Shown piece by piece: positions 1 to 64,000 of a DNA stretch of 64,000 nucleotides (position 1 is the first letter of the stretch; each line of letters begins with the position of its first letter). The DNA is taken from NCBI GenBank assembly GCA_029265815.1, contig JAJUGU010000006.1, positions 1 to 64,000 of the forward strand, given 5' to 3'. A model generated the notes under the pieces. It was not told where the DNA came from and made no database searches. It saw only the letters and a list, made by a program, of their open reading frames with translations. The DNA is from Anaerolineaceae bacterium. GTDB taxonomy: Bacteria; Chloroflexota; Anaerolineae; Anaerolineales; Anaerolineaceae. A program made the position numbers and the translations under genes.

Positions 1-756
1 CACCTTGGCGAGCAAATTGACATTCACGGCGGTGGAAACGATCTTGTTTTCCCTCATCATGAAAACGAAATTGCGCAAAGTGAAAGTTACACCGGCAAAC
101 CTTTTGCCCGCTATTGGATTCATAACGGCATGTTGCAGTTAAGTGGCGAAAAGATGTCCAAATCCATCGGCAACCTGGTAACGATCGAAGAGTTTCTTGC
201 TCACCATCCTGCTGATGCTCTGCGTATGCTGGTGCTTAATTCGGGTTACCGTAATCCACTGGCATATTCTGAGGAAATTCTGGCACAGGCTGAAAAAGCC
301 ATTGATCGTTTGAGATCAGCGCTCAAACCAGCTTTACCCGGTGCGCAGGGTGCGTCTCAATCGAGTCTGTCTGCCCTGAAAGATCAAATTGACGCCACCG
401 ATAAGGGTTTTGTTGAAGCAATGGATGATGATTTCAATACCGCGGGGGCTCTCGCGTGTTTATTTGAACTGGTTCGGGTTACCAACCAGGCGAGAGCAGA
501 TGGCGCGACTGATGTAGAGCTGTCTCCTGCCCAGGAACTGGTGCGCAGGCTCACGGGGGTATTGGGATTGACCCTTGATAAGGTGCAGGAATCTGGTACT
601 GCAGCAGATCGGTTTATCGATTTGCTTATCGAGGTGCGCAAAGAATTACGCACGAACAAGATGTGGGCACTTTCTGACATGGTGCGTGACCGCCTGGCCG
701 AGTTAGGTGTGGTGCTTGAAGATAGCAAGGAAGGCACCTCGTGGCACTGGAAATGA
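1..756 (+). CDS. cysS: Cysteinyl-tRNA synthetase, 3' part (5' end outside window)
   Basis: Charges tRNA-Cys with cysteine in the cytosol. The frame is open from base 1, so the N-terminal catalytic part lies upstream of the window. The visible part opens with the class I CysRS segment [17 protein letters not shown], whose His residues belong to the zinc/active-site region, and carries the signature [10 protein letters not shown] about 50 residues in. A helical anticodon-binding DALR-type C-terminal region follows. The stop lies 7 bases before the next gene, rlmB, a pairing common in bacteria and probably co-transcribed. No frameshift is visible, and the identity is secure from the two signatures. 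Confidence 0.97.
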
Positions 757-763
757 GACCTGA

Positions 764-1513
764 ATGAAAGAATGGATCACTGGACGTAATCCTGTGATAG
801 AAGTGGTTCAGGCGAAGCGCCGCCAGGTGTTTCGCCTGCTTCTTGCATCTGGGGTCGAAGAAAAAGGACGCATCGCTGATTTGCTGCGCGTAGCATCAAC
901 AAGGCGTATCCCCGTAGAAAAGGTACCGCGTGAAAAGATCGATCGCCTGGGTGAAAATCCTCAGGGCGTAGCGGCAGAGGTGAGTGTATATCCGTATGTC
1001 GATCTGGAAGATATACTTGACCGAGCCAACGCTCTCAGCGAGGAATTGTTTGTGCTGGTTCTCGATGTTATTCAGAATCCACAAAACCTGGGCACACTTC
1101 TGCGTACCGCAGAGGCAGCTGGTGTGCATGGTGTAATCATTCCGCAGCATCGGGCAGCCGAAGTGACTCCTGCAGTGGTGACGGCTTCTTCAGGAGCAAC
1201 CGAACATATGCTCATAGCACAGGGCAATATCTCCCGCAGTCTCGAACAGCTCAAGACTGCAGGCGCGTGGGTCGTAGGATTGGAAGGTGGTGAAGGGGCA
1301 AAAAACGTGGCAGATGTACCGCTCACGGGTCCCATCGCTGTTGTCGTTGGAAATGAAGGTGAAGGGATGCGGCCGTTGGTTCGCCAGTCTTGTGATTTTC
1401 TATTAGCCCTGCCCATGCGCGGAAAGATCGAATCACTGAATGCTGCTGTGGCCGGGTCGATTGTCATTTACCAGGTTCTGCTAGAAAGGCAAAGAAAAAA
1501 CCAGCAGAATTAA
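764..1513 (+). CDS. rlmB: TrmH/SpoU-family 23S rRNA 2'-O-methyltransferase (RlmB-like)
   Basis: SAM-dependent 2'-O-ribose methyltransferase of the SPOUT superfamily, expected to act on 23S rRNA. The 249-residue protein has the short N-terminal substrate-binding domain (starts MKEWITGRNPV; the GRNPV motif is typical of RlmB) followed by the knotted SpoU domain. Motif 1 is around VLDVIQNPQNLGTLLRTAEA, motif 2 is VVGNEGEGM and motif 3 is LPMRGKIESLNAAVA, giving all the usual conserved N, R, E and S/N residues. The ATG lies 7 bases after the cysS stop, giving a tight two-gene unit that ends in a terminator overlapping the stop codon. The exact target nucleotide is inferred from the family only. 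Confidence 0.93.
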   Translation: MKEWITGRNPVIEVVQAKRRQVFRLLLASGVEEKGRIADLLRVASTRRIPVEKVPREKIDRLGENPQGVAAEVSVYPYVDLEDILDRANALSEELFVLVLDVIQNPQNLGTLLRTAEAAGVHGVIIPQHRAAEVTPAVVTASSGATEHMLIAQGNISRSLEQLKTAGAWVVGLEGGEGAKNVADVPLTGPIAVVVGNEGEGMRPLVRQSCDFLLALPMRGKIESLNAAVAGSIVIYQVLLERQRKNQQN

Positions 1514-1532
1514 GAGGTGTTCCTGCTGGTTT
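1499..1532 (+). terminator. Hairpin terminator of cysS-rlmB
   Basis: The perfect stem aaccagcag / ctgctggtt brackets the rlmB stop codon, so the 5' arm lies inside the last codons. Only a short T-rich tail follows, so termination efficiency is uncertain. Confidence 0.6.
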
Positions 1533-1568
1533 CTATAAATAAAATTCGTCATTAAAGCGAGTGCTATC

Positions 1569-1814
1569 TTGGTTTTCAAACTGATTGTTTTTATTTTAAT
1601 ATTGTTTGCCGGTTATTCTTTTTCAAAAAAGATCAAGAAGAGCAAAATCAGCCTATCGCTGGTGAGTGCATTTCTCCTATTCATCCTCGCCGCTTTTCTC
1701 GTGCTCAGCAAGAAAATGTTCGCCATTGCAGGATTTTCACTTTATTTACTTCTGATTGTGCTTGGTTTTGGCATTGGAATTCTGGCCGGGTTGGATAACC
1801 ACAAGAAATCTTAG
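1569..1814 (+). CDS. Small hydrophobic membrane protein, function unknown
   Basis: An 81-residue frame starting at TTG (no ATG is available), composed almost entirely of three predicted membrane segments (about residues 2-18, 28-45 and 52-74) separated by short Lys/Ser-rich loops. The ribosome-binding site is weak. It is isolated between the rlmB terminator and a terminator that serves the opposite strand. I do not recognise a family. The steady hydrophobic periodicity and positively charged first loop (KKIKKSK) argue that it is a real membrane protein and not a chance frame, but the non-ATG start and weak RBS keep confidence modest. Confidence 0.5.
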   Translation: MVFKLIVFILILFAGYSFSKKIKKSKISLSLVSAFLLFILAAFLVLSKKMFAIAGFSLYLLLIVLGFGIGILAGLDNHKKS

Positions 1815-1828
1815 ATATAACAAAATTT

Positions 1829-1861
1829 AAAAAAACACATCCCCATAATTTTCGGGATGTG
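1829..1861 (-). terminator. Rho-independent terminator of the DUF456 gene
   Basis: On the minus strand the stem gcacatcc(c)/(g)ggatgtg is followed by a run of seven T residues, about 20 bases after the stop of the 1882-2382 gene. It is a classical intrinsic terminator. Confidence 0.8.
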
Positions 1862-1881
1862 CAAATGAGTGAGTTACACTG

Positions 1882-2382
1882 TTACAACCAGAGAACCCAG
1901 GCGACCCACATCAAGATCATCACAACCCCAATTCCGAAACGTGCCACCACAGCGAATCCACAGCCTTTTAAAATACTCCCTGTAGATTTCAAACCTTCTT
2001 TAATATCTTTCTTCTTGATCCATTCAACAATTAAGATGGCAACGGCTGCGAAGAGAAGCCCTCCGAATGGCGGCAGAATGAACGTGCCGGCAATTCCTGC
2101 CACCAACGCAACAATAATCGATATCCAGCTTGCGCCAGTTTTTCGCGCTTCTTTACCCATAAAGAGGTTGTCGATCAAATTTCCGCCCAGCATTAACAAG
2201 GTTATAACTGCAAAAAGAATTCCTGAAGACAGGGAAAAGCCAGTGACAATACCGTACGCCAGGATTGCCAGCCAGATAATCGTCAGCCCGGGGATAATAT
2301 AAAAAAGCAGCCCAAACAGACCAATGCCCATAACGACAGCCAGCACGGGAATGAACCAGGATGAATTAGCAATTGTTTCCAT
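1882..2382 (-). CDS. DUF456-family integral membrane protein
   Basis: A 166-residue protein of almost purely membrane-spanning segments: about five helices with glycine-rich turns, and one cytoplasmic Lys-rich stretch (EWIKKKDIKEGLK). The arrangement FYIIPGLTIIW near residue 28, and GTFILPPFGGLL near residue 100, match the DUF456 family pattern of small membrane proteins. The biochemical role of that family is unknown. It has its own downstream terminator and is the only gene in its transcription unit, upstream of which lies serS's terminator. Start ATG at 2382 is the first in frame. The family assignment is from memory of the motif pattern. Confidence 0.75.
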   Translation of the reverse strand: METIANSSWFIPVLAVVMGIGLFGLLFYIIPGLTIIWLAILAYGIVTGFSLSSGILFAVITLLMLGGNLIDNLFMGKEARKTGASWISIIVALVAGIAGTFILPPFGGLLFAAVAILIVEWIKKKDIKEGLKSTGSILKGCGFAVVARFGIGVVMILMWVAWVLWL

Positions 2383-2529
2383 AGATTTTCTTTTCCTAAC
2401 TGATAAAAATTGACTATTTGTAACCTTTTAACCGACGGTGTGTAAAGTAATTATTGTTTAATTCCAAGAATCACACTGTTTTACTGAACACTCTATACAA
2501 TTATACGGATTTGATCATCCATTTGTTGC

Positions 2530-2558
2530 AAAAAAAAGGACTGCTCAAAAAGCAGTCC
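2530..2558 (-). terminator. Rho-independent terminator of serS
   Basis: The perfect stem ggactgct/agcagtcc with a short loop is followed on the minus strand by a T tract (eight A residues on the plus strand). It lies about 45 bases after the serS stop. Confidence 0.85.
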
Positions 2559-2600
2559 AGGATGTGAATATTCTTTCCATTTCAAAATGCCAGAAGATCA

Positions 2601-3869
2601 TTATCGAATGACTTCGATTCCACCCATCCAGGGTTTTAGCACATCAGGTACTTTGATCGAACCATCCACTTGTTGATTGTTTTCCAATACTGCGATAAAG
2701 GTGCGTGGCAATCCTAAACCAGAGCCGTTGAGGGTGTGCACGAGGCAATTTTTTCCGCCATCAGATGGTTTGTATTTGATATTTGCGCGGCGTGCCTGAA
2801 AATCACCCACGTTTGAAACTGACGATACTTCTAACCACTCATTGCATCCTGCCGCCCATACCTCCAGGTCGTAGGTTATGATGGCATTGAACCCTAGATC
2901 CCCGGTGCACAGGCGTTTTACGCGGTAAGGCAATTCGAGCAATTTACAGGTTTCCTCAGCATCCGCCAGCATTTTGTCTAATTCTTTCATCGAATCTTCA
3001 GGTTTGCAATAGATGTACATTTCCACCTTGTCAAACTGATGGCCGCGTTTGATTCCGCGTACGTCACGGCCAGCGCTCATTTTTTCACGCCTGAAACAGG
3101 GAGTATATGCGGTGAACCTTTGTGGAAGGGATGTTTCTTCCAAAACCTCATCTCTATACATTCCAGTGAGAGGAACCTCTGCAGTAGGTACCATCCATAG
3201 ATCTTCTTCAATGTCATGATAGAGGTTATCCACGAACTTAGGCAGCTGCCCAGAAGAGTAAAGGGTTTCAGCTTTAACCATGAAGGGCGTGTAACGTTCT
3301 TCATACCCCTGACGGATATGCAGGTCGAGCATCCAGGCAATCAAAGCACGTTGTAAACGTGCCGCAGCACCGTTGAGCACGTAGAATCGTGAGCCTGTCA
3401 GCTTGACGCCGCGTTCAAAATCAATCAAACCAAGTTTGGGTCCCAACTCCCAATGAGGTAGGGGAGTGAAATCAAAGACTGGCAATGCTCCTTCATTTCG
3501 CACAACGATATTTTCGCTTTCATCCTTGCCAATGGGTGTCGAAGGATCAGGTATGTTGGGAATGGTTGCCAGAATACCCTGTAATTTTTCTTCAACGATA
3601 CGCACAGTTTCATCCAGCTGTGCGATCTCGTCTCCGACCTGGCGCATGGATTCGATTTTTTGCTGGCGTTCAGCAGGGTCTTTGGTCTGGCTGATCTCTT
3701 TTGAAACCTTGTTACGCTGCGCTTTGAGACTCTCTGCTTTTACCAGCAGGTTACGGCGGTCGGTATCCAGCGAGAGAACCAGATCGACTTCGGCAGTATC
3801 CAACTGGCGATTTGCCAGAGCCGTTTTGACGAGTTCAGTTTTTTCACGAATCAAATTGATGTCTAACAT
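2601..3869 (-). CDS. serS: Seryl-tRNA synthetase
   Basis: Activates serine and charges tRNA-Ser (and tRNA-Sec where present). The 422-residue length is the usual bacterial size. Residues 1-100 form the antiparallel coiled-coil arm that grips the long variable arm of tRNA-Ser (heptad-rich, many Lys/Glu). The class II core follows, with motif 2 around [21 protein letters not shown] and motif 3 near the C-terminus ([18 protein letters not shown]). Start ATG at 3869 has a good RBS (TGAGGTG). The gene is preceded by a complete T-box leader whose specifier codon reads as serine, so expression should rise when uncharged tRNA-Ser accumulates. Confidence 0.97.
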
Positions 3870-3892
3870 CGTGCACCTCAGCAGGAATAGAA

Positions 3893-4142
3893 TAACGCCC
3901 CTATCCTCAGCAGGACGAGGGGCGTGCTCGTGGTGCCACCTGCATTCGTTCCCATTAGGCGGGAACCTCGTTGTTGCGATAACGGTGCATCCGGCCTCCT
4001 TACGGCATTAGTGCCCCTGCGGAGACGACCCATCTCAAAAAGGATGATCGGGCTGGAAATTCTTTCTCATTCTTACCGGCTCACACCTGACGCCGGCTCT
4101 CTGAAAAGATCGAGGAAGAATTTTTCCCGAGCAGGTCTATTT
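3893..4142 (-). promoter_or_regulatory. T-box riboswitch leader of serS (specifier UCC)
   Basis: On the minus strand the leader has, in order: the stem I conserved AGAGAGCCGG element with its partner GTGAGCCGGT, then AGAATGAGAAAG, a specifier loop with UCC (complement of 4055-4057) followed by A, and the T-box sequence GCAGGTGGCACCACG (complement of 3930-3944). A competing terminator stem aacgcccc/ggggcgt lies at 3893-3925, just before the serS RBS. UCC is a serine codon, consistent with serS. Uncharged tRNA-Ser should stabilise the antiterminator and permit read-through. Confidence 0.92.
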
Positions 4143-4148
4143 GCATAG

Positions 4149-4176
4149 ATTATACCTTCCGAAAGGAGACTGTCAA
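4149..4176 (-). promoter_or_regulatory. Consensus sigma-A promoter of the serS T-box leader
   Basis: On the minus strand TTGACA and TATAAT are both perfect and separated by 16 bases. This places the transcript start near 4142, just ahead of T-box stem I. Confidence 0.85.
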
Positions 4177-4243
4177 GAAGTGTTTCAATAAGTGCGAATG
4201 ATTTCGAGTATTTATTTGACAATTGAGATACAATTATTTGACT

Positions 4244-4858
4244 ATGGATGAACAAGCTTTGATCCTTGATGCCCTGCATGGAGAACTGGATGCTTTCAAC
4301 CGCCTTGTCCTCGCTTATCAGGATTTGGCGTTTAATGTTGCCTATCGAATGCTTGGGGATGAGGATCTCGCGTCGGATGCAGTTCAAAATGCCTTCATTT
4401 CTGCTTACCGTAACCTTCGAACCTACCGGGGTGGATCATTCAAAGCCTGGGTCATGCGCATGGTCACCAATGGCTGTTATGATGAATTACGCCGCCAGAA
4501 ACGCCGCCCAACAGTTCCTCTTGAACCCGTAAATCCTTCAGATGGTGAAGAGATCGATTCAGCCGAATGGCTGGCTTCTGATGATCCTTCACCGGAAGAA
4601 TCATTGGACCAGGCTGAGCTCGAACATGCTCTACAGCATTGTCTCGATAACCTGCCGCTCGAATTTCGTTCTGTGGTTGTACTGGTTGATATCCAGGGCA
4701 TGGATTACGATGAGGTTTCGAAATCCATTCATTCTCCCCTGGGTACTGTAAAAAGCCGGCTGGCGCGTGCGCGTCTGAAATTGCGCGATTGTTTACAGCA
4801 GTTTCAGGAACTTCTTCCTCCTCAATTTCGTCTTGATGGTGGAGCCGCTGATGAGTAA
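4244..4858 (+). CDS. ECF-type RNA polymerase sigma factor (SigE/RpoE-like)
   Basis: Alternative sigma factor that directs RNA polymerase to a dedicated promoter set. The 204-residue protein has sigma region 2 at about residues 15-85 (FNRLVLAYQDLAFNVAYRML, then AFISAYRNLRTYRGGSFKAWVMRM) and region 4 helix-turn-helix at about 130-185 (LPLEFRSVVVLVDIQGMDYDEVS, then GTVKSRLARAR). An acidic linker separates them, as in ECF factors. I start it at ATG 4244; the frame extends a few codons to a TTG with no better support. It overlaps the next gene by 8 bases, so the two are translationally coupled, the usual arrangement for an ECF sigma factor and its regulator. Target promoters are unknown. Confidence 0.93.
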   Translation: MDEQALILDALHGELDAFNRLVLAYQDLAFNVAYRMLGDEDLASDAVQNAFISAYRNLRTYRGGSFKAWVMRMVTNGCYDELRRQKRRPTVPLEPVNPSDGEEIDSAEWLASDDPSPEESLDQAELEHALQHCLDNLPLEFRSVVVLVDIQGMDYDEVSKSIHSPLGTVKSRLARARLKLRDCLQQFQELLPPQFRLDGGAADE

Positions 4859-5729
4859 GACTTTTACCACTAAAGATTGGATCATGATTTCTGCCTACCT
4901 GGATAACAGGTTATCACCAGCAGAAATCGAAAAAATTGAAATTCGCACGAAGAATGATCCCTCGTTCAAGAAAGCGCTGGAGGAAATTGCGTATACCCGC
5001 AAAATGCTACGTTCTCTCCCGCAAAAACGTGCTCCTCGCAACTTTACCTTATCTCCTGCTAAAACCAAAGCCCCCATCCGCAATCCCTGGCTGCAGCCTG
5101 CTTTTAAATATGTATCCATCGCGGCTGCATTAATTACCATTGTGATATTCGTCAGTCCGTTTTTGCTCTTTGGCATGCCTTCTGCTGTTTCACGAGAATA
5201 CGATGCCAGTACACTAACTGCGGAAAAGGGTAGTGAAAGTACTGAAATGCTTGAATCACCAGCAATTATCAATTGGCATGCAGTGCTGGGCATGGGTGGC
5301 GGAGGTGGAGCTCCGGATAGCGATATGGTCTATGCTGGAGGAATGGGTGGAGGACCAGTTTCTGAAGAACCAACCGCTCAAGGTGAAGTCATCATCACAG
5401 AGACAGAAGTTCCTGTTGTAGAAGCGACTCCGTTAGTTGAAGAGGAAGTCCCTTCGATTGCCGCGGTCCCATTTACCGAAGAAGCACCTGCTTTGGCAGT
5501 TCCTCAGGTCTCTGGTGAGAGGTCTGCCCAGGAGGATACCGCTGGAGATCTGTCAACCTTAATTTTGGGGTTGCCTGATCCAGCTGATCAAGGAAAAATC
5601 CTTGAAACCGAACAGACGATGAAAAAAGGTACGGGTGAAAGCTTCTCCATGCGGATGATCTTTGTTTTCATCATCGGTGGAATTGCCCTGCTTAGCGGTA
5701 TCTTTGCCTTTCTCTTACGTAAACGATAA
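4851..5729 (+). CDS. Putative membrane anti-sigma factor with Gly-rich and acidic Pro/Val-rich region
   Basis: A 292-residue protein that starts inside the sigma gene (ATG at 4851). Residues 1-60 resemble the N-terminal helical domain of anti-sigma factors (ISAYLDNRLSPAEIEKIE), but there is no HxxxCxxC zinc motif. One membrane segment follows at about 86-108. A low-complexity stretch includes GMGGGGGAPDSD and GGMGGGP, followed by Glu/Val/Pro-rich sequence, and a second membrane segment lies at the C-terminus, ending FLLRKR. Two segments put the low-complexity region outside the cell with both ends inside. The anti-sigma role is inferred from coupling to the sigma gene and from the N-terminal domain. 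Confidence 0.7.
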   Translation: MSKTFTTKDWIMISAYLDNRLSPAEIEKIEIRTKNDPSFKKALEEIAYTRKMLRSLPQKRAPRNFTLSPAKTKAPIRNPWLQPAFKYVSIAAALITIVIFVSPFLLFGMPSAVSREYDASTLTAEKGSESTEMLESPAIINWHAVLGMGGGGGAPDSDMVYAGGMGGGPVSEEPTAQGEVIITETEVPVVEATPLVEEEVPSIAAVPFTEEAPALAVPQVSGERSAQEDTAGDLSTLILGLPDPADQGKILETEQTMKKGTGESFSMRMIFVFIIGGIALLSGIFAFLLRKR

Positions 5730-5730
5730 G

Positions 5731-6243
5731 ATGCATATCCATAATGAGTACAAGTATTGCCCAAAATGTGCCACACCACTTGAAGAGCGAGTGGTTATGG
5801 GTGAAAAACGCCCGGTATGCCCTGCCTGTGACTGGGTTCACTATGCGGATCCTAAAGTTGCTGCAGGAGTATTGATCCTGCGCGGCAGGGAGGTACTGCT
5901 TGTGCGGCGGGTCATGGAGCCGCATCTTGGTGCCTGGAGCATCCCTGCCGGGTTCGTGAATGCTTTTGAAGACCCTGCATCCGCGGCATTACGCGAATGT
6001 ACCGAAGAGACAGGACTAATCGTTGAGGTTGATGAATTATTCGACATGATCACCGGAAGGGAACATCTTCGCGGTGCAGATATCTTTTTGGTATATCGTG
6101 CGCACGTGCTGCGTGGCATACTTGCAGCAGCTGATGATGCAGATGAAGTGGGCTGGTTTTCACTTGACGCGTTGCCAACACTTGCCTTCGAATCTACTCA
6201 AAAAACATTGAGCAAGGCGCGCGCATTGATTTCTGCCGATTAA
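5731..6243 (+). CDS. Zinc-ribbon Nudix hydrolase
   Basis: Hydrolyses nucleoside diphosphates linked to another moiety. The 170-residue protein opens with a four-cysteine zinc ribbon (YCPKC near residue 8, then CPAC about 20 residues on), as in NADH pyrophosphatase NudC-like and ADP-ribose-type Nudix proteins. The complete Nudix box follows at about residues 70-92: G, five residues, E, seven residues, then RECTEETGL. ATG 5731 is chosen because it immediately follows the previous stop; upstream in-frame codons lie inside that gene. Substrate cannot be read from sequence. It is probably co-transcribed with the sigma/anti-sigma pair, without obvious functional link. Confidence 0.9.
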   Translation: MHIHNEYKYCPKCATPLEERVVMGEKRPVCPACDWVHYADPKVAAGVLILRGREVLLVRRVMEPHLGAWSIPAGFVNAFEDPASAALRECTEETGLIVEVDELFDMITGREHLRGADIFLVYRAHVLRGILAAADDADEVGWFSLDALPTLAFESTQKTLSKARALISAD

Positions 6244-6392
6244 CTAGATTCTAAAAGAATAATCCATCCTTTTGATCACTAATTATTGCTCCATTTGGCG
6301 TTTACTCAATCTCTAAATGCATAAATGATAAAATGGTATAGAAACTGCATCTGGTATGCTGTGTACTACCCGTTATAAACGAGAGAGAGCTC

Positions 6393-8750
6393 ATGCCGAA
6401 GTCCACCTATTCCCGTAAATCAAATGTGCGTCCTAAATCCACCCCGAAGCGCAGTTCGCGGAAAACCACACCCCGATATTCCTCGCGTTTGACGGTTGAT
6501 CAGAAATTAAATTTCATTGGCGGTCTGCTTGTTCTGGTTGGGATACTAGGCCTGGTGGCGCTTTTTGCCAACACAAATGGACTTTTCACTGGCTGGATCG
6601 CCACGACAACCGGGCAAATAGCCGGGTGGGGAGGAATTATCCTACCGCTGGCAATGCTTATGCTGGGTATCACACTGCTTTTAAGGCATTACGACAGGCT
6701 GCCTCATGTTTCGGGAATTCGCATAGGCGGAATTGTTTTAATCTATTTCAATCTGCTCACCTGGTTTCACTTCTTTGAAGGTGGTGGATTTGCCAGCGCG
6801 CGCCTCGGCCGCGGTGGAGGGTTCATCGGCGCAGGATTGAATAATTTACTGGTAAATACCCTGGGACGTGCGGGTGAGGCAGTCGTGCTGGCTGCGTGGT
6901 TTCTCATTGCACTCATCTTTATCATTGATATATCTCTGCCAGAACTGGCAAAACGCTCTGTCGCACTGGTCAAGAAGGTCAAAGTAAATCGACCAGCACC
7001 CGTCCCTCGCCAGACATCATTTGACTATTCACAGGCAAAATCGCACAGCAGCGATGAATCCATTTCCACCGAATTACCGGATGGTTTCAACCGGCTGGAA
7101 CCAGATGAATCTACGGTGCGGATGGAGGGTGGAGGACGACGTCATGATACCATTGGAAGAAGCTCAACAGCCGCACAGTCGGCACAGCATACTCCTGCCG
7201 CCAAACCCTCAGAAAGTGCAGCCCCAGCGACACCAATCGTGCGGACAAATGTTACCAGACCAGAAAAACCCTGGCCGATGCCGTCAGTTGCTGATATTCT
7301 CGATCCAGCCTCTCCGGCAACCGTACAGTCGCATTATGACAAAGAACGTGCCCGGATCATTGAAGAAACTCTGGCCTCCTTTGGGGCACCAGCCCATATT
7401 GTTGAGATTCACCGCGGCCCTGCTGTTACTCAGTATGGTGTGGAACCTGATTTCATCGAATCACGCACCGGACGTACCCGCGTGCGCGTGGCAAAGATCG
7501 TTAATCTGGCAGATGACCTGGCGCTTGCCCTGGCCGCGCCCAGCATCCGTATTCAGGCACCCGTGCCCGGAAAGGCTTACGTCGGCATTGAGGTGCCCAA
7601 TTCTGAGCTTTCTCTGGTTTCGCTGCGTGAATTGATCGAAACAGAAGCTTTTCGCAAGATTAAATCAACATTGCGCTTTGCCTTCGGCAAGGATGTGGCG
7701 GGCAAACCGGTTTGCGCTGATCTGACCAGCATGCCGCATCTGCTGGTAGCTGGAACCACTAATTCGGGTAAATCGGTACTGGTGAATGCCATTCTCACCA
7801 GTCTATTGTTAAACAATTCTCCCGCTGATCTGCGCCTGGTGCTGGTAGACCCTAAGCGCGTGGAGCTCACCGGATACAACGGTATCCCCCACCTGCTTGC
7901 CCCGGTAGTCGTCGATGCAGAGCGGGTGACTGGCGCCCTGCAATGGGTGTTGCGTGAAATGGATTCGCGTTATAAGCGGTTCGCCAACGCCGGAGCGCGC
8001 AATATTTCCGATTTTAACCGGAAGAGTGGTGAACATATCCCCTATCTTGTGATCGTGATTGATGAATTGGCTGACCTGATGATGCTGGCTCCCGACGAAA
8101 CCGAACGCAGCATCACCCGTCTGGCACAGCTTGCCCGTGCTACCGGAATCCACTTGATCATTTCCACTCAGCGCCCGTCAGTTGACGTAGTCACAGGATT
8201 GATCAAGGCCAACTTCCCGGCGCGCGTGGCGTTCATGGTGGCTTCGGGAACCGATAGCCGCGTGATTCTTGATCAGCCTGGTGCAGAAAGGCTGCTCGGC
8301 CGTGGCGATATGTTATATCAGGCTCCAGATGCACCAGCGCCGGTGCGTTTGCAGGGTGTTTACGTTTCTGACCCCGAAATTCAGCGCCTGGTCGATACCT
8401 GGCGCGTAATCGCCATGAACCGTCGAGCTGAAGGCGGTGAAGAATTGTATGATGCCAGCCTGGAAATGCTTCCTTCCGGAATCCCTCTTAAACAAGGGTC
8501 CTTTTTCGGTGATGATCTTCAAGGCGGGGACCCAATGCTTAAAGACGCCATCGAAGTGGTCAGGCGAGAAGGAAAGGCCTCGATTTCCATGCTGCAGCGG
8601 CGTTTACGGGTGGGATACAACCGCGCCGCCCGTCTGATCGATGCCCTGGAAGAACAAAAAATCATTGGACCGCAGCAAACCGGTATGCAGGTGCGAGAAG
8701 TGCTGGACTACGGCGAGCAATCGGGTGATGCCTTGGATGAGGACATGTAA
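6393..8750 (+). CDS. ftsK: DNA translocase FtsK/SpoIIIE
   Basis: Septum-associated motor that pumps chromosomal DNA during division. The 785-residue protein has a basic N-terminus, about four membrane segments within residues 48-185, and a Pro/Ser-rich linker to about 290. The motor follows: Walker A GTTNSGKS near residue 452, Walker B VIVIDELADLM near 554, and the FtsK signature around LAQLARATGIHLIISTQRPS. The C-terminal winged-helix gamma domain (about 715-775; SMLQRRLRVGYNRAARLIDALE) reads KOPS/SRS-type orienting sequences. Start ATG 6393 has an RBS GAGAGAG. It stands alone between gaps of about 150 and 190 bases. Confidence 0.97.
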   Translation: MPKSTYSRKSNVRPKSTPKRSSRKTTPRYSSRLTVDQKLNFIGGLLVLVGILGLVALFANTNGLFTGWIATTTGQIAGWGGIILPLAMLMLGITLLLRHYDRLPHVSGIRIGGIVLIYFNLLTWFHFFEGGGFASARLGRGGGFIGAGLNNLLVNTLGRAGEAVVLAAWFLIALIFIIDISLPELAKRSVALVKKVKVNRPAPVPRQTSFDYSQAKSHSSDESISTELPDGFNRLEPDESTVRMEGGGRRHDTIGRSSTAAQSAQHTPAAKPSESAAPATPIVRTNVTRPEKPWPMPSVADILDPASPATVQSHYDKERARIIEETLASFGAPAHIVEIHRGPAVTQYGVEPDFIESRTGRTRVRVAKIVNLADDLALALAAPSIRIQAPVPGKAYVGIEVPNSELSLVSLRELIETEAFRKIKSTLRFAFGKDVAGKPVCADLTSMPHLLVAGTTNSGKSVLVNAILTSLLLNNSPADLRLVLVDPKRVELTGYNGIPHLLAPVVVDAERVTGALQWVLREMDSRYKRFANAGARNISDFNRKSGEHIPYLVIVIDELADLMMLAPDETERSITRLAQLARATGIHLIISTQRPSVDVVTGLIKANFPARVAFMVASGTDSRVILDQPGAERLLGRGDMLYQAPDAPAPVRLQGVYVSDPEIQRLVDTWRVIAMNRRAEGGEELYDASLEMLPSGIPLKQGSFFGDDLQGGDPMLKDAIEVVRREGKASISMLQRRLRVGYNRAARLIDALEEQKIIGPQQTGMQVREVLDYGEQSGDALDEDM

Positions 8751-8939
8751 GGGATATGAGGCGTTTCGACATTTAGCCTCTGATTAACACAATATCGTTA
8801 CAGCATGTGTATAATGAATTTGTAAAGGTTCCAGCTTATTCTCCTGGTTTTGACGAACCTTGCATTCCCGCTTGCATGACAATCGCATAGTCAAAGGTCC
8901 CTGGATTCTTCTGTCACTCGATCGAAAGGAGGAGTCTTT

Positions 8940-9524
8940 ATGGATGCAGCCGTTGAAAGAAAAGCGAAAATTCGCAAGGCTGGCGGAGGTTTCGTGGTGG
9001 AGGAAAATGTAGATGCCGTGAAGTGGCCTCACGAGTGCGTGGTGTGCGGAGCTGCGCCCATGCTGACCGATGACATCAACCTGGCGCGAAAGATGAAAAA
9101 TGTGGGTCAGGTGCGCACGCAGGTGAAAGGCATTCCCTACTGTGAGACCTGTTTTAAAAAGGTTAAGGCAACCCGGCGCCTGGACATGGTTGTCTACATC
9201 CTCGCTCTCGTCTTTGGAATTCCATTAGGATTGTTCTTTACCTCGTTTTCTGCAAATACGCCAGGAACGCAGTTCGTGTGCTGCGGGCTGTTGATGGTGG
9301 CAGGGATCGGGATCGCCTGGCTTGTCTTTTACTTGATCATCCGTTTCCCGGTCAAGTCGATCTTCAAGGACAAATTTGTTGAAGAGACGGTGACAGCATC
9401 GCTCAACGAGATTACCCGGCTCGACGGCAGCCAAGGTTTCAACGTCAGCATATCCATTACACGGCCGGAATACGCCGGGAAATTCAATGACCTCAATGAG
9501 GTGGAACCGGAGGTTCCCGTATGA
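8940..9524 (+). CDS. Membrane protein with two cysteine pairs, function unknown
   Basis: A 194-residue protein with a strong RBS (GAAAGGAGG). The N-terminal soluble part has paired cysteines, CVVCG near residue 35 and CETC near residue 63, suggesting a metal-binding ribbon. Two membrane segments lie at about residues 80-100 and 113-135, then a soluble C-terminal domain of about 55 residues. Its stop overlaps the next start (ATGA), so it is translationally coupled to the RDD/SHOCT protein. A role in membrane-protein handling or sensing can only be guessed; I do not recognise a named family. Confidence 0.75.
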   Translation: MDAAVERKAKIRKAGGGFVVEENVDAVKWPHECVVCGAAPMLTDDINLARKMKNVGQVRTQVKGIPYCETCFKKVKATRRLDMVVYILALVFGIPLGLFFTSFSANTPGTQFVCCGLLMVAGIGIAWLVFYLIIRFPVKSIFKDKFVEETVTASLNEITRLDGSQGFNVSISITRPEYAGKFNDLNEVEPEVPV

Positions 9525-10129
9525 GACCTGGTAAATCACCCCAAATTCAAATTTCAGGCCTGGCGTCGCCTTACCGGAGGCTGGTGGCACGCCTGATCGA
9601 CCTGGCCGTTGGCGCAATCGTGATCTTTCCCCTTTCGTTGATCATCTTCGTGCCGTTCATGGATTTCGCAGGAAGTTCAGAATCTGAATCAACTTTCATG
9701 GGGTTGCTTTCGGCGTTTGCCTTCTTACTGCTGATGATGGCCTATGATACAGTGATGACCGCCCTATGGGGGCGCACGCTGGGCAAAATGGCGCTGGGTT
9801 TACGTGTGGTCGATATCAACGGTGAGAAGCCGGGCTGGGGAACTTCTCTTTTACGTGCGGCGTTATTATATCTGTCGGGGGTAGTCATACTGTTTGGCAT
9901 TGTGATCACGGCTTCTATCTTGGGCTGGGTTTTCATCGCCGGACTGGGACGAACGCAGCAATACCCGCACGAAAAGGCATCTAAAACTTATGTGATGACC
10001 AAAGGGCAGGCTGGTCCGATCATGGAAGAGATGAAAGTAACACCACATGATGATCTGGAACGGTTATACAAGTCAGGACTCATCAGCCAGGAAGAGTACG
10101 AGCGTAAGCGTAAGGAAGCCGGGTATTAA
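9521..10129 (+). CDS. RDD-family membrane protein with C-terminal SHOCT domain
   Basis: A 202-residue protein. The RDD core (about residues 12-150) begins ASPYRRLVARLIDLAVG, with the family's Arg and the Asp in the first helix (RLIDL), and continues with about three membrane segments including the GRTLGKMALGLRVVD loop typical of RDD proteins. The C-terminal 30 residues form a SHOCT motif (DDLERLYKSGLISQEEYERKRKE), a short helical hairpin often fused to membrane proteins. It overlaps the preceding gene by 4 bases. RDD proteins have been linked to ion transport and membrane stress, but no substrate is indicated here. Confidence 0.88.
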   Translation: MRPGKSPQIQISGLASPYRRLVARLIDLAVGAIVIFPLSLIIFVPFMDFAGSSESESTFMGLLSAFAFLLLMMAYDTVMTALWGRTLGKMALGLRVVDINGEKPGWGTSLLRAALLYLSGVVILFGIVITASILGWVFIAGLGRTQQYPHEKASKTYVMTKGQAGPIMEEMKVTPHDDLERLYKSGLISQEEYERKRKEAGY

Positions 10130-10197
10130 ACAGGCATACCTTAAAGAGAAGGCGGGGCATTGCCGATATTGCTTGGGTGAGTTCTGCAAGACACGAT

Positions 10198-10226
10198 TTG
10201 ACACAGAATTGATCCTTGAATAAATT
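10198..10226 (+). promoter_or_regulatory. Sigma-A-like promoter upstream of the lipoprotein pair
   Basis: A perfect TTGACA at 10198-10203, a 17-base spacer, and TAAATT at 10221-10226. The predicted start is about 80 bases upstream of the 10312 start codon. Confidence 0.55.
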
Positions 10227-10311
10227 GCTTTATTTATTAAACTCCACTATTATTGATATTGATCATATTTTTCTGCATTCTGTTCCCTGATCACGATTGC
10301 GAGGAATGAAG

Positions 10312-11241
10312 ATGACTCACTCTAAGGCTCTCCGATTGCTCTTTTTAGCATTATCCATCCTCATTCTGATGAGCTGTAATTTCAGGCCAGATGCTTTGAA
10401 AGGTTTATTCGCTTCATCTACACCCACACCCACCGACACACCCACCGCAACGGTTACGCCCAGCGTGACACCCACCTCAACCGCCACGCCAACTCCGCTT
10501 CCTGCGATCAACCTTACCCCCTGTGCGTATTTGCGCTACTGCCCTGAGGCTTCTAACATCGCCTCTTTCATAGACGAGGAACTTCCGGCTGGTGAGGATT
10601 ATTATGTGGAAATTCCACCAGAAACCAACGTTTACTTTGGCATTGGATGGGTCGCCAGGGATGAGATAAACCTTGCGGAGAATATAAAGCATATCCACTT
10701 CTTCTTCGAGATCGATGGTCATAATTATTATGATGAACGTTTTACCGCCCAGGATGTGGCTTACACGGTGGATAATCCTGATCCGGGGTACCCTTCCATC
10801 TTCACCGGCATCATCACCTCCGGATGGAAGGTTGGAGAGCCGCACCAGATCCGCATTGGCTACGAATTTGACGCGGAGATCTTCGACGGGTGGGATACCT
10901 ACCCGGCCGGGACGCGCTACGAGTACATTTACCTGGTGACGCCGGTGATCCTGCCCACGGTCACGCTCACGCCGTCGCCCATGCCGATCCCTACGGCGGT
11001 TCCATACACTCCCACACCGGCCTGCGACCGCAGCGCCTCGATCAAAATCATCAATGACACTGGCGCGCAGTTGACCATTTATATGAAAGGCCCGGCAAGC
11101 TTTACTTTCTACGTTGCTTCTGGTGAACAGATGATCAGCGTGTGCCCGGGAACGTACAGTTACACGGCCTACGGCTGCGGCGGCGCCTCGCGCACCGGTT
11201 CGGCCAGCGATGGAGACGAGATCGAGTTCTGGTGCGAGTGA
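10312..11241 (+). CDS. Secreted lipoprotein with Thr/Pro linker and cysteine-bearing C-terminal domain
   Basis: A protein of about 309 residues. The N-terminus is a lipoprotein signal (LLFLALSILILMSC lipobox), followed by a Thr/Pro-rich linker (TPTPTDTPTATVTP), a middle domain of about 130 residues with the pattern of a secreted beta-sandwich, and a second short Pro/Thr linker. The C-terminal 75-residue domain (starts ACDRSASIKIINDTG, ends DGDEIEFWCE) is strongly similar to the end of the next gene product. I prefer ATG 10312 because GAGG lies 7 bases before it; ATG 10306 and TTG 10297 are also in frame. Probably anchored on the outer face. Function unknown. Confidence 0.8.
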   Translation: MTHSKALRLLFLALSILILMSCNFRPDALKGLFASSTPTPTDTPTATVTPSVTPTSTATPTPLPAINLTPCAYLRYCPEASNIASFIDEELPAGEDYYVEIPPETNVYFGIGWVARDEINLAENIKHIHFFFEIDGHNYYDERFTAQDVAYTVDNPDPGYPSIFTGIITSGWKVGEPHQIRIGYEFDAEIFDGWDTYPAGTRYEYIYLVTPVILPTVTLTPSPMPIPTAVPYTPTPACDRSASIKIINDTGAQLTIYMKGPASFTFYVASGEQMISVCPGTYSYTAYGCGGASRTGSASDGDEIEFWCE

Positions 11242-11282
11242 TCTGAATTTTTCGCACCCGGCCAGTGAGTTGGAGGTGATCA

Positions 11283-11948
11283 ATGCTAGCATCAACCTCA
11301 CTGCGGCTTGCATTGCTTTTTACCGTTGTTCTTATGCTGCTCGCCTGCGGCACTGAATCTGGCAGCGAGTATGTCTATACTGAAGCACCGCAGGAAGTCT
11401 ACATCGCCCCTACCGCAACACAGGAGCCCGAAGCCACCCCCACCGTTGAAGAGGCGTGGGTCTCGGTGACCAAGAACACCAACTGCCGCAGCGGACCTTC
11501 CACTGTGTATCCGATCGAGGTGACCATTCCGCAGGGTATGGAGGTGAAGGTTCTCGGCCGAACATCGGGCAGCGATTACTACTACGTGCAGAACCCCGAC
11601 GATCCGGCGAGCGGCTGCTGGATCTGGGGAGAATTGGCCACCATCCCGGTCAATATTGAAATCTTGCCAATCTTTACTCCCTTGCCGCTGCCCACTCTTG
11701 CTTTTATTCCGACTGCTGCGATACCGGCCTGTGACCAGAATGCGTCGATCATGATCCAGAACGACACCGGCGGGCAGGTAACGCTGTATTTGAAGGGACC
11801 GTATAACTATACGTTTTATGTTTCACCGGGTACGCAAACGCTGAGCATCTGTTCGGGTTCGTATAGCTATACCGCCTACGGCTGCGGTGGCTCTTCGCGC
11901 AGCGGATCGGTCAGCGACGGAGACGAGATCGAATTCTGGTGTCAGTAG
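11283..11948 (+). CDS. Secreted lipoprotein with SH3-like domain and the same C-terminal domain as its neighbour
   Basis: A 221-residue lipoprotein (lipobox MLLACG). A bacterial SH3-like segment lies at about residues 58-120 (NCRSGPSTVYPIEVTIPQG is the usual RSGPS core, then SGCWIWGE). A proline-rich spacer follows, then the 75-residue C-terminal domain (ACDQNASIMIQNDTGG to EIEFWCQ) that matches the preceding lipoprotein almost residue for residue in its cysteines and the YSYTAYGCGG core. RBS GGAGGTG is good. It lies 41 bases after its neighbour, so the two form an operon ending at the 11979 terminator. A role in wall or surface-polymer binding is inferred from the SH3-like fold. Confidence 0.82.
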   Translation: MLASTSLRLALLFTVVLMLLACGTESGSEYVYTEAPQEVYIAPTATQEPEATPTVEEAWVSVTKNTNCRSGPSTVYPIEVTIPQGMEVKVLGRTSGSDYYYVQNPDDPASGCWIWGELATIPVNIEILPIFTPLPLPTLAFIPTAAIPACDQNASIMIQNDTGGQVTLYLKGPYNYTFYVSPGTQTLSICSGSYSYTAYGCGGSSRSGSVSDGDEIEFWCQ

Positions 11949-11978
11949 AAAACCGATAGCGGAAATCCTAAATTTCAT

Positions 11979-12010
11979 ACCGGGCATCCATTTGGATACC
12001 CGGTTCTTTT
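11979..12010 (+). terminator. Rho-independent terminator of the lipoprotein operon
   Basis: The stem accgggcatcc/ggatacccggt, with one mismatch and a four-base loop, is followed by TCTTTTT. It lies 30 bases after the stop of the second lipoprotein gene. Confidence 0.85.
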
Positions 12011-12362
12011 TCGATACGCCGTATTTCTTTCGCTGCGCAGCGCGCATGATCAGAAGGATGAGAAGAGTGACCCTGAAGAGAGCGAGGAAGATGTCGTCCA
12101 GGATCACACCCAGCGCCAGCAGGGGGGTGCGCGCAACTGGTGGGTCAGCTCGTTGACACAATACGCGTTGATCTGGTTGGTCGAACCGTCGTACCAGGGT
12201 TCGAACTATAATTTGGCTGTAGCAGGACAGATGACCTGGTCGGCAAGGCCAAACATGGTTTCAGGAAAGACCCCTCCCCGGCACACCGCCGATGGTACCG
12301 AAGCTGACCACGGCGGTGAAAGCCGTAAGTGAGCGCAATCAATAGATCTGCACATCTGAGGA
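12011..12362. other. Gene-free stretch, possibly with degraded coding remnants
   Basis: About 350 bases between convergent units. The minus strand contains short hydrophobic protein-like stretches (for example LLALGVILDDIFLALF) interrupted by frame changes and stops, so it may hold remnants of a decayed gene. No intact gene, RNA or repeat is recognisable. Confidence 0.3.
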
Positions 12363-14216
12363 TCAGGATCTCCTTTTGCGCAATACCAAAAATAAGACCA
12401 GCAGCAACCCAGAAGTCAGACATACCAAACCCAGCGGCGATTTATAAGCGGTGCTGTGCTCCTCAGTCTTCTGAATGATGGGTACAGGAGAGGTCTTGTT
12501 TTCATAAGCGCCGAGGTCTACAACAGCATGACCGTCGCCGTTGCCGTCTTGCACGCGTGCTGCTTGGTCTAGATCCATCGCTCCCGCATCCTCCGCGGAA
12601 GGTACACCCGAATCCACGCAGGGCGAGGCGGGTTGCAGATGGTAGTCACCTGAAGCAGGATCGACAAAGCCGGGTTCCGTGTTGAAATTGCCATCGTGAC
12701 CGGTGAAGCGTGCATCGTTGAGGCGCGAGTAAGTTACAGTGGTGGGTGACTCAGAACCGAGGATCGCGTCATTGCCGCCGTTCTGCCAGAGGATGGTATT
12801 TACTACGCTTACCCCGTCAATGGTGTTGCGGGCATCGAGGGTGTTAATATTCAACCCACCCGCCCACAGGTTTTCAATGCCGTTGTTCACCAGAGTCACG
12901 TTGCTGATGGTAACATTTTTGATTTGGTTATTGCGGCTTTTTCCGTCATCACCGTGAAGCAGAATACCCGCATCAAGGCAGCCGTTGACCAGAGTGTTAC
13001 GTACGATGACGTTCTCCAGCAGGTTGTCATGCGCTCCGCCGGTGCCAGCATAAAAAGAAATCCCGTTGGCAGCGCAGTCAGAAATGATATTGCGGTCGAT
13101 CAATATATCAGTAGTGGAATTATTGTAGGCATTGTCACCTGTAGCACCGCTAAACTGGATGCCGCCCCCCGTAAACCGATTGTCGGTGATCGTCACGTTG
13201 GTAAGCCGATTCCCTGATGAATTAGCGCCGGATTCACTTAATATTTCGATAGTAACTAGTGAACCGCTCACCTGGTTTTCAGCGATGGTGATATCGCTGG
13301 TCAGGTTATCCCGGCAGTTTTCCGCACCGTCGTCGATCAGGATTGATACGCTGGTGTGTCCGCTGATGTGATTGCCTTTGATCTGGATATCACGGATCGT
13401 GTTGTGTGATAAATCAGAGAGCCCTGTGGGAGAAATGTAGATGCCAATCACTGGAGCAGACGCGGTCAACCTGTTGGAATTGATCGAAATGTTCGAAATC
13501 TCATTGTAATTTGCATCAGCAGCAAAGCCGGTGTGGATTGTGATGCCAAACCGGTAGGATTTGAGGGTATTGCCACTCAGCTCAACGTTGCGGATCACCG
13601 CGTGGTCGCGGAAATTGCCGATGAGAATCGCGCTCCAGCCAATGTTGGTGAGGATGTTATTGCGTATGGTTATGTTTTCCACAACGGAAATATCGTTTTG
13701 CGTGTTGGTGGTGATCTCTATCCCATTGGAAGTGAAGTTGCGCAGCTGGAGCCCCTCAATGACCACGTCAGATGCAGCCTGAATCTGCAATCCTTCGTGT
13801 ACCTCGCCTAAGGAATCGAGGGTGATATCGGGGACGCCGTCGTCGTTGATGTCACCATCCAGCGTGAGACTGCCGCGGTTGATGGGCGGCAGGGGTTGAG
13901 TGAGCTTAATGACCGTACCGCTTAGCGAGGGGTCAAAATTAATGGTTTCGTGGGTGCCAGTATCGGCCTGCACAGCCTGAAGCGCCTCAGGCAGCGAGAT
14001 TCCATCGGGGCCGGGGTTGGCGAGAAGGGCCGCCGGGCTGGAGAGATCACCGTTAAGTTCTTCACTGCTGTTCGTTACAGTGAGGGTGAGCCCCGGTGTT
14101 TGAGTGGTTTGCGCGTGTGTGAGGGTTATGGTCGATGGCAGCGAGATCAACAGCAACAGAACGAGCAAAGCATCGATGGGGAGCAAGACCCGTTTAATTG
14201 ACCGCTTCCCGATCAT
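12363..14216 (-). CDS. Secreted right-handed beta-helix protein with C-terminal membrane anchor
   Basis: A 617-residue exported protein. It has an N-terminal signal peptide (hydrophobic about 10-32, then THAQTTQ) and an N-terminal cap. From about residue 120 to 480 there are many degenerate turns of the form NxxxxNxIxxNxIxG, typical of parallel beta-helix (pectate-lyase-like) repeats. Next comes a segment resembling choice-of-anchor Q (YHLQPASPCVDSG, then VDLGAYE near residue 570). The C-terminus is a membrane helix followed by LRKRRS, a surface-anchoring tail. No catalytic residues can be assigned, so it may bind or cleave polysaccharide. Its RBS lies in a hairpin. Confidence 0.85.
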   Translation of the reverse strand: MIGKRSIKRVLLPIDALLVLLLLISLPSTITLTHAQTTQTPGLTLTVTNSSEELNGDLSSPAALLANPGPDGISLPEALQAVQADTGTHETINFDPSLSGTVIKLTQPLPPINRGSLTLDGDINDDGVPDITLDSLGEVHEGLQIQAASDVVIEGLQLRNFTSNGIEITTNTQNDISVVENITIRNNILTNIGWSAILIGNFRDHAVIRNVELSGNTLKSYRFGITIHTGFAADANYNEISNISINSNRLTASAPVIGIYISPTGLSDLSHNTIRDIQIKGNHISGHTSVSILIDDGAENCRDNLTSDITIAENQVSGSLVTIEILSESGANSSGNRLTNVTITDNRFTGGGIQFSGATGDNAYNNSTTDILIDRNIISDCAANGISFYAGTGGAHDNLLENVIVRNTLVNGCLDAGILLHGDDGKSRNNQIKNVTISNVTLVNNGIENLWAGGLNINTLDARNTIDGVSVVNTILWQNGGNDAILGSESPTTVTYSRLNDARFTGHDGNFNTEPGFVDPASGDYHLQPASPCVDSGVPSAEDAGAMDLDQAARVQDGNGDGHAVVDLGAYENKTSPVPIIQKTEEHSTAYKSPLGLVCLTSGLLLVLFLVLRKRRS

Positions 14217-14222
14217 GCGAAA

Positions 14223-14252
14223 TCCTTTCAGGCGCGTGTGCGCCGTTGAAAG
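14223..14252 (-). promoter_or_regulatory. Hairpin sequestering the Shine-Dalgarno of the beta-helix gene
   Basis: On the minus strand CTTTCA pairs with TGAAAG and GGCGC with GCGCC around a four-base loop, with a two-base bulge. The 3' arm contains the GAAAGGA Shine-Dalgarno located 7 bases before the ATG at 14216. This could be a translational control element or RNA thermometer; function is inferred from geometry alone. Confidence 0.5.
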
Positions 14253-14674
14253 TTGAACAAGGCCACAGGAATATTATAGCTCTACGACCGGTTGTGGATC
14301 AAAGGCGAAAAGTGTGCGTGGTTGGCATAAAGCAAATTATCTGAGAATGGAGGGTAATACTTGGTATCATCAGCGAAGGGAGAAGATGGGGGTTAGAGGG
14401 TTCAAATAGGACAGCTTCTTAGATGAAATTGGGAATTTGATTAATTGTTCTTTTAAAAAAAGATCCGTGTCATGAGGGGGGGGTAGGGTAAAGTATTAAT
14501 TGGGGAATAATCTCAATGGGAGTAATCATTCATTTTATAAATCTTCACTTATAGTTAATCAGGCTTTATTTTTATTGTCATACTAATATTTATTTTTTTT
14601 TGCAATAGGACTTTAATATGGGTTGCCACCAATCCAAGTAAAATAGAGTGAAAATAAAGAGTGGGAGATTTCTT
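14253..14674. other. Intergenic region before the restriction-modification island
   Basis: About 420 bases, becoming markedly AT-rich after 14440. It must hold the promoters of the divergent beta-helix gene and of the modification gene, but no convincing -35/-10 pair or repeat was recognised. Confidence 0.5.
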
Positions 14675-17266
14675 ATGGATCGATTAAAGAAACATGAGCA
14701 ACAATTCTTCAACGCCTTACAGGATATATTTGTAGGTGCAAAAGTAGAGGGTGATTCGGGCTATGTGAACCTGATGCGTATTAAATCCCGCTATTATGAG
14801 CAGGGAGTCTTCCCGCAATTGCAGAAGGATATCACTGCCGCGCTGCAGCCTTTCCCGGATTTCCGCGAAGAATTGTTTGACAAACTGTTCACCTTCTTCC
14901 AGCGCTACTTCAGTGAAAGCGGCTCGATCTACTTCCGCTATACCGCCCTGCACCAGAACGTGTATGAGAAGGTTTATACCGATGACCGCGATGTGATCCT
15001 GTTTTGGAAAACCCACATGCTGTATTACGTCAAGACGGACCGCATCTTCACCAGCATGAACGTGGAAGTGGATGGGGTCAAGTTCTTCTTCGACGCTTCC
15101 AAAATGACGCTCAAAAAATCCAACGAGAAGCGCGAAGTCGTTTATGCTTTCCGCAAGGTTCAGCCCGAAGACGGCACGCTGGTCTTTGACGTGGCTTATT
15201 CTGAAAAAGGTAAAACCACCAGAGTGGACGATATCCTCAAGGACATCAAGAAAGCCAACGGAAAATTGGATGACGAGACGCTCAACAAAGCCTTCCGCGT
15301 TTTTGAAAAGCAGAGTGAAGTAGATTTCTTTATCAATAAAGATGCCCGCGCCTTTTTACAGGAGCAATTTGACCTGTGGATGTATCAATACTTGTTTGCC
15401 GGGCAGAACGTTTGGAGCGCCGAGCGCCTGGCGCAGTTACAGGTGCTAAAAAGCATTGCCTATAAGATTATTGATTTTATCAGCCAGTTTGAAGACGAGC
15501 TGGTTAAGATCTGGAACAAGCCCAAATTCGTGCGCAACAGCCACTATGTATTGACACTGGATAAAATGGGCAGCAGCCCGGTGCTGGAGAAATTGCTGGT
15601 GCACCCCAACCTGCCGCAGCAGATGCAGGAATGGCGCGACCTGGGCATGATTGATGAGGATTTCAGGCTGGAGATGCTCACCCAGAAAGACAAGTCCGGC
15701 GCACTGCTGCACCTGAAGTACCAGTACCTGCCCATCGATACAAAATACTTTTCCGACCTGGAGCTGGACATTCTGGCGCTGTTTGACGACCTGGATGCCG
15801 CCCTGGATGGCTGGTTGGTACACAGCGAGAATTACCAGGCACTAAACACATTACAGTCAAAATTTTGTGGGAAAGTGAAGACCATTTATATTGATCCTCC
15901 ATACAATACCGGAACTGATGGCTTCATTTATCGCGATAAATATTTTCAATCAAGTTGGCTTTCAATGATTGGAAATAGGTTAAATATCGGGCAAAAATTT
16001 CTGAAAAGGAATGGAATAGCTCTTATTTCGATAGACGATTATGAAATTGCGAACTTGAGATTAATAACAGATGAAGTTTTTGGAAATGAATCTTTTGTTT
16101 GTAATTTTGTTTGGCGCAGGCGAATTTCTTCAAGCTTATCAAATCAACTAGTTTCTAGCGACCATGAATATGTCCTAGCAGTATCACCAAATCGTGGGAA
16201 TGTTGAAATACTTGGCGAAGATCGCGATATGTCTAAATTTGATCAAGTTGATAATTCAGGAAGAAAATATGCTAGTATGCCTCTCTCTGTTGGAATGACA
16301 AAAAACCAACGGCCAAATCAATGGTATGAATTAATTAATCCAAATACCAATCACTCATATTGGCCTCCTGAGGGGAGAGTATGGTGTTACTACCCGCCTA
16401 CAATGAAAAAGAAGATTGAAGAAGGTCAAATTTTATGGCCCGATGATTTTCCTGATAGAAAAATGAATGTGCCACGATTAAAGTTGTATCCTGAAGATAT
16501 AAAAAAAGAAAAAAAACCTGTTTCTACTTGGATTTTCGAAAAGTCAGAAAGAAAAACATCAAATGAAAACGATCTAGAGATAATTTCGAGTGGTAGGAAT
16601 GAAGAAGGAACAAGAAATCTTAAAGATGTAATTGGGGGTTTCGCTGATCAGATTTATCCTAAACCTCTTTCCCTTATTGAGGGGTTGTGCAATCAGTTTT
16701 CCTTCGAAGAAGACGTTATCCTCGATTTCTTTGCCGGTTCCGGCACTACTGCCCATGCAGTGATGAACCTGAACCGTGCCGATGGTGGCAAACGCAAGTA
16801 CATCCTGGTGGAAATGGGTGAACATTTCAACAACGTCATTCTGCCGAGGATCAAGAAGGTGGCATTTTCTGATAAGTGGAAAGAGGGCAAACCCAATGGC
16901 AACGCCGGTATAAGCCATTTTGTCAAATATTTCGACCTAGAGCAATACGAAGACGTGCTGCGCCGCGCGCACTACGCTGACGCCGACCTGTTCCACAATC
17001 CCTACGAAGATCCCTATCACAGCTATGTCTTCCTGCGAGATATGAAGATGCTCGATTCCGTCGAGATTGACGAAGAGCAGAACACAGTCCATTTTCACCC
17101 CGAACGGCTTTACCCTGACATTGATTTAGCTGAAACCCTCTCGCAGCGGCGCGGCAAGTGGATCAAACGCATCACTGCCGATTACGTCGAGTTTCAGGAT
17201 GGCGAACGCATGAGCCTGACCGACCCCGATTGGCAGGTCATCAAACCCCTGGTCTGGTGGCAGTAG
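14675..17266 (+). CDS. Type III-like DNA modification methyltransferase (Mod), beta class, with long N-terminal extension
   Basis: Adds a methyl group (probably N6-adenine) to the recognition site of the restriction system below. The 863-residue protein has motif IV DPPYNTG at residue 407 and the SAM-binding motif I DFFAGSGTTAHAV at about 684-696, the order IV-TRD-I of beta-class enzymes. The target-recognition region lies between them. Classical Mod subunits have DPPY near residue 120, so the first 390 residues are an extra domain. ATG 14675 is chosen because GGGAG precedes it by 8 bases; GTG 14648 is also in frame. The centre (about 15840-16700) is strikingly AT-rich compared with both flanks. 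Confidence 0.9.
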   Translation: MDRLKKHEQQFFNALQDIFVGAKVEGDSGYVNLMRIKSRYYEQGVFPQLQKDITAALQPFPDFREELFDKLFTFFQRYFSESGSIYFRYTALHQNVYEKVYTDDRDVILFWKTHMLYYVKTDRIFTSMNVEVDGVKFFFDASKMTLKKSNEKREVVYAFRKVQPEDGTLVFDVAYSEKGKTTRVDDILKDIKKANGKLDDETLNKAFRVFEKQSEVDFFINKDARAFLQEQFDLWMYQYLFAGQNVWSAERLAQLQVLKSIAYKIIDFISQFEDELVKIWNKPKFVRNSHYVLTLDKMGSSPVLEKLLVHPNLPQQMQEWRDLGMIDEDFRLEMLTQKDKSGALLHLKYQYLPIDTKYFSDLELDILALFDDLDAALDGWLVHSENYQALNTLQSKFCGKVKTIYIDPPYNTGTDGFIYRDKYFQSSWLSMIGNRLNIGQKFLKRNGIALISIDDYEIANLRLITDEVFGNESFVCNFVWRRRISSSLSNQLVSSDHEYVLAVSPNRGNVEILGEDRDMSKFDQVDNSGRKYASMPLSVGMTKNQRPNQWYELINPNTNHSYWPPEGRVWCYYPPTMKKKIEEGQILWPDDFPDRKMNVPRLKLYPEDIKKEKKPVSTWIFEKSERKTSNENDLEIISSGRNEEGTRNLKDVIGGFADQIYPKPLSLIEGLCNQFSFEEDVILDFFAGSGTTAHAVMNLNRADGGKRKYILVEMGEHFNNVILPRIKKVAFSDKWKEGKPNGNAGISHFVKYFDLEQYEDVLRRAHYADADLFHNPYEDPYHSYVFLRDMKMLDSVEIDEEQNTVHFHPERLYPDIDLAETLSQRRGKWIKRITADYVEFQDGERMSLTDPDWQVIKPLVWWQ

Positions 17267-17267
17267 C

Positions 17268-20225
17268 ATGACCAGAATTTACCTGCAAAACATGCTGGAA
17301 AACCTACCGCAGGGGTCGCTGCCGCTCAACTGGGCCGGCTTTGATCTGGCCACCTTCTCTCGTAGCAAAATCCTATGGGATTACCAGCAGCAAGCCCTGC
17401 AAAACGCGCTTCTGGCTTTATGGAAATATTACCAGACCCCAGGGCAGCCTGAGAACGAGCGCAAACAGGCGTATATGGCCTGGTACCGCGACTTCGGTTT
17501 GGAAGAGGATCTTGATCTGCCGCTGGACCGCTCCTCAGCAGCCAAACGTAAGATGGCAGCCCTGCTGGAAGCCTATTACAGCCAGACGGATGACCGCATG
17601 CCTTACGAGCAGTTCATCAACCGCATGTGCTTCTGGATGGCGACCGGTTCCGGTAAGACGCTGGTGATTGTCAAAATGATCGAGCTGCTGCACCACCTGA
17701 TGGAGCGCGGCGAAATCCCCGCTCACGACATCCTGGTGTTGGCCCATCGCGACGACCTGTTGGAGCAATTGCGCACTCACGTGGACGAGTTCAATGCCGG
17801 CGGAGGGCTGTTTATCCGCTTGCATGAACTGCGCGACTACGCCGAAGTCAAACACCAATCCCCCTCGCTGCTGCGCGGGCAGGAACTGAATATTTTCTAC
17901 TACCGGTCAGATAACCTGAGCGATGAGAAAAAAGACAAGATCATTGATTTCCGCAGCTACGATAACAACGGTAACTGGTATATCCTGCTGGATGAAGCTC
18001 ATAAAGGCGATAAGGAAGATTCAAAACGCCAGCACATTTATTCCATCCTCTCGCGCAATGGCTTTCTCTTCAATTTTTCCGCCACCTTCACCGACCCGCG
18101 CGACATTATCACCACCGCGGCAAACTTCAACCTGAGCGAGTTTATCCGCAAGGGCTATGGCAAGCACATCGCCGTCCTAAAACAGGAAATTCGCGCCTTC
18201 AGAAAAGGGGATGAATACACCGACGCTGAAAAGCAGAAGATCGTGCTCAAAGCCTTAATCATGCTCACCTATTCGCGCAGCATTGAAGCCAGGGTGCGCC
18301 AGGTGCGCGCCGACCTGTATCATCGTCCATTGATGATGACCCTGGTCAACTCGGTCAATACCGAAGACGCCGATCTGAAACTCTTCTTCCGCGAACTGGT
18401 TCACATTGGCAAAGGAGAAATTGACGCAGAAACCTGGGAGAGCGCCAAACGAGAGCTGTTAAGCGAACTGCGCGACCGTCCAGAATTTTTATTTGAAAGT
18501 GACACCACAATTCGGGTGGATGATCGCCTGCTGAACGGAATCACCCAGGCGGACTTGTTGCGCGAGGTGTTTAACGCAACCTCGGCTGGTGAGATTGAAG
18601 TCCTGACGCGCCCCTCAGACCGCCAGGAAGTGGCTTTCAAACTGAAAACCAGTGACGACCCGTTTGCCTTAATCCGTATCGGAGATATTTCCGATTGGTT
18701 AAAACAAGAACTCTCAGGTTATGAAGTGAATCAGCATTTCACAGATGAGGGTTACTTTGAGCGCCTGAACCAGCCCGATTCGGATATCAACATATTGCTT
18801 GGGTCGCGCAGCTTTTACGAAGGTTGGGATTCAAACCGTCCGAATGTCATCACCTACATCAATATCGGCACCGGCACAGAAGCCAAGAAGTTTATCCTGC
18901 AATCCGTCGGGCGCGGCGTGCGGATTGAACCGCTTAAAAACCGGCGTAAACGTTTGCGCGAATTGATTACCAGCAATACGCTTCCAGATGAAGATCATGA
19001 AGTGCTTGACAGGATTAAGAATGACGTCCAACCGCTGGAAAGCGTTTTCATCTTCGGCACCAATCGCGAAGCGCTCAACCTGGTGATTGGCGGCCTGGAT
19101 CAGGAAGAAAAACAGGCCGGCGAGGTGGAAATCTCACTTGAACTCAACACAGAAGCGACGCAGGGCAAACTGCTGCTGATCCCGACCTACGCTCAGAGTT
19201 CTGCGTTACTTTACAAAGAACGAGAGCTGGCAAAATTCTCATTGACGCCCGAAAACCTGGATTTGTTGACCAACTATCTGAATTATGTGGATGACGACCG
19301 GGTATTTTATGCCTTGCACGAAGTCCCACCAGTCCAGATTACCGCCCTGCGTGCCAGCCTGCACAATCCTGGCGAAACCTACCGGACGGATAATCCGCGT
19401 CCATACCGCAACTTGCCGGTTCTCATCCGCCAGTCATCCAATTATTTCAACCTGCGCAACAAGGAACTAAACGGATTCAAAGAATTGGAAAACGAGATCA
19501 ATCATTTCAGACATATTAAAGTGGCCATTGAAAAAATCGGGGATCTGGAACGAAGAATTCAACGCGTGCTTCAAGATGTTCAAATGATCCAGGAAGCAAA
19601 AGCGAAATTCAACTCCGGTCAGCTGTCATTTGATGATTTTAACAATGAAATAAATGGTTTAACACAGTATGAAACTTTCTTTGCTGATAATGCCCAACTG
19701 GAAATCAAGCGGATTGCCAACCATTACTACATTCCGGTCTTATTGAGTGAAAACGAGCGAATCGATTACATCCGCAGTGTCATCCACGTAGAAAGTGAAG
19801 TGCGTTTCTTGCGCTCTCTTGAGGAATATCTGCGTAAGAAGGATCATCGATTTAAGAACTTCGATTGGTGGTTGTTCAGTCGCGTTGATGAAACCGTTGA
19901 TGACATCAACATCCCATATTATTACCCGATTGAGAACCGCATCGCCAATTTCAAGCCCGATTTCATCTTCTGGCTTAAAAAGGAAAATCGATACCACATT
20001 GTGTACATCGATCCTAAAGGAACAGGACGCACAGAATATGAGCACAAGGTAGATGGATACCGCGCTTTGTTTGAAGAAAATGGGGTGCCCAAGGTATTTC
20101 ACCATCAAGGGCTGGAAGTCACTGTCAGTGTATTCCTTTACACCGCTGACAGGCAATATCTGGCGGATGGATACAAGAGATATTGGTTTGATAATATTGA
20201 TAAAGTTTTATCCAGTATTGAATAA
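17268..20225 (+). CDS. Type III-like restriction endonuclease subunit (Res), SF2 helicase plus nuclease
   Basis: ATP-dependent translocase/nuclease that cuts unmodified DNA together with Mod. The 985-residue protein has Walker A ATGSGKT near residue 124, DEAH near 242, SATF near 269 (motif III) and motif VI QSVGRGVRIEP near 545, a complete SF2 helicase. The C-terminus has a PD-(D/E)xK-like nuclease pattern: PDFIFW near 897 and the VYIDPKG segment near 912. One base separates the mod stop from this ATG, so the two are co-translated. All catalytic motifs look intact, so the system is probably active. The target sequence cannot be read from the protein. Confidence 0.9.
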   Translation: MTRIYLQNMLENLPQGSLPLNWAGFDLATFSRSKILWDYQQQALQNALLALWKYYQTPGQPENERKQAYMAWYRDFGLEEDLDLPLDRSSAAKRKMAALLEAYYSQTDDRMPYEQFINRMCFWMATGSGKTLVIVKMIELLHHLMERGEIPAHDILVLAHRDDLLEQLRTHVDEFNAGGGLFIRLHELRDYAEVKHQSPSLLRGQELNIFYYRSDNLSDEKKDKIIDFRSYDNNGNWYILLDEAHKGDKEDSKRQHIYSILSRNGFLFNFSATFTDPRDIITTAANFNLSEFIRKGYGKHIAVLKQEIRAFRKGDEYTDAEKQKIVLKALIMLTYSRSIEARVRQVRADLYHRPLMMTLVNSVNTEDADLKLFFRELVHIGKGEIDAETWESAKRELLSELRDRPEFLFESDTTIRVDDRLLNGITQADLLREVFNATSAGEIEVLTRPSDRQEVAFKLKTSDDPFALIRIGDISDWLKQELSGYEVNQHFTDEGYFERLNQPDSDINILLGSRSFYEGWDSNRPNVITYINIGTGTEAKKFILQSVGRGVRIEPLKNRRKRLRELITSNTLPDEDHEVLDRIKNDVQPLESVFIFGTNREALNLVIGGLDQEEKQAGEVEISLELNTEATQGKLLLIPTYAQSSALLYKERELAKFSLTPENLDLLTNYLNYVDDDRVFYALHEVPPVQITALRASLHNPGETYRTDNPRPYRNLPVLIRQSSNYFNLRNKELNGFKELENEINHFRHIKVAIEKIGDLERRIQRVLQDVQMIQEAKAKFNSGQLSFDDFNNEINGLTQYETFFADNAQLEIKRIANHYYIPVLLSENERIDYIRSVIHVESEVRFLRSLEEYLRKKDHRFKNFDWWLFSRVDETVDDINIPYYYPIENRIANFKPDFIFWLKKENRYHIVYIDPKGTGRTEYEHKVDGYRALFEENGVPKVFHHQGLEVTVSVFLYTADRQYLADGYKRYWFDNIDKVLSSIE

Positions 20226-20244
20226 GTTATTTAATAAAAATCCC

Positions 20245-20273
20245 TTGACAAAATAGAAATAATGTTCTATAAT
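20245..20273 (+). promoter_or_regulatory. Perfect consensus sigma-A promoter with no gene downstream on its strand
   Basis: TTGACA at 20245-20250, exactly 17 bases, then TATAAT at 20268-20273. It lies just after the res stop and points toward the convergent metK gene. The predicted start falls in a strong hairpin. Confidence 0.6.
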
Positions 20274-20297
20274 AAGAGCCTGAACATTCAGGCTCTT
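20274..20297 (+). terminator. Hairpin after the restriction gene
   Basis: The perfect stem aagagcctga/tcaggctctt with a four-base loop is followed by a short T-rich tail. It lies about 50 bases after the res stop and directly after the consensus promoter, so it may also be the 5' hairpin of a short RNA. Confidence 0.65.
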
Positions 20298-20386
20298 TCA
20301 AAACCCATTCTTCCCGCCGGGGCGTTCTACACCTTTCAATTTACCCATTCGTTTCTATTCGTTTTCGATATTCGAATAACGGATAT

Positions 20387-20417
20387 AAAAAATCGGGAGC
20401 CCTTTCAAAGGCTCCCG
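20387..20417 (-). terminator. Rho-independent terminator of metK
   Basis: The perfect stem cgggagcc/ggctcccg, with an eight-base loop, is followed on the minus strand by a T tract (six A residues on the plus strand), about 90 bases after the metK stop. Confidence 0.8.
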
Positions 20418-20506
20418 GAGTTCGCGCTTGAAATCTAGCGAGAAAAGTGTACTGCTTTACAAACCTGCAGCTAGCGTTTTTTGTGAATGCTGCTTCTTCG
20501 TAGCTT

Positions 20507-21721
20507 TTACAAACCAGCAGCCCTTCGTAATGCCTCCGCCTTGTTCGTCTTCTCCCAGGTGAAGTCGGCGTCGTCGCGGCCGAAGTGGCCGTAATTCGAC
20601 GTCTTGCGGTAGATGGGGCGGCGCAGGTCGAGGTCGCGGATGATGGCGCCGGGGCGCAGGTCGAAGTGCTCGCTCACCAGGCTGGCGATCTTCTCGTCGG
20701 CGATCTTGCCGGTGCCGAAGGTCTCGACGTTGATGGAGAGCGGGCGGGCCACACCGATGGCGTAGGCCACCTGGATCTCGCAGCGGTCAGCCAGACCGGC
20801 TGCCACCACGTTCTTGGCGGCCCAGCGCGCAGCGTACGCCGCGGAGCGGTCGACCTTTGTGGGGTCCTTGCCGCTGAAGGCGCCGCCGCCGTGGCGGCCC
20901 ATGCCGCCGTAGGTGTCGACGATGATCTTGCGGCCGGTAACGCCGGCGTCTCCCATAGGTCCGCCGATGACGAAGCGGCCGGTGGGGTTGACGTAGATCT
21001 TGGGATTGCCGTCGAGCAGATCCGCGGGGATGACGGGATGGATGACGTGCTCGATGACGGATTCGGTGATCTCGGCGTGGGAGACTTCGGGGGCGTGCTG
21101 GGTGCTGATGAGCACGGTGTCGACCCTGACGGGCTTGCCGTAGGCGTATTCGATGGTCACCTGGCTCTTGCCGTCGGGACGCAGCCAGGGGAGGGTACCG
21201 TTTTTGCGGACTTCGGCGAGACGGCGGGTGAGCTTGTGCGCCAGGTAGATGGGCATGGGCATGAGGGCGGGGGTCTCGTTGCAGGCGTAGCCGAACATCA
21301 TACCCTGGTCGCCGGCGCCGATGCCGTTGAGTTCCTCTTCGGTCACCTCTCCGCCTTTGGCCTCGAGGGATTTATCGACACCCATGGCGATATCGCCTGA
21401 TTGGGCGGAGATGGCGGAAAGGATGCCGCAGGTGTTGCCGTCAAAGCCTTTTTCGCTGGAGTCGTAGCCGATATCCTTGATCACCTCACGGGCGAGGACA
21501 TCGAAGTTGACGAAAGCGGAGGTGGTGATTTCTCCAAGCAGGACGACGAAACCAGTCTTGGCGGCGGTTTCGCAGGCCACGCGCGAGCGGGGGTCCTGCT
21601 CGAGGCAGGCGTCTAGGACGGCGTCGCTGATCTGATCGCAGAGTTTATCGGGATGACCTTCGGTCACCGATTCAGAGGTGAACATGTAACTTGGGCTTTC
21701 CATGAATGAGCTTGATGCCAT
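20507..21721 (-). CDS. metK: S-adenosylmethionine synthetase
   Basis: Makes S-adenosylmethionine from methionine and ATP. The 404-residue protein carries the N-terminal [19 protein letters not shown], the MAT signature [12 protein letters not shown] near residue 133 and the P-loop-like [19 protein letters not shown] near 280. I start it at ATG 21721 (after AAAGGAG); an in-frame extension to 21871 would run through the riboswitch and is not protein. ATG at 21703 (MESPSYMF) is another possible start. The gene is preceded by a SAM-I riboswitch with a terminator, so its product represses it. GC is clearly higher than in the neighbouring genes. Confidence 0.98.
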
Positions 21722-21738
21722 GTGGTTTATATCTCCTT

Positions 21739-21905
21739 TAAAAATAAGGTTGCCCCGGTCCGGTGATACTCGAGGGGCAACAATCACGTCGGCTGCCCTC
21801 CTATCTTCCAGATCCACTGTCGGAATTGGCACCATGTCACAGTTTCCTGTTCCTGGTTGCCGAGGCTTCATCGGGCCGGTCCCTCCGCCTCTCTGGATAG
21901 AAGTG
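21739..21905 (-). promoter_or_regulatory. SAM-I (S-box) riboswitch with terminator platform upstream of metK
   Basis: On the minus strand the aptamer (about 21800-21905) reads CTATCCAGAGAGGCGGAGGG, then CCGATGAAGCCTCGGCAACC, matching the S-box core, and closes with GATAG pairing to CTATC. The expression platform is the strong stem gttgcccc/ggggcaac at 21748-21781 followed by a T-rich run before the metK RBS. Binding SAM should favour this terminator. Confidence 0.95.
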
Positions 21906-22009
21906 CCGTTAGGGGCTATTTGATTGATGAAAGTTTATCATTATTGACGCCGGCTGTCAAACGTCCACAGTCACAGCGGGGATGGGAAAATGGTCATAAT
22001 TTGGGGAGA

Positions 22010-22085
22010 AGGATTAACACGAAACAAACGAAAGGGGCGAAAAGAATAAAAAAGGCTGAAAGGATTAACACGAAAGACACGAAAG
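22010..22085. repeat. Short repeated motif aggattaacacgaaa
   Basis: The 15-base motif occurs exactly at 22010-22024 and 22061-22075, within an A/G-rich stretch of cacgaaag-type units. It is otherwise gene-free (21906-22163). Related cacgaaag units occur at 31935 and, inverted, at 58282. Confidence 0.6.
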
Positions 22086-22163
22086 AGTCAAAATGAACGA
22101 AAAAAGCTTTTTTAAAAAGGCCTTTTTGAGGATTTCGTTGATTTTGCCTGGTTTGTTTTCTTC

Positions 22164-22200
22164 TTAAAAAGTTGAGAGCCTTTTTCACAAAAGGCTCTCA
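22164..22200 (-). terminator. Rho-independent terminator of the hydrogenase operon
   Basis: The stem tgagagcctttt/aaaaggctctca with a four-base loop is followed on the minus strand by a T run. A weaker stem cgccttac/gtaaggcg lies between it and the hydA stop. Confidence 0.8.
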
Positions 22201-22264
22201 TCCTGGAGAGGAGAGGAGGTCAGAACCGCCTTACGGAAACATCTTCTGGAAAGAGGTAAGGCGA

Positions 22265-24016
22265 TTAATGATGACACTCAACGGATTCAGACATCAGGCC
22301 GGTAACGTGCAAAATTTCATGCGCCTTTTTGCTGCCGGCTTCTCCGAGAAATTCCTCGTATAGTGCCTGGATGGCGGGGTTCTGATGCGATTTACGCACC
22401 CTGGAGTTGCGGTCGATTTGATAGAGACCATGCATGCGTTTTTCGATGATTTCGTCGCGTTCTTCAGCATAGGGCTGACCGCCGCCGTTGACGCACCCGC
22501 CCGGGCAGGCCATGATCTCGATCACGTCGTATCGTTCTTCGCGCCGCTGAATCTTTTCGAGCACTTTGCGCGCATTCCCCAGGCCAGAAACAGCCGCTAC
22601 CCGGATGGTCCTATCGCCGATCTGGATTTCTGCTTCGCGGATGCCCGCCATGCCGCGTACGGAGGTGAAGTTCACATCTTCCAGTTCGTGACCGGTCATC
22701 TTGGCGTAGACTGTGCGCAGCGCGGCTTCGAGCACACCGCCTGACCCTCCGAAGATAACGCCCGCGCCGGAGGAGAAGCCAAGCGGGTTGTCGAAATCTT
22801 CATCCTGGATGTGGTTCAAATTGACAGAACCTTCCTTAAGCATTTTGGAGATTTCGCGGGTGGTGAGCACATAATCTACATCACGGATGCCGTAGGTTTG
22901 TTCTGAGGGCAGCGCGGCTTCGTATTTCTTGGCGATGCAGGGCATCACAGATACCACCACTACATCCTTCGGATCGATGCCCATTTTCTGGGCGTAATAC
23001 GTTTTGACGATGGCGCCTGTCATTTGCTGTGGAGACTTGCAGGTGGAGGCGATATATTTCAAATCAGGGAACTGGTGTTCGAGGAAGTTGATCCATCCAG
23101 GGCAGCAGGAGGTGAGAATAGGCAGGTCATCCTGACCGTCTTCGATGCGCTCGATGATCTCTTTGGATTCCTCGATAATAGTCAGGTCAGCGCCGAAGGT
23201 GGTGTCGAAGACAGCGTTGAAACCAAGGCGGCGCAATCCTGCAACCAGCTTACCCGTGACAGGCAGACCGGGTTCCATGCCGAATTCTTCTCCGATGGCC
23301 ACACGCACAGCTGGCGCGACCTGAACGATGACATGCTTTTTAGGATTGAAAAGAGCTTCCCAGGTTTCTTTGATGTAACCGACACCGGTAAGGGCAGCCG
23401 TGGGGCACACGCTGACGCACTGTCCGCAGTAGACGCAGGCCGAAGTGACGATGGGGTTCATCTCGGCTGGTGCGACCACCGTGTTGAACCCGCGGCCGAA
23501 GGCGGTCAGCGCGCCGACCGTTTGAACTTCGTTACACATGGTTTCGCAGCGGCGGCACATGATGCATTTGTTTGGATCGCGCTTGAGCGCACCGCTGGAG
23601 CGGTCGATGGGATGCTCGGAGCGTTCACCGGTATAGCGTTGAGTGTTGATGCCGAACTCCCAGACCAGCTTCTGCAATTCGCAGTCTGTGGATTTGGCGC
23701 ACACCAGACATTCAAATGGATGGTTGGAGATAATCAATTCCAGGTTCTTTCGACGTGAGGAGAGCACACGTTTGGAATTAGTGATCACCTTCATACCTTC
23801 GCTCACCGGAGTGGCGCAGGAGGGTGCCAGGTTGCGGCGGCCTTCCACTTCCACCACGCAGATACGGCAGGAGGCTACTTTATTGAGATATTTGATTTTT
23901 TCCAGATTCAAATAACAGAGCGTTGGGATATCCAGGTTTAGTTTACGCGCCGCATCCAGGATGGTGGTTCCCTCGGGAACGCTCACTAGTTGTCCATCAA
24001 TAGTAAGGTTGATCAT
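22265..24016 (-). CDS. hydA: [FeFe]-hydrogenase catalytic subunit (HydA / HndD type)
   Basis: Interconverts protons and H2 at an H-cluster, receiving electrons from the HydB/HydC partners. The 583-residue protein has an N-terminal [2Fe-2S] domain (CRIC pair near residue 48), a His/Cys cluster domain, two [4Fe-4S] clusters (CIMCRRC, then CVYCGQCVSVCP) and the H-domain. Its three motifs are TSCCPGW near 301, MPCIAKKYE near 355 and CPGGCVNGGGQP near 500; the second Cys of TSCCPGW is the proton-transfer residue. ATG 24016 with GGAG is preferred to the longer frame. It follows hydB by 11 bases. Maturases HydEFG are not in this window. Confidence 0.96.
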   Translation of the reverse strand: MINLTIDGQLVSVPEGTTILDAARKLNLDIPTLCYLNLEKIKYLNKVASCRICVVEVEGRRNLAPSCATPVSEGMKVITNSKRVLSSRRKNLELIISNHPFECLVCAKSTDCELQKLVWEFGINTQRYTGERSEHPIDRSSGALKRDPNKCIMCRRCETMCNEVQTVGALTAFGRGFNTVVAPAEMNPIVTSACVYCGQCVSVCPTAALTGVGYIKETWEALFNPKKHVIVQVAPAVRVAIGEEFGMEPGLPVTGKLVAGLRRLGFNAVFDTTFGADLTIIEESKEIIERIEDGQDDLPILTSCCPGWINFLEHQFPDLKYIASTCKSPQQMTGAIVKTYYAQKMGIDPKDVVVVSVMPCIAKKYEAALPSEQTYGIRDVDYVLTTREISKMLKEGSVNLNHIQDEDFDNPLGFSSGAGVIFGGSGGVLEAALRTVYAKMTGHELEDVNFTSVRGMAGIREAEIQIGDRTIRVAAVSGLGNARKVLEKIQRREERYDVIEIMACPGGCVNGGGQPYAEERDEIIEKRMHGLYQIDRNSRVRKSHQNPAIQALYEEFLGEAGSKKAHEILHVTGLMSESVECHH

Positions 24017-24027
24017 GTCTTTGCTCC

Positions 24028-25905
24028 TTATTCTCGAACCACGGCGCCAAATTTGCAGCGAGTCATGCAGGCACCGCATTTGATACATTTGGACTGGTCA
24101 ATGGCGTGAACTTGTTTGACGGTGCCGGAGATACAGTTCACGGGGCATCCGCGGGCACATGAAGTACAGCCGATACATTTCTCGGGCAGGATCTTGTAGT
24201 GCATCAGCTTCTGGCAAACACCGGCCGGGCAGCGTTTTTCTTTTACATGAGCTTCATATTCGTCGAAGAAATACTTGAGCGTGCTCAACACCGGGTTGGG
24301 AGCGGTTTGACCTAAACCACAAAGAGATGTGTCAATGATCGTCTCGGAAAGAGAACGTAATTCATCCAGATCTTCTTCTGTTCCACGGCCTTCAGTGATG
24401 TTGGTGAGGATCTCGAGCATGCGCTTGTTGCCGATGCGGCAGGGAACGCAGCGCCCACAGGATTCTTCGACGATGAATTCCATGTAAAAACGGGCAATAT
24501 TGACCATGCAGTCGTGATCGCTCATGATGATCATTCCGCCAGATCCCATCATTGATCCAATGGACTGGAGAGATTCGTAATCGATGGGGGTGTCGAGGTA
24601 TTGTCTGGGGATACACCCACCCGATGGGCCGCCGGTCTGCGCAGCTTTGAACTCTGCACCATCTTTGATGCCGCCGCCGATATCATAAATGATCTCACGC
24701 AGCGTAGTACCCATGGGAACTTCCACCAGACCCACGTTGTTTACCTTGCCCGCCAGCGCAAAGACTTTAGTGCCTTTTGAGGTTTTTGTTCCGATGGAGT
24801 TGAACCATTCTGCGCCGCGCTGGAAGATGACCGGCACATTTGCCAGCGTCTCGACGTTGTTGACAATGGTCGGCTTAGCCCAGAGGCCGCTCTCAGCGGG
24901 GAAGGGTGGTTTGGTGGCAGGTTCGCCGCGCAGCCCCTGCAGGGAATGGATGAGCGCAGTCTCTTCGCCACACACGAACGCTCCTGCACCCAGGCGGATA
25001 GCAATATCAAAATTGAAACCAGTTCCAAGGATGTTCTTACCGAGCAGGCCCATCGCACGCGCCTGCCGGATGGCGATTTCAAGGCGTTTAACGGCCAACG
25101 GGTATTCGGCACGAATGTAGACGTAGCCCTGTTGAGCACCAATGGCGTATCCGGCGATCATCATCCCCTCGATCACGCTGTGAGAATCGCCTTCCATGAT
25201 CGAGCGGTCCATAAACGCGCCGGGATCACCTTCGTCTGCGTTGCAGATCACGAATTTTTCTTCACTGGCATATTTACTGGCAAATTCCCATTTCTTCCCA
25301 GTGGAAAAACCAGCACCGCCGCGTCCGCGTAACCCCGAGGCGATCATTTCTTCGATCACCTGCTGTGGAGACATTTGGGTGATTACCTTTGCCAGTGACT
25401 GGTAGCCACCGGATGCGATGTATTCCTCGATTTTTTCCGGGTTGATCAGACCGCAGTTGCGAAGTGCGATGCGCTGTTGAAGTTTATAGAAAGAGATATC
25501 CTCAGCGGTTTCCATCTTTTCTTTCAAGATGGGATCTTCGTATAGAAGACGTTTTACTTTATGACCATTGAGCATGTGCTGTTCAAAGATCTCACTGGCG
25601 TCTTCTGGTTTAACCTGCACGTAAAAGACATTATCCGGAAAGACTTTGACGATAGGACCTTTTTCACAAAATCCGAAGCATCCCGAGATCGAACAAAAGA
25701 CTTTCCCTTCAAGACCGTTCTTCTTGATCAGAGCCTGGAAATTCTCGACGATCTTTTCACTCTCAGACGCGTGGCAGCCAGTACCCCCGCAAACCAGGAT
25801 CATGCGGGTATTGTCATCAACCACCGTTCCAAGGCGCGTGCTCAACAGTTGTTTGTATTGTTCATAAGCACTTGCCAGTTGTTCACTGGTCTGTATCTCA
25901 GGCAT
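24028..25905 (-). CDS. hydB: Hydrogenase flavoprotein subunit (HydB / NuoF-HndC type)
   Basis: FMN- and NAD-binding subunit of the electron-bifurcating hydrogenase. The 625-residue protein has an N-terminal thioredoxin-like [2Fe-2S] domain (CGGTGCH near 40-46, then CFGFCEKGP), the NuoF core with the NADH/FMN segment GRGGAGFSTGKKW near 195, and the cluster motif ESCGRCVPCRIG near 485. Two C-terminal ferredoxin [4Fe-4S] motifs follow (CIGCTSCARGCP, CIKCGACMTRC). The fused ferredoxin tail is the usual HydB layout. The start overlaps the hydC stop by 8 bases and has AAGGAGG. It most likely couples NADH and ferredoxin oxidation to H2 production, or the reverse. Confidence 0.94.
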   Translation of the reverse strand: MPEIQTSEQLASAYEQYKQLLSTRLGTVVDDNTRMILVCGGTGCHASESEKIVENFQALIKKNGLEGKVFCSISGCFGFCEKGPIVKVFPDNVFYVQVKPEDASEIFEQHMLNGHKVKRLLYEDPILKEKMETAEDISFYKLQQRIALRNCGLINPEKIEEYIASGGYQSLAKVITQMSPQQVIEEMIASGLRGRGGAGFSTGKKWEFASKYASEEKFVICNADEGDPGAFMDRSIMEGDSHSVIEGMMIAGYAIGAQQGYVYIRAEYPLAVKRLEIAIRQARAMGLLGKNILGTGFNFDIAIRLGAGAFVCGEETALIHSLQGLRGEPATKPPFPAESGLWAKPTIVNNVETLANVPVIFQRGAEWFNSIGTKTSKGTKVFALAGKVNNVGLVEVPMGTTLREIIYDIGGGIKDGAEFKAAQTGGPSGGCIPRQYLDTPIDYESLQSIGSMMGSGGMIIMSDHDCMVNIARFYMEFIVEESCGRCVPCRIGNKRMLEILTNITEGRGTEEDLDELRSLSETIIDTSLCGLGQTAPNPVLSTLKYFFDEYEAHVKEKRCPAGVCQKLMHYKILPEKCIGCTSCARGCPVNCISGTVKQVHAIDQSKCIKCGACMTRCKFGAVVRE

Positions 25906-26452
25906 GAGAGACCTCCTTTACATCTTTGTCTTCTTCAATAAAGAACTTTTCAAGAATTTCACGCACGTCACCCGGTTTTACCTTTCCGTATACCTTGTGG
26001 TTTATGGTGACCACAGGTGCGAGCCCACAGGCACCCACACAGCGGAGACTTTCAATGGAAAATTTTCCGTCTGCTGTGACCTGCCCAGATTTAATGCCCA
26101 GCACCTGTTCAAACTCCTGTAATACTTTATTGGCCCCGTTGACATAACAGGCAGTACCCAGGCAAACATTTACCTGAATTTTGCCTTTGGGTGTGGTGGT
26201 GAAGAAATTATAGAAACTGATCACACCAGAAACTTCAGCATGAGAAATGGAATACTTCTTTGCGATATGCAGCTGCACAATTTCCGGTAGATAGCCAAAG
26301 ATCTCTTGTGCGCGGTGCAGGGTCATGATCAGCGTATCTTTTCGGCGCGGATCATCTGGTGAAAGATGAAGGCTTTCAATGTACTGGTCCAATTCTTTAA
26401 ATTGGGGGTGATTCTGCTCCACACAGGGAGAATGATTGGGGGTGTAGGTCAT
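25898..26452 (-). CDS. hydC: Hydrogenase [2Fe-2S] subunit (HydC / NuoE type)
   Basis: Small electron-transfer subunit of the HydABC complex. The 184-residue thioredoxin-like protein has the four conserved cysteines of NuoE: CLGTAC near residue 97-102 and CVGACG near 137-142. It starts at ATG 26452 after AAGGAG. Only 21 bases separate it from the stop of the upstream ABC-transporter ATPase, so the hydrogenase genes appear to be the distal half of a longer operon. Residues 35-90 form the usual N-terminal helical bundle (HRAQEIFGYLPE). Confidence 0.94.
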   Translation of the reverse strand: MTYTPNHSPCVEQNHPQFKELDQYIESLHLSPDDPRRKDTLIMTLHRAQEIFGYLPEIVQLHIAKKYSISHAEVSGVISFYNFFTTTPKGKIQVNVCLGTACYVNGANKVLQEFEQVLGIKSGQVTADGKFSIESLRCVGACGLAPVVTINHKVYGKVKPGDVREILEKFFIEEDKDVKEVSHA

Positions 26453-26473
26453 ATAGTCTCCTTATTAGGTTAA

Positions 26474-27181
26474 TCAAACTGCAACTGTTGAACTGGCTGC
26501 CTTGGGTTGGAAATAACTTTCAGAAAACAGAGACTGAAAGTGTGGCACACTCAAGTTTGCAGAAAATGAAAGGGTGTTTGTTTTGAAGAAAAGTACTGAT
26601 TGAGCCAGCAATGGAATTTCTTCAACATTATGAGTGGTAAATATCAAAGTTATTTCAGGATTGGCCTCTTTAATGTGATTTATTATGGATGCTTTAGAAG
26701 CGGGGCCTATCGAGTGGAAAGGTTCGTCCATTAGAATGAAAGCTGGATGATGAAGCAGCCCGCGAATGAGAGCTGTTTTTTGTTTCATTCCGCCCGAGAG
26801 CTGATAAGGATATTGATTTGTGAAGTCTGAAAGATCGCAAATTTCAAGCCACTGGCGATATTCTCGTAAGGTTTCATTGGAAATTGGAGATTTTCGAATT
26901 CGATACGGCAGCAGGATATTTTCTTCTATCATTAAATGTGGAAAAAGACGTGGTTCCTGAAACAAGATGACTGGTTCTGGGCCGAACAATTTGAAATTTC
27001 CACCAGTCAGAGGTTCGAGCCCCGCAAGAATCCTGATCAAAGTGGTTTTTCCCGCACCTGAAGGCGCGAAAAGTGCCATCCGATCACCGCAGTGCACTTT
27101 GAAGGTTAGCCCTCGAATTACCTGATTTGAGTTATAGTCTTTGTAAAGGTTGTTCACTTCAAGCATCAAATCAGCTGCCAT
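26474..27181 (-). CDS. ABC transporter ATP-binding protein (NitT/TauT type)
   Basis: Nucleotide-binding subunit of an importer. The 235-residue protein has Walker A APSGAGKTTL near residue 37, a Q-loop FQEPRLFP near 73, the signature YQLSGGMKQK near 120-130, and Walker B FILMDEPF near 148-155, with the switch His in TTHNVEE. The LSGGMKQ form and short length are typical of the nitrate/taurine/aliphatic-sulfonate family. ATG 27181 follows GGAG, 2 bases after the permease stop. Downstream is hydC at 21 bases. The substrate is not indicated by sequence. Confidence 0.93.
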   Translation of the reverse strand: MAADLMLEVNNLYKDYNSNQVIRGLTFKVHCGDRMALFAPSGAGKTTLIRILAGLEPLTGGNFKLFGPEPVILFQEPRLFPHLMIEENILLPYRIRKSPISNETLREYRQWLEICDLSDFTNQYPYQLSGGMKQKTALIRGLLHHPAFILMDEPFHSIGPASKASIINHIKEANPEITLIFTTHNVEEIPLLAQSVLFFKTNTLSFSANLSVPHFQSLFSESYFQPKAASSTVAV

Positions 27182-27183
27182 TT

Positions 27184-27945
27184 TTACTCCTGATAGTAGA
27201 ACTTGCGAAAGAAAACGGAAAATATGGTTGATTGGAGCGCTTGATATAGCAAGGTCAAGATCATCAAGACGAGTAAATAGAAAAACACTTCTTTCATATC
27301 GAACATGATCCGTGCATGGTTCAAAAGGTATCCGAGACCGTCCTGTGAACCGATAAATTCACCCAAAATTACCACTTTCACGGCCATACTCACACCCAGG
27401 CTCAGATTGCTCTGGATTACAGGAACGAGCGAAGGGATAAAGCTATAACAAATTGTTTGCCAGCGAGAACAATTGAGTGTTTTGAGATATTCTTCCTGTT
27501 TAAGGTTTCTTTTTGATAGTCCGTTGACTGTGTTTATGGCAAGGGTGGGAAGGGTCAACACCGCGACAAGAAGGATAGGGGTAATACTACCGATGCCGAA
27601 CATTAACAAGAAGATTACGCCAAGGATGGTGCCCGGCACAACCTGCAAGGCAACCATCAGCGAATTCAACGAGTTATTCAATTTCAAGATCGCGGCAATC
27701 ACACCTGAGAGAGTGCCAATGCCAAAAGCAATCAAAAAACCTGCAGCAACACGGAAGACAGTAGTTAAAAGATGGTGGGCAAAATCAACCGGCAGAAAGG
27801 TGGATATGCCTCTTAAGATTGCCATGGGCGAAGGGATGATGTAGGGAGGGTAAAAGAGGGATGCTCCTGCCCAAACTGCTAAGATTAGCAGAACCCCAAC
27901 GGCCTCATTGAGCAGAGATGTAATAAAAATCCGCGAAGTTTTCAT
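27184..27945 (-). CDS. ABC transporter permease (NitT/TauT type)
   Basis: Membrane subunit of the importer. The 253-residue protein has about six membrane helices and the cytoplasmic EAA loop typical of BPD permeases (near residue 150-180, VNGLSKRNLKQEEYLKTLNC). ATG 27945 lies inside the substrate-binding-protein gene, overlapping by 41 bases; the RBS is weak, so translation is probably coupled. The N-terminal MKTSRIFITSLL is a plausible short leader into the first helix. The substrate is unknown. Confidence 0.9.
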   Translation of the reverse strand: MKTSRIFITSLLNEAVGVLLILAVWAGASLFYPPYIIPSPMAILRGISTFLPVDFAHHLLTTVFRVAAGFLIAFGIGTLSGVIAAILKLNNSLNSLMVALQVVPGTILGVIFLLMFGIGSITPILLVAVLTLPTLAINTVNGLSKRNLKQEEYLKTLNCSRWQTICYSFIPSLVPVIQSNLSLGVSMAVKVVILGEFIGSQDGLGYLLNHARIMFDMKEVFFYLLVLMILTLLYQALQSTIFSVFFRKFYYQE

Positions 27946-28921
27946 TGAGGGGTTTTCCGATCGTCTGATAGTAAGTTTCGACAGAAGATTGCATTTCTTC
28001 GTTGCTTAGAAAGAAGTATCTAGTACGAGATAGAGCTTTGGTGAGTTTTTCAGCAGGTATTTTGTAATAGCTTTGAACCATAGCGATGGCGTCTTCAGGG
28101 TTCTTTTGCACAAATTCGACAGCGTCGGAAAGCGTCTGATTGAATGCGTCAATGGACTCCTCATTGGCATCCGCCCATTCCGGTTGAACAAATGCTGCCA
28201 CCTGCGGATAGCCCTGTGCACTTCCGGTTTCTTTATTCCATTCGTCGAATAAATCGAGTGAGATGTAAATATTTGGTTGATCCTCGATGAGAGACACATT
28301 GGGTTCTGGCAGAACCACAGCTGTTGCTGTGCCCTGTTTAAGTAACTCGATCGACGATTCAAATGGCAAGTAGACTGGGGTTACATCACTTTTCCAGGTT
28401 AATCCTTCTCTTTCAGCCAGGAATTGAATCACTTGTTCGATTGGAGATCCTTCAAATGGAACATAGATGGACTGACCATCAAGCTCGGAGACGCTGTTGA
28501 TTTGATTACCGTAGGTTACCAGGTAGGAAAGACCTGAAACATACGAGGAGATCATTTGAATAGGGGCGTCATTAGAAAAAAGGTCTACTCCTACCGATAG
28601 ACCGGTAACCAGAATATCTGCCTCACCTCGTAGAAAAAGTGTGTTCGCCTGAGCCTGGTTGGTATAAAGCTGGAGGTCTATGTTATTCAGTCTGTTTGCA
28701 GCGATGATGACCGGGATTGAAGATGAGGAAGCAGGGGCGTAAATGACCAGCGTTTCATCCTGTGAAACACCAGTTAATCCTGTTTTGATCTCTTCAGTGG
28801 AAGAAATTTCAGGACGGGTTGAGTTTTGTTGAGTTGTGGGTTCGGGAATTGTCGAACAGCCGGTAATTAGTCCAAAAGTAATTCCAATAAGTGTTAAAAC
28901 TACCAAAATTTTTCGTTGCAT
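27905..28921 (-). CDS. ABC transporter substrate-binding lipoprotein (NitT/TauT / SsuA-like)
   Basis: Captures the solute outside the membrane. The 338-residue protein has a lipoprotein signal with lipobox ITGCS (Cys near residue 22), then a periplasmic-binding type II fold. Segments such as GEADILVTGL near 120 and YVPFEGSPIE near 170 resemble the NMT1/SsuA group that binds nitrate, sulfonates or thiamine precursors. It is the first gene of the six-gene run that continues into hydCBA. Start ATG 28921 has only a modest RBS. The ligand cannot be named from sequence. Confidence 0.9.
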   Translation of the reverse strand: MQRKILVVLTLIGITFGLITGCSTIPEPTTQQNSTRPEISSTEEIKTGLTGVSQDETLVIYAPASSSSIPVIIAANRLNNIDLQLYTNQAQANTLFLRGEADILVTGLSVGVDLFSNDAPIQMISSYVSGLSYLVTYGNQINSVSELDGQSIYVPFEGSPIEQVIQFLAEREGLTWKSDVTPVYLPFESSIELLKQGTATAVVLPEPNVSLIEDQPNIYISLDLFDEWNKETGSAQGYPQVAAFVQPEWADANEESIDAFNQTLSDAVEFVQKNPEDAIAMVQSYYKIPAEKLTKALSRTRYFFLSNEEMQSSVETYYQTIGKPLNENFADFYYISAQ

Positions 28922-29008
28922 TCGATATCACCATACAAGTAAGATTTGGATTTCTACCGATCAAAAAGAAAAACGTTTGTAGACGAGTCACAGAGCAAGA
29001 GTGCCGTG

Positions 29009-29041
29009 TTCCCTCCTGTAATGTAGGGTTACAAGAGGGAA
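29009..29041 (-). terminator. Stem-loop downstream of the CBS-domain gene
   Basis: The stem ttccctc/gagggaa is extended by tgtaa/ttaca across a seven-base loop. It lies about 10 bases after the CBS gene stop and upstream of the ABC-hydrogenase operon. It lacks a T tract, so it may be a terminator, a processing hairpin or a leader structure. Confidence 0.5.
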
Positions 29042-29050
29042 TCGGCGCAG

Positions 29051-29890
29051 CTATGAATAAAACTTTTGCACTACCATTAAGAACAGGTCACTTTCAGTGA
29101 TGATCCCAACCATTTTCTTTTCATCATCCATCACTGGAAGGACATGTATTTTGTGATCCAGCATCACCCTGGCTGCTGCGTCAATTTCTTCATCTTGTGA
29201 AATGGTGATCACTGGAGTAGTCATCAGTTTCTCAACATCCTGTGTGAGGATCTTAAGAGATAGTTCCTGGTTGTTGCGAGAAACCATTCGAGAGGGATCA
29301 CTGCTCATTAAATCCGTGCGTGTCACCATACCCACAAGCTGATCATCTTCAACCACCGGTAGGCTGCGGATACGTTTTGTTCCCATTAAACGGTGGGCTT
29401 CGAGCAAACTGGTTGTTTTTTCAATCGAGACGACTTCGTCGGTCATATAATTTTTGATATAGATCGGCTTTTTCATCTCTGTATATGCAGCAATTAAAAA
29501 CCGCAGGATATCAGAATTGGTGACGATCCCCACCAATTTTTCATTTTCAACCACCGGTAAGGCAGTGATCTTATTTTCGAGCATAATGCGTGCGGCTTTG
29601 GGAATTGATGAATCGGGCAATATCGTCAACGGTTTGAGAGTCATCACGCGGCCCACCTTTTCGTCTTCGAGGTCTGCGTTTGTGTGCCACGAACCTTCTC
29701 CTAGGATGGAAAGATCCAGGCGCAACAAGCCGCGACGGGTGATAATGCCTACTAATCTGTCATCTCTCATCACAGGTAATGCGCGTATTTTTTTATCTGC
29801 AATCAATTTTCTGGCTTCAGAAAGAGGTGTTTCTTCTGAAACTGTGATTACTGGAGTAGACATCCAGCTTTTAACAAGTTGGTTACTCAT
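29051..29890 (-). CDS. Four-CBS-domain protein
   Basis: A 279-residue protein made of four CBS motifs in tandem, at about residues 8-60, 82-135, 148-200 and 222-275. Each carries the pattern ALPV or SLPV followed by LVGIIT or LVGMVT. Two Bateman modules would bind adenine nucleotides (AMP, ATP) and sense cellular energy state. No catalytic domain is attached, so it should act on a partner. RBS GGAG precedes ATG 29890. It sits between an atypical response regulator and the ABC-hydrogenase operon, all on the same strand but separated by hairpins. Confidence 0.92.
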   Translation of the reverse strand: MSNQLVKSWMSTPVITVSEETPLSEARKLIADKKIRALPVMRDDRLVGIITRRGLLRLDLSILGEGSWHTNADLEDEKVGRVMTLKPLTILPDSSIPKAARIMLENKITALPVVENEKLVGIVTNSDILRFLIAAYTEMKKPIYIKNYMTDEVVSIEKTTSLLEAHRLMGTKRIRSLPVVEDDQLVGMVTRTDLMSSDPSRMVSRNNQELSLKILTQDVEKLMTTPVITISQDEEIDAAARVMLDHKIHVLPVMDDEKKMVGIITESDLFLMVVQKFYS

Positions 29891-30004
29891 TTGAATTTCT
29901 CCATCAGTATTTTTAAAATGAGTTCAGGTCAAAATCCAAATCACAGTTTACGCTGAACCTCGATCTACGACATCAGGAGAAAAGTCGAATTTTTAATGAT
30001 TAAA

Positions 30005-30042
30005 AAGTTCAAAAGAATCTCATCATTAATGATGAGATTCTT
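30005..30042 (-). terminator. Rho-independent terminator of the LuxR-type regulator gene
   Basis: A perfect 30-base palindrome (30013-30042, arms aagaatctcatcatt) is followed on the minus strand by TTGAACTTTTT. It lies about 45 bases after the stop of the 30088 gene and before the CBS gene start. Confidence 0.75.
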
Positions 30043-30087
30043 GCATCTTTTTGATGAATCACTCGTAATATTTCGGGGATTTTAAAT

Positions 30088-30771
30088 TCAGGAGGATTGC
30101 AATGATGAATCGGGTTTATCTTCCATTTGAGGGATGACTCCAGCCCGCATGGCGTAGATTACCGCCTGTGTCCGGCTGGATACTTCCAGCTTGGCGAGGA
30201 TACGACTTACATGAGAATGCACAGTGGCGGTACTTAAAACCATTAACTTTGCAATTTCCTGGTTACTGTACCCCTTCGCCATATATTTAAGCACATCTAG
30301 TTCACGCTCTGTTAGCTTTTCGATCAGACCTTCGCGTTCTTCATTAGTGGTGATCTGTTTCAGAACATGCCCGATAACAGAAGGGTGCAACCAGGCGTCT
30401 CCTTTGGCAACTGTACGGATTGCTTGAAGCAGCTCAGGTTCGCTGGCATCTTTAAGAACAAAACCTATGGCTCCAGCATTCAATGCAGGCAACACTTTAT
30501 CGCTGGTATTCACTCCAGAAAAAATCAAAATATTGATTGAGGGATCATTTTTCTTAATCACTCTCGTTGCTTCAATGCCGTCCATCTCTGGCATATTCAA
30601 ATTCATTAGAACAACCTGAGGTTTTTGAGCAATGGCCAGGTCGATGGCCTTTTTACCGTTGTTCGCCACCCCTACCACTTCGATGTCATCATGATTTTTT
30701 AACATAGAAACCAGGCCGCTCAAGACGACCGGATAATCATCAACGATTAATAATCGAATATTTGGGTTCAT
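30088..30771 (-). CDS. NarL/LuxR-type response regulator lacking the phosphoacceptor Asp
   Basis: A 227-residue transcription factor. The receiver domain (residues 5-125) has the acidic pair VDDYP and the conserved Lys in FVLKDAS, but the phosphoacceptor position reads VVLMNLNMPEMDG with Asn (codon AAT, residue 57) where Asp is expected. The C-terminal LuxR helix-turn-helix spans about 150-210 (LTERELDVLKYMAKGYSNQEIAK). It probably binds DNA without canonical phosphorylation. No histidine kinase lies nearby. The start is ATG 30771, with a weak RBS. Targets are unknown; the adjacent CBS gene and ABC-hydrogenase operon are candidates by proximity only. Confidence 0.92.
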   Translation of the reverse strand: MNPNIRLLIVDDYPVVLSGLVSMLKNHDDIEVVGVANNGKKAIDLAIAQKPQVVLMNLNMPEMDGIEATRVIKKNDPSINILIFSGVNTSDKVLPALNAGAIGFVLKDASEPELLQAIRTVAKGDAWLHPSVIGHVLKQITTNEEREGLIEKLTERELDVLKYMAKGYSNQEIAKLMVLSTATVHSHVSRILAKLEVSSRTQAVIYAMRAGVIPQMEDKPDSSLQSS

Positions 30772-31152
30772 AAAAATTATGTATCACTCTCGTTAAAACT
30801 ATACTCAAAAAAATACAATTAATACCTGCAAGATTATTCATTTCGAATCTTAGAGATGACTATTGTTAAGTTGACTTAACTTTAACATAAATTATTCTTT
30901 TTTGCATCGATTTAATATTTGGGGAAACGAAACAGACATTCGAACAAAATAATCCCAAACAAAAATGGTTTAAAAAACGATTTTTCGCAGAAAAATTAAA
31001 AAGAATGAGCTGGAACAATGGTTAGAGCGAGCGGTAGAATTTTTAACACGTTTCAGGGTATTTGTTAATTCAGCCAATTATGATTCTTTACTGATCAAAA
31101 TTGTGATACGAACGGCAGTGAAATGGTGTTTAATAAATATGGAGGACAGGTC
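30772..31152. other. Divergent intergenic region with a perfect inverted repeat
   Basis: About 380 AT-rich bases between the divergent regulator and plsY. At 30865-30880 the sequence gttaagt-tg-acttaac is a perfect inverted repeat that could be an operator. Nothing else is recognisable. Confidence 0.45.
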
Positions 31153-31776
31153 ATGAACACGATATTCAGAGTTGGAATTATTCTGGTTGCGTATATCATT
31201 GGTTCCTGCCCAACTGCGCTGATTTATTCAAGAATGCGTCATCATGTGGATATCCGTACGCTGGGAGACGGTAACATGGGAGCGCGCAATACCAAGCGCC
31301 AATTTGGCTTCTATGCCGGGGCACTGGTAGCTACTGTGGATATTCTCAAGGGAGTGTTGGCGGTCATGTTAGCCATCTTGCTGTGTTTTCCGTTGGAATG
31401 GCAGCTGCTGGCGGGAGCGGCGGTTATCCTTGGGCATGATTTCCCTGTCTTTGCAAAATTCAAGGGCGGACAAGGGTTTGCAACCACCAGCGGAGTATTT
31501 TTGGCGTTGTTTCCCATTCCAGCCCTGATTGGTTTTGTTATCTACGCGTTCCTTTACCTTTTATTCCACAATTCCGATTTGTCAGCAGTGTTTGCTATGA
31601 GTCAACTCGTGTTGCATGTCGCACTTGACCGGGAGCCAGCGATCTCGTTGATTTTCATTGTGCTGGTGCTGCTGTTCATCCCATTTAAAAAGTGGCTGGA
31701 TAGACAGCGGGTAGAAATGATCGAGGGCGTAAAGAAAAAAGTGAAACAACAGAAACCACGGAAAATGGAAGAATAA
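31153..31776 (+). CDS. plsY: Glycerol-3-phosphate acyltransferase PlsY-like
   Basis: Membrane enzyme that transfers an acyl group from acyl phosphate to glycerol-3-phosphate, the first step of phospholipid synthesis. The 207-residue protein has about five membrane helices and the conserved PlsY motifs IGSCPTA near residue 12, then GDGNMGARN near 38 (Ser replaced by Met in the usual GSGNxGATN) and HDFPVFAKFKGGQGFAT near 94-110. ATG 31153 follows GGAGG by 7 bases, so the longer frame from 31123 is not used. The last 20 residues are Lys-rich and cytoplasmic. Confidence 0.92.
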   Translation: MNTIFRVGIILVAYIIGSCPTALIYSRMRHHVDIRTLGDGNMGARNTKRQFGFYAGALVATVDILKGVLAVMLAILLCFPLEWQLLAGAAVILGHDFPVFAKFKGGQGFATTSGVFLALFPIPALIGFVIYAFLYLLFHNSDLSAVFAMSQLVLHVALDREPAISLIFIVLVLLFIPFKKWLDRQRVEMIEGVKKKVKQQKPRKMEE

Positions 31777-32023
31777 GGCAGATTAGTAAAACACGTAACC
31801 CATAAAAAACGAATAGATTACAAAATATTTTTATACAACAGAATTTATTGAGTTATGTCTGACGGGATTGTTTTACAATGCCAAAACGCATCGTTCACTT
31901 TGACAGGCCTGGTGGCAAAAGACTAAAACCAAATACACGAAAGAGAGTAAAAGAACGATAGAGGTGCTATTGTGATATCGTTTGGATGTTTAGTGGTTTT
32001 CGCTTTTTTGCTCAATGTTTTTC
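31777..32023. other. Convergent intergenic region after plsY
   Basis: About 250 AT-rich bases between convergent plsY and rnz. It contains a cacgaaag unit at 31936-31943 but no clear terminator hairpin or gene. Confidence 0.4.
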
Positions 32024-32941
32024 TTATTCACGCTTAATGGTGAAGGTATCAAAGTCGCGGGCTACGGAAGTATTTTCGAAAACAGCCTGAGCTTCGTTAA
32101 GGATGTCTTTGTCGCGATAACGGCGGCTGAGGTGGGTGAGCATTAGTTTTCCAGCACCGACTTGCCTGGCAAATTCAGCGGCCTGGCGCGCAGTAATGTG
32201 GGCGAACTGCCTGGCCATGTCTTTATCTTCGTCAAGGTAAGTGGCCTCCATAACAATGCCGTCTACATCTTTCAATAGATCCACAAGGCTGGCCGTTTCA
32301 CCCAGATCACCAATGGCAGCCAGGCGAGTGCCAGGACGAAATTCTCCTAAAAGCATCTCGGGGGTAATGATGCGCCCGTTTTCAAGAGTAATCGATTCGC
32401 CTCTAACCAGTTTCCCGCGCATCGGGCCGGCGGGAATTCCGAGCTCGTCAGCTTTCTCAGCAAGGAAAGGTCTGCGCCCTTTCTCTTCAAAGAGAAAGCC
32501 ATAGCAATCGGATCCCCGATGGTTAACAGGGAAAGCGGTCACAGTAAAATCGAGAGCATCGAAAATGACACCGGGCTGAATCTCGATCAGAGAAACTGGC
32601 ATTGCAGGCTTTGCCCCGCGTAACACCACATTGTATATTAGATCCCTGACACGTTCCAGGGCACTGGCTCCGCCGTAGATCTCGAGGTTGTCAATGCTTT
32701 CCCATCGCATAAAGGTGGAAAGCAAACCACCAAGGCCAAGGATGTGGTCAAGGTGGCCGTGGGTGATGAGGATGCGATTAAGGCGTTTGAATCCAATTCC
32801 AGATTGAAGGATTTGGCGCTGGGTGCCCTCACCGCAATCAATAAGGAAGCGGAATTCATCATGTTGAACCAGATAAGCAGGCAGGTTGCGTTTGGGCGAT
32901 GGAGCCGAGGCTGAGGTGCCGAGAAAAGTGATCTCAAACAA
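32024..32941 (-). CDS. rnz: Ribonuclease Z (tRNA 3'-processing)
   Basis: Zinc-dependent endonuclease that trims the 3' end of tRNA precursors lacking CCA. The 305-residue protein has the metallo-beta-lactamase core: the TSASAPSPKRN start loop of the ElaC family, THGHLDHILG near residue 60-69 giving the HxHxDH zinc ligands, a later GDLGET Asp, and HITARQAA plus a C-terminal HLSRRY His. Start is TTG 32941 with AAGGAA 8 bases ahead. The tRNA-Val gene in this window does not encode CCA, matching the need for this enzyme. Confidence 0.94.
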   Translation of the reverse strand: MFEITFLGTSASAPSPKRNLPAYLVQHDEFRFLIDCGEGTQRQILQSGIGFKRLNRILITHGHLDHILGLGGLLSTFMRWESIDNLEIYGGASALERVRDLIYNVVLRGAKPAMPVSLIEIQPGVIFDALDFTVTAFPVNHRGSDCYGFLFEEKGRRPFLAEKADELGIPAGPMRGKLVRGESITLENGRIITPEMLLGEFRPGTRLAAIGDLGETASLVDLLKDVDGIVMEATYLDEDKDMARQFAHITARQAAEFARQVGAGKLMLTHLSRRYRDKDILNEAQAVFENTSVARDFDTFTIKRE

Positions 32942-33107
32942 GGGCGGGTTCCTTTCAATGTCTATCTATTTTACTCCATCTTACCCGCGAGACTCTGACA
33001 GGTATTGGTATGAAACTTGCAATTATACGGGATATGCGCATGATTGATCCGTGTCAAGCGGCGTAGTGTATTGTAAAATGAAGGAAAAATACCGTTGGAG
33101 GCAGGAA

Positions 33108-33596
33108 ATGGAGTTTGAAAGTGTTTTAATTGAAAAACCGGAAGAAATCAACTTCATTCTTGGACAGTCACATTTTATTAAAACTGTTGAGGATCTGCAT
33201 GAGATTATGGTGAGCAGTGTGCCTGGTATCAAATTCGGCCTGGCGTTTTGTGAAGCCTCTGGAGCCTGCCTGATAAGATGTACCGGAACGGACGCTGCGA
33301 TGATCGAACTGGCGAAGAAAAATGCCATGCGCATCAGCGCCGGTCACAGCTTTATTCTTTTCCTGGGGGAAGGATATTACCCGATAAATGTACTCAACGC
33401 AATAAAAAATTTATCTGAGGTGTGCAGCATATTCTGCGCCACAGCCAACCCTGTGGAGGTAATTGTGTGCGATACCGGTAGAGGGCGGGGCATCATGGGT
33501 GTCGTGGATGGCGAAAAACCTCGAGGAATTGAAGGGGAAGTGGATGTGAAATGGCGCACAGACTTCCTGCGTAAAATCGGATACAAAGCAGGCTGA
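33108..33596 (+). CDS. Adenosine-specific kinase
   Basis: A 162-residue protein of the archaeal-type adenosine-specific kinase family (DUF355), known to phosphorylate adenosine to AMP in characterised members. Recognisable segments are FILGQSHFIKTVEDLHE near residue 20, FGLAFCEASGACL near 50, and ANPVEVIV followed by GRGRGIMGVVDG near 120-140. The family is more common in archaea than in bacteria. ATG 33108 follows GGAGG. It stands between the rnz gene and a lipoprotein gene with no clear functional link, so purine salvage is the most likely role. Confidence 0.88.
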   Translation: MEFESVLIEKPEEINFILGQSHFIKTVEDLHEIMVSSVPGIKFGLAFCEASGACLIRCTGTDAAMIELAKKNAMRISAGHSFILFLGEGYYPINVLNAIKNLSEVCSIFCATANPVEVIVCDTGRGRGIMGVVDGEKPRGIEGEVDVKWRTDFLRKIGYKAG

Positions 33597-33631
33597 AGCC
33601 TCGTTCACAGTCTGATGTTGAAGGAGAGAAC

Positions 33632-34591
33632 ATGAAAAAGATCATTCCGGTATTGCTTTTACTCAGTATGATTTTAGGTGGATGCAGCCTGCTGCAACAG
33701 GATTCAGGCAGTCAGACCCTCAGTGATGCAGAAATGGCCACCCGCGTTGCAGAATTACTTGCCACGATGACCACACCCACTGAAGAGATCCTCTTTCCAG
33801 CCACACCAACCGTGGGGCTTCCGACGGTGATTCTACCCACGACCACGCCGGTAGTGGTCACCACAGAACCACCAGCGGAAGAGACTCCGGAGGTGACTGT
33901 TGAGCCTGAAGTTACCAGCCAAGTTGAAATCACCAATACGCCTGAACCGACAGGAACAACAGAACCAACCGCTACTCTACCGGCCGGAGATCCGATCAAC
34001 AGGCTGGGTGAGCCAACCGGTTTTGATCCTATGGATAGCTTCCAAAAATGGGCGTGGCCAACTGATTCCGATAAATTCCTCAAAGTCACGTTTGCTGATG
34101 GTTTTATGCAGATGACAGGATTGACTTCTCTGGCGGGATGGCGACTGCCGCTCATCACACAACAAACGAATACTTATATTGAATTAACCGCCAATTCTGG
34201 CAATTGCGAAGGTAAGGACTCGTATGGCATTATTTACCGGGTGCCGGTGTTTAAGGAGCCCAACCAGGGGTACCTCTACGAAGTTACCTGCGACGGTTAC
34301 CTGCGAGTCTGGAAATGGGATGGTGAGGTACCACCTGACGGCGCAGCGGAGAGCCTGATCAACTGGAAACAATCACCCGACCTTAAGACCGGGGCTAACC
34401 AGACCAACCGCCTGGGCGTCTTGGTAGTGGGCAAGAATATGAAGGTTTACGTTAATGGTGTGTTACAGGGTGAAGCTACCAATTCATCTTTCAGTGCGGG
34501 ATTCTTTGGTGTGTTCGTAAGATCGGTCACCACCGACGATTACACGGTAAAGTTTGATGAGATGAAGTACTGGGAAAACCCGGCCTACTAG
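33632..34591 (+). CDS. Secreted lipoprotein with Thr/Pro-rich linker and laminin-G/DUF1080-like domain
   Basis: A 319-residue lipoprotein (lipobox ILGGCS near residue 20). Residues 50-120 are a Thr/Pro/Val/Glu linker like those of other surface proteins in this window. The C-terminal domain of about 190 residues has a jelly-roll-like pattern ([35 protein letters not shown]) resembling concanavalin-type or DUF1080-like carbohydrate-binding domains. RBS AAGGAGAG is good. A terminator follows 20 bases after the stop. Ligand unknown. Confidence 0.8.
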
Positions 34592-34612
34592 TGCGAGAAT
34601 CTGATGATCGTC

Positions 34613-34643
34613 AAGCGGAGAGCATCAAGCGCTCCGCTTTTTT
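34613..34643 (+). terminator. Rho-independent terminator of the lipoprotein gene
   Basis: The stem aagcggag/ctccgctt, with an 11-base loop that can pair further, is followed by six T residues. Confidence 0.85.
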
Positions 34644-34719
34644 ATTTGAAAGACATTCGTTAGTTGTGGTGCGAAAATTTGCCATTCAGGCTAAAATCAG
34701 CGGTGGAGGAAGATTGGAA

Positions 34720-35139
34720 ATGAAAAGTTTTCGCAAGGAACTGGTGATGAATGTGCCTGCGAGGCTAGGGTTTGTGAATATTACGCCACAGGTGCAGACT
34801 GCTCTCCGTGAAAGCGGTATTCAGGAGGGGCTGGTACTGGTCAACCCGATGCATATTACGGCTTCTGTTTTTATCAATGATGATGAGAACGGATTGCATC
34901 GTGATTACGAAGCATGGTTGGAAAAGATCGCCCCACACGATCCAGTGAGCCAGTACCGCCACAACGACACTGGCGAGGATAATGCCGATGCGCATATTAA
35001 GCGCCAGGTGATGGGGCGAGAGGTGGTGGTGGCTGTTACCAATGGCCGGCTGGATTTTGGCACCTGGGAGCAAATTTTCTACGGGGAATTTGATGGTTAC
35101 CGTGCTAAAAGGGTGTTGATTAAAATTATCGGAGAATGA
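34720..35139 (+). CDS. YjbQ / UPF0047 family protein
   Basis: A 139-residue protein matching the secondary thiamine-phosphate-synthase/UPF0047 family: it starts [15 protein letters not shown], with [15 protein letters not shown] near residue 45, then the conserved acidic/His segment [14 protein letters not shown] near 85-98 and ends [12 protein letters not shown]. coli YjbQ can support thiamine-phosphate synthesis weakly; the physiological role is unsettled. ATG 34720 follows GGAGG. The region downstream carries an opposite-strand riboswitch transcript that would become antisense to this gene if its terminator were read through. Confidence 0.9.
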
Positions 35140-35144
35140 ACCAG

Positions 35145-35169
35145 AATAATAAAACCGCCTGAAGCGGTT
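35145..35169 (-). terminator. Rho-independent terminator of the tandem c-di-GMP riboswitch transcript
   Basis: On the minus strand the stem aaccgc/gcggtt is followed by TTATTATT. It lies 23 bases beyond the second aptamer and 6 bases after the yjbQ stop on the other strand. Its strength may also be modulated by the aptamers. Confidence 0.75.
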
Positions 35170-35191
35170 AAAGTGAAAGGAAGGGCACTCT

Positions 35192-35296
35192 TCGGCTGCC
35201 TGGCAATCCTGGCTGTTACCTTTCTATTCGAAAATCAGCTTTAGACCCATAGCTTTGCGTCGCCGGTTTTCACCGGTTTTGCCTGTTCGGTTGCCA
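35192..35296 (-). promoter_or_regulatory. c-di-GMP-I (GEMM) riboswitch aptamer, second of two
   Basis: On the minus strand it reads AGGCAAAACCGGTGAAAACC, then GGCGACGCAAAGCTATGGGTCT, the class I c-di-GMP aptamer core, with a GAAA tetraloop capping the P2-like stem and a 3' part CAGCCAGGATTGCC. It matches the GEMM pattern GGCAAACC...GACGCAAAGC..GGGCCT. It is the promoter-distal copy; a terminator follows 23 bases on. Confidence 0.85.
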
Positions 35297-35372
35297 GTGT
35301 TTCATGGTTAATTCAAGAACCAACTTTAGATACACTGGCTTGCTTTACATGCTTTCGCATGTATCGCTATTA

Positions 35373-35465
35373 TCGGTAGTCAGGCTATCGTGGTGCATCT
35401 TTCAGCACCGTAGACCCTTGACTTTGCGCCGCCGGCTTTTGCCGGTTTTGCCTTTTCGGAGTGCA
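35373..35465 (-). promoter_or_regulatory. c-di-GMP-I (GEMM) riboswitch aptamer, first of two
   Basis: On the minus strand it reads AGGCAAAACCGGCAAAAGCC, then GGCGGCGCAAAGTCAAGGGTCT, a class I c-di-GMP aptamer. The P2-like loop is AAAA, not a GNRA loop. The 3' part is GATAGCCTGACTACCG, which resembles the P3 tetraloop-receptor side. It starts at the predicted transcript start. Confidence 0.85.
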
Positions 35466-35470
35466 TATTA

Positions 35471-35499
35471 AGAATAGCACGCCGCGCAGATAGTTTCAA
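35471..35499 (-). promoter_or_regulatory. Sigma-A-type promoter for the tandem c-di-GMP riboswitch
   Basis: On the minus strand TTGAAA (35494-35499), a 17-base spacer and TATTCT (35471-35476). The predicted start near 35464 coincides with the beginning of the first aptamer, supporting real transcription on this strand. Confidence 0.7.
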
Positions 35500-35613
35500 T
35501 AAATTTAACCATAACCCTTTTGTAATCCCAGCCTGATTTTGATAATATTTTTTTGGGCTTTAAGGTTAATTTTCCATCATTTTCTGATTTACAAAGAAAG
35601 GAGAGGTGAATAT

Positions 35614-36177
35614 TTGAAAATCGTAATTCTGGGATGGGGATCCCTGATCTGGGATCCACATGAGTTGCCTTTTATTAACCCCTGGAAAACTGATGGACCT
35701 GAACTCCCATTGGAGTTCTCGCGCCTTTCAAGAGATGGGCGGCTTACACTGGTGATTGATGAATTGAATGGTGCGATTTGTCAAACCCTTTACGCATATA
35801 GTCCCCGAGATTCTTTAAAAGAAGCGGTCAAGGATTTGCTAATGCGCGAAGGAACCTTAGACAAATGGATTGGTTATTACAATCACAGGACAAAAGAGAG
35901 TTCAATTAAGAAATATATTGAGCAAGTGAATATCAGTAATATTCTCAGCGGTTGGTGTGATCGACATGATGTAGATGGTGTTGTTTGGACGGCGCTGCTG
36001 TCAAATTTCAGCTTAAAACGAGACACTGCATTTTCGGTAGAGGGCGCGATGACCTATCTAAAAGGTCTGCAAAAAAATGTGCAGAAACATGCACTGGAAT
36101 ATTTTCAAAAAGCTCCTCACCAGATTAATACACCCCTTCGCAGGCGGGTCAAACGAGAATGGCCAGAATATCAATGA
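35614..36177 (+). CDS. Gamma-glutamylcyclotransferase-like protein
   Basis: A 187-residue protein opening LKIVILGWGSLIWDP, the glycine-rich YGSLxx-like loop of the GGCT/BtrG fold, with PLEFSRLSRDGRLTLVID following as in that group. The family uses a conserved Glu to cyclise gamma-glutamyl amines, but several members are substrate-binding only and the catalytic Glu is not certain here. I start it at TTG 35614, after AAGGAGAGG; an earlier in-frame TTG (35539) lacks an RBS. It lies about 70 bases before the solitary methyltransferase gene. Confidence 0.75.
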   Translation: MKIVILGWGSLIWDPHELPFINPWKTDGPELPLEFSRLSRDGRLTLVIDELNGAICQTLYAYSPRDSLKEAVKDLLMREGTLDKWIGYYNHRTKESSIKKYIEQVNISNILSGWCDRHDVDGVVWTALLSNFSLKRDTAFSVEGAMTYLKGLQKNVQKHALEYFQKAPHQINTPLRRRVKREWPEYQ

Positions 36178-36249
36178 TGAAATTAGCAAAAAAGGTCGTA
36201 ACCCTTTGCTATAATCAAGGGGATTAATTCTAATTTATAGAGCAATGGA

Positions 36250-37104
36250 ATGTCTCATCAGATCTACTACTCTGACAATTTATCGGTTCTCAAGGGATTA
36301 CCTTCTGAATCTGTGGATTTAATCTATATCGATCCCCCATTCAATACGGGTAAAACGCAGAGGCGCACGCAGGTAAAAACCGAACGCTCGGAAAGGGGAG
36401 ACCGCACAGGTTTCGCGGGGAACCGCTATGAGACGGTAAAGATTGGCTCCAAAGCGTATGGCGACCTGTTTGACGATTTTCTGGCGTTTCTGGAGCCGCG
36501 CCTGATTGAAGCTTATCGAGTTTTAACAAAACATGGAAGCCTGTATTTTCACATTGATTACCGAGAGGTGCACTACTGCAAGATACTATTGGATCAAATT
36601 TTTGGACGAGAGAGCTTCTTGAACGAAATCATCTGGGCGTACGATTACGGAGCACGCACGCGTCAAAAATGGCCACCCAAGCATGACAATATCCTGTGGT
36701 ATGTGAAAGACCTGCGGCATTACACTTTCAACTATGATGAGATCGAGCGTATCCCTTACATGGCACCGGGGTTAGTAGGACCAGAAAAAGCTGCAAAGGG
36801 CAAACTGCCAACTGATACCTGGTGGCATACCATTGTGGCTACCAATGGCAAGGAAAAGACCGGCTACCCAACGCAGAAACCGTTGGGGATTATTCGCCGC
36901 ATCATTACAGCATCATCAAACCCGGGTGAGACCGTGTTAGATTTTTTTGCCGGCAGCGGTACCACAGGTGCGGCATGCCTGGAGTTAGGGCGCAGGTTTA
37001 TCTTAGTGGATGACAACCCGCAGGCACTGGAAACGATGGCGAACCGTTTTGCCGGAAATCTGGATATCGAATGGATTGGATATGAACCCAAAACCAACTT
37101 ATGA
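36250..37104 (+). CDS. Solitary beta-class DNA methyltransferase
   Basis: A 284-residue site-specific DNA methyltransferase (N6-adenine or N4-cytosine). It has motif IV DPPFNTG near residue 28 and the SAM motif I DFFAGSGTTGAA near 232-240, the beta-class order. No restriction enzyme lies beside it, so it is a solitary enzyme that may act in gene regulation or protection. The 3' end overlaps the following gene by 23 bases. Start ATG 36250. The recognition sequence cannot be read from the protein. Confidence 0.9.
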   Translation: MSHQIYYSDNLSVLKGLPSESVDLIYIDPPFNTGKTQRRTQVKTERSERGDRTGFAGNRYETVKIGSKAYGDLFDDFLAFLEPRLIEAYRVLTKHGSLYFHIDYREVHYCKILLDQIFGRESFLNEIIWAYDYGARTRQKWPPKHDNILWYVKDLRHYTFNYDEIERIPYMAPGLVGPEKAAKGKLPTDTWWHTIVATNGKEKTGYPTQKPLGIIRRIITASSNPGETVLDFFAGSGTTGAACLELGRRFILVDDNPQALETMANRFAGNLDIEWIGYEPKTNL

Positions 37105-37765
37105 AGAGTTCATGCAAAAGTTGCTAGACCTTTCGAACCCGATCAACGTGGAGGGTCAACAGCGCTTTGGCATCCACGGGGAAAAGATGCTGGGAATTTC
37201 GGTCTACGATTTGAGAAAACTGGCACGCGGCATCAGAGATCATGAACTGGCGCAACAGTTGTGGGCTTCAGGGGTGCATGATGCACGTCTGCTGGCGACT
37301 ATGGTGGATGAGCCTGCAAAAGTTACGAGCGAGCAGATGATGAGCTGGACAGCGGACTTTGATTCATGGGATATTTGCGACCAGGCGACAGACAACTTGT
37401 TTATTTATGCCGATGGGATCCTGGAACTCATTCCTCAGTGGGCGCAGCGTGAGGAAGAATTCGTGAAGAGAGCAGCGTTTGCATCAATTGCAGCGATTGC
37501 GTGGCATGGTAAACAGTATGCGGATGAAGTCGTTGCCGAGTTCTTCCCATTGATCGAGGAGAACGCAGGCGATCCGCGTAATTTTGTTAAAAAAGCTGTC
37601 AACTGGGCACTGCGCAATATTGGGAAGATGCGCCCGGCGTTGCGCGGGCAGGCAGTTGCCCTGGCTCGTAAATTACTTGAACATCCGGCTGCCTCAGGCA
37701 GGTGGATCGGGCGCGATGCCTTGAAGGAATTTGAAAAGAAATTTGGAATTCAAATTGTGGAGTGA
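37082..37765 (+). CDS. DNA alkylation repair protein (AlkD-like)
   Basis: A 227-residue all-helical HEAT-repeat-like protein. Segments KMLGISVYDLRKLARGI, ADFDSWDICDQATDNLF near residue 100 and KAVNWALRNIGKMRPAL near 180 match the AlkD DNA-glycosylase family, which removes positively charged alkyl bases without base flipping. The conserved SWDICDQ Trp/Asp pair is present. ATG 37082 is inside the methyltransferase gene (23-base overlap). The stop and the next RBS overlap as well, so the DNA methyltransferase, this gene and the phosphorylase form one coupled unit. Confidence 0.88.
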   Translation: MNPKPTYEEFMQKLLDLSNPINVEGQQRFGIHGEKMLGISVYDLRKLARGIRDHELAQQLWASGVHDARLLATMVDEPAKVTSEQMMSWTADFDSWDICDQATDNLFIYADGILELIPQWAQREEEFVKRAAFASIAAIAWHGKQYADEVVAEFFPLIEENAGDPRNFVKKAVNWALRNIGKMRPALRGQAVALARKLLEHPAASGRWIGRDALKEFEKKFGIQIVE

Positions 37766-37767
37766 GA

Positions 37768-38541
37768 ATGTTAAAAACCCAACACCCGATTACTGAATTT
37801 GATGAAGATCGCAGTGCCATTCTCATGCCTGATCCATATTCGATTGGAGCAGAGACGCTCATTCCGGCGCGTGGCGTTTTGTGTTTTTTCCAGGATGTTA
37901 TTAAAGACTTGTGCGACGAAGGAAAGTTAAAAGAAATCGGGCACTTGAGTTCTGAGATCGGTAAAAATCCTGTCTATATATATGGGAACGGTACAGATGG
38001 AGTGACGGTGGTGCATCCCGGAGTTGGTGCACCGTTGGCTGCTGCATTTCTGGAGGAATTGATCGCCAATGGTGTTACCAGGTTCATTGCCTGCGGTGGG
38101 GCTGGAGTGCTCGACCGTTCGAAAGCACCAGGGTATCCATTCATATTAACTTCAGCGATTCGTGATGAAGGAACCTCATACCATTATCTACCACCCTCGC
38201 GTGAGGTTAAGCCTCATGCTGACGCTGTTCGGGCACTTGAGGATGCCTGTTGTGAAATGGGGATTGAATATCAATTGGGAAAATCCTGGACAACTGATGC
38301 AATCTATCGCGAGACGAAAGGAAAGCGAAAAGATAGACTCGAGGAAGGCTGTCTGGTGGTTGAAATGGAAGCTGCAGCCTTCTTTGCTGTGGCACAATTC
38401 CGTGAGATCAAGTTTGGACAGATCGTTTACGGTGGTGATCTGGTTCATCCCGATGGCTGGGATGGGCGCAGGTGGCATAAACGCAATGCCGATAGGCGAC
38501 TGATGTTCGAGCTGGCGGTAAATGCTGCAATGAAGTTATGA
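37768..38541 (+). CDS. Nucleoside phosphorylase (uridine/purine phosphorylase family)
   Basis: Cleaves nucleosides with phosphate to free base and ribose-1-phosphate. The 257-residue protein has the PNP/UDP-phosphorylase pattern: VHPGVGAPLAAAF near residue 90, ACGGAGVLD near 110 and the ribose-binding VVEMEAAAFFAVAQ near 205. ATG 37768 follows GGAG and lies 2 bases after the AlkD-like stop. Which base is preferred is not clear from sequence. A terminator follows. Confidence 0.9.
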   Translation: MLKTQHPITEFDEDRSAILMPDPYSIGAETLIPARGVLCFFQDVIKDLCDEGKLKEIGHLSSEIGKNPVYIYGNGTDGVTVVHPGVGAPLAAAFLEELIANGVTRFIACGGAGVLDRSKAPGYPFILTSAIRDEGTSYHYLPPSREVKPHADAVRALEDACCEMGIEYQLGKSWTTDAIYRETKGKRKDRLEEGCLVVEMEAAAFFAVAQFREIKFGQIVYGGDLVHPDGWDGRRWHKRNADRRLMFELAVNAAMKL

Positions 38542-38593
38542 GAATTGACACTTGCGAAGGTCTAAAAATCGCAATTAATTAAGAAACTTGATA

Positions 38594-38632
38594 ACCGGGC
38601 TCATGAATCACGCGACCCGGTAATTTTTTATA
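38594..38632 (+). terminator. Rho-independent terminator of the phosphorylase operon
   Basis: The stem accggg/cccggt, with a 16-base loop, is followed by AATTTTTTAT. It lies about 50 bases after the phosphorylase stop. Confidence 0.7.
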
Positions 38633-38694
38633 TAGGAACTCAGTATTATAGAGTCAATGGTGAGTGGAGGGTATGCTGACGGATGAAGCAGGTG

Positions 38695-39618
38695 TTATGC
38701 CTGATGAATGCGGCTTAATGCGCGGACCTGTTCAGCGGCGTGGTAAGAAGAGCGCACCAGGGGAGCGCTCTCTACCCAGCGGAAGCCGATTTCTTCTCCA
38801 TAACGTTTTAACTCGGCAAACTCATCGAGTGTGTAATAACGTGCAATAGGAAGGTGTTGACGGCTGGGCTGCAGGTACTGGCCGATGGTGAGAATGTCTA
38901 CTCCCCAGCTTTGTAAGTCGCGCATTACTGCTTTGATCTCTTCCATTGTTTCACCCAGTCCAACCATAATGCCAGATTTGGTAAGCACTTCAGAATCAAG
39001 CATTTTGGCGTTACGCAGCACAGATTCTGACCATTCATAATGATCCTGCGGCTGGACATGTTTGAAAAGGGATGGGACGGTTTCTACATTGTGGTTAAGA
39101 ATCTCAGGGCGGGCATCCATAACGATCTTCAGTGCTTCAAGGCTGCCTTTGAAATCGGGGATCAAGACTTCAACAGAGCAGCCGATGTGTAGCTGATGAA
39201 TTCGGCGGATGACGGCGGCAAATATCGGAGCACCACCGTCACGGCGTTCGTCACGGTTTACGGATGTGATCACAGCATGTTTAAGTTCCATTGCTTTGAC
39301 CGCCTGCGCGACTCGTTCAGGTTCGAGCCAATCGAGAGTTTCAGGACGCCCATGGTTAATATCACAGAAACGACATGAACGGGTGCAGACATCACCGAGC
39401 ATAAGGAAGGTGGCTGTGCCGCTGCCCCAGCACTCTCCCATGTTTGGACAGCCGGCCTCTTCACACACCGTATGCAGCTCTTTTCGGCGCATCAAAGAGT
39501 GTAACTGGTCATAAGTCTCGCCAGATGGGGCGCGTACCTTGATCCAGTCGGGGCGGCGTTTAGGCCTGGAGTCGATCATTGCTGGGTCAATGCGGTTGCG
39601 AGTAGGTGATTCAGTCAT
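38695..39618 (-). CDS. lipA: Lipoyl synthase
   Basis: Radical-SAM enzyme that inserts two sulfurs into octanoyl groups. The 307-residue protein carries both cluster motifs: [12 protein letters not shown] near residue 54-65 for the auxiliary cluster and CTRSCRFC near 80-87 for the radical-SAM cluster. The C-terminal RSSYHA supplies the Ser ligand of the auxiliary cluster. ATG 39618 follows GAGGAG; a longer frame upstream is not supported. No lipB lies nearby. Confidence 0.96.
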
Positions 39619-39661
39619 GTTATCTCCTCGCCGTATTATACCGTCGATTGGCGGGCAGAAT

Positions 39662-39686
39662 AAAAAACAGGGAGCAGTGCTCCCTG
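39662..39686 (-). terminator. Rho-independent terminator of the 39709 response regulator
   Basis: The perfect stem cagggagc/gctccctg with a three-base loop is followed on the minus strand by TTTTTTA (six A residues on the plus strand), about 22 bases after the stop. Confidence 0.8.
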
Positions 39687-39708
39687 CCAAACTAAACGGA
39701 ATAAATAT

Positions 39709-40461
39709 TTATAACTCCGTCATTAATTTATAGCCAAGACGATCCACGTTCTTGATGATCGGATGTTCACTGTCCACCTTTTCCATTTCCTGGCGCAGCA
39801 GGTAGACCAAATATTTCAAGCGGTTGCGTACAGGCAGGCTAGTTTCGCCCCAAATTTGCATCGTCAAGTCGTTATATGTCACCACCCGCGGTGCACCTCT
39901 GGCTAGCATTAACAAGACTTCGTACATTTTACCGGTTAATTGGATGCGCTTGCCTTTATAGTAGATCTCTTGAGTTTCCAGATCGACAACCAATTCAACA
40001 TCCGGGAAAACCATGCGCTTCACTTCTTTATGCACACCAGCGCGGCGCAATACAGCGCGCGAGCGAGCGATTACCTCTGAATTGTTAAAGGGTTTGGTAA
40101 CATAATCATCCACGCCCATTTGTAAGGCTTTGACAACATTTTCAGTTTGGCCCAGCGCAGAAATTACGATGACAGGAATGTCAGCTAGCCGGTGAAGTTC
40201 TTCGAATGTCTCCCATCCATCCATTTCGGGCATCATCACATCCAACAAGATCAGAGATGGATTGACTTCGGAGAGTTTTGACAACGCCTCCTTGCCGCTG
40301 AAGGCACCTGAGACGTCAAACCCCTCGCGTTGGAAGATATGCTTAAGGAGCACGACTGTATCCGGTTCGTCGTCAATGACCAGTACACGCGGACGGTCTT
40401 TGGTTTGAACCTGATCCAGGTCAACACCAGTCAATTCATTTTTAAGATCACCATTAGCCAT
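39709..40461 (-). CDS. OmpR-like response regulator
   Basis: A 250-residue two-component regulator. The receiver domain (about 25-140) has the acidic pair VIDDEPD and the phosphoacceptor LILLDVMMPEMDG, with the Thr/Lys switch residues (VISA, VTKPFN) present. The C-terminal DNA-binding domain (about 150-245; FPDVELVVDLETQEIYYKGK, then LTGKMYEVLLMLA) is of the winged-helix trans-reg-C type. RBS AGGTAGGG. No histidine kinase gene is adjacent. It is a paralogue of the neighbouring gene at 40617. Confidence 0.93.
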   Translation of the reverse strand: MANGDLKNELTGVDLDQVQTKDRPRVLVIDDEPDTVVLLKHIFQREGFDVSGAFSGKEALSKLSEVNPSLILLDVMMPEMDGWETFEELHRLADIPVIVISALGQTENVVKALQMGVDDYVTKPFNNSEVIARSRAVLRRAGVHKEVKRMVFPDVELVVDLETQEIYYKGKRIQLTGKMYEVLLMLARGAPRVVTYNDLTMQIWGETSLPVRNRLKYLVYLLRQEMEKVDSEHPIIKNVDRLGYKLMTEL

Positions 40462-40616
40462 ATAGCCCTACCTTATCTATGGATCGCGAATTACCGGTGG
40501 TAATAATGAAGTGATGCAACAGATGAAGTGAAAAGAACCACATATACATAAAAGTATATGTATAGTAATCTTATAGTATTGTAACAACGAATAAAACAAT
40601 AATCAAGCGGAATGAA

Positions 40617-41393
40617 TTACGTTGGGCCAATTGAAAGTTTATATCCCAGACGATCAATATTTTGGATAATGTCACACTGAGGATTGATCCTGAAAAATTC
40701 CTGCCGCAAGAGATAAACAAGGTATTTCAAGCGATTGCGCACCGCTGGGGTATTTTCTCCCCAAATTTTTTGTGTCAGATCCTGGTAATTAACGACACGC
40801 GGGGCATTTTTTGCCAATAGAGCCAGGACTTCAAACATCTTGCCGGTTAACTGGATGCGACTGCCATGATAAGTGACCTCATATGATTCAAGGTCAATAA
40901 TTAATTCAAGCGAAGGGAAGGAAAGGGCGTTAATCGTCGCTGAACGTTCAGAGCGCCGTAGTACAGCGTTCACCCTGGCTACAAGTTCGGCATCATCGAA
41001 AGGTTTTGTGACATAGTCATCAACGCCTTTTTGCAAGAGGTGAATGATTTCTTCTTTTTGGTTGATTGCCGATAATACTACCACGGGTACATTCATGATC
41101 TTACGAATGGCGTCGAATGTCTCTTCACCGGTCATTCCAGGCATGATGAGATCTAATACAACAAGCGAGGGGGTGATGTTGATTAACTTGTTAAGGGCAT
41201 CTTTGCCGTTGGAGGCACCTGAGACGTTGTAACCCTCATTCATAAAAATACGTTTCAAGAGGGTTACATTTTCGGGTTCGTCATCGACAACCAGAATGCG
41301 TTTGCGTTCGATGGGATGAATCTCATCCAGGTCAATGCCAACCGATGACAGGGCAGAATAATTCTCAAGAGAAAATTTGGTATCCAATGACAT
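40617..41393 (-). CDS. OmpR-like response regulator, paralogue of 39709
   Basis: A 258-residue regulator of the same layout: receiver (VVDDEPENVT, LVVLDLIMPGMTG, VTKPFDD) with intact phosphoacceptor, and winged-helix domain (LSFPSLELIIDLESYEV, then LTGKMFEVLALLA). Long stretches are identical or similar to the downstream neighbour across both domains, so the pair arose by duplication. ATG 41393 (MSLDTKFS) follows GGAG; the longer frame to 41441 is not favoured. About 150 AT-rich bases separate the two genes with no terminator, so they may be co-transcribed. Confidence 0.93.
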   Translation of the reverse strand: MSLDTKFSLENYSALSSVGIDLDEIHPIERKRILVVDDEPENVTLLKRIFMNEGYNVSGASNGKDALNKLINITPSLVVLDLIMPGMTGEETFDAIRKIMNVPVVVLSAINQKEEIIHLLQKGVDDYVTKPFDDAELVARVNAVLRRSERSATINALSFPSLELIIDLESYEVTYHGSRIQLTGKMFEVLALLAKNAPRVVNYQDLTQKIWGENTPAVRNRLKYLVYLLRQEFFRINPQCDIIQNIDRLGYKLSIGPT

Positions 41394-41602
41394 GTCAACT
41401 CCAGGGATTCTGCAAAGAAAGTTTCTTTGTGAAACGATCAAATTATCGTGATTGTTATTGCTTTGGTGAAATTATAGTAATTAAATATACATGTTACAGT
41501 AATATTATTATAACAAATCATTATATTTATTTCAAGGCTTCTACATTTATTGGCGTAACAGGCAATCAATCATGATATACTGCCATAAAGAGGATTACAC
41601 GC

Positions 41603-42271
41603 ATGTTAGTTCTGGTTTCTACACCAATTGGTAATTTAGGCGATATTTCACAGCGCGCTCTGGCAACACTAGAAGAAGCAGATGTTGTCGTCAGCGAGGA
41701 TACCCGAAAAACAGGTTTTCTGCTCACCCATTTTGGAATCAAGAAACCACAGATCTCTTTCCGTGAAGATAATGAAAAAAGAGCACTTCCAAAGGTGATG
41801 GAAATTCTTGAACTAGGGAAAACCGTTGCTCTGGTTACGGATGCAGGCACCCCATCGATTTCGGACCCCGGTTTTGTTCTGGTTCGCAGTGCGCTCGAAA
41901 AGAACATCCCCATATCAGCGGTGCCAGGGCCGACAGCATTGATCATGGCTCTGGTGCTTTCTGGGTTACCGGTGCACAGTTTCACTTTCCGCGGTTTTCC
42001 TCCACGCAAGAGCGGAGCCAGAAAACGCTGGCTGGAAATCGACCTGGCTTCGCCGCATACACTGATTTTCTATGAGAGTCCTTATCGGCTAATTGAATTC
42101 TTGAAAGATGCAATGGATGTTTTCGGCGACCGTAAATGTGCAGTGGCTAATGATCTAACCAAGAAATTCGAGATGATCTTACGTGGAACGATCTCTGATG
42201 TGATGAAAGATCTTCAAAAGGAACCACTCAGGGGTGAGTATTGCGTGGTAATTGCAGGCATTTCAGAATAA
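41603..42271 (+). CDS. rsmI: 16S rRNA (cytidine-1402-2'-O)-methyltransferase
   Basis: Methylates the ribose of C1402 in the decoding centre. The 222-residue SAM-dependent enzyme of the tetrapyrrole-methylase fold has [13 protein letters not shown] at the N-terminus, [11 protein letters not shown] near 32, the SAM-binding [13 protein letters not shown] near 80 and [11 protein letters not shown] near 112, plus FYESPYRL. It is shorter than E. coli RsmI (286 residues) because it lacks the C-terminal region; the core is complete. RBS AGAGGA. It opens a stretch rich in RNA-modifying enzymes. Confidence 0.94.
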
Positions 42272-42280
42272 TCGATTCTT

Positions 42281-43003
42281 TTACCTGACCGGTAATACAT
42301 TAAATTTTGTGTCACGGTCAAAATAATCTTCATTCTCAGAGCGTTTCAATGTGCGAACAACCCAATAAGTAATAGGGGTCATCAAGATTTCGATTGAGCA
42401 TTTAAAGATGTAATTGGTAATAGTGAGGGTCCAGAACAAGCTCCAGGGGAATACACCGGCCAGTGTAGCAATACCTATAAAAATAAAAGAATCCACTGCT
42501 TCACCAACGAGGGTACTGCCAATGGTACGCATCCATAACCATTTCCCATTGGTAGCGACCTTCATTTTTGCCAGCACTACCGAATTCATGAATTCGCCCG
42601 CCAGATAGGCGATCAGACTGGCGGCCACGATGCCGCCTGAAAACACCCCTCCGAGAACGGCGTCAAATGCCGCCTGCCCCGTCTGGGCTTGCCAGGTGGC
42701 TTCACCAGGCATGATGTGCACCAGCCAAAGGACGAGAGAGGTCAGAGATAGGCAGGCGAAGCCCATCCAGATCACTCTGCGCGACCGCTTAAACCCATAT
42801 ACCTCGGTTAGTACGTCACCGAAGATGTAACTGATAGGGAAGAGAATGGTTCCGGCGTCAAAGGCGAGTGGAATGTTGATGATCGACACTCCCCAATCGA
42901 TGATCTTGGCGGATGAGGCGATATTACTGACAATCAGAACGGTCACAAAAAGTGCCATGACCAGATCAAAATATTTATACACGCGGTTTTGAAGGTCAGA
43001 CAT
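42281..43003 (-). CDS. yhhQ: Queuosine precursor transporter (YhhQ / VUT family)
   Basis: Inner-membrane importer of queuosine precursors (preQ0, preQ1 or queuine). The 240-residue protein has about six membrane helices; characteristic YhhQ/VUT segments are ILFPISYIFGDVLTEVYGFKRSR near residue 55-75 and the late GEAVDSFIFIGIATL near 165. RBS AGGA. It is 10 bases from the rsmI stop but on the other strand. A queuine tRNA-ribosyltransferase (tgt) lies 4 kb away; no preQ0/preQ1 or queuosine synthesis gene is in the window, consistent with salvage. Confidence 0.93.
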   Translation of the reverse strand: MSDLQNRVYKYFDLVMALFVTVLIVSNIASSAKIIDWGVSIINIPLAFDAGTILFPISYIFGDVLTEVYGFKRSRRVIWMGFACLSLTSLVLWLVHIMPGEATWQAQTGQAAFDAVLGGVFSGGIVAASLIAYLAGEFMNSVVLAKMKVATNGKWLWMRTIGSTLVGEAVDSFIFIGIATLAGVFPWSLFWTLTITNYIFKCSIEILMTPITYWVVRTLKRSENEDYFDRDTKFNVLPVR

Positions 43004-43070
43004 AAAAAAATCCTGTTTTTTTGGTAGATGGCCCTAGTATAATCGAGGAAAGCTAAAAATCGGAGTTGAA

Positions 43071-43805
43071 ATGCACCGTTTTTTTGTGAATCCAGAGGAA
43101 ATTCACTTCGAAGAAATCCGTTTTTCTCCTGTTACATCAAGGCAGATTACCCGTGTGCTGCGGTTAAAAAGCGGTGACAAGGTAGTAGTTCTTGACAATT
43201 CCGGTGATGAAATGCTGACAGAGTTAAACCAGGTGGACGATTTGACGTGCACAGGGCACATCCTAAAACGCGGGCGTTGTCGAAAAGAACCGTATACACG
43301 GCTATTAATGATTCTTGGTTTGACACAGCGCGAAAAGTTTGAATGGATGCTGCAAAAATGTACTGAAGTGGGAGCAGCAGCTTTTATCCCGGTGATTACC
43401 AGCCGCTCGCTGGTGCAGCATCCGGAGGATGTCCTTTCGAAATATTCGCGATGGAAAGCGATCCTAAAAGAAGCCGCAGAACAGAGTGGACGTGGCATTA
43501 TCCCCGAATTGTTTGATCCCGCGACGTTTTCAGACATACTGAAAACTATCCCTGCTGCTAATTCTCTTTGCCTGATTCCCTGGGAAGATGAACACCGGAC
43601 ATCTATACGAGACTTATTGAGCGATACCACGCCACAAAAGATTGCCGTGTTCATTGGTCCCGAGGGAGGATTCTCAACTGCAGAAATTGAACAGGCAGCT
43701 CAGGCAGGGTTCAAACCAGTCTCGCTGGGAAACCGGATTTTACGCATGGAGACGGCGGCAGTGGTAGCCGCAGCTCTTGTGATGTACGAAGCAGAAAGAG
43801 ATTAG
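43071..43805 (+). CDS. rsmE: 16S rRNA (uracil-1498-N3)-methyltransferase
   Basis: SPOUT methyltransferase that modifies U1498 of 16S rRNA. The 244-residue protein has the N-terminal PUA-like part (QITRVLRLKSGDKVVVLDNSG near residue 20-40), then QREKFEWMLQKCTEVGAA near 90, KEAAEQSGRG near 130, and the SAM-knot motif IGPEGGFSTAEIE near 193 and SLGNRILRMETAAV near 220. RBS GGAG. Its stop overlaps the stop of the convergent NSUN-type gene by 4 bases. Confidence 0.96.
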   Translation: MHRFFVNPEEIHFEEIRFSPVTSRQITRVLRLKSGDKVVVLDNSGDEMLTELNQVDDLTCTGHILKRGRCRKEPYTRLLMILGLTQREKFEWMLQKCTEVGAAAFIPVITSRSLVQHPEDVLSKYSRWKAILKEAAEQSGRGIIPELFDPATFSDILKTIPAANSLCLIPWEDEHRTSIRDLLSDTTPQKIAVFIGPEGGFSTAEIEQAAQAGFKPVSLGNRILRMETAAVVAAALVMYEAERD

Positions 43806-45289
43806 AGCATCCAACGGGGAAGCAGATTCTTGATCCCTTTATTGTATGCTTTACCGCATCCTAATGCCTGTCCATCTTGATCTAATACAATCACATATCT
43901 GACCTGATCGGTGGAAAGGCAGGTTCCTAAATTTTCACCATTGAGCCACCTGCGGCACTCATGATCATCGAGGGTTAGCGTTCCACGTTGGCACCTGCCG
44001 CCAAAGCGGCTGATCCATTCTTGCGAAGGCTGAAAGCCGTCAGGCGTTTCTTCTCCAAGCAGCAATCCCGCGGATTGTACAGGAAGATCGCGGAACCTTT
44101 CTAACAGCAAAGAGGGGAAGAGGTAAATTTTTTGATCCCGTCGAATGAAGACGCGGCGTTCACGGGAGAGATATTCCTGCAAATCATACCCATAAGTATC
44201 ATTAAATTGACTGGAAAAAGCGGTTTCCTGTTTTTCTGTCAATTCGATAAAGCCGGCTGCTTCCATGTTGTGTGTTGGCGGATTGTTGACCGGTAAGGCA
44301 AGCGGCGCTGTTTTTTGAAAGACGCATGCAAAGAACCCTGCTGTGTGATAGCGGTGCGGCCAGAGCCGGATAGTTTTGGCTAATTCCGGGGAGTATTCCA
44401 TTTCATCCGTTTTTAGCAGACCGGGAGCGGGATCAGGGAGAATCTTCTGTGCATCTAATAATTTGACCGAAGACCGAAAATACTTTAAGACTCCATCGAC
44501 AACACCTTCATCTTCAACCGGAAGCAGGGTACAGGTTGAATAGACTACTTCTCCACCCACTTTCACGGCTTGCAGTGCGCTGGTGAGCAGCGCAGACTGT
44601 CTGGCTGATAGCTGTGTGCTTTCTTTTACGGTCACCGGCCGCAGAACATGTGAATCTGCGATCCGCAATCCTTGCATACTGCAGGGGGCATCGAGCAAGA
44701 CCCTGTCAAACATTTCAGGGTACCATCTGCCGTATCTTTCGCCAGGGAAACGGGTCACTGCACAGGCTACGGCTCCCCAATGTTGAAGGACAATGCGCAA
44801 TGCCGGGATACGGCTCTGACTGGAATCATTGGCGATCACCAGACCGCGATCAGATAATTTTGAGATCAGATGGGTTGTTTTTCCTCCAGGTGAAGCTGCC
44901 AGGTCAAGACAGACGCTTTCTTCATCATCATTTAAGTTAAAGAGTTCTACTGGCAGCATCGAGGCTGCTTCCTGGATGTAATACTTGCCTAACTTATGCT
45001 CGAGGACGCTACTGACTTCGGGACCGCTGCCGGTGATCACCCGATATCCGCTGAAGCAGAAAGGAATTCGTTCCAGAACCCAGCCATATTTGGTCTGGAG
45101 AAAATCTTTAAAATGGGCATCGGTCTTAAGTGGGTTGAAGCGAATAGCAGGCAGGAGGGGTTGGTCGATCTCTCTGGTTAAAAGCTCAAATTCTGCTGTG
45201 GTAAGCAGCTGTCGGTAGGTTTCAATCGCTGTTCTGAGGTCAAACGAAGATTCAACTGATGAAATCTGCTTTTTGGCTTTACGTTTCAT
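43802..45289 (-). CDS. RNA cytosine-C5-methyltransferase (NOL1/NOP2/Sun; RsmF-like)
   Basis: SAM-dependent rRNA m5C methyltransferase. The 495-residue protein has the NSUN core: motif I DLAASPGGKTTHL near 115, the DAPCSMQG motif IV near 190 and the TCTLLPVEDEG motif VI near 240, each with the catalytic Cys (the TC and PC cysteines). The C-terminal about 200 residues include a PUA-like region, as in RsmF/YebU. ATG 45289 overlaps the upstream stop as ATGA, so translation is coupled. It is the last gene of the tgt/Arm-like/Arm-like/NSUN run. Which cytosine is modified is not determinable here. Confidence 0.92.
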   Translation of the reverse strand: MKRKAKKQISSVESSFDLRTAIETYRQLLTTAEFELLTREIDQPLLPAIRFNPLKTDAHFKDFLQTKYGWVLERIPFCFSGYRVITGSGPEVSSVLEHKLGKYYIQEAASMLPVELFNLNDDEESVCLDLAASPGGKTTHLISKLSDRGLVIANDSSQSRIPALRIVLQHWGAVACAVTRFPGERYGRWYPEMFDRVLLDAPCSMQGLRIADSHVLRPVTVKESTQLSARQSALLTSALQAVKVGGEVVYSTCTLLPVEDEGVVDGVLKYFRSSVKLLDAQKILPDPAPGLLKTDEMEYSPELAKTIRLWPHRYHTAGFFACVFQKTAPLALPVNNPPTHNMEAAGFIELTEKQETAFSSQFNDTYGYDLQEYLSRERRVFIRRDQKIYLFPSLLLERFRDLPVQSAGLLLGEETPDGFQPSQEWISRFGGRCQRGTLTLDDHECRRWLNGENLGTCLSTDQVRYVIVLDQDGQALGCGKAYNKGIKNLLPRWML

Positions 45290-46119
45290 AATCCCTTCTT
45301 GATGCAAAATACGATTTCGTTTTCAAAAAGGATTTCGTGAACTTCACATGGAAGACCAGAAACCGATTGATCGATCAATCTGCGATCCTGGTCAAGCATA
45401 GAACGGCGGCCGGTCAAGCTGGACGTGGGCAGAGATACGAGTAGAAATCTGGCCGGAACGGACTGGAAAAAGGTGCGGTTGATGCCAGGCTGGCGCTGAT
45501 CAAAACGGTGAGCTTCCTTGAAGAAAAAAGCCACGTCAGCATTTTGCCCTAGGGGTTGCACGAGGATATCTGTGTGAGTCGCGCTGCCCCGTTGGCGAAT
45601 ATGCGTGAGGAAGGCAGCGATCAGATCTATACGCGGTTGGTGAAGATCAAAGGCATCATAGCGGACTTCGCTTTCGAGATTCATCCATGGCAATGAAAAA
45701 GGATTTAAACCACAGGCGAGGTCAAGGATGGAGTGAGGTTTTCCGGTGAACTCGAAGATACGCGAATAGAATTCATCAAGAATTGGGATACGTTCACGGG
45801 TGGACGCATGTTCCCTTAATATTTTAAGGCACCAGTCTTTCAGAATGGGTGATTGGGGGCGGTCAGGCATAGCAGCCAGCTCGGTCTTCAGTTTTTCATA
45901 ATCTGGATCACCCAGGTAGGGTGCCACAATATTGTGCAATTTCTCGCGAACAACTTTCTCGATATCAGCAGCTGGGATGCCGTGGGCTTCTGCCTGTTGT
46001 ACCAGATCACGAATGGTTTCAGGGGGAACCGCGAGATTGCGGTATTTACGCGACCCTGATAATTTGATAACCAGGTCGTTGATTTTTTCGGGGGTGAATA
46101 CAGAAGGTTTCTTGCTCAA
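45286..46119 (-). CDS. Arm/Rmt-family 16S rRNA methyltransferase-like protein, diverged copy
   Basis: A 277-residue homologue of the Arm/Rmt enzymes that methylate G1405 (N7) of 16S rRNA and give aminoglycoside resistance. Family hallmarks are SGSRKYRNL with the helical N-domain, HASTRERIPILDEFY near 105, and the SAM motif DLACGLNPFSLPW near 133. The catalytic-side motifs are altered: KEAHRFDQ replaces the usual K-T-(I/L)-PCLEQ, and the late GGxxKGM segment reads LTGRRSMLDQ. Start is TTG 46119 after AGAGAG; TTG 46143 is also in frame and would overlap the previous gene by 14 bases. It is coupled to the NSUN gene by ATGA. It may have lost or changed activity. Confidence 0.82.
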   Translation of the reverse strand: MSKKPSVFTPEKINDLVIKLSGSRKYRNLAVPPETIRDLVQQAEAHGIPAADIEKVVREKLHNIVAPYLGDPDYEKLKTELAAMPDRPQSPILKDWCLKILREHASTRERIPILDEFYSRIFEFTGKPHSILDLACGLNPFSLPWMNLESEVRYDAFDLHQPRIDLIAAFLTHIRQRGSATHTDILVQPLGQNADVAFFFKEAHRFDQRQPGINRTFFQSVPARFLLVSLPTSSLTGRRSMLDQDRRLIDQSVSGLPCEVHEILFENEIVFCIKKGL

Positions 46120-46129
46120 TGAAAACTCT

Positions 46130-46942
46130 CTATTTTTGCACAAGGAACGCGAGCTCGCCAGGAAATTCGAAACGGGTGATCTTCCAAGATTGACCCACGG
46201 TCAAATCGAGAAAATGTCTTTCATAATTTTGCACCATTCCTTTTGATTTTCCTCCAAGGCTTTTTGCCGGGAAGGAAACCAGCAGGGCTGCAGCATTTAG
46301 CTGGTTGAGTAGCCGATAACCGGCTTCTTTATCGACCTGTTCCAGGCAAGGGATGGTTTTCAGGATCAGAGCGAGATCATATGACCCTGCCGGCAGGTTT
46401 TGGGTCAGATCGCAGGTTTGCGCTTTGCCATCGATGTTGAAATGGGTAAAGAAGTCGTTCAAAAAGCCGGTCATATCTTCGTATATATCACAGGCGGTGT
46501 AGGTAAACCTGGCTGGAAGCGGCATCCAGGGGATTGACATGGGGTTCAATCCACATGCAACATCGAGAATCGAATGTAGAGAAGGAATTTTCTGCAGGGT
46601 TTCTGTGAAGAAGCGGGGCAGGATCGGCAGACGTTCACGGGTGGAAGCATGAGAGCCGAGCGCTTTAAGGATGTATGCCTTCACAACCGGGTCTTCGAGT
46701 TCAGAAGGGAGAGACTGAAGTTCTTCAAGTAAAGCATTGTAGCAAATGGGTTTTTCCTGGTATGCAGAACCGATCTGGTGCAGTTTATTGCGCGTAGATT
46801 TAATAATCTCTTTACCATTTTTGCCCTTTTGCATCTCTTTCAGAAGCAGGGAGCGGATCACTTCAGGAGTAATGTGGCTGTACTTATCAGAACTTTGAAC
46901 CTGCCGCACAAACTCATCAAGATCGAATTCTGGTTCAGGCAT
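46130..46942 (-). CDS. Arm/Rmt-family 16S rRNA (guanine-1405-N7)-methyltransferase-like protein
   Basis: A 270-residue homologue of ArmA/RmtB-type enzymes, known to methylate G1405 N7 of 16S rRNA and block 4,6-disubstituted deoxystreptamine aminoglycosides. Visible motifs are SSDKYSHI with KLHQIGSAY in the N-domain, HASTRERLPILPRFF near 97, the SAM motif DVACGLNPMSIPW near 122, LILKTIPCLEQ near 191 and SFPAKSLGGKSKGMVQNYE near 220. All are close to the clinical enzymes. It starts 8 bases inside the end of tgt, so translation is coupled. Such chromosomal genes could be self-protection or housekeeping; activity is inferred, not shown. Confidence 0.88.
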   Translation of the reverse strand: MPEPEFDLDEFVRQVQSSDKYSHITPEVIRSLLLKEMQKGKNGKEIIKSTRNKLHQIGSAYQEKPICYNALLEELQSLPSELEDPVVKAYILKALGSHASTRERLPILPRFFTETLQKIPSLHSILDVACGLNPMSIPWMPLPARFTYTACDIYEDMTGFLNDFFTHFNIDGKAQTCDLTQNLPAGSYDLALILKTIPCLEQVDKEAGYRLLNQLNAAALLVSFPAKSLGGKSKGMVQNYERHFLDLTVGQSWKITRFEFPGELAFLVQK

Positions 46943-48041
46943 GCTGGTACTTTCTGTTAATGCGATCGGTCAATAAGACCATGAAGCGCAGGTTGTGGAG
47001 TGTTGCCAGGCGCATGAAGAGCGTGTCACCCTGCTTAAAAAGATGATGCAGGTACCCGGTGGAATAATGCCTGCAGCAGGGGCAGTCACAGAATTCACTT
47101 ACCGGACGGTCGGAGCGAATATTACGCTCATTATCTACATAAAAATAGGTAAACCAATCTCCATCCAGCCCACAGCCAGCCGCGCTTTCTGGATGAGTAA
47201 AACAATACAGGCGTCCATGCCGCGCATCACGGGTTGGCATGGCACTGTCAAAAATATCGTAACCCAGATTGAAACTGGCGAGGACGTTTTCCGGATGCCC
47301 GATCCCCAGGGCATGCATTGGAAACTGATCAGGAATGACCTCGCGGGTGTAGGCAATGATATCGACAAGCAATTGATTGTTTTTGTCGAGAGGCCATCCA
47401 CCAAAACCAAAACCATCAAAACCAATTTCGAGCAGTGCATCAGCACAGCGTTTGCGCAGATCTTTGAACCCTCCGCCTTGAACTACAGCCATGATCAACG
47501 GGCGATCCTTTTCTCCCAGTCCTTTCTGTGTGATCAATTTGTGGTATTCTTGCTTGCTCTTCTTTGCCCAGGCAATGGTGCGTTCGACTGATGTGCGTTG
47601 AGCTGCATAACCTTCATCAACATGCGTGCAGTCATCCAGGCAGATTACAACATCTGAACCGTACCCGATTTGAAGCTGGATGGTTTTTTCTGGTGTGAGC
47701 TGGTACTTACGGCTGCCACCTTCAGGAACAAAAGTGATGCCTTTTTCATGAATCTGCCCGAATTTTGGATTTTGCCGAATGAGTGAGTAAGCCTGGAAAC
47801 CACCGGAATCAGTTACGATCGGCCTGTTCCATCCAGTCATACAATGCAGGCCTCCAAGTGATTGGATGGTGGAAGAACCGGGTCGTTGCATCAGGTGAAA
47901 TGTATTCATGACCAAAGCGCTTACACCGCAGTTTTCGAGGTCTTGTGCATCTACCGATCGGACAACGCCATAAGTGGCATCCGGCAAAAAGACCGGTGTT
48001 TGGATTTCAGTGTTTCTGAGGTGGATCACTCTGTTCTTCAT
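46935..48041 (-). CDS. tgt: Queuine / preQ1 tRNA-ribosyltransferase, divergent
   Basis: Exchanges guanine-34 of tRNA (His, Asp, Asn, Tyr) for a queuosine base. The 368-residue TIM-barrel protein has the TDSGGFQAYSL segment near residue 80 with the catalytic Asp, and the second catalytic region DSAMPTRDARHGR near 265. The zinc site CDCPCC near 320 is followed about 25 residues later by His. Several positions differ from typical bacterial TGT (FLPDATYGVVRSV, VICLDDCTHVD), suggesting altered base preference. I choose ATG 48041; TTG 48101 is upstream in frame. It heads the coupled run with the two Arm-like genes. Confidence 0.9.
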   Translation of the reverse strand: MKNRVIHLRNTEIQTPVFLPDATYGVVRSVDAQDLENCGVSALVMNTFHLMQRPGSSTIQSLGGLHCMTGWNRPIVTDSGGFQAYSLIRQNPKFGQIHEKGITFVPEGGSRKYQLTPEKTIQLQIGYGSDVVICLDDCTHVDEGYAAQRTSVERTIAWAKKSKQEYHKLITQKGLGEKDRPLIMAVVQGGGFKDLRKRCADALLEIGFDGFGFGGWPLDKNNQLLVDIIAYTREVIPDQFPMHALGIGHPENVLASFNLGYDIFDSAMPTRDARHGRLYCFTHPESAAGCGLDGDWFTYFYVDNERNIRSDRPVSEFCDCPCCRHYSTGYLHHLFKQGDTLFMRLATLHNLRFMVLLTDRINRKYQHA

Positions 48042-48120
48042 ATTTAAATTTTCAGGAATTACATTAATATTGGACTGTCGATTTTTATTTACAACAGTCA
48101 AGATAGTGGTTGCCAGCTTT

Positions 48121-48156
48121 CAGGTGCCATACTCTAATTATAAAGTATGGCACTTG
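48121..48156. other. Perfect hairpin between the GH5 gene and tgt
   Basis: The arms gtgccatact/agtatggcac are perfectly complementary across a ten-base AT-rich loop, and three further pairs (one G-U) extend them. It lies 63 bases after the GH5 stop and 80 bases before the tgt ATG, both on the minus strand. No T tract follows, so it could be a terminator, processing site or leader element. Confidence 0.5.
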
Positions 48157-48218
48157 AATATGATTGATTTATGGCTTAACGAATGACTTTCGCTCTTCAA
48201 TTCCTCAAATAATATGCA

Positions 48219-50093
48219 TCACCGATGTTCGATAATGACACTGTGCACTCCTGGTTCCGATGGCCAGTATTCGAGAATCTGTTGATCACTATTAATGAGC
48301 ACCTTTCCACCCGTCACATTCGGTTCGATCCCTTCGGGATACTGTATTTTCGGGATAAATATGATCGTTGGTGCGGTAAGCGCCAGGTTGCACTCAAATG
48401 TGTATTTAAAATAACCAGACCGGTAGTCAAATTTTAGCGAGAGCGGTATACCAGAAGTTTTGATGGGGTATGGCCTGATGACTGCTTCAAGAGCTCTGCC
48501 GCCTGAATTGATATCTTCAGGGTGAGTTTGCTGGTCACGGCAAAAAATGGAAAGATCTTCGTCATTCCACCTATCGCCACGCTCGTTGGTGTTGTCGGAG
48601 GTGTAATTCCAGAGTGTGTAATTGAGAAGGTTGGCATCCATGGCCTGCATACTACGATCCATCGCTTTCACCTGATCAGAGAAATCACCGGTTTTGAACG
48701 ATTTTTTATTATCCAGATCAAACGGGATGCCAAATTCACCAAACAAGATCGGAACATTCCCAAGGTTCTGGGCTGCCTGGGCTTTTACATCTGCCAATTG
48801 TTTCACATAAGAGCTGTTCACATTGCGCGTTCCGAATACAGGCTGCTGGGTAAAAAGATTGGCTCCCAGCCAGGGGATGAAACGTTTAAAGATCAGGGTA
48901 ACACCGTCGTACCAATGGGGAGCATAGACGACATTATGTTGAGTGGCTTCATGAAACACAGGCGCGGCTCTCTCTGTTTCACTTTCCAGAAAAATCATGG
49001 CATCACGATCCACCGAGTGGATCACGTCGATATATTTTCGGATATAAGCGAGCAGATGGTCTTGAACAAAACTGGCCGGGCGGCCCTTAACTTGATGGAA
49101 ATAATCAGGTTTTAATAATACTGGCTTCCCGTTTCGATCGATATCCCAAACGCCATTTTCTCGCCATACACAGGTTCTTCCTGGAAGCCAGACGGACTCC
49201 TGTTCATTATTCAGGGTGACATGACCTTCGACCACAGCACCGAAAACTCCGCGTCTTAAGACTTCAACCTTTTGTCGAAATCCAGATCCGAGCTGAAGGG
49301 ATTGCCAGGGAGTGGGAAAAATGCCCATTTCAAGGTCGCCATATCGTTTGCGCAGATCTGTTAGCCCGATATATCCATGCTGTGGTTCGTTATAAGTGTC
49401 GTAACCGATGACACAATCGAGCCCCTTTAATTTCTCAGCCACCTTGCGGACGCTGTCAAAGAAGTGGCTCTGTAAATACTCCTGGATGGGAATGCCTTCC
49501 ACCCGCGTTTTTGGCGCGTAATCATTACCCGCGAAGAACAACGTAAACATGGTTGCTGCTGCCAGCTTGCAGGCGTTGGTAGACCAGATCATTTTTGGAA
49601 AGGGATCACCATGTGTCTGATGCACGATGGCTGCGCCCGTGACCTTAAATTTTTGAATATCAAACCCCGCACATTCTAAAGTCCAACCGGGGGCTCCATC
49701 GCCGCCTGAAAAACGCGACCACACGTCTTGATGGGGATCCATAAACACGGTGAATCCGTAATCCCCCGCTTTCTTAACCACCTGATATAAATAGTCGAGG
49801 TATTCTTCATCATAAATTCCAGGCCCGGCATGTTCTACCGCCTCCCAGGTGAACAGAAACCTGAGACAATTAAACCCCCACTCGCGCAGGCGGGTGTAAT
49901 GTTCATCGGCCTCTTCCAGTGGAAACGGTCGGCCAACAAACGAGATGTCACGGTGATTAAAAAATCCTTCCAGTCTGTAAGATGAGCCATCTGGACGGGT
50001 TGGAACTTTGGAACTGCCTCCGAGATTGACCCCGCGCAGCAAGGCCACGCGGTCTTCTTCATCGATGAACCAGTTGTCTTTAATTTTGATCAT
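48219..50093 (-). CDS. Glycoside hydrolase family 5 (endoglycoceramidase/steryl-glucosidase-like)
   Basis: A 624-residue retaining glycosidase with no signal peptide. The GH5 pattern is clear: RGVNLGGSSK near the N-terminus, FNCLRFLFTWEAVEH near residue 78, FMDPHQDVWSRFSGG near 117-131, the acid/base Glu in YDTYNEPQ near 237, and the nucleophile Glu in PILFGEFGIPFD near 455. The layout (long barrel plus C-terminal beta-domain) recalls GH5_12-type steryl-beta-glucosidases and endoglycoceramidases. RBS GGAG. The lack of an export signal suggests an intracellular glycolipid or glycoside substrate. It stands alone upstream of tgt. Confidence 0.87.
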   Translation of the reverse strand: MIKIKDNWFIDEEDRVALLRGVNLGGSSKVPTRPDGSSYRLEGFFNHRDISFVGRPFPLEEADEHYTRLREWGFNCLRFLFTWEAVEHAGPGIYDEEYLDYLYQVVKKAGDYGFTVFMDPHQDVWSRFSGGDGAPGWTLECAGFDIQKFKVTGAAIVHQTHGDPFPKMIWSTNACKLAAATMFTLFFAGNDYAPKTRVEGIPIQEYLQSHFFDSVRKVAEKLKGLDCVIGYDTYNEPQHGYIGLTDLRKRYGDLEMGIFPTPWQSLQLGSGFRQKVEVLRRGVFGAVVEGHVTLNNEQESVWLPGRTCVWRENGVWDIDRNGKPVLLKPDYFHQVKGRPASFVQDHLLAYIRKYIDVIHSVDRDAMIFLESETERAAPVFHEATQHNVVYAPHWYDGVTLIFKRFIPWLGANLFTQQPVFGTRNVNSSYVKQLADVKAQAAQNLGNVPILFGEFGIPFDLDNKKSFKTGDFSDQVKAMDRSMQAMDANLLNYTLWNYTSDNTNERGDRWNDEDLSIFCRDQQTHPEDINSGGRALEAVIRPYPIKTSGIPLSLKFDYRSGYFKYTFECNLALTAPTIIFIPKIQYPEGIEPNVTGGKVLINSDQQILEYWPSEPGVHSVIIEHR

Positions 50094-50223
50094 GGTTTAC
50101 TCCAGTTTGTTTTTTCTCAACCGTTTTCAGTAGGATGCCCTCTATGCATTCCTGCCAATAATTAAACGCTAATATTCATTATTCATCAATAAACAAATAT
50201 CGATCTTAATTTCTTTAGATTCA

Positions 50224-50261
50224 TAAAAAACCCGCTGACTTTCAACTATCTGGCAGCGGGT
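50224..50261 (-). terminator. Rho-independent terminator of the FGGY/AGPS-like/GlpD operon
   Basis: The stem acccgctg/cagcgggt is followed on the minus strand by TTTTTT. It lies about 20 bases after the FGGY kinase stop. Confidence 0.8.
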
Positions 50262-50279
50262 AAATTTGAAAACGACAGG

Positions 50280-51842
50280 TCAATTCTTTGGCGGGTAACC
50301 TGTAATATCGCGAATTTCGTCGTATAGTGGTTTCAAGCGATCATACATACGGCAGTAGACCCGCTGGTAGAGTTCGTCGTATATGCGGTGATTTTCATTG
50401 ATCGGTTCGTAAGTCTGGCCTTTATGCGTCATTTCTCTGACTGCGGTTTCGAAATCCGGATGGAGTTTCAATCCTACAGCGAGATCCATGGCTGCGCCTA
50501 AACCACTGGTTTCATAGACATGCGGTGTGACTGCCGGTAACCCAAAAATATCGGCAGTGAGCTGCAAGGCTGCCTTGCTCTGGCTGCCGCCACCTGACAC
50601 CCTCAACTCGGTGATCGGAATATGGGTGCGTTTGACGGTGCGTTCCATGCCTTCTCGCAGGGCATAAGCCAACCCCTCAAGGATGGAACGGTAGAGGTGG
50701 GCGCGGGTGTGCACGTCTCCAAACCCGATAACCGCCCCCTTGGCTTCAGGCCCCGGAACCTTAAGGCCGGGAGACCAGTAGGGCTGCAGCGTGAGACCCA
50801 GCGAGCCGGGGGGAACTGCATTAACAAGATCGTCAAACAAGTCTTCAGTGGCAACCCCTCGTTCTTTTGAAAGGCGCTCTTCGTTCATTCCAAATTCGCG
50901 CTTGAACCAGGATACCATCCAGTAACCGCGGTAAATCTGAATTTCGAGCGAATACGCACCCGGAACGGCCGAAGGATACGGTGGAATCAAGGGGATGACC
51001 TCTACATATTTTCGGAGGGTGGTATTGATGGTGGCGGTGGTGCCGTAGGAAAGGCAGGCGATTGATGGATCGAGCGCACCTGAACCGATCACTTCACAGG
51101 CTTTGTCAGCTGCAGCGGCGATTAATGGCAAGCCTTCAGGGATGCCGGTGGCCTGTGCTGCTTCAGCGGCGATCACTCCTATCTGGCCGGTGGGCTTAAC
51201 GAGGTCTGGAAGCATCTCTTTGGCCACTGGAACAGCCTGCCACTTCCAATCATTCTTACCTGCCCAATCCTGTTTCTTGTAGTCAAACGGTAAATATGAA
51301 ACCAGGCAGCCAACCGAATCAGCGAAGCGCCCACACATGCGGTAGGTTAAGTAACCGGAGAGCAGCATGAATTTATAGGTTTTTGCCCAGATTTCCGGCT
51401 GGTTGCGCTGAAGCCAGTTGGATTCGGCTTCGGCCTGAAGGTAGGCGACTGTTTCGGTCATACCCGCAAGCCTGAAGAGCAATCCCCAGATACCTCCAAT
51501 GGGTTTCAATCCGGCAGTGCGGCGTTGATCGAGCCAGTGGATGGCGGGGCGCAAGGGCTGGCCGTTTTTATCGAGGTTGATCAACGTGGAGCGCTGGCTG
51601 GTAATGGAAACTCCGGCAATACTATCTTTATTTACTCCTGGGCGTGTCCAGAGCTGCTGGCAGGCATCGCATACGGCTTTCCAGAACACCTCTGCGTCTT
51701 GTTCTGCCCAGCCGGGGCTCACAGAATAATAAGGTACGATGGGAATTTGCGATTTGGCGATTAACGTTCCATGTAGATCAAAGAGCAGGGCACGAACAGA
51801 TTGAGTACCAGCATCGATTGCCAGCAAGTTCTCACGAGACAT
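50280..51842 (-). CDS. FGGY-family carbohydrate kinase
   Basis: Phosphorylates a sugar or polyol with ATP. The 520-residue protein opens [16 protein letters not shown] (phosphate-1 motif) and has the sugar-binding [11 protein letters not shown] near residue 48, [12 protein letters not shown] near 247 and the FGGY signature near 418 ([22 protein letters not shown]). The range includes glycerol, xylulose, gluconate and ribulose kinases; the neighbours (GlpD-like and AGPS-like) suggest glycerol or dihydroxyacetone, but the substrate is not proven. RBS GGAGG. It is the last gene of the run, 1 base after the AGPS-like stop. Confidence 0.9.
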
Positions 51843-51843
51843 C

Positions 51844-53586
51844 TTATTCCTCCAGGTCTTTACTCCAGCGCATTTCTTTTTGCTCCACGCTCATGTCCAA
51901 TCCCAGTGTGCCGCCGGGATTCATGATGAATTGCGGGTCAAAATGCTCTTTCAAAGCCCGGATGACATTCATCTGAGGGGTGCCGATCTGTCCTTCAAGC
52001 CAGGGAGCGGTTTGTTTACCGACTCCGTGATGGTGACTCATGGCAGCGCCACTTTTTTGAATAGCATCCAGGATTCCATATTGCAGGTCTAAATATTCCT
52101 TAATTGTATTGATTTTTGCAATAAAGATGAAATACAAATTGCCACCCTGGGGGTATGCATGCGAGAGGTGCGTCATACAAATGGTTCCCGGACGACTTTT
52201 GATGAATCCTCTGACAGTTTTATGAACCTGATCCATCTGCGACCAGGTTACCGCACACTCAAGCGTGTCAATCAAGATTCCGAAGTCTTGCAAGTCTTCG
52301 CGCATGTAAGGGTCACGGAAGCGGCCTTTTTCCCAGTTCTGAACCACCGGAGCAAAACTGATATTGAAGGCTCTATATTTGCGGCAGATGCGCCTGATCT
52401 GTCGATTGACATTGCGCGAAAACCCACGTTCACCCTCGGTGTGTCCGAGCAGCAGGCATTTTTGCATGGGTTTGAAGCCGAGGGCTTTTAGAACAGTATC
52501 AGCGGGAGTACCTTCAATGTGATACAGTTTCATCGCCACATCGGTTTCTTCGGGATCAGATAATCTGAAAACGGATGGATAACCGAATTCAGCCTGCATG
52601 ATCTCGCGGCAGGCTTCACGCGCATCGTCCCAGTTCTTGAACATGTAACTAAAGCGGCAGCGATTTTCAGGTTGCCAGCGGAAAATGCGCAGCGTGACTG
52701 CTGTGAGAACGCCAAAAGTACCCTCGCTGCCCATCATCATCTGATCAAAATCAGGACCATTTGCACTGCGCGGATGCGCACAAGTCTTGAACCTGCCGCG
52801 TGGTGTGGCATATTCCTGTGCAATGACGATGTCTTCAATTTTTCCGTAATAGGTGGAGTTCTGTCCGGCTCCACGCGTAACGACCCAGCCGCCCACACTG
52901 GAAAATTCAAAAGATTGCGGGAAATGGCCACAGGTATAGCGGCGTTTTGCACCAAGACGTTCAGGGGCGTGATTGAGCAATTCTTCCAGTTGTGGGCCTG
53001 TCATGCCAGCTTCAACGGTGATGGTTTGATCGATTTCGTTGAAAGAAATCAATTTGTTCATGTGCCGGCTCATATCCAAGGCAATGCCACCTTTGACGGC
53101 TTCGATACCTCGAGTTACTGAAGAACCTGCCCCGTAAATGTAGAGCGGGATCAGGTGTTCGACGCAGTAATCAACGATTCTCTGGATTTCTGAGTATGAA
53201 CGTGGCGCAACAACGACATCAGGGATGTTTTGAATGATATGTTTTCTTAGGCGGAGGGTGTCGATTGTTCCTCCTCCATAAGAACGGCTGATGCGGGTGT
53301 AAGTATCCATGAGAACATTTTCTTTCCCACACAATTGAGTGAGCCAATAGATATGGCTCGAATCGAGTTTGATCGGCATATCGATTTCCACAGGCTCAAG
53401 GCCGTAACCGACCGGTGTGCGTAAATCCTCATCTTTGAGGTTGAAGGTCTGCATCATCAATTTGACCAGCGCACTGTTGGGATGTTTAAATGCGGATGGA
53501 TCACCCCATTTGAAAAGAGAACGATATGAACGATCGGGCAGCTGGCCTTCGTACCAGTTTGGGCGAAATTTTATTTTCTTGGTCAT
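51844..53586 (-). CDS. FAD-binding oxidase, alkyldihydroxyacetone-phosphate-synthase-like
   Basis: A 580-residue flavoprotein of the VAO/PCMH fold. FAD-binding segments are [18 protein letters not shown] near residue 125-140, [12 protein letters not shown] near 150 and [28 protein letters not shown] near 228-255. The C-terminal SHHHGVGK near 531 is the His-rich active-site motif of alkyl-DHAP synthase (AGPS), the enzyme that replaces an acyl by an alkyl group to make ether lipids. RBS AGGAGGG. It sits between a GlpD-like gene and an FGGY kinase. Either ether-lipid synthesis or polyol oxidation would fit. Confidence 0.88.
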
Positions 53587-53604
53587 GATTCCCTCCTATG
53601 AATA

Positions 53605-55194
53605 TTAAAAACCCTTTGGTGATGGGCTGTACGAATTTTCATAGATTCTCTGATACCTGGTTTCTTCCTGATTCCAGCGCATATCATCCCAGCCAAGTTC
53701 ATTCTGGACGATGCTGCGGATCCGCGGCATCACGCCAGTTGCACCATTTGGAAGGAGTATTCCCAGGCGTACACGTCTGAGCAGCAGATCATCCAGGTGG
53801 TCAACTCCGCCAGTTCTGGCTGCCCAACGAAGTTCTGACCAGAGGTTGGGCAGAGCATCAATATGTTGATTTTCGTCATTAACTGCGCAATTTAACAGGT
53901 CAGTGATTTCAGATCCATATCTTCCAAGGAGGTAGTGAAGATCGGCCGGGGGTAGGTCAACTTGAGACTGAAGATTGGGCGGGGGAGCAAAATACCTTTT
54001 TCGAATGGAGAGATCTACCTGGTACGGAAGATACGGCAGGGCTGTGCGGAGCGCCTGTTCGGCCATGATGCGAAAGGTTGTGAATTTTCCTCCGGTGATA
54101 CTGATCAGCCCTTCTTCCTGCCAAACCACATGAGCGCGTGATTCCTTTGAGGGGTCTGCCTGCCCGGTATTAATCACAGGTCGTAAACCCGAAAAAGTGG
54201 AGAGGATGTCTGAGCGGGAGAGTTCCGCTTTGGGAAATGTGGCAGTGGCTGCTTCAAGTATGTAGTCAATCTCTTCATGTGTGGTGAAGGGCTCACCCTG
54301 TTGCAGGTCATAACGGTGATCAAGGTCAGTGGTGCCGATAAGCGTGACGCCTTCCCAGGGGATGGCAAACATGGCGCGCCTGTCACGCGGATGCAGCAGG
54401 GTGACTGCATAGGGCAGTTCCAATCGCGAACGGGAGAAAACTAGGTGAGAACCACGCAACTTGCGCAATCGTGCCGGAGCCCCAATCTGACCGCGCAGAT
54501 CATCGCTCCATGGACCTGTGGCGTTGATCACGACTTTGGCTTTGACTTCCATTGATCCCAGCGATTGAGAAGATTGATCACTGAGGAGAACGCCGCGTAC
54601 CATACCGGTGGAGGAGCGTAACAGTGAGTCTACCCGGGCGTAGTTGAGGGCGGTACCTCCGGCTGCCACTGCCTCGCGAATGACCCGTAAGACAACCCGG
54701 GCATCATCCATGGCTGCATCATAATAGAGGAAGCCACTTCGCAGATGTTCAGTCTCCAATTTAGGGCAAATTTCTAAAATACGTTCTCTGGAAAGATGGT
54801 AATGCTGCCATTTAGGTGCGAAAAGGTCATAGATCACAACACCCAGTGCGAATTGTGAGGTGATCTTTCGGTCATCAGGGCAGGGCATAAGAAAACCCAG
54901 CGGTGTGACCAGATTCTTGGCTTCTCTTAAGAGCCATTCGCGTTCACGTACCGATTCTCGGGTGACATCGAATTGTTTGTTGCGCAAGTAACGAAAACCA
55001 CCATGGATGAGTTTGGAAGACCGGCTGGATGTGCCACTGGAAAAATCAGATCCTTCAACCAGGAGCGTTTGATAACCTTCTTCAATTGCACGGCGGAAAA
55101 TTCCTGCGCCAGTGATTCCCCCTCCGATGATGATTAAATCCCATTCTTTGTTTAAAGTCTGCCATGCCGCCTGACGCCAACCTGATTTCCACAT
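53605..55194 (-). CDS. glpD: FAD-dependent glycerol-3-phosphate dehydrogenase (GlpD/GlpA-like)
   Basis: Oxidises glycerol-3-phosphate to dihydroxyacetone phosphate, passing electrons to the quinone pool. The 529-residue protein has the FAD motif DLIIIGGGITGAG near residue 18-30, EGSDFSSGTSSRSSKLIHGG near 47-66 (GlpD signature), VINATGPWSDD near 215 and ITGGKFTTFR near 375. The C-terminal about 100 residues match the GlpD C-domain. ATG 55194 follows AGGAGG; two upstream in-frame starts are not used. It lies 18 bases before the AGPS-like gene and just downstream of a FadR-type regulator. Confidence 0.92.
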   Translation of the reverse strand: MWKSGWRQAAWQTLNKEWDLIIIGGGITGAGIFRRAIEEGYQTLLVEGSDFSSGTSSRSSKLIHGGFRYLRNKQFDVTRESVREREWLLREAKNLVTPLGFLMPCPDDRKITSQFALGVVIYDLFAPKWQHYHLSRERILEICPKLETEHLRSGFLYYDAAMDDARVVLRVIREAVAAGGTALNYARVDSLLRSSTGMVRGVLLSDQSSQSLGSMEVKAKVVINATGPWSDDLRGQIGAPARLRKLRGSHLVFSRSRLELPYAVTLLHPRDRRAMFAIPWEGVTLIGTTDLDHRYDLQQGEPFTTHEEIDYILEAATATFPKAELSRSDILSTFSGLRPVINTGQADPSKESRAHVVWQEEGLISITGGKFTTFRIMAEQALRTALPYLPYQVDLSIRKRYFAPPPNLQSQVDLPPADLHYLLGRYGSEITDLLNCAVNDENQHIDALPNLWSELRWAARTGGVDHLDDLLLRRVRLGILLPNGATGVMPRIRSIVQNELGWDDMRWNQEETRYQRIYENSYSPSPKGF

Positions 55195-55305
55195 ATGCAA
55201 CCTCCTGTTGTAGTCATTCATTTTTGGTTCATGTTTTTCAAGTGCCCGGTGATGGTACACGCGATCAAAAGCCACAGGGATAATTGAAAGAGCTGAAGAG
55301 AGTCA

Positions 55306-56004
55306 TTAACTTGTTGATGATGCCTGGTTCCATAGCTGGATGCTATCGCGCATAACCTGACGCGTGACCTGTTCAGCCAGGAAGGCATCGTTCGAAAGGA
55401 CTGCAGAGAGGAGTTTCTTATAAAAAGACCGTGAGTGATCTCGGTTCTGGCTCAAGGAAAAATATATAAGCCCCATGGAACGGTACAGGTCGCCAAAGCC
55501 ATTGAGAATCAGTGTGAATATTGGATTTTTCGAGAGAATGGTCAAACGGTAATGTAATTCAAGATCGACGCGAGTGAAATCCTCAGCCGTGTCGGGTGTT
55601 CCCTGCATGGATTCGAGCAGGCGGATCACTTCAGAAGGGGAATGCTGCGTTGCCAGACGAGTATATTCTGGAGCGATCAACAGGCGGATTTGGAGCAAGT
55701 TGGGAACAAAATCAGCGGGAAGGTTTTTTTGATAACGTGTGATGGTACCCAAGATCAACAGGTTGCCCTCACGCAAATAATCACGCACCCGTGTGGATTT
55801 ACCATGATGAATTTCAATCCAGCCGTCGCGAGATAGCCGCTGTAACGCTTCGCGCAGAGTTGGGCGAGTGACACCAAGCATCTCGGCCAGTTCACGTTCA
55901 GGGGGTAGGAGCGAATTCACCGGGAAGGTGCCATCCAGTATGGCTTCGATGAGGCGGCTTTCTGTTAAATCCGCGGGTCTGAGGGGTGAAGTCCAGTCGT
56001 TCAT
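55306..56004 (-). CDS. FadR-subfamily GntR transcription regulator
   Basis: A 232-residue regulator. The N-terminal winged helix is complete (LPPERELAEMLGVTRPTLREALQRLSRDGW near residue 32-62). The C-terminal all-helical domain is of the FadR (fatty-acid regulator) rather than FCD-metal type: it has ILGTITRYQKNLPADFVPNLLQIR near 85. E. coli FadR senses acyl-CoA. Immediately upstream lies a sequence very close to a FadR operator, so autoregulation is likely, together with control of the glpD/AGPS-like/FGGY genes. Start ATG 56004, with a weak RBS. Confidence 0.88.
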   Translation of the reverse strand: MNDWTSPLRPADLTESRLIEAILDGTFPVNSLLPPERELAEMLGVTRPTLREALQRLSRDGWIEIHHGKSTRVRDYLREGNLLILGTITRYQKNLPADFVPNLLQIRLLIAPEYTRLATQHSPSEVIRLLESMQGTPDTAEDFTRVDLELHYRLTILSKNPIFTLILNGFGDLYRSMGLIYFSLSQNRDHSRSFYKKLLSAVLSNDAFLAEQVTRQVMRDSIQLWNQASSTS

Positions 56005-56032
56005 GATCGCTCGCTGTGGATCAAGGATTGGT

Positions 56033-56049
56033 AAGAGGTCATACCAGTT
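56033..56049 (-). promoter_or_regulatory. FadR-box-like operator upstream of the FadR-type regulator
   Basis: On the minus strand AACTGGTATGACCTCTT agrees closely with the E. coli FadR operator pattern (CTGGT, 2-3 bases, GACC), about 30 bases upstream of the regulator's own start codon. Confidence 0.55.
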
Positions 56050-56382
56050 AATTCTATTTTAGCGATTATTTTCCAAATTTCAAGCTCCGAAATGAATTTA
56101 TCCACAGATATACACGCAATTTACCGAAGATATGCGGATATATGATTAACTAACCCCTGTATTTGGCGTATGGTGGCTTGTTGAATTTCGAAAGGTGTAT
56201 CACTATAATCAAAATACCGTTTGCTCTAATGTTTCACTGTATTGCTTCTAGCTCACAAATAACAACCTTTCATTGTCGTGTGAGATTCTTTCTTCGCGAG
56301 GTGGAGAGGGAATAATTTTAATCACTGAATCATGCCCTTTATTTACCTGCCTGTATAACGAAGAGATATTCAGGAGGATGTA
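56050..56382. other. Divergent intergenic region
   Basis: About 330 bases between the FadR-type regulator and the small membrane protein. AT-rich at the regulator side. No RNA, repeat or clear promoter was recognised. Confidence 0.4.
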
Positions 56383-56754
56383 ATGAAACGTAATGAATTC
56401 GTGCTGGTCGCAGGTATTCTTGCTCTATTCTCTGGACTGGCTTTTCTGGTGATTCCTGTTCAGACACTGGCGTTGTATGGTGTCAGGCCAGATATCCTGG
56501 CCGAGTTCATGTCGAGATATTTTGGATCAGCACTTACAGGAATTGGTATTCTGCTCCTGACTGTGCGTAAGGTAGAAACGCGTGAAGGAATGGTAAGAGG
56601 AGGCGCACTGGGAATGCTCGCCGTATGCACCACCGGGCTGATTGTGTCGATCTGGGATTTGGTTGCAGGCATCAGTGGAAATTTCGTCTGGGTCAACATT
56701 ATCGTATACGGATTGTTGGGTGTTGGTTTCGCCTATTTCTTGTTCAAGAAATAA
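56383..56754 (+). CDS. Small four-helix membrane protein, function unknown
   Basis: A 123-residue protein with four predicted membrane helices (about 7-28, 45-62, 72-90 and 98-119) and short loops, ending YFLFKK. RBS CAGGAGG is strong, so it is translated. The helices are small-residue and Gly-rich. It has the same size and general layout as the next gene, and the two may be a related pair. I do not recognise a family. Confidence 0.75.
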   Translation: MKRNEFVLVAGILALFSGLAFLVIPVQTLALYGVRPDILAEFMSRYFGSALTGIGILLLTVRKVETREGMVRGGALGMLAVCTTGLIVSIWDLVAGISGNFVWVNIIVYGLLGVGFAYFLFKK

Positions 56755-56921
56755 TAACTTTACATCCAACTTCGGAAAGATGACATAGCGTATTACTTAT
56801 TACCAGGCCGGGGATTGGTAGTTTGATATCAGCAGATGGATATAACCTGTACTGATCAGTGTCGTGTTAAATTATTACTTCCAGTTTCATTTGGATTTGT
56901 AAAAAAGTCTATAATCTTCTC

Positions 56922-57350
56922 ATGAAGTACTCAAAATCTAATACCTTGACCTGGGTCGCACGCATCCTCATCGGCGTGGTGACCTTCAGCAATCTCCTGG
57001 CAGCATTTCAATTTATGCTGCGCCCAGAAATTTATGCGCCGGGATTCGAATTACAAGGAGAATCGGGCGCAGCGGTGATCCAGGGGATGGGATTATTGTT
57101 CCTGATGTGGAATGTTCCCTATATCGTAGCGTTGCTGAACCCAGTCAGATACTTTATCTCGTTGATTGAAGCCGTGACCATGCAGGCGATCGGAGTGGTT
57201 GGAGAGAGTCTGTTACTGGCTTTTTTAAGAGGAGACTACCCGCTGATTCGCGATAGTGTAACCCGCTTCATTTTCTTTGATGGCGGAGGTCTGCTGTTGC
57301 TGCTGGCAGCATTTGGTTGTGTGCTTTGGATCAAAAAACGTGATCAATAA
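56922..57350 (+). CDS. Small four-helix membrane protein, function unknown
   Basis: A 142-residue protein with about four membrane helices (about 9-30, 47-70, 78-100 and 113-135) and a C-terminal Lys-rich end. It follows the previous gene by about 170 bases and precedes a bidirectional terminator. No motif identifies a family. The sequence GESGAAVIQGMGLLFLMWNVPYIVAL is a plausible two-helix hairpin. Start ATG 56922 has no clear RBS. Confidence 0.65.
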   Translation: MKYSKSNTLTWVARILIGVVTFSNLLAAFQFMLRPEIYAPGFELQGESGAAVIQGMGLLFLMWNVPYIVALLNPVRYFISLIEAVTMQAIGVVGESLLLAFLRGDYPLIRDSVTRFIFFDGGGLLLLLAAFGCVLWIKKRDQ

Positions 57351-57384
57351 AAAAAGCCGCTGGATTATTACCAGCAGCTTTTTT
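57348..57384. terminator. Bidirectional terminator between the small membrane protein and the LCP gene
   Basis: The stem gc-gctgg / ccagc-gc, with one unpaired base on each side, is bounded by six or more A residues on the left and six T residues on the right. It serves both the gene ending at 57350 (plus) and the gene ending at 57393 (minus). Confidence 0.85.
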
Positions 57385-57392
57385 GTGTGTAC

Positions 57393-58268
57393 CTATTTTG
57401 AAAAAATGGATTGAACGAAGGGATTGATCAAGTCCCAGTTTGGAATCAACACATGGGCGCCATCTTCTGTCACCCAGCTTGTCACCCAATCCCAGGAAAG
57501 CGTATTGAAATCAAACCCCTTGACCGCTGAGAATGCTGCTCCGTAAATCAGGCGCGGCCAGACCCACAACGGCACATTGCTGTCAACAGATTGTAATACG
57601 GCAACAATAATCGCGGGAATGCGCACCCATTTGACAGGGTTAAGCATATTCTTCATGGCTGCGGAGAGGAACATCTGCCCTCGTTTCTGACGCCAGAAAT
57701 CATCACTACCCTTACGGTCGCGAACGAACGCCAGCGCTTGCTTGGCATCAAGATGATTTCTTCCCGCTTCTAATCCTGACATGGCTTCTGGCAGGTAGAT
57801 CGTTACCCCGCCCATTGCGTTTATGATCCGCTCAAAGCCGTCAAACTTTAAGCGAATAACATACGGGACGTCGATTCCAAAGTTAGCCTCAATTGTTCCA
57901 GCTGCTGACTCCATGCCGGTGCCCGGGTTGTAGAGCTCGCCAAAATAGTGGGCAGCGTTAATCCGACTCTCACCGTAGAGGGGGATGTTCACCCAGAGGT
58001 CGCGGGGGATTGAAAGAAGACTCATCTGCGGCAGGAAGGGGGGCATGGTTGCAAGAATCATCGTGTCTGATCGTGACAGATAACTATCTTCTTCAGGGGG
58101 ACGATCAAGGCCAAGCAGGAGCACTGTGGTGCGCTGTGGGGTAAAGAAAAGGAAGAAGATGGCAATCAGAATAAGGACGGTAATACAACCACGTCCGCGA
58201 TGTTTCTTATTTTCCTTGATATCCATTCCAGATCCGGAATGGATCGGTAACGCATTGTTTTCTTTCAT
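57393..58268 (-). CDS. LytR-CpsA-Psr (LCP) family protein
   Basis: Membrane-anchored phosphotransferase family that attaches undecaprenyl-linked polymers to the cell envelope. The 291-residue protein has a cytoplasmic basic N-terminus, one membrane helix (about residues 28-45), then the extracytoplasmic LCP domain: RSDTMILATM near 65 with the catalytic Asp/Arg pair, SLLSIPRDLWVNIP near 83, RINAAHYFGE near 101, the hydrophobic lipid pocket, and AFVRDRKGSDDFWRQKRGQM near 178. The anchored glycopolymer is unknown. Start ATG 58268. A Fur-box-like palindrome lies about 70 bases upstream. Confidence 0.92.
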   Translation of the reverse strand: MKENNALPIHSGSGMDIKENKKHRGRGCITVLILIAIFFLFFTPQRTTVLLLGLDRPPEEDSYLSRSDTMILATMPPFLPQMSLLSIPRDLWVNIPLYGESRINAAHYFGELYNPGTGMESAAGTIEANFGIDVPYVIRLKFDGFERIINAMGGVTIYLPEAMSGLEAGRNHLDAKQALAFVRDRKGSDDFWRQKRGQMFLSAAMKNMLNPVKWVRIPAIIVAVLQSVDSNVPLWVWPRLIYGAAFSAVKGFDFNTLSWDWVTSWVTEDGAHVLIPNWDLINPFVQSIFSK

Positions 58269-58334
58269 TTTTGTTGTTTGTGTGCCTTTCGTGTTGCAGT
58301 CTTGCTAGTTTGTGAAATTCATGTAAAAGAATCA

Positions 58335-58355
58335 GGTTAATGATAATCATTAACC
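58335..58355. promoter_or_regulatory. Fur-box-like palindrome upstream of the LCP gene
   Basis: GGTTAATGATAATCATTAACC is a perfect palindrome. Over 19 bases it agrees with the Fur consensus at 17 positions. It lies 67 bases upstream of the LCP start codon. Iron control is inferred from the match only. Confidence 0.5.
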
Positions 58356-58437
58356 AGGTATTTATCATAACCTCTTTGTTGGTAAAAAATCATCATTATT
58401 TTCCATTCTGTGATTATCATGTAGGCTTGTGTGACGT

Positions 58438-58480
58438 AAGAACAGGGCTGGCCAAATTGCGAAAGGGCAGCCCTGTTCTT
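58438..58480 (-). terminator. Stem-loop downstream of the sulfur-cluster genes
   Basis: The perfect 13-base arms aagaacagggctg/cagccctgttctt, with a 17-base loop, lie about 27 bases after the DsrE-like stop on the minus strand. The T tract is short, but the stem is long and GC-containing. Confidence 0.7.
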
Positions 58481-58506
58481 CAATCATGAATTTATCTGAG
58501 GCGATC

Positions 58507-59007
58507 TTAAATAAAGATGATCTGTGAACCTTCGGTCATATCCATGAAATCGCTGGCGGTGACAATATCAATCACACCGTCAATAAAGTCCTCTTTTTTA
58601 AGGCCGAACATATCCACAGACATCTTGCAGGCGTACAATTTCGCTCCACCATCCACCAGCATTTCCAAATATTCTCGTACGGTGGGGATGTTTAAGCCTT
58701 TCATCTTCTTTTTCATTAACCAGGAGGCAAAGGGTGTCATACCAGGGATGATGCCGAGAATCTGTGGAATCCCAATATAACCTGGGATACCCATCATGTT
58801 CATTTTCATACTGGCGTTGGCAACCGGTGGAATTTCGAGATGATCGACGCGAGCTTTGTTGATCATATCCATCCCCCAGAACGTGAAGAAGATGGTCACA
58901 TCGATACCGTTGCCAAGGGCAGCCCAACCCATTACCAATGCCGGGTATGCCATATCGAGGTTCCCCTTGGAGCAAATAAACGCAATTTTTCTTGGTTCGT
59001 CAGCCAT
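58507..59007 (-). CDS. DsrE/DsrF-like sulfur-transfer protein
   Basis: A 166-residue protein of the DsrE2-type family (DsrE/DsrF/TusD fold), with KIAFICSKGNLDMAYPALVMGW at the N-terminus, FFTFWGMDM near 40, and a single conserved Cys in KLYACKMSVDMFG near 128. The Met-rich stretch near 69-76 (MKMNMMG) is unusual. Such proteins carry persulfide sulfur in oxidative or dissimilatory pathways. ATG 59007 is chosen because AGGA lies 7 bases ahead; ATG 59013 is too close to it. It ends the ArsR/SQR/DsrC/DsrE gene run. Confidence 0.85.
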   Translation of the reverse strand: MADEPRKIAFICSKGNLDMAYPALVMGWAALGNGIDVTIFFTFWGMDMINKARVDHLEIPPVANASMKMNMMGIPGYIGIPQILGIIPGMTPFASWLMKKKMKGLNIPTVREYLEMLVDGGAKLYACKMSVDMFGLKKEDFIDGVIDIVTASDFMDMTEGSQIIFI

Positions 59008-59058
59008 ATTCATGTCCTTTAGAGTTTGATTCCAGGCATGCGCCTGGTGATGGATGAG

Positions 59059-59376
59059 TTAAACGCAGCCCTCTGGCTTTCCAAGGCCGGCGATTCTGGC
59101 AACTTTCTTTGCGGGACCCTTGGGGAAGAGTGCAAACAAGTCTTTTGTGCTGACGCCTGAGCCAGAAGTGATGGCCCTTAATGTGGGCACAGCACCACTG
59201 GATGACGCAGCCTCACGACAAAATTCGATGATCTTCCAATGTTCCGGCGTTAGTTCAGCGATCCCTTCTTCCCTGGCGATCTCAACTGCGATCTCCCTGG
59301 TCCATTCGGCTGGATTGGTCATATAACCTTCTTCATTGACCTGAACTTCTTTTCCTGCAATTGTTTTTACTGCCAT
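59059..59376 (-). CDS. DsrC/TusE-family sulfur-relay protein, single-Cys tail
   Basis: A 105-residue protein with the DsrC/TusE pattern: GYMTNPAEWTREIAVEIAREEGI near residue 17, ELTPEHWKIIEFCRE near 40-55, and LFALFPKGPAKK before the C-terminal arm. The arm ends IAGLGKPEGCV, keeping the penultimate Cys, but the second Cys that DsrC needs 11 residues earlier is replaced by Ala. This is the TusE-like or non-dissimilatory form. RBS AGGAGG. The neighbouring SQR and DsrE-like genes suggest a sulfide-oxidation or persulfide-handling role. No dsrAB genes are in the window. Confidence 0.88.
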   Translation of the reverse strand: MAVKTIAGKEVQVNEEGYMTNPAEWTREIAVEIAREEGIAELTPEHWKIIEFCREAASSSGAVPTLRAITSGSGVSTKDLFALFPKGPAKKVARIAGLGKPEGCV

Positions 59377-59418
59377 ATTTGATACCTCCTGAATTAGGTT
59401 TTCAAAATTTTTTCTTCA

Positions 59419-60663
59419 TTAAGCTAATTCGACCCGTTTCTTTCCTGCAATGGAATAATTGGGCGGCAGGGGGAAGGGGATGCCGCGCAGCATAATATTC
59501 CAATAGATCCATTTAAACGACAATTTACCAAGATAGTTAAACCAGCTTTCCTTGAGCAGCGGGAATGGTCCCACCACCGGGAAGGGATAAAGGCCTGGTA
59601 ATGGTTCAACATTGTAGCTGAAATCAATCAGTAGACTCTTCTGGAATCCCGATACAATGTGGCAGGTAGAGTGCCCGTCAAAGGCAGCTGTGAGCGGTTT
59701 GCCTTCAATAGCAGATAAGATATTCTCGATTAGTGTTTCAGCTGCGTAGTGCACCACTGATCCGGCTTTTGAGGCGGGGATATTTGAGGCATCTCCAACC
59801 ACCCACACATTTTCATATTTTTCAGAGCGCAGCGTTTGTTTATTGGTGGGAACGTAGTTCAAAACATCACCCATGCCTGAACGCTTGATCACGTCAGACC
59901 CCATATTGGTTGGTACAGTGACCAGCAGATCATATTCGATTTCTCGTCCATCGTATGATTTGAGAAGATTCTTCCCGGAATCCACTTCCATGATATTGAA
60001 ATCAGCCTCAGTGTGGATGTGTTTCTTTTCCATCACATCACCAAGCATTTTCGAGGCTGTGGGTTTGGTGAACGCACCTGAAAGTGGTGTTGTATACACC
60101 AATTCAACCTTGTTTCGTATGCCTCGTTGGGTGAAGTAATAATCAGCAAGGTACATAAACTCGAGAGGAGCAACCGGGCATTTGATGGGCATCTCTGCAA
60201 TATTCAAGACCACACGTCCGCCGTTGAAATTCTTAAGGAAGCCATTAAGCGCCATTGCACCTTCAAAGGTGTAGAAATCGAAAATGTTCTTTCGCCAGCC
60301 TGCATCCATCATTCCCTCAATCTCTTCAGGATGAATGTCGGTTCCGGTGGCAATCAACAGTTGATCATAGTAAATGACGCGTTTATCTTTAACCAGGGTG
60401 ACCTTATTTGCTTCTGGATCGATCAATTCAATGTCTGAGATCACAAGCTCAACACCTGAGGGGACAAATTTGCTCTTCGATTGGAAAATGTCTTCTGGTT
60501 TGTAATAACCGAAAGGCAAGAAAAGGAATCCGGGTTGATAGTAATGAGTCACATCACGATCGACAAGAATGATCTTCCATTCACCTGTATTGAGCCGCTT
60601 GGCAAGTTTGTTTGCCATCATGGTTCCGCCGGTACCAGCACCCAGAATAAGAAAAGTTTTCAT
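59419..60663 (-). CDS. sqr: Sulfide:quinone oxidoreductase-like flavoprotein
   Basis: Oxidises sulfide to sulfur or persulfide and reduces quinone. The 414-residue FAD protein has an N-terminal LILGAGTGGTMMANKL near residue 5-20, the Cys of KCPVAP (residue 162) and of STCHI (residue 334) as the redox pair, and the second FAD motif VWVVGDASNIPASKAG near 286-301. A C-terminal hydrophobic/aromatic stretch would bind the membrane. RBS GGAG. It is co-directional with the ArsR regulator (22 bases upstream) and the DsrC-like gene (42 bases downstream). Sulfide detoxification or respiration both fit. Confidence 0.9.
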   Translation of the reverse strand: MKTFLILGAGTGGTMMANKLAKRLNTGEWKIILVDRDVTHYYQPGFLFLPFGYYKPEDIFQSKSKFVPSGVELVISDIELIDPEANKVTLVKDKRVIYYDQLLIATGTDIHPEEIEGMMDAGWRKNIFDFYTFEGAMALNGFLKNFNGGRVVLNIAEMPIKCPVAPLEFMYLADYYFTQRGIRNKVELVYTTPLSGAFTKPTASKMLGDVMEKKHIHTEADFNIMEVDSGKNLLKSYDGREIEYDLLVTVPTNMGSDVIKRSGMGDVLNYVPTNKQTLRSEKYENVWVVGDASNIPASKAGSVVHYAAETLIENILSAIEGKPLTAAFDGHSTCHIVSGFQKSLLIDFSYNVEPLPGLYPFPVVGPFPLLKESWFNYLGKLSFKWIYWNIMLRGIPFPLPPNYSIAGKKRVELA

Positions 60664-60685
60664 ACTTTTGTTCTCCAGTGTTTAC

Positions 60686-61033
60686 TTAAAGTTTGATATT
60701 TTCGTTTGCCCGGCGGGCCAGAAGCACCTGCTCGCGCAATTGATCTGCAAGCGTGGCACGCAACAAATCCAGTGCCTGGATGAAGCGTGTGTCGCTGAGA
60801 TGGTAGTTGATTGTTTGACCTTCACGTTCTGCACGCACGATACCGCGCTCGCGAAGGATCTTGAGGTGGCGAGAGACCGTTGGCTGTGGAAGTTCAACAG
60901 CTGAGGAAATCTCAGTTACATTGCGCGGACCTTCTGCCAGGCTATAGATAATCAAGATTCGATTTGAGTCCGCCAGTCCGCTGCAAACCTGTGCATGTAA
61001 GCGGATTACTTCTTCACGCAAATTATCTGTCAT
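60686..61033 (-). CDS. ArsR/SmtB-family regulator
   Basis: A 115-residue winged-helix repressor: LADSNRILIIYSLAEGPRNVTEISSAVELPQPTVSRHLKILRERGIV contains the helix-turn-helix. It has only one Cys (residue 18, HAQVCSG), so it is not a two-Cys persulfide sensor of the SqrR/BigR type unless the partner is outside the usual positions. It heads the sqr/dsrC/dsrE run, and a perfect 24-base palindrome lies 33 bases upstream of its start, so it probably represses that run. RBS GGAG. Confidence 0.92.
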   Translation of the reverse strand: MTDNLREEVIRLHAQVCSGLADSNRILIIYSLAEGPRNVTEISSAVELPQPTVSRHLKILRERGIVRAEREGQTINYHLSDTRFIQALDLLRATLADQLREQVLLARRANENIKL

Positions 61034-61065
61034 TCTTTCACTCCACTCAAGACACCAAGAAATGT

Positions 61066-61089
61066 ATATATATGCTTATGCATATATAT
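61066..61089. promoter_or_regulatory. Probable ArsR-family operator
   Basis: Perfect inverted repeat with ten-base arms atatatatgc/gcatatatat around TTAT, located 33-56 bases upstream of the ArsR-type regulator's start. Size and symmetry fit a dimer of this family. Confidence 0.65.
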
Positions 61090-61195
61090 TATATTTCAAA
61101 GATTTAAAAAAGCAAATGACAAATATCACTCTTTGAATTTTTGAGGATATGCAGGCAATAATGTGGTATCTGCAAGGACATTTCCGGAGCTTTCT

Positions 61196-61469
61196 CAGAT
61201 CGCCCAAGATCCGAACCTCGAAGATCCCGTACGCTCTTCCCGGGATAGAACCATTGCGAAGCACCCTGAAAGGGCACGGATGTGAAAAGCCACCCGCATG
61301 GGTGGCTTATGAAGAGGTGGGCGCGATACCCTTGAGGAAATCACTCCAGGGCTCGCCCAGATCGCTCGGGGCTCGAACCTCGAAGATTCCGGATGTTCTT
61401 CCCGGGATAGGACCTCACGGATGTGAAAAGCCACCCGTATGGGTGGCTTTGAAAAAGGTGGGCGCGATA
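61196..61469. repeat. Tandem partial copies of the tRNA-Val 3' half and its terminator
   Basis: Two copies of a 54-base segment (61275-61328 and 61416-61469) carry the anticodon-arm word cacggatgtg, the terminator stem and the acceptor word gtgggcgcgata of tRNA-Val. Each is preceded by a second repeated block (61196-61248 and 61358-61410) that shares cgaacctcgaag and cttcccgggatag. The right-hand copy runs into the intact tRNA gene. Confidence 0.8.
61427..61450 (-). terminator. Terminator of tRNA-Val
   Basis: The perfect stem aaagccaccc/gggtggcttt with a four-base loop lies 10 bases after the tRNA end on the minus strand and is followed by TTTTC. A near copy at 61286-61309 belongs to the repeat. 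Confidence 0.75.
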
Positions 61470-61533
61470 GGGCTCGAACCTACGGACCTCACGGATGTGA
61501 ACCGTGCGCTCTGACCAACTGAGCTACGCGCCC
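61459..61533 (-). tRNA. tRNA-Val (anticodon CAC)
   Basis: On the minus strand a 75-base cloverleaf is visible: acceptor GGGCGCG/CGCGCCC, D arm around GCTCAGTTGGTCAGAGC, and anticodon stem CACGG/CCGTG with loop TTCACAT, so the anticodon is CAC and decodes GUG. The T arm has GTTCGAGCC, and the discriminator is A. No CCA is encoded, so 3' processing by RNase Z is expected. Confidence 0.92.
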
Positions 61534-61629
61534 TGGAGTATGTGCAGTAGATTTTAACATGCATGATGTTATCATGCAAGGAATTGAAATCGGTCACTTC
61601 ATCCAGCTGGTCATTATCGTAGAAAGATG

Positions 61630-61666
61630 CTACCTGTTCCGTTTGCTATTCTGATGGAACAGGTAG
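61630..61666 (-). terminator. Stem-loop downstream of the cytochrome gene
   Basis: The perfect 11-base arms ctacctgttcc/ggaacaggtag lie about 31 bases after the stop of the multihaem cytochrome gene, with a 15-base loop. The T-rich tail is weak. Confidence 0.6.
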
Positions 61667-61697
61667 TATTTATTTACCGTTATGAAGAGAGATGACT

Positions 61698-62240
61698 CTA
61701 TTGATTTATCTGAAAATATTCAATGTCATAATCCACCTGGTGGCATTGCGAACACAGGATGGTAGATTCACGGTGAGATTTGTGACAGGTAGAACATTCT
61801 GCATTTGCACTATGCGGTGAATCATGTGGATTGGGTTGAAGGTCTTTGGTTTGGTCTTTCAACGACTCGTAACTGCGGTGGCAATCAAGGCATTGATCTG
61901 TTGAATATGCGATTTCTCGCATCGGTGAATTATAGTTACCGGTAATATACTTCCAGCCTTCATCGACGACGGAAAAAACGGATGCCTTGTGGCATTCCTT
62001 GCATCCAACATTTGCATCCGCGTGAACGTTATCAAGGTTTTCTGATTGGTAATATGATTCCACATAAGGTTGAATATTGTGACATAGGTTGCATGTTTTA
62101 GGATTATAGGTCAATTGCCAGCCGCCATAACCGAGTACAGCGATCAAGAGCACGATAAAAGGAACCAGGAATCCGCCAACCATTAGAAACCCAAGCTTCT
62201 TGTTCTTTTTTGGTGAAGCGGTTTTGTTTTCTTCTTTCAT
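61698..62240 (-). CDS. Membrane-anchored multihaem cytochrome c (NapC/NrfH-like)
   Basis: A 180-residue cytochrome. A cytoplasmic Lys-rich start is followed by one membrane helix (about residues 18-38), then five CxxCH motifs: CNLCH, CKECH, CLDCH, CSTCH and CSQCH. The layout, with an N-terminal anchor and small haem domain, fits quinol-oxidising NapC/NrfH/CymA-type proteins that feed periplasmic reductases. ATG 62240 follows AGAGGA; the longer frame to 62309 is not favoured. It lies about 95 bases after the flavoprotein gene and is most likely its electron donor. Confidence 0.93.
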   Translation of the reverse strand: MKEENKTASPKKNKKLGFLMVGGFLVPFIVLLIAVLGYGGWQLTYNPKTCNLCHNIQPYVESYYQSENLDNVHADANVGCKECHKASVFSVVDEGWKYITGNYNSPMREIAYSTDQCLDCHRSYESLKDQTKDLQPNPHDSPHSANAECSTCHKSHRESTILCSQCHQVDYDIEYFQINQ

Positions 62241-62279
62241 GAATATCCTCTTCGGCGAAGATGGTTCAATTGTTGTTAT

Positions 62280-62307
62280 GGGGAGGCTTGCAAACTCAAG
62301 CCTCCCC
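62280..62307. other. Perfect stem-loop in the flavoprotein-cytochrome spacer
   Basis: The arms ggggaggcttg/caagcctcccc pair perfectly across a six-base loop. It could attenuate or stabilise the mRNA between the two genes; there is no T tract. Confidence 0.6.
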
Positions 62308-62333
62308 ACTTTATTAATTACAAAGACTGTTAA

Positions 62334-63860
62334 CTACTCTGCATCCCAAGCGGGCTGAGCCACAACATATTTCGCGGCCTGATACCCGAATACCATGGCT
62401 CCGGTAATCGCGGGGAGGGTGCGTGGTTCAGGAGGATATTTGATACCGATATTACCCATCAAACCAGTGGCGTAGAGACCTTCGATCGGATTGCCCCAGA
62501 CATCGTAGACTCTGGCATTTGGATCGATCACTAAACCCATTTCTGTCGGGAAGTTGGCTGCCATTACTGCGAAGGAGTAGAATGGGCCAGTCTCGATTTT
62601 CATAAGAGGGGATTTCTCATTGGCTACCAGAACGTGATCGCGGCCGAAATCAGTGTCAGCACCTGCATCAACCAGGGCATTGTACTTGTTCACAGTTTCA
62701 ACCAGAGCAACTGGATCGATTCCAATCTGGGCAGCAAGGTCTTCGAGGGTATCTGCCTGATAGCAAACGCCATTCTGTGATTCCTGGCGTTGCCAGGTAA
62801 TTTCCGCGATAGGATCGCTCTTCTGTACTGAGTCGGAAATCACATAGGCGATTCCGTCAGGTTGCACCGCAAGGGCATTCGCTTCAACGGTATGAGTCTC
62901 GCTCTCATTTACGAAACGCTGTCCTTTCTTATTTACCAGAATGCCACCTGCGTGATAGAAACCATAAGCGGTGCCCTTTGCGGTAGCAAATGCAACGGCG
63001 GGAGGAGGAGCGATCCAGGCATCTTCTGTTGCAGCGCCAAGCGCCCACGCCATCTTGAAGCCATCACCAGTATTATTAGTGGTTCCGGCTGGTTTTCTGA
63101 GCGAAGGGAGATAGCCGTGATATGCATAGAGCATTTCAGGATTGCCTTCAAAACCACCGTTAGCAAGCAAAACGCCCTTATTTGCCTTAACATATACTAC
63201 TGAACCCTGATATTCAGCTTCAACACCCACAACCCGGTTGTCCTTGGTGATCAATTTCTTTCCCGGGGTTTCGAACAAAACCTGAACACCATTCTGCTGG
63301 CATTGGTCGAAAAGCACAGCAATTGGTTTCGCAGCACCGAGTGTGTGCAAACGCGGCTGATCCATACCTGGCCATGTTTTGATTCCAGCGCATTCGACAC
63401 CGAGGCTCAACAACCATTCATAGAGCATCAATGAGGTAGGCAGAAACACATCGATCATATCGAATTTCTGGAATCCTTCAGGGGAATTATCCTGGAAATA
63501 TTTCAAGAATTTTTCAGGTGAGTCCTCAATTCCCTGTTCCTTCTGCGTGGAAGTTCCGGCAGTGACGAATTCCCAAGCGCTGACTGCACTGCTGCTTTCT
63601 AGTTGAGATTTGCCCTTTTCGAGTGCAATAACAGATGCACCGTCTTTTGCAGCCCAAGCTGCGGCGGTCATTCCGCCTGCACCCATTCCGAGCACCACGA
63701 AATCTGCTTCATAATCCCATTTTTCTGGAAGTGTTGAAGTGGCACCCACTTCCTTGCTGCAGCCAGCCAGCATCGCTGTCGAGGCAAGAGCGCTACCACC
63801 AACAGCCAGTCCCTTAAGAAAACTTCTTCTGGAAAACTCTCCACCTTGCTTTTGGGTCAT
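62334..63860 (-). CDS. Tat-exported FAD-dependent reductase (flavocytochrome-c/fumarate-reductase-like)
   Basis: A 508-residue flavoprotein exported folded: the signal carries SRRSFLKG and then a lipobox-like AGCS near residue 34. The FAD motif DFVVLGMGAGGMTAAAWAA is near residue 52-70, and the substrate-domain RFVNESE, with its Arg/Glu, is near 320. The layout matches the fumarate/urocanate/arylacrylate reductase and 3-oxosteroid dehydrogenase superfamily. There are no haem motifs in this protein, so the neighbouring cytochrome should supply electrons. RBS AAGGAG. The natural acceptor cannot be named. Confidence 0.9.
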   Translation of the reverse strand: MTQKQGGEFSRRSFLKGLAVGGSALASTAMLAGCSKEVGATSTLPEKWDYEADFVVLGMGAGGMTAAAWAAKDGASVIALEKGKSQLESSSAVSAWEFVTAGTSTQKEQGIEDSPEKFLKYFQDNSPEGFQKFDMIDVFLPTSLMLYEWLLSLGVECAGIKTWPGMDQPRLHTLGAAKPIAVLFDQCQQNGVQVLFETPGKKLITKDNRVVGVEAEYQGSVVYVKANKGVLLANGGFEGNPEMLYAYHGYLPSLRKPAGTTNNTGDGFKMAWALGAATEDAWIAPPPAVAFATAKGTAYGFYHAGGILVNKKGQRFVNESETHTVEANALAVQPDGIAYVISDSVQKSDPIAEITWQRQESQNGVCYQADTLEDLAAQIGIDPVALVETVNKYNALVDAGADTDFGRDHVLVANEKSPLMKIETGPFYSFAVMAANFPTEMGLVIDPNARVYDVWGNPIEGLYATGLMGNIGIKYPPEPRTLPAITGAMVFGYQAAKYVVAQPAWDAE

Positions 63861-63920
63861 TTCTTACTCCTTATAAGTAGAAATTCGGTTATGTTGATTT
63901 TGAACAAAAATGGAAGCAGT

Positions 63921-63959
63921 AAAAAGCCCCATCGGGTATTGTTTGGATACCCGATGGGG
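63921..63959 (-). terminator. Rho-independent terminator of a gene beyond the right edge
   Basis: The perfect 13-base stem ccccatcgggtat/atacccgatgggg is followed on the minus strand by CTTTTT. It lies upstream of the flavoprotein gene, so it ends a minus-strand transcript entering from beyond base 64000. Confidence 0.75.
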
Positions 63960-64000
63960 TAGGAAGCAATGACTTTCGGGTTGGCTAAGCCCTATCTACG

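Follow-up and report, generated by a model that had tools for sequence, protein, structure and literature searches.

Positions 35145 to 35499 of the window, the 64,000-nucleotide stretch of Anaerolineaceae DNA analysed here, carry a minus-strand array of c-di-GMP-I riboswitch aptamers, and we lean, if only slightly, towards reading this stretch as a small RNA of roughly 320 nt that binds c-di-GMP and stands alone, comprising three aptamers, with a promoter and a terminator of its own and no gene following. Riboswitches are nearly always interpreted as switches for the gene downstream. The recurrence of this array in one order beside different genes suggests that here the RNA itself is the product, and the array, as judged from sequence, belongs to a family of RNAs that occurs in Anaerolineales. 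The three units, the helix they have in common, the promoter and terminator geometry and the variety of downstream genes can be read from the sequence and its comparison with homologous arrays.

Searches with the Rfam c-di-GMP-I model (RF01051, gathering score 35 bits) placed unit A at 35372 to 35462 (71.9 bits) and unit C at 35191 to 35293 (65.4 bits), both on the minus strand, both reaching the gathering score and both within 3 nt of the two aptamers located by an earlier note made from the sequence alone. That note described a tandem array with a spacer folding into two stable hairpins, one with a GAAA loop. Both aptamers and both hairpins hold, however the count and the spacer do not: the inter-aptamer segment is, by its sequence, itself a c-di-GMP-I aptamer, the third of the array and diverged (unit B', 35294 to 35367, minus strand), so that the array is a triple one and the hairpins are P2 (GAAA loop) and P3 of B'. 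Folding of 35130 to 35466 gave a z of -3.55 against dinucleotide shuffles, of which 1 in 100 folded as well.

Searched alone, B' matched RF01051 over model positions 1-87 with 24.7 bits and an E value of 0.0018 against 4227 families, which falls short of the gathering cut-off of 35 bits. A lineage model, drawn from 35 aptamers of the same lineage (A and C among them, B' excluded), gave B' 30.6 bits when searched alone and 14.1 bits when the whole array was searched. The RF01051 score and the 30.6 bits of the lineage model rule out a random spacer. In an alignment of the 42 arrays with both ends present, three columns that we take to be the ligand-contact bases G20, C46 and A47 (Vc2 aptamer numbering) do not vary in any of the three units, and the column likewise assigned to C92 is kept in 40/42, 38/42 and 41/42 arrays for units 1, 2 and 3, respectively. 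In the window copy, all four predicted contact bases are present in each unit, so B' may still bind c-di-GMP; since it scores below the Rfam cut-off, it may also be decaying. On reading, the stems of B' appear to be kept though much of the stem sequence is altered, which argues for selection on structure. In G014, a relative of the same genus, the middle unit is intact and all three units lie above the cut-off, and when two middle units from f12 were run by themselves against RF01051, they scored 44.2 bits (cut at the 3' end) and 58.1 bits.

The promoter proposed in the earlier note, a sigma-70-type TTGAAA-N17(TG)-TATTCT with an extended -10, is present at 35499 to 35471 on the minus strand, and its -10 ends 6 nt before GCACUC (35459 to 35464, minus strand), the 5' arm of a helix closing the array and the predicted transcript start. 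Taken alone this site is at chance level, because 5 promoter-like sites were found in 34000 to 37500 against 5.6 expected. The same type of promoter, equally placed, recurs in homologous arrays: a promoter score of at least 9 was obtained for 46/47 arrays versus 4% of 842 control windows, and the promoter spacer is 17 nt in 46/47. The distance from the -10 to the CGA is 10, 11, 12 or 16 nt, greater where the helix is longer, and G014 is the exception to the common promoter pattern.

At the other end, a predicted intrinsic terminator (AACCGCUUCAGGCGGUU with a U-rich tail) spans 35145 to 35169 on the minus strand, in keeping with the terminator claimed after the last strong aptamer; its terminator-like stem runs from 35169 to 35153 and is followed by TTATTATTCT. 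Terminator-like sites in the region number 9 against 3.3 expected. Across the family, a predicted terminator lies no more than 85 nt after the array in 45/48 cases, compared with 34/267 in the control; none was found within that distance in G211, G159 and G014, the last of which has N in that stretch. As read from the sequences, the inter-unit linkers are too short for a terminator, and there is one terminator after the last unit. The tail between the closing helix and the terminator varies among arrays. With its own promoter and terminator, its compact size and the precedent of a trans-acting riboswitch RNA in Listeria (cited in part of PMC3627812), the transcript could be a trans-acting regulatory sRNA with its availability set by c-di-GMP binding, however the variable tail argues against this, as does the lack of any conserved unpaired seed-like segment outside the aptamers when the array alignment is inspected by eye, and we consider such a role improbable.

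Beyond the terminator lies the convergent yjbQ gene (UPF0047, PF01894; 34720 to 35139, plus strand), outside the element and with its stop codon at 35139 on the strand opposite the array. An unannotated small gene was looked for between the terminator and yjbQ, and that interval comprises only a few nucleotides. The next credible minus-strand gene, a 305-aa ORF at 32941 to 32024 that reads as ribonuclease-Z-like, is about 2.2 kb beyond the array, which bears out the statement that no minus-strand gene follows for more than 2 kb; shorter minus-strand ORFs in this interval, of up to 148 aa, lie opposite plus-strand genes and were not taken for genes. The window thus has no same-strand gene directly downstream for a cis-acting riboswitch to regulate.

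The earlier note offered a riboswitch-controlled antisense transcript into yjbQ as one option. The arrangement is convergent and read-through would enter yjbQ, however the terminator precedes the yjbQ stop codon, and yjbQ occurs among the first upstream or first two downstream ORFs at the window only, out of 42 arrays; inspection by eye found it beside none of seven further arrays. In five same-genus relatives (G004, G005, G008, G010 and G011), yjbQ adjoins the methyltransferase gene with neither an array nor a c-di-GMP-I aptamer, suggesting that the RNA is dispensable there. Nor was yjbQ matched in the assembly (77% complete) of G014, the only same-genus relative whose array lies at the window's locus, with lipoprotein and methyltransferase neighbours in common, the same GCACUC/GAGUGC arms and three intact units. 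As yjbQ adjoins the window copy alone among the 42, c-di-GMP-controlled antisense regulation of yjbQ is highly improbable; the neighbour survey of 42 arrays and the array-less yjbQ relatives rule it out as the main function.

The feature that joins the units is a helix between the bases just 5' of unit 1 and those just 3' of unit 3, formed in the window by GCACUC and GAGUGC (35185 to 35190, minus strand) and indicated for both arms by folding, array comparison and covariation. A closing helix of at least 4 bp is found in 46/46 testable arrays, with 3/49 left out (G204 and G394, where contigs end, and L255, where the anchor failed), compared with 17% in a random-arm control that allowed a looser offset. 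The arms are GCUC/GAGC, often extended, in most f12 arrays, GCACUC/GAGUGC in the window, G014 and G323, GGUGCAUCC/GGAUGCAUU in f14, and GCAC/GUGC in G291 and G296. Across the 42 alignment rows, both sides change in 5/6 pairs, helix cells pair in 86.8% of cases versus 79.0% in shuffles, and double-changed cells number 21, where shuffles give 7.5 and slid controls 0-8, with relatedness inflating the shuffle contrasts and affecting the slid control less. The outer two pairs are unpaired in 14/42 and 13/42 rows, and 9 pair types were observed versus 9.0 in shuffles, 332/500 of which reach 9.

When folded without ligand, the closing helix has a probability above 0.5 in 7/46 arrays (0.95 in the window), and tail bases often pair elsewhere upstream. 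In 27/39 arrays with a GCUC arm, this arm can pair instead with the GAGC of unit A, which includes the G-C of the pocket, and this pairing excludes the closing helix; judged from sequence, the alternative could represent a ligand-gated ring closure or the switch of a cis-acting riboswitch. The alternative arm pairing can be seen at the 5' end of the f12 arrays in L157-L232. Both observations tell against a purely static ring. Given this possible switch near the binding pocket and the small number of arrays that fold the closing helix unliganded, the main rival reading keeps serious weight although it is unlikely: the array would be a cis-acting riboswitch whose terminator gates the downstream gene (ruvB or others), and the window copy an orphaned remnant whose target has been lost or replaced.

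The genes around the arrays bear on this directly. Simple ORF calling on 42 arrays, the window copy and 41 others, showed 39 of them to have a downstream ORF, the first being on the same strand in 31 and on the opposite strand in 8, and ruvB, a single BLAST cluster identified as RuvB by Pfam in one member, is the first downstream gene in 22/42, all 22 in f12. This same-strand excess and the prevalence of ruvB favour cis-acting control, as do the position of the terminator directly after the array and the same-strand isochorismatase gene about 144 nt after the G014 array, for which the window genome gave 0 matches. The frequency of ruvB in f12 would be expected if the array has a cis target there or if the synteny is old. 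However, many unrelated clusters are represented among the first downstream genes, those other than ruvB being, as named from sequence, apparently MBOAT-type, response regulator, yqeY-like, thiamine pyrophosphokinase-like and amidohydrolase-like; several ruvB genes have their own TATAAT just 5' of the ATG on reading; and the isochorismatase gene, a possible ancestral target, is also present in relatives with no c-di-GMP-I match (e.g., G002, G004, G005 and G011). Convergent first genes likewise speak against a cis target: five of the eight opposite-strand calls are believed, namely purA in G236 (confirmed by Pfam), DnaJ-like genes in G375 and G377, membrane proteins in G381 and yjbQ in the window, with those in G350, G238 and G337 probably spurious, and the first downstream gene of G296 is convergent too. 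The option of a c-di-GMP-binding non-coding RNA, also raised in the earlier note, gains from the same comparison, in which a predicted promoter, three aptamers and a terminator recur beside different genes in several families.

Upstream, an HlyD-like cluster (Pfam for one member) recurs in 32 arrays, and the window, G014, G204 and G258 have a divergent first ORF, that of G258 probably being a false call. The first clear downstream gene of G028 lies about 320 nt beyond the array on the same strand, and the contig of G056 ends downstream of its array. Among 43 loci labelled as single-aptamer, a control set contaminated by array members, the first ORF is on the same strand in 35, on the opposite strand in 4 and absent in 4; some single aptamers of the order (L004, L005 and L022) also have no same-strand gene just behind them.

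The distribution of the arrays was assessed at several levels. Aptamers of the c-di-GMP-I class occur in 27/61 genomes (the window's own and 60 relatives), and 7/15 same-genus relatives have no match. A DNA search with the window array matched 176/400 genomes of the order, mostly through a single aptamer, with matches of about 220 nt also in other families. When three closely spaced units were sought by pattern, 69/400 genomes matched; a reversed control pattern matched 20 by our own count, so the raw tally proves nothing unless the matches are read. On reading, 40 were judged true triple arrays, 38 in f12 and 2 in f14, and 29 were repeats or other non-aptamer sequence. The triple arrays checked with the lineage model were confirmed to hold aptamers, and the model often skips the middle unit, probably through the dropping of overlapping matches. 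Further arrays found by eye, missed by the pattern or outside the sample, are those of G014 and G028 (both f1), G056 (f8) and, in f12, G291 and G296. A stricter pattern run against 84,980 named species gave 35 exact matches, every one with a Chloroflexi-type title (Chloroflexi, Anaerolineae, Anaerolineales, Anaerolinea or Villigracilaceae); this pattern was drawn from these same arrays, finding 32 local loci versus 40 by the looser one, and arrays of other lineages with a different consensus could therefore be missed.

Some arrays depart from the three-unit plan. Five loci of the same genus (L033, L034, L035, L038 and L039) appear on reading to hold an array of four c-di-GMP-I units, the third of them degenerate, with a terminator and then a gene for lactate/malate dehydrogenase behind it (Pfam for L033 only), and no clear closing helix was seen in them by eye. 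On the reverse strand of 1-470 in L233 (G056), a triple array has a first unit, not a middle one, that looks degenerate. A head-to-head repeated array at a contig end (L037, about 13800-14373) is probably an assembly artefact.

The closest known counterpart is merRNA of Bdellovibrio bacteriovorus, a single 445-nt RNA that harbours a c-di-GMP riboswitch and is a non-coding RNA in its own right, without a conserved ORF behind it, for which, in the portions of that paper compared here, the authors propose c-di-GMP storage and report no conservation outside the Bdellovibrio lineage (PMC3627812). In work on Bdellovibrio from 2024, the portion compared brings up merRNA a single time, noting its downregulation in stator mutants (PMC11323537). 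The window sequence, with its putative promoter and terminator and no credible ORF, would fit the same description of a stand-alone aptamer transcript without a gene behind it. It differs from merRNA, as described there, in having three tight aptamers on one closing helix and in occurring in several families of Anaerolineales.

Other multi-aptamer systems are more distant. Bc3-5, as described in part of PMC4759541, likewise has three c-di-GMP-I aptamers in tandem, however these lie in a 5'-UTR and each unit has its own expression platform, whereas the units of the window array nearly abut, leaving no platform after each aptamer, and the array has one terminator in all and no gene behind. The sections compared of a tandem riboswitch survey list 347 doublets and 12 triplets for c-di-GMP-I and place the class under multiple expression platforms, again in contrast to the single terminator seen here, giving only glycine and guanidine-II as dual aptamers with one platform (PMC9481103). 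The same sections note that one of two adjacent glycine aptamers may degenerate into a ghost aptamer (PMC9481103); B' is similar in being an adjacent and possibly degenerate unit, but the ligand class is another and B' retains its predicted contact bases. In the parts compared of a survey devoted to contiguous riboswitches, Chloroflexota is named once, as riboswitch-enriched in general, and enrichment of contiguous c-di-GMP riboswitches is reported for Thermodesulfobacteriota and Deinococcota (PMC12452182). The survey parts compared include no c-di-GMP-I RNA in which several aptamers sit on a shared scaffold, and a search of the open-licence literature found nothing on c-di-GMP-I arrays in Chloroflexi, Anaerolineae or Villigracilis.

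For the stand-alone small RNA, we infer transcription, ligand binding, cooperativity and a buffering role as follows. The promoter near 35499 to 35471 would start the transcript at the closing helix and the terminator would end it, and the predicted GCACUC/GAGUGC helix would join the start of the array to its end, closing the three units into one structure. Such a transcript looks as if it consisted of nothing but c-di-GMP pockets. Each RNA molecule could then bind up to three c-di-GMP ligands, and the common helix would couple the units. By analogy with merRNA, such an RNA would most likely buffer or store c-di-GMP. We further propose, tentatively and as a possibility somewhat short of an even chance, that these Anaerolineales-specific RNAs, with three c-di-GMP-I aptamers on one closing helix, act as a cooperative multi-site c-di-GMP sponge in which filling all pockets would close the ring. 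If true, this would add to the c-di-GMP-I class an architecture in which several aptamers share one scaffold, and the merRNA-type idea of an RNA as a second-messenger store could be tested more widely.

The window genome has four GGDEF matches, which favours the reading as a c-di-GMP-binding RNA. It also carries, on contig C9, a single c-di-GMP-I aptamer (L047, 801-877, minus strand) about 100 nt before an fn3-domain ORF, which looks like an ordinary cis riboswitch. Elsewhere in the window, a SAM-I riboswitch was identified at 21798-21903 on the minus strand (80.1 bits).
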